DNA of 7,611 bases from Candidatus Rokuibacteriota bacterium (lineage in GTDB: Bacteria > Methylomirabilota > Methylomirabilia > Rokubacteriales > JACPHL01), in contig JACPHL010000095.1 of NCBI GenBank assembly GCA_016188625.1, positions 1 to 7,611 on the forward strand, written 5' to 3'. The notes under the pieces were generated by a model. It saw only the letters and a list, made by a program, of their open reading frames with translations. It was not told where the DNA came from and made no database searches. Every line of letters begins with the position of its first letter. The stretch's first letter is position 1. Both the position numbers and the translations under genes were made by a program. Of this stretch, positions 1 to 7,611 are shown one piece after another.

Positions 1-609
1 CAGGGCCCGGAGAACCCGGCGGTCCCGCTCGACGGCGCGCGGGGAGAGGTCCGTGTAGCCTAGCGCTAGGAGGCGGTAGAGCCACCGTCGGCGGGGCAGC
101 TCGCGCATGCAGAGCACGAGGTCCGCGCGAGTGGAGAAGTATCCGAGGGCCATCGAGATGGCCAGGTAGACGACGATGACGACAAGGTCCCAGATGAGCG
201 GGGAGCCGAGCCGTCCGTAGAGGAGGAGGTGGTAGAACCGGTCCGGCCGCCCCAGGTCCAGCATGATGAAGATCGTCGCCAGGATGAGACAGCTGATGGC
301 GAGGATCTCGGCGATCCGCGCCACCGGCCGGAAGCGCTCGATCCCGACGGCGTGGACCAGCGCGGCCACGAGGATGCCTCCCGCCGAGAGCCCGATGAAG
401 AGGACGAAGTTGACGATGTAGACCCCCCAGTACGCGGGGGTGTTCATCCCGGTCACCCAGAGGCCCGTGGTCCACTGCTGGCCGAAATAGGTGGCTATCC
501 CCCACCCGACGAGCGCGACCAGGCCCAGCAGGACCAGCACGTAGCCCGGACCGATCCGCTCCAGCCGACGGATGGTCTCTCTGAAGACCAACGCCTCTGC
601 CCTGGCCAT
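1..609 (-). CDS. NrfD/PsrC-type membrane subunit of the molybdoenzyme complex (N-terminal 203 residues, runs off left edge)
   Basis: My translation of the minus strand from the ATG at 609 stays open for 203 codons to the window edge. A short cytoplasmic N-terminus precedes hydrophobic segments at about 22-42, 61-88, 98-117 and 138-157, followed by a charged Arg-rich stretch (about 161-203). The region around residues 47-78 (WTTGLWVTGMNTPAYWG, then a Gly-rich helix) and the DLGRP motif at 118-122 are typical of the NrfD/PsrC/HybB family. These quinone-interacting membrane anchors pass electrons to or from a four-cluster ferredoxin subunit. Family members usually have eight or more helices, so about half the protein is missing here through window truncation. 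A GGAGG Shine-Dalgarno (618-622) lies 8 nt before the ATG, inside the end of the Fe-S gene, whose stop is only 3 nt upstream. It is therefore the third gene of the A-B-C operon. Family assignment is firm; the substrate is not indicated. Confidence 0.9.
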   Translation of the reverse strand, partial: MARAEALVFRETIRRLERIGPGYVLVLLGLVALVGWGIATYFGQQWTTGLWVTGMNTPAYWGVYIVNFVLFIGLSAGGILVAALVHAVGIERFRPVARIAEILAISCLILATIFIMLDLGRPDRFYHLLLYGRLGSPLIWDLVVIVVYLAISMALGYFSTRADLVLCMRELPRRRWLYRLLALGYTDLSPRAVERDRRVLRAL

Positions 610-612
610 GGC

Positions 613-1299
613 TCATCCCTCCATGAGGTAGATCACCTGCGGTCGGGTCCCCAGCTCCTCGAGGAACCGGAAGGCCCGGGGGCTCCGGGCCAGCCGGTAG
701 ACCTGGCTCCGCTCGTCGTCGAGGTCGCCGAAGAACCGGGCGCGCCTCGGGCAGGTTTGGACGCAGGCCGGGACCACGTCCCCGTCACGAAGCGCCCTCC
801 CCTCCGCCGCCGCCCGCCTGCGGGCCCGCTCGCTCCGCTGAACGCAGAAGGTGCACTTCTCCACGACCCCGACGGGCCTGGGGCGGGCGGGGGCGTCCGG
901 GTTGCGGTAGGAGGCATGGGTCTCGGCGAACTCCGGGGCCCGCCAGTTGAAGTAGCGCGCCCCGTACGGGCAGGCCACCGTGCAGTACCGGCAGCCGATG
1001 CAGCGCTCGTAGTCCTGTCGGACGATCCCCTCGGGATCCTTGAAGGTGGCCCCGACGGGGCAGACCTGGACGCACGGGGGGTTCTCACAGTGCATGCACG
1101 GGCGCGGGATGAAGCGCCCCTTGATGTGACGCCCCTCCCCCTCGATGACGGGGATCACCTCGTTCCAGAAGATGGCCCGACCCTCGTCGCTGTCGCGCTG
1201 GCCGGCGATCGGGACGTTGTTCTCCACCCGGCAGGCCACCGTGCAGGACTGGCAGGCCGTGCACTTGTCGAGGTCGATGACCATTCCCCAGCGGGGCAT
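613..1299 (-). CDS. Four-cluster ferredoxin-like electron-transfer subunit (PsrB/PhsB/TtrB/DmsB type)
   Basis: A 228-residue protein with sixteen cysteines in the CISM beta-subunit pattern: C13-x2-C16-x2-C19-x3-C23; C68-x2-C71-x4-C76-x3-C80; C100-x2-C103-x2-C106-x3-C110; C149-x2-C152-x26-C179-x3-C183. This supports four [4Fe-4S] clusters forming a wire between the catalytic molybdenum subunit and the NrfD anchor. No ligand is missing. There is no signal peptide, so it is presumably exported bound to its Tat-carrying partner, as in related complexes. The start is supported by a GGGAGGG Shine-Dalgarno (1307-1313), 8 nt upstream of the ATG. A second in-frame ATG five codons later is less well placed. 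It lies 61 bp after the catalytic gene and 3 bp before the NrfD gene. Length matches the family. The class is certain; it does not discriminate between sulfur, arsenic or other substrates. Confidence 0.96.
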   Translation of the reverse strand: MPRWGMVIDLDKCTACQSCTVACRVENNVPIAGQRDSDEGRAIFWNEVIPVIEGEGRHIKGRFIPRPCMHCENPPCVQVCPVGATFKDPEGIVRQDYERCIGCRYCTVACPYGARYFNWRAPEFAETHASYRNPDAPARPRPVGVVEKCTFCVQRSERARRRAAAEGRALRDGDVVPACVQTCPRRARFFGDLDDERSQVYRLARSPRAFRFLEELGTRPQVIYLMEG

Positions 1300-1360
1300 G
1301 CCCGATCCCTCCCTTCCTCTAGGTGCCTCGAAGGGGGGCGCTGCCCCACTTCGATATTTC
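1300..1360 (-). promoter_or_regulatory. Intercistronic spacer with an 11-bp hairpin between catalytic and Fe-S genes
   Basis: The arms TCGAAG (1328-1333) and CTTCGA (1349-1354) pair perfectly. After one G/A mismatch (1334/1348), GGGGC (1335-1339) pairs with GCCCC (1343-1347) around a 3-base loop. In the transcript the hairpin begins 6 nt after the TAG stop of the catalytic gene and is not followed by a U-run, so it does not look like an intrinsic terminator. The Fe-S Shine-Dalgarno sits downstream of it (1307-1313). I infer an mRNA-processing or stability element, or a partial attenuator that sets subunit ratios. Confidence 0.55.
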
Positions 1361-3787
1361 CTACGCCCTGTAGACCTTCACGCGGGTGGAGAAGAACCCC
1401 GCCGTCCCTCCGAGGTAGTCGTACTCGTTGGCCAGGATCCAGTTGGGGTTGGCCCCCCGCCCCTTGGCCCAGCGCCCGTAAGCCTGGTGCCCGAGCTCGA
1501 ACGGCATGTTGACCACATCCGGCTGGGCCCCCGGGTAGAGCCGGGCCCGGGTCTGGAGCTTCCCGAGCGGGGACTCTACCCAGACCGGATCCCCATCGGC
1601 GATCCCGAGCTTCTCGGCCGTCCGGGGGTTGATCTCAACCCAGCCCTCCCACTTCATGTTCGTATGCACGCCGAGAATCTCCTGAAGCCACGGGACATTG
1701 GCCCCGCGCCCCTCGGCGTGGGTCATGAGCTTGTAGGTGTTCAAATGAAACGGGAATTCTTTGGGATCGCCGGCGGTGCGGAACGGCTCGTAATGCGGGA
1801 GGTAGACCTCGTCGCCCCTGGCCCCGAGCCTGAGGCCTCTCAGGATCCCTTCCAGGGCCCGCTCCTGGGTGAGGGCCTTGCCCTGGGCCGCGGCCTTCTC
1901 GACCTCTTTCTCCGCCAGGTCGTGAAGCTTATGCTGGAGCGCCGTCGAGTAGAACTCGAACTTCTTGGTCGGCGTCTTCAGGACCGCCTCCCACTCCCCG
2001 AAGCGGTAGGGCGGCGCGGCCCAGACGCCCTCCTCCGTGAGCCGCTCCCAGAAGCCCTCGAAGGTCGGGCTCACGATGGTCCCCTGCTGGGCCTCCCAGA
2101 CCCCGCGGAAGCGGAACTGGAGGAGGTCCACGAAATCCCGCCAGGGGAAGGACCGGGCGACGCTCCCCCCGATCCCCTTGGCGATCTCGATCAGGACATC
2201 CCCGGTGTTCCGGGTGTCGTAGAGGGGCTGAACGACCGGCTGGCGGAGCCCTACCACCGGGTAGCCCAGGCTCGGGTAGATGACGTCGTCGTGCCAGCGC
2301 TCGAGGTAGGTGTGGTCCGGGAGGATCAGGTCGGCGTGCTGGCTGGTCTCGTCCAGGAAGGGCGAGAAGGTCACCACGAACGGGACCTTCTCGATCGCCC
2401 TGTAGAAGCGCCCCACGTCGGGCGTGGAGAAGAGCGGGTTCGTGTAGTAGGCAAAGAGCGCCTTGACCGGATAGGGCCCTTCGCCGAGGATCGACTCGGG
2501 GAGGCCCTGGTAGACCTTCCCTGCCAGCGGGTACCGGGCGGTGCCCGCCAGGTCCACCCGGGGCTTGGCGGTCCCCGCCCTGGCGAGGTCATCCTGGACC
2601 ACGTCGGGCCACGGGGTGAAGGAAGGCCCGCGCTGGACGATGATGCCGCCCGGCGCATCGACGGATCCCACCAGCGCGTTGAGGGCGTGGATGGCCATGC
2701 GGTTGTAGATCCCGTTGGACTGCATGCTGGCCCCGCGCTCCCCCGCGGCGATGGCCGGCCTGGTCGTCGCGAACTCGCGCGCGACCCTGACGATGGTGTC
2801 GGCCGGGACCCCGGTGATCTCGGAGACCTTTGCGGGCGGGTAATCCCGGAGCACCAGCGTCTTGAACCCGAGACGGCGCTCACCCGTCTTCTCGTCCGTC
2901 CAGTCCTCGAAGCCGAAGGTGTGCCCGGCCACGAAGGTCTCGTCGTAGAGTCCTTCCTGGACGATCACGTGGGCGATGCCGAGGGCGAGCGCGCCGTCGG
3001 TGCCGGGGCGGACGGGTATCCACTCATCGGCCTTGGCGGCGGTGACGGAAAACCGGGTGTCCACCTGGACGATCTTGGCGCGGATCGGCCGGCCCCGCCG
3101 CATGTGGCCGTAGGCCCTGAGGAGACGGGTCGTCGGGCGCCAGGCCTCGATGAACCCCCCACCGAAGCAGAGCAGGTAGTTGGTCCGGTCCCAGTCATAG
3201 CCGAGATAGGACTTGATCCCCTGGGTCAGGTAGTGGGCGAGGGCGGAGCCATCGGCGCAGATGGAGGAGTGGCCGACGTGGTTCGGCGTTCCGTAGGCGC
3301 GGCAGAAGCGATCGATCAGGTCGCCCATCTGCCCCCGGTTCCGCCCGCTCATGAAGACGAGGGTGTGGGACTCGCCGCGGGCGCGGAGCTCCTTGAGGCG
3401 GCCGACCACCGTGTCCAGGGCCTCGTCCCAGCCGATCTGCCTCCACCGCCCCGCGCCCCGGGGGCCGACGCGGAGCAGCGGCCCTTTGAGGCGATCCGGG
3501 TCGTAGAGGACCTGGAGCCCGATCTGCCCCTTGGGGCAGAGGACGCCCTCATTGATGGGGTGCCTGGGGTTCCCCTCGATCTTGACCGCCCGCTCCTCGA
3601 CGACACGGACGCGGATCCCGCATCCGCCGGGACACTGCAGGCACACGCTCGGCACCCAGCGCTCCTCCGCTGCATCCGAGGGCCCGCCACGCTCCTGTGC
3701 CCCCTCACGCCCCGGTCGGCCGGAGACGAGGAGCGCTGCGCCGGTGGCGGATGAGGCCTTGAGGAATGCCCTCCGCGTCATGGCCAT
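1361..3787 (-). CDS. Tat-exported molybdopterin oxidoreductase catalytic subunit (CISM family; PsrA/PhsA/ArrA-ArxA-like)
   Basis: An 808-residue bis-MGD enzyme. The N-terminus has a twin-arginine signal (TRRAFLK at 4-10, then a hydrophobic region to about residue 23). Next comes the [4Fe-4S] motif C49-x2-C52-x3-C56-x27-C84, followed by the molybdopterin oxidoreductase domain. In HSSIC (173-177), Cys177 sits where the family carries its molybdenum ligand. The C-terminal dinucleotide-binding domain spans about 680-805, including GRGANPNW near 777. A Cys ligand and an HSSIC-AD context suit the polysulfide/thiosulfate/arsenate reductase side of the superfamily rather than Ser-ligated DMSO reductase. 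Length is closer to ArrA/ArxA and PsrA than to the longer TtrA. The start is fixed by AGGAGG (3796-3801), 8 nt before the ATG. It heads the A-B-C operon and lies 173 bp after the regulator genes. I infer a periplasmic site and respiratory electron transfer. Substrate and direction (reductase or oxidase) are undetermined. Confidence 0.95.
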   Translation of the reverse strand: MAMTRRAFLKASSATGAALLVSGRPGREGAQERGGPSDAAEERWVPSVCLQCPGGCGIRVRVVEERAVKIEGNPRHPINEGVLCPKGQIGLQVLYDPDRLKGPLLRVGPRGAGRWRQIGWDEALDTVVGRLKELRARGESHTLVFMSGRNRGQMGDLIDRFCRAYGTPNHVGHSSICADGSALAHYLTQGIKSYLGYDWDRTNYLLCFGGGFIEAWRPTTRLLRAYGHMRRGRPIRAKIVQVDTRFSVTAAKADEWIPVRPGTDGALALGIAHVIVQEGLYDETFVAGHTFGFEDWTDEKTGERRLGFKTLVLRDYPPAKVSEITGVPADTIVRVAREFATTRPAIAAGERGASMQSNGIYNRMAIHALNALVGSVDAPGGIIVQRGPSFTPWPDVVQDDLARAGTAKPRVDLAGTARYPLAGKVYQGLPESILGEGPYPVKALFAYYTNPLFSTPDVGRFYRAIEKVPFVVTFSPFLDETSQHADLILPDHTYLERWHDDVIYPSLGYPVVGLRQPVVQPLYDTRNTGDVLIEIAKGIGGSVARSFPWRDFVDLLQFRFRGVWEAQQGTIVSPTFEGFWERLTEEGVWAAPPYRFGEWEAVLKTPTKKFEFYSTALQHKLHDLAEKEVEKAAAQGKALTQERALEGILRGLRLGARGDEVYLPHYEPFRTAGDPKEFPFHLNTYKLMTHAEGRGANVPWLQEILGVHTNMKWEGWVEINPRTAEKLGIADGDPVWVESPLGKLQTRARLYPGAQPDVVNMPFELGHQAYGRWAKGRGANPNWILANEYDYLGGTAGFFSTRVKVYRA

Positions 3788-3854
3788 GGTCGTTCCCTCC
3801 TCTTGATGGTCGGCCCCTGCCGGCTCCAGTGTCGGGCGGCCGCACCCGGGTTGT

Positions 3855-3889
3855 AAATTCCCGAAACGGCCCAGCGGGGAGGGAAATTT
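3855..3889. promoter_or_regulatory. Imperfect A/T-rich inverted repeat, candidate response-regulator operator
   Basis: On the plus strand AAATTCCC (3855-3862) faces GGGAAATTT (3881-3889). The arms are complementary except for one extra base and are separated by 18 bp, which puts their centres about two and a half helical turns apart. It lies about 70-100 bp upstream of the catalytic gene's ATG, a reasonable place for an activator site. No binding motif for this regulator is known to me, so the operator role is inference. Confidence 0.35.
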
Positions 3890-3905
3890 TGCAGGGGGGT
3901 GAGGA

Positions 3906-3950
3906 TGCCTAAAAGGCAGTAGGCCGAGATAGTGCCTTTGCGGGAAAGGC
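3906..3950 (-). repeat. Pair of small hairpins with mutually exclusive pairings after the response regulator gene
   Basis: TGCCT (3906-3910) and AGGCA (3914-3918) form a 5-bp stem with a 3-base loop. GCCTTT (3934-3939) and AAAGGC (3945-3950) form a perfect 6-bp stem with a 5-base loop. In addition AAAGGCA (3912-3918) is complementary to TGCCTTT (3933-3939), so the central TGCCTTT can pair with either flank. The cluster starts 10 bp after the response regulator stop. No uridine run follows either stem in the transcript, so I do not call a terminator. Confidence 0.45.
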
Positions 3951-3960
3951 GGACTGGAGG

Positions 3961-4614
3961 TCAGGCCTCGAGGTCGATGAGGCCCTTCCGGATGGCGTAG
4001 CGAATCAGCTCGGCGCGGTTGTGGAGGTTCAGCTTCGCCATGGCGTTGGCGCGGTGGCGTTCGACCGTGTAGGGGCTGATGGCGAGCTTGGCGGCGATCT
4101 CCTTGCTCGTGAGCCCTTCCGCGATGAGGCGGAGGATCTCCCGCTCCCGGTCGGTGAGCGGATCCACGGCAGGCTGCCCCTCCTTGACCCGGTCCAGGTA
4201 CTCATCGAGGAGGCGGCGGGTCAGGGGCGGCGAGAGGTAGGCCTCGCCCCGGGTGACCGAGCGGATCGCCCCGATCAGCTCCTCCGGGGGAGCCCCTTTG
4301 ACCACGTACCCCGCGGCCCCCGCGTGGAGCATCTGGAAGAAGTACTGCTCGTTCTCGTGCATGGTGAGGGCCAGCACCTGGACCTTGGCGTGTTCGGCCT
4401 TGATCCGTCGAGTGGCCTCCAGCCCGTTGAGGTCGGGCATCGCCACGTCCATGAGGACGAGATCGGGACGAAGCTCCTTCACCGCCCGGATCGCCTCCCG
4501 TCCGCTGGCCGCCTCGCCGACCACCGCAAGGTCGGACTGGGACTCCAGGAGGAGCCTGAGTCCGGCGCGGACGATCGCGTGATCGTCGACGAGCAGGATC
4601 TTCGTCTTCGTCAT
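3961..4614 (-). CDS. NarL/FixJ-family response regulator (REC + LuxR-type HTH)
   Basis: A 217-residue transcription factor, counting from the ATG at 4614. The N-terminal receiver domain (about 4-120) has the acidic pair D10/D11, the phosphoacceptor Asp56 in DLVLMD, the switch Thr84 and the conserved Lys106 in the YVVK context. A linker leads to a LuxR/GerE helix-turn-helix (about 151-213) with the typical TDREREIL...GLTSKEIA...TVERHR pattern. An upstream in-frame ATG at 4683 would add 23 Arg-rich residues unlike any receiver domain. The 4614 start is preferred because it overlaps the kinase stop as ATGA (4611-4614), a normal coupling arrangement. The partner is almost certainly the HisKA_3 kinase just upstream, the class that phosphorylates NarL-type regulators. 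I infer that it controls the molybdoenzyme operon starting 173 bp downstream, like TtrR for tetrathionate reductase. Targets are not shown by the sequence itself. Confidence 0.95.
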   Translation of the reverse strand: MTKTKILLVDDHAIVRAGLRLLLESQSDLAVVGEAASGREAIRAVKELRPDLVLMDVAMPDLNGLEATRRIKAEHAKVQVLALTMHENEQYFFQMLHAGAAGYVVKGAPPEELIGAIRSVTRGEAYLSPPLTRRLLDEYLDRVKEGQPAVDPLTDREREILRLIAEGLTSKEIAAKLAISPYTVERHRANAMAKLNLHNRAELIRYAIRKGLIDLEA

Positions 4615-6398
4615 CCCCCTGCCCCCAGTGGGATCTCGATGGAGATACGGGTTCCCGCGCCGGCGCCGCTCTCGATCCGCCATCGCCCCCCCAGGAGCGT
4701 CACGCGCTCCTCCATCCCCAGCAGACCGAGCCCGTCGCGCGCGGATTCAGGGTCGAACCCCTTGCCGTCGTCGGAGATCTCGGCGGCGACAACCCCGTCG
4801 CGAAACTCGAGGCGGACGGTCGCCCGGCCGGCCCCGGAGTGCCGGACGATGTTGGTGATGGCCTCCTGGACCACCCGAAAGAGCGCGGTCTCCACCTGCG
4901 GAGACAGTCGCCGGCGGGGCCCGCCGATCTTGAGCACGGGCTCGATTCCCGCCCGCGCGAGGTGGGTCTCGGCGAACCACTGGATCGCCGGGATGAGGCC
5001 GAGATCGTCCAGGAGGGTGGGGCGAAGGTCCACCATGAGACGGCGGATCTCCTCCAGCGTCATGGCCAGGAGGCCCTGGATCTCGCCCAGGTGGCGCCTG
5101 AGGGCATCGGATCCAGGCGGGATGGCGGCCTCGGCGCTCCCCACGTTCATGATGAGGGCCGTGAGGCTCTGCCCGATCTCGTCGTGCAACTCCCGGGAGA
5201 CCCGGCGGCGCTCCTCCTCCTGGGCCGTGATGAGCTTGTCCAGAAGTTGACGCCGGCCCTCCTCCTTGCGCTGGACCTCCTCGTAGAGGCGGGCGTTCTC
5301 CACCGCCATCCCGATCTGGTGGCCGATGGCGGTCAGCAGGTTGAGATCCTCATCGTCGAGCCCGTGGCCCTCTTCGGTCACGACGTTCATGATCCCGAGC
5401 ACCCGCTCCTTCGCCCTCAGCGGAACCGACGCGTGAGCCGTCTGCTCGCGCGCGGCGGCGGGCGAGATCCCGGCGCAGGCCGCCGGCACGGGTCCGGCTT
5501 CCTCCAGGACGATCCACCCCGCCCGGAGCTTCATGACATCCAGCACCTCGGCCAGGGCGCCTTTCAGGATCTCCTCGAGGTGCAGGGACCGGCTCACGGC
5601 GACCGCGATCGCGTTGAGCGCCGAGAGCTCCGCGTTTCGGCGCAGGAGTTGGCGGCGGGATCGGTCAAGGGCCTCCGTCATGGCGTTGAAAGCTTCGGTC
5701 AGGCGCCCGATCTCGTCGCGCGACCAGACGGGCGCCCTCTGGGAGAACTCGCCGCGGCCGACGGCCTCGGCCGCTCTCCCCAGGGCGAGGATCGGGCGGG
5801 TCAGCACGAAGGTAAGGAGCAGGGCCGCGGCCACTCCCCCGAGGGAGACGAGGGCGGTGACGCCGAGGAGCCGGCGGGTCATGCTGGTGACGATGGCGCC
5901 GATCCTCCGGTCGGACATCCCGACCCGGGCGACTCCGGCGCGGCCCTCCAGGATGGGCGTCGCCGCGTCGTAGATCCGCCCCTCCTCGGTCTCCAGGAGC
6001 TGGAGCCGGACCGCCCCCGGGGGCGCGGGGAGGTGGGCCCGGAGGAGCTGGAGGGAGGGCCTGCCCGAGAGCGTGTGGGCGAGCACCTCGCCCGAGCGGT
6101 CGAGGACCAGGACGTAGCGGACATCCTCGTTGTGTTCCAGGGTCGATCGGACCAGCTCGTGCAGGGCGAAGAGGTTGTTGGTGACGATCAGATCGGCGGC
6201 CCGGCCCGCCACCTCCCGGGCCAGCGCGGCTCCCCGACCCTGGAGCTCCGTCTCGAGGGTCGCCCGCATGCTGGAGCGGACCTGAAGCGTGACCCCAAAT
6301 CCGAGGAGCACCACCATCCCCAGCGCGATCCCCATGATCTTGATTCTGACGGGGACCGAGAGGGCCCATGACGCAAACTGCGACCATCCGGGCATCAT
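4611..6398 (-). CDS. Membrane sensor histidine kinase (extracytoplasmic sensor-HAMP-GAF-HisKA_3-HATPase)
   Basis: A 595-residue kinase. Transmembrane helix 1 is at about 20-40 and helix 2 at about 177-200. Between them lies an extracytoplasmic region of about 135 residues (41-176) with a Cache/PAS-like look. HAMP (about 200-253) and a GAF-like domain (about 258-370) follow, ending in the MAVENARLYEE helix. The dimerisation domain has SRELHDEIGQ with phosphoacceptor His405. The ATPase domain shows the N box (Asn516), DDGKGF (543-548) and GLGLLGM (556-562), so the catalytic parts look intact. The NarL-type partner follows with a 4-base ATGA overlap, and the start overlaps the binding-protein stop the same way (6395-6398). 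No Shine-Dalgarno precedes the start, consistent with translational coupling. An adjacent Met codon is an equally possible start. I infer that it receives its signal from the PhnD-like lipoprotein, with its own Cache-like and GAF regions as possible extra inputs. Confidence 0.95.
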   Translation of the reverse strand: MMPGWSQFASWALSVPVRIKIMGIALGMVVLLGFGVTLQVRSSMRATLETELQGRGAALAREVAGRAADLIVTNNLFALHELVRSTLEHNEDVRYVLVLDRSGEVLAHTLSGRPSLQLLRAHLPAPPGAVRLQLLETEEGRIYDAATPILEGRAGVARVGMSDRRIGAIVTSMTRRLLGVTALVSLGGVAAALLLTFVLTRPILALGRAAEAVGRGEFSQRAPVWSRDEIGRLTEAFNAMTEALDRSRRQLLRRNAELSALNAIAVAVSRSLHLEEILKGALAEVLDVMKLRAGWIVLEEAGPVPAACAGISPAAAREQTAHASVPLRAKERVLGIMNVVTEEGHGLDDEDLNLLTAIGHQIGMAVENARLYEEVQRKEEGRRQLLDKLITAQEEERRRVSRELHDEIGQSLTALIMNVGSAEAAIPPGSDALRRHLGEIQGLLAMTLEEIRRLMVDLRPTLLDDLGLIPAIQWFAETHLARAGIEPVLKIGGPRRRLSPQVETALFRVVQEAITNIVRHSGAGRATVRLEFRDGVVAAEISDDGKGFDPESARDGLGLLGMEERVTLLGGRWRIESGAGAGTRISIEIPLGAGG

Positions 6399-7342
6399 GG
6401 CAGGTTCTTGACGCGCGCCGCCATCGTCCGGACATCCCGGTAGTAGCCCTCGTCGAGAGAGACGAAGCGGTCGATCGCCAGGTCGGCGAGGATCCGTTTC
6501 GCCTTCGGGTCCCGGTCCATCTCGAGGAAGACCTGGCGGAGCTGCTCACGAAGCGACGGGTCGATGCGGGGGTGGACCACCACCGGCGGGTTCCCCCACG
6601 GCGGGGACTTCCCGATGACCTTGAGGCGCCGGCCCAGCTCGGGGGACTGGAGGACCATGAACTCATAGACCAGGCTGTCCACCGCGCCGCCGTCCACGAG
6701 CCGGTCCGCCACCGCCCGCACGGTGTTGTCGTGGCTGTAGGTGAACACCGTGCGCGCGAAGTAGGTCTCCGGGCGCTCACCGCGCCGGGCCAACAGGTAG
6801 GCGGGATAGAGCCAGCCGGAGCTGGAGAGCGGATCGGAGAAGGCGAAGGTCTTGCGGCGAAGGTCGTCCAGGGACCGGGCCTGGCTCTCCGCCGGGACGA
6901 TCAGGAGGGAGTGATAGGTCACCCGTCCCATCACCTGAGGCACCACCAGGATCTGCATCCCGAAGTCCCGCTGTCCCAGGATGTAGGCGTAGTCGCAGAC
7001 GAAGGCCACGTCGGCGTGCCCGTTCCGGACCAGGTCGTTGATCTCGCTGTAGGTCGGGCGCTGGAGAAACTCCACCGGCCGGTCCAGCCGCTCGGCCAGG
7101 TAATCCAGCAGGGGGGTATAGAGCCGGAAACTCTCCCGCGGGGAGATGACCGGGGCGACGGCGATGCGCACGGGGGCCTTCACCGGGCGGTCCGGCCGCC
7201 GGACGGTCTCCGTCACCTCGGAGGTCAGCTTGAGCCTCTGGGGGGTCGGCGCATCGCCGCATCCGGCGAAGGCGGCCAGCACCGGGACGGCCACCCCCGC
7301 CAGCACCGCGGTGCGCGCCCGGGAACCCCATCCCCGCCTCAT
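6395..7342 (-). CDS. PhnD-like periplasmic substrate-binding lipoprotein, probable ligand sensor for the kinase
   Basis: A 315-residue protein from the ATG at 7342. An Arg-rich n-region and a hydrophobic stretch (about 12-25) lead to a lipobox-like FAGC with Cys28; Phe at -3 is not ideal. The rest matches the phosphate/phosphonate-binding (PhnD, Phosphonate-bd) family: AVAPVISPRESF (61-72), AFVCDYAY (113-120), TFAFSDP with a Ser-rich turn (165-175), SHDNTVRAV (203-211), DSLVYE (222-227) and SPPWGNPPVV (246-255). The mature domain has one cysteine besides the lipidated one, Cys116. No ABC permease or ATPase gene is present, and the stop overlaps the kinase start, so a sensing role is favoured over uptake. 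Related examples are AioX/ArxX, which are separate proteins, and the PhnD-like N-terminus of TtrS. The ATG at 7342 is preferred to a GTG at 7393, which would put 17 extra residues before the signal peptide. The ligand is unknown. Confidence 0.93.
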   Translation of the reverse strand: MRRGWGSRARTAVLAGVAVPVLAAFAGCGDAPTPQRLKLTSEVTETVRRPDRPVKAPVRIAVAPVISPRESFRLYTPLLDYLAERLDRPVEFLQRPTYSEINDLVRNGHADVAFVCDYAYILGQRDFGMQILVVPQVMGRVTYHSLLIVPAESQARSLDDLRRKTFAFSDPLSSSGWLYPAYLLARRGERPETYFARTVFTYSHDNTVRAVADRLVDGGAVDSLVYEFMVLQSPELGRRLKVIGKSPPWGNPPVVVHPRIDPSLREQLRQVFLEMDRDPKAKRILADLAIDRFVSLDEGYYRDVRTMAARVKNLP

Positions 7343-7351
7343 GCCCCACCA

Positions 7352-7357
7352 CCTCCC
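7352..7357 (-). promoter_or_regulatory. Shine-Dalgarno that sets the start of the PhnD-like gene
   Basis: GGGAGG lies 9 nt upstream of the ATG at 7342, so this ATG rather than the upstream in-frame GTG (7393) is taken as the start. The resulting protein begins directly with a normal lipoprotein signal sequence. Confidence 0.7.
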
Positions 7358-7367
7358 GTGAGGACCA

Positions 7368-7611
7368 TCAACTCCAGTGCCGTCCCCCCTCACCGGGCTG
7401 GAGGCCGCGGCCCGCCCCTGTCGGCTGCCGGGGACCCGGAGAGGCCGGCCGGCGAGGGCGAAGGACCAGGGCCAGGAGCATCCGGAAGATCTCCTCGTAG
7501 GGGTAGCTCCCCGTCAGCAAGCCCCAGAGGATGCGCCCCTGGGCCTCCTCCCTGCTGGCGTCCCCCCGCTCCGCGGCGACCAGGATCGTACCCGGGGCCG
7601 TCAGGAACCGC
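7368..7611 (-). CDS. C-terminal 80 residues of an unrecognised protein (gene enters from the right edge)
   Basis: The minus-strand frame starting at 7610 is open to a TGA at 7370-7368. The first 50 codons nearly all end in G or C, as expected of a real gene in this GC range. They encode an amphipathic, helix-like segment with GDASREEAQGRILWGLL and GSYPYEEIFRMLLALVL. The last 30 residues are rich in Pro, Gly and Arg and look disordered. I do not recognise the family. The stop lies 25 nt before the PhnD-like ATG, with that gene's Shine-Dalgarno in between, so it is probably the preceding cistron of the same operon. One alternative frame is also open to a stop at 7393-7391, but its Gly/Pro/Ala-rich product looks like a shadow. 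A respiratory-enzyme accessory protein would fit the neighbourhood, but nothing in the sequence proves it. Confidence 0.55.
   Translation of the reverse strand, partial: RFLTAPGTILVAAERGDASREEAQGRILWGLLTGSYPYEEIFRMLLALVLRPRRPASPGPRQPTGAGRGLQPGEGGRHWS

Follow-up and report, generated by a model that had tools for sequence, protein, structure and literature searches.

The window analyzed here is the entire MAG contig JACPHL010000095.1 (7611 bp) of Candidatus Rokuibacteriota bacterium. A set of six co-directional genes is located on its minus strand, all of them intact except the NrfD gene. The features, in the order in which the minus strand is read, are:

7467..7586, minus strand: C-terminal end of an oxidoreductase (FAD-dependent, geranylgeranyl-reductase-like), truncated at the contig edge, upstream of X
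6395..7342, minus strand: X, PhnD-type periplasmic binding lipoprotein (PF12974, 1.4e-70; lipobox FAGC); the frame is open from GTG 7393, with the likely start at ATG 7342
4611..6398, minus strand: S, membrane sensor kinase (Pfam domains sCache_3_2-HAMP-GAF-HisKA_3-HATPase)
3961..4614, minus strand: R, NarL/FixJ-type response regulator, 217 aa (Response_reg receiver plus GerE HTH; longest frame from 4683)
3852..3945, minus strand: candidate operator/promoter, a conserved non-coding element defined by alignment to the L119 copies (see below)
1361..3787, minus strand: Mo, molybdopterin oxidoreductase (Pfam), 808 aa, with a twin-Arg motif (Tat export predicted)
613..1299, minus strand: Fe-S subunit with four 4Fe-4S cluster motifs, 16 Cys
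1..609, minus strand: NrfD/PsrC-type membrane quinone subunit, cut by the contig end (PF03916, 2.2e-22)

The X/S and S/R gene junctions are ATGA overlaps. Gene coordinates, reading frames, and Pfam matches bear out the six co-directional genes and the ATGA-fused sensor trio of a preliminary description of this DNA. That description also called the cassette complete; all six genes are indeed present, but NrfD is broken off at 203 of about 490 residues, because the contig ends there. The FAD-dependent oxidoreductase C-terminus upstream of X, which had been overlooked, matches (66% over 41 aa) an FAD gene located between R and Mo at a related locus, L119. R and Mo are spaced by 173 bp, and because this gap contains the conserved element, the trio and the enzyme genes need not share one transcript.

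Among solved structures, X was closest to the arsenate-binding ArrX of Chrysiogenes arsenatis (1e-61), followed by AioX (1e-35), both ahead of the transport proteins PtxB and PhnD. The AioX pocket (Tyr88, Cys106, Tyr131, Ser161, Ser163, His192, and Asp210 in AioX numbering) is kept at seven of seven positions in X (Y115, C133, Y160, S190, S192, H221, and D239, numbered from GTG 7393), giving the string YCYSSHD common to X, ArrX, and AioX; these residues were not seen in E. coli TtrS, which is, however, poorly aligned. The X-S-R gene order with a NarL/FixJ-type, not AtoC, regulator is that of the ArrXSR module. The PhnD-type sensing proposed earlier thus takes the form of an AioX/ArrX-like protein and, judged by sequence, the trio belongs with XSR modules such as those of AioX, ArxX, and ArrX. 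Published ITC data tie the AioX-type pocket to arsenite/arsenate binding, while tetrathionate, thiosulfate, selenate, and sulfate were not bound by AioX, ArxX, or ArrX (PMC5908839). X proteins with the same residues adjoin TtrA-like and other enzymes, so the ligand cannot be read from the pocket; as proof of an arsenic ligand the pocket was therefore rejected.

Combinations of an AioX/ArrX-like sensor and a NarL-type regulator are common, and are attached to several enzyme classes. A separate binding protein accompanied by a NarL/FixJ-type R was observed in 60 of the 67 X homologues with enough flanking DNA, and a molybdoenzyme was present on the same stretch for 34 of the 38 whose flanks measured 9 kb or more. 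Same-pocket homologues had a TtrA-like neighbor in 41 out of 97 cases, and L078- and L092-type enzymes in others. Overall, XSR modules adjoin several molybdoenzyme classes besides that of Mo (mostly TtrA-like, in Chloroflexota); with NarL-type R, they are also found beside Arr-type enzymes (L080, L146, L163). The X phylogeny tracks enzyme class loosely (20 changes), and the modules swap partners across genomes. The claim that a separate binding protein with a NarL-type regulator forms a new hybrid was rejected, both by this survey and by the published Chrysiogenes ArrXSR, which is already so arranged: ArrR of Chrysiogenes and Firmicutes is CitB-like with a FixJ-like HTH, while AioR and ArxR are AtoC-type (Badilla et al. 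2018; PMC5908839).

The top PDB match of Mo is ArrA (8e-113), and Mo is 38.1% identical to ArxA over the full length. The Mo motif GR..HSSICADGS..Y, in which HSSICADGS contains the cofactor-ligand Cys, parallels GR..HSSMCSDGS..Y of ArxA, and the ArxA active-site signature is present. The Arr/Arx-site residues Cys, His, Arg, and Tyr are retained in the Mo clade. Mo scored 415.6 bits with the ArrA model NF041714 (cut-off 1600; Arr-type loci themselves 1057-1283), 366.5 bits with the PhsA/PsrA model NF012032 (cut-off 694), 298.6 bits with the QrcB model (cut-off 440), and 130.6 bits with the TtrA model. In trees containing two ArxA rows only and no QrcB sequence, Mo, Arx/Arr, and ActB formed one group (support 100/98); without ActB, Mo grouped with Arx plus Arr (100/100). 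PhsA/PsrA formed a separate clade in both trees. AU tests rejected Mo within ArxA (p 0.002) and within ArrA (p 0.0055). The identification of Mo as ArrA or ArxA was thus rejected by the tree, AU tests, and HMM cut-offs; the enzyme does lie outside Arx/Arr, in agreement with the preliminary description, and the phylogeny of the 808-residue subunit placed it inside no characterized clade. Mo grouped with paralogues from Methylomirabilota in which the cofactor Cys has been lost or displaced, and together they sit inside a radiation to which ActB of alternative complex III also belongs. We conclude that, on these trees, Mo represents an uncharacterized lineage related to arsenic-breathing enzymes. 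The Fe-S subunit is nearest in sequence to QrcC and to the C-terminal domain of ActB, and keeps 16 out of 16 cluster Cys, one of which is Thr in ActB.

The six-gene cassette has one further occurrence, in another Methylomirabilota genome (locus L119 of G087), with 75-93% protein identity. Because of this repetition the gene order is more than chance. The proposed functional unit of sensor and CISM enzyme is supported. At L119, S follows X (80% identical to its counterpart here), R is 83% identical, the NrfD homologue has its full 490 aa (84% identical), and a DMSO-reductase-type chaperone adjoins the enzyme. As to whether homologous clusters lack the sensor genes, the outcome was mixed: the trio adjoins two of five close enzyme-family members, the contig's own enzyme counted, but is missing beside every more distant homologue examined; the Cys-less paralogues lack it as well. 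A close ortholog in G039 is accompanied by a kinase and an NtrC-type regulator in place of the trio; together with the trio-less distant homologues, this indicates that sensor and enzyme are separable. No ars genes were seen near the cassette, and no ACR3-family member was found in the contig's own MAG (84% complete). ACR3 was inconsistent as a host-level arsenic marker and was dropped.

The non-coding element, ca. 94 bp long, precedes the enzyme gene in both cassette-bearing genomes. It consists of a TGCCTTTTAGGCA palindrome followed by AAATTTCC...GGGAATTT arms, and aligns to two L119 copies, one ahead of Mo and the other ahead of the FAD gene, with scores of 51-73, versus shuffle maxima of 25-32. 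The core motif is found once in its own genome, twice in G087, nowhere else in either, and zero times in five related genomes searched. An Rfam search of the R-Mo gap gave no match and fold z-scores were -0.2 to -1.5, on which grounds an RNA switch was rejected; a sigma-70 promoter scan revealed no promoter. We regard the element as a candidate operator/promoter of the enzyme operon.

Known systems resemble the cassette in part. In ArrXSR-ArrAB of Chrysiogenes arsenatis (respiratory arsenate reductase), a separate X, a kinase, and a NarL/FixJ/CitB-type regulator likewise stand beside a CISM enzyme, but Mo falls outside the ArrA clade, has no equivalent of ArrA K198, and is paired with an ActB/Qrc-like Fe-S subunit. 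ArxXSR-ArxB2ABCD (anaerobic arsenite oxidase; Cereibacter pORIO3, Sulfuricella pSCD) also has XSR beside Mo-FeS-NrfD, and ArxA (38% identity) shares the HSS[IM]C[AS]DGS motif with Mo; however, ArxR is AtoC/NtrC-type, whereas R is NarL-type, and the tree rejects a Mo-ArxA clade. No ArxB2 was found between R and Mo on the contig or among matches around the L119 enzyme. TtrRS-TtrBCA (tetrathionate reductase) combines a LuxR-type HTH regulator and PhnD-type sensing with a CISM enzyme, but TtrS fuses the sensing domain to the kinase, while X and S are separate, and TtrA belongs to another clade. Qrc and alternative complex III (QrcBCD, ActABC) have similar types of Fe-S and NrfD subunits, and ActB is on the same MopB branch; those complexes lack the molybdenum cofactor (ligand Cys lost), whereas Mo retains the Cys in HSSIC.

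We propose, giving it an even chance, that the locus encodes a three-component XSR system which responds to an arsenic oxyanion by inducing a quinone-linked molybdoenzyme of the periplasm. The X lipoprotein would bind the anion via its AioX/ArrX-type pocket and contact the Cache domain of S, S would phosphorylate R, and R would bind the element at 3852-3945 and thereby activate the genes for Mo, Fe-S, and NrfD. After folding with bis-MGD, Mo would leave the cytoplasm by the Tat route, and electrons would be exchanged between the oxyanion and the quinone pool through Mo, four Fe-S clusters, and NrfD, with arsenite oxidation or arsenate reduction the most likely reaction. The sensor-enzyme wiring is well supported; the gene order, the domains, the residues of pocket and active site, the phylogeny, and the repeated occurrence of cassette and element are observations, whereas we infer the ligand, the substrate, the catalytic direction, and the binding of R to the element. 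In favor of the proposal are the match of X to ArrX and its complete pocket, the ArxA-like active site of Mo and its kinship with Arx/Arr, the cassette and element shared with L119, and the Arr-type loci that have XSR with NarL-type R. Several points speak against it: the same X pocket beside other enzyme types, the position of Mo outside Arx/Arr (415 bits versus the ArrA cut-off of 1600), no ars genes nearby, ACR3 not found, the ActB/Qrc-like Fe-S subunit, and other regulators beside close orthologs.

The same wiring might instead serve an oxyanion of sulfur or selenium (tetrathionate, thiosulfate, polysulfide, selenate/selenite), the pocket being generic to the sensor family. The same-pocket X proteins beside TtrA-like, L078-, and L092-type enzymes and the loose tie of X phylogeny to enzyme class argue for this reading, which we consider possible but on balance unlikely, since AioX, ArxX, and ArrX bound no tetrathionate, thiosulfate, or selenate in ITC and the Mo active site is ArxA-like rather than PhsA/PsrA-like. 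In addition, an archaeal arsenate reductase belongs to the TtrA family (PMC10100899), and TtrA-like partners may therefore be arsenic enzymes too. It is improbable that the enzyme is an electron-transfer device, i.e., a quinone oxidoreductase resembling Qrc or alternative complex III with no oxyanion chemistry, whose expression alone is set by the sensor: the kinship of the Fe-S subunit and the grouping of Mo with paralogues of lost or displaced Cys would fit, but the Arr/Arx-site residues and all 16 Fe-S Cys are retained, the L119 enzyme adjoins a chaperone, and the Cys-less paralogues are without the trio. Chance recombination of trio and enzyme, with R controlling something else, would agree with the G039 ortholog and with partner changes of XSR modules, but is highly improbable given the order kept in two genomes, the intervening element limited to these operons, and the molybdoenzymes on the same stretch as most well-flanked X homologues.

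A broader reading, which we regard as quite doubtful, gives the arsenic-oxyanion molybdoenzymes three lines, ArxA, ArrA, and the Mo clade, the last of them also being a relative, still catalytic, of the lineage in which loss of the cofactor led to ActB/Qrc-type quinone complexes. On this reading, all of the widespread NarL-type XSR systems of Chloroflexota and Methylomirabilota would be arsenic sensors, and their TtrA-like and other partners would be arsenic enzymes.

If the main proposal is right, an uncharacterized branch would be added to the enzymes of arsenic respiration, at the point where arsenic enzymes and the aerobic alternative complex III meet in a published tree (PMC10100899). With a sensor of known pocket and a candidate operator, the substrate would be testable without culturing the host, and the pair could be tested as one switchable unit. 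Since AioX/ArrX-like sensors with NarL-type R are common across enzyme classes, they can aid substrate assignment for many orphan CISM operons.

Gene calls and Pfam searches confirmed the six co-directional genes of the preliminary description. All six lie on the - strand of the window, a complete 7611-bp contig whose parent MAG is 2.6 Mb and 84% complete.

Features of the window
Likely start 7342, - strand: X, PhnD-like binding lipoprotein (PF12974)
On the - strand: S, sensor kinase (sCache_3_2, HAMP, GAF, HisKA_3, HATPase_c)
Likeliest start 4614, - strand: R, regulator (receiver and GerE)
3852-3945, ~94 bp: non-coding element, matching copies before Mo and before an FAD gene in L119, a second cassette
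On the - strand: Mo, molybdoenzyme subunit (three molybdopterin domains)
On the - strand: Fe-S subunit (4Fe-4S domains)
On the - strand: NrfD, membrane quinone subunit (NrfD domain), gene interrupted by the contig end

ATGA overlaps join X to S and S to R. The second cassette, L119, which is apparently the same contig as G087:C65 from another Methylomirabilota genome, encodes proteins identical to those of the window at 75% (X), 80% (S), 83% (R), 84% (Mo), 93% (Fe-S) and 84% (NrfD) of positions. There, R and Mo are separated by a gene for an FAD-dependent, geranylgeranyl-reductase-like protein, and NrfD is followed by a DMSO-reductase-type chaperone; in the window, the C-terminal end of this FAD gene (66% over 41 aa) lies 5' of X. 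Alignments of the non-coding element scored 51, 53 and 73, versus shuffle maxima of 25, 32 and 28. The host genome has one occurrence of the element's core, CAMAATTYN{20,24}GGAATTK, and G087 has two, always at these operons; the core was absent from five related genomes searched, and a reversed-motif control gave zero occurrences. Since the element showed neither a significant RNA fold nor an Rfam match, its simplest reading is a candidate DNA operator or promoter for R.

Compared with solved structures, X is closest to the arsenic sensors ArrX (1e-61) and AioX (1e-35), with the PtxB and PhnD transport proteins far behind; the named organisms nearest by X in a genome scan are Methylomirabilota. 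The AioX pocket consists of Y88, C106, Y131, S161, S163, H192 and D210 (Badilla et al., PMC5908839), and the window X keeps all seven residues, as Y115, C133, Y160, S190, S192, H221 and D239. In isothermal titrations, AioX and ArxX bound arsenite, ArrX bound arsenate and, weakly, phosphate, and the sulfur and selenium oxyanions tested with the three proteins gave no binding (PMC5908839).

The preliminary description had presented a separate binding protein with a NarL-type regulator as a hybrid, in contrast to the NtrC-like AioR and ArxR. The contrast is correct for Aio and Arx but omitted Arr: in Chrysiogenes and Firmicutes, ArrR is a CitB-like regulator whose HTH resembles that of FixJ and which has no AAA+ domain (PMC5908839). 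The arrangement had thus already been described, and the window trio has the same type of sensor layout as ArrXSR. The earlier interpretation stands as regards an inducible respiratory unit whose enzyme belongs to none of the characterised clades. Both regulator types are present in this phylum, since at another Methylomirabilota locus (L214, 982-5016) the genes after X encode a kinase and a regulator of the NtrC type.

The best match of Mo in the PDB was the respiratory arsenate reductase ArrA (8e-113), followed by the thiosulfate/polysulfide reductase chain 2vpw. Cereibacter azotoformans pORIO3 encodes, within an arx-like cluster adjoining ars genes, an ArxA-type enzyme that is 38.1% identical to Mo over the full length. 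With an ArrA model (cut-off 1600 bits), Mo scored 415.6, ArxA proteins 438 and 431, and Arr-type loci 1057-1283. The trees drew on two ArxA rows, one characterised ArrA row and no QrcB row; the sequences of ArrA and PsrA were copied out of published alignment figures, that of PsrA in part. In a maximum-likelihood tree, Arx plus Arr (99/97) was sister to the window clade plus Methylomirabilota paralogues (100/99), the join being supported at 100/100. A clade of the window enzyme with ArxA was rejected (AU test, p 0.002), as was one of window, Arx and Arr without the paralogues (p 0.0055). When ActB (alternative complex III) of the same phylum was added, it fell inside the Arx/Arr/window group (100/98), with the inner branching order without resolution; Wells et al. 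2023 likewise unite ActB with ArxA and ArrA (PMC10100899). The Fe-S subunit is nearest by sequence to the ActB C-terminal domain (1e-55) and to QrcC of the Qrc quinone complex; it retains 16 of 16 cysteines, at one of which ActB has Thr.

The active-site motif of the window clade is GR...HSSICADGS...Y, compared with GR...HSSMCSDGS...Y in ArxA and GRY...HSSVCAEAHK...Y in ArrA. In ArrA numbering, set from Cys193, the window enzyme keeps R165, H189, C193 and Y210 and is without K198, five residues that we take to have roles in the ArrA active site; ArxA likewise has no K198 equivalent. In this alignment, the Methylomirabilota paralogues, host copy included, have the Cys lost or displaced. The host copy (L039, contig C235) combines a paralogue of the window enzyme, its cofactor-ligand Cys displaced, with a paralogue of the window Fe-S subunit. 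Related copies are present in many Methylomirabilota genomes, and paralogues of this type look like a cofactor-less quinone complex.

Among close Mo orthologs (69-84%), the trio is present in G087. In G039, genes for a kinase and for a regulator of the NtrC type immediately precede the ortholog; in G060, a NarL-type regulator is accompanied by two receiver-like frames; the G019 ortholog is interrupted by a contig end. Of the homologues of lower identity that were examined (about 42-56%), none adjoins a trio. At L202 (1-2228), a close enzyme ortholog has two receiver-like frames and a NarL-type regulator upstream.

An X alignment, scanned against 84,980 species genomes, yielded 212 relatives; the best 80 of the 212, mostly Chloroflexota, were taken, and Methylomirabilota and plasmid loci enlarged the set to 97 X proteins. 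Of the seven pocket residues, the His and one Tyr form part of the two peptide patterns used in the scan, so their conservation is biased; that of the other five is not. Where at least 4.5 kb was available downstream of X, S and a NarL-type R came next in 60 of 67 cases and an NtrC-type R in four; with at least 9 kb, a molybdoenzyme was present on the examined stretch in 34 of 38. The nearest partner of the 97 was TtrA-like in 41, of the L078 and L092 classes (unassigned molybdoenzyme classes named in this analysis) in six each, Arr in three, Arx in two, the window enzyme in two and others in three; 34 had no partner enzyme on the examined stretch, many of these at contig ends. The X tree required 20 partner changes (minimum 9), and five members of one Methylomirabilota X clade (98% SH-aLRT) accompany TtrA-like (two), L078-type, L079-type and Arr enzymes. 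These mixed partners indicate that the XSR module travels separately from the enzyme.

The host itself has a second XSR module (L040, contig C82, 42-6269); a TtrA-like open frame and a gene of the NrfD type lie immediately upstream of it. L078-type molybdoenzymes, with an HGAYCSDAGYR-like motif, repeatedly occur with XSR (L097, L101, L106, L110, L141, L154), in Chloroflexota, Zixibacteria and Rokubacteria. Chloroflexota contigs at four loci (L113, L130, L136, L144) carry a tandem pair of complete trios, which suggests two-ligand sensing or duplication. In Candidatus Methanoperedens (L162, 9983-13539), an X homologue lies beside a long kinase-like frame, and no molybdoenzyme was recognised on the examined stretch. 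At L082 (2371-5422), where a DMSO-reductase-type-II enzyme follows the trio, the pocket of X is degraded (FCRCPHD), which makes this X a candidate for altered ligand specificity.

The ACR3 family, taken as an arsenic marker, was not found in the 84% complete host MAG but scored above cut-off in G087, G081 and G039. Other enzyme classes come with the same pocket, and near the window cassette no arsenic genes were seen, so what the system senses and converts is inferred; pocket and active site, as read from sequence, favour an arsenic oxyanion as ligand or substrate.
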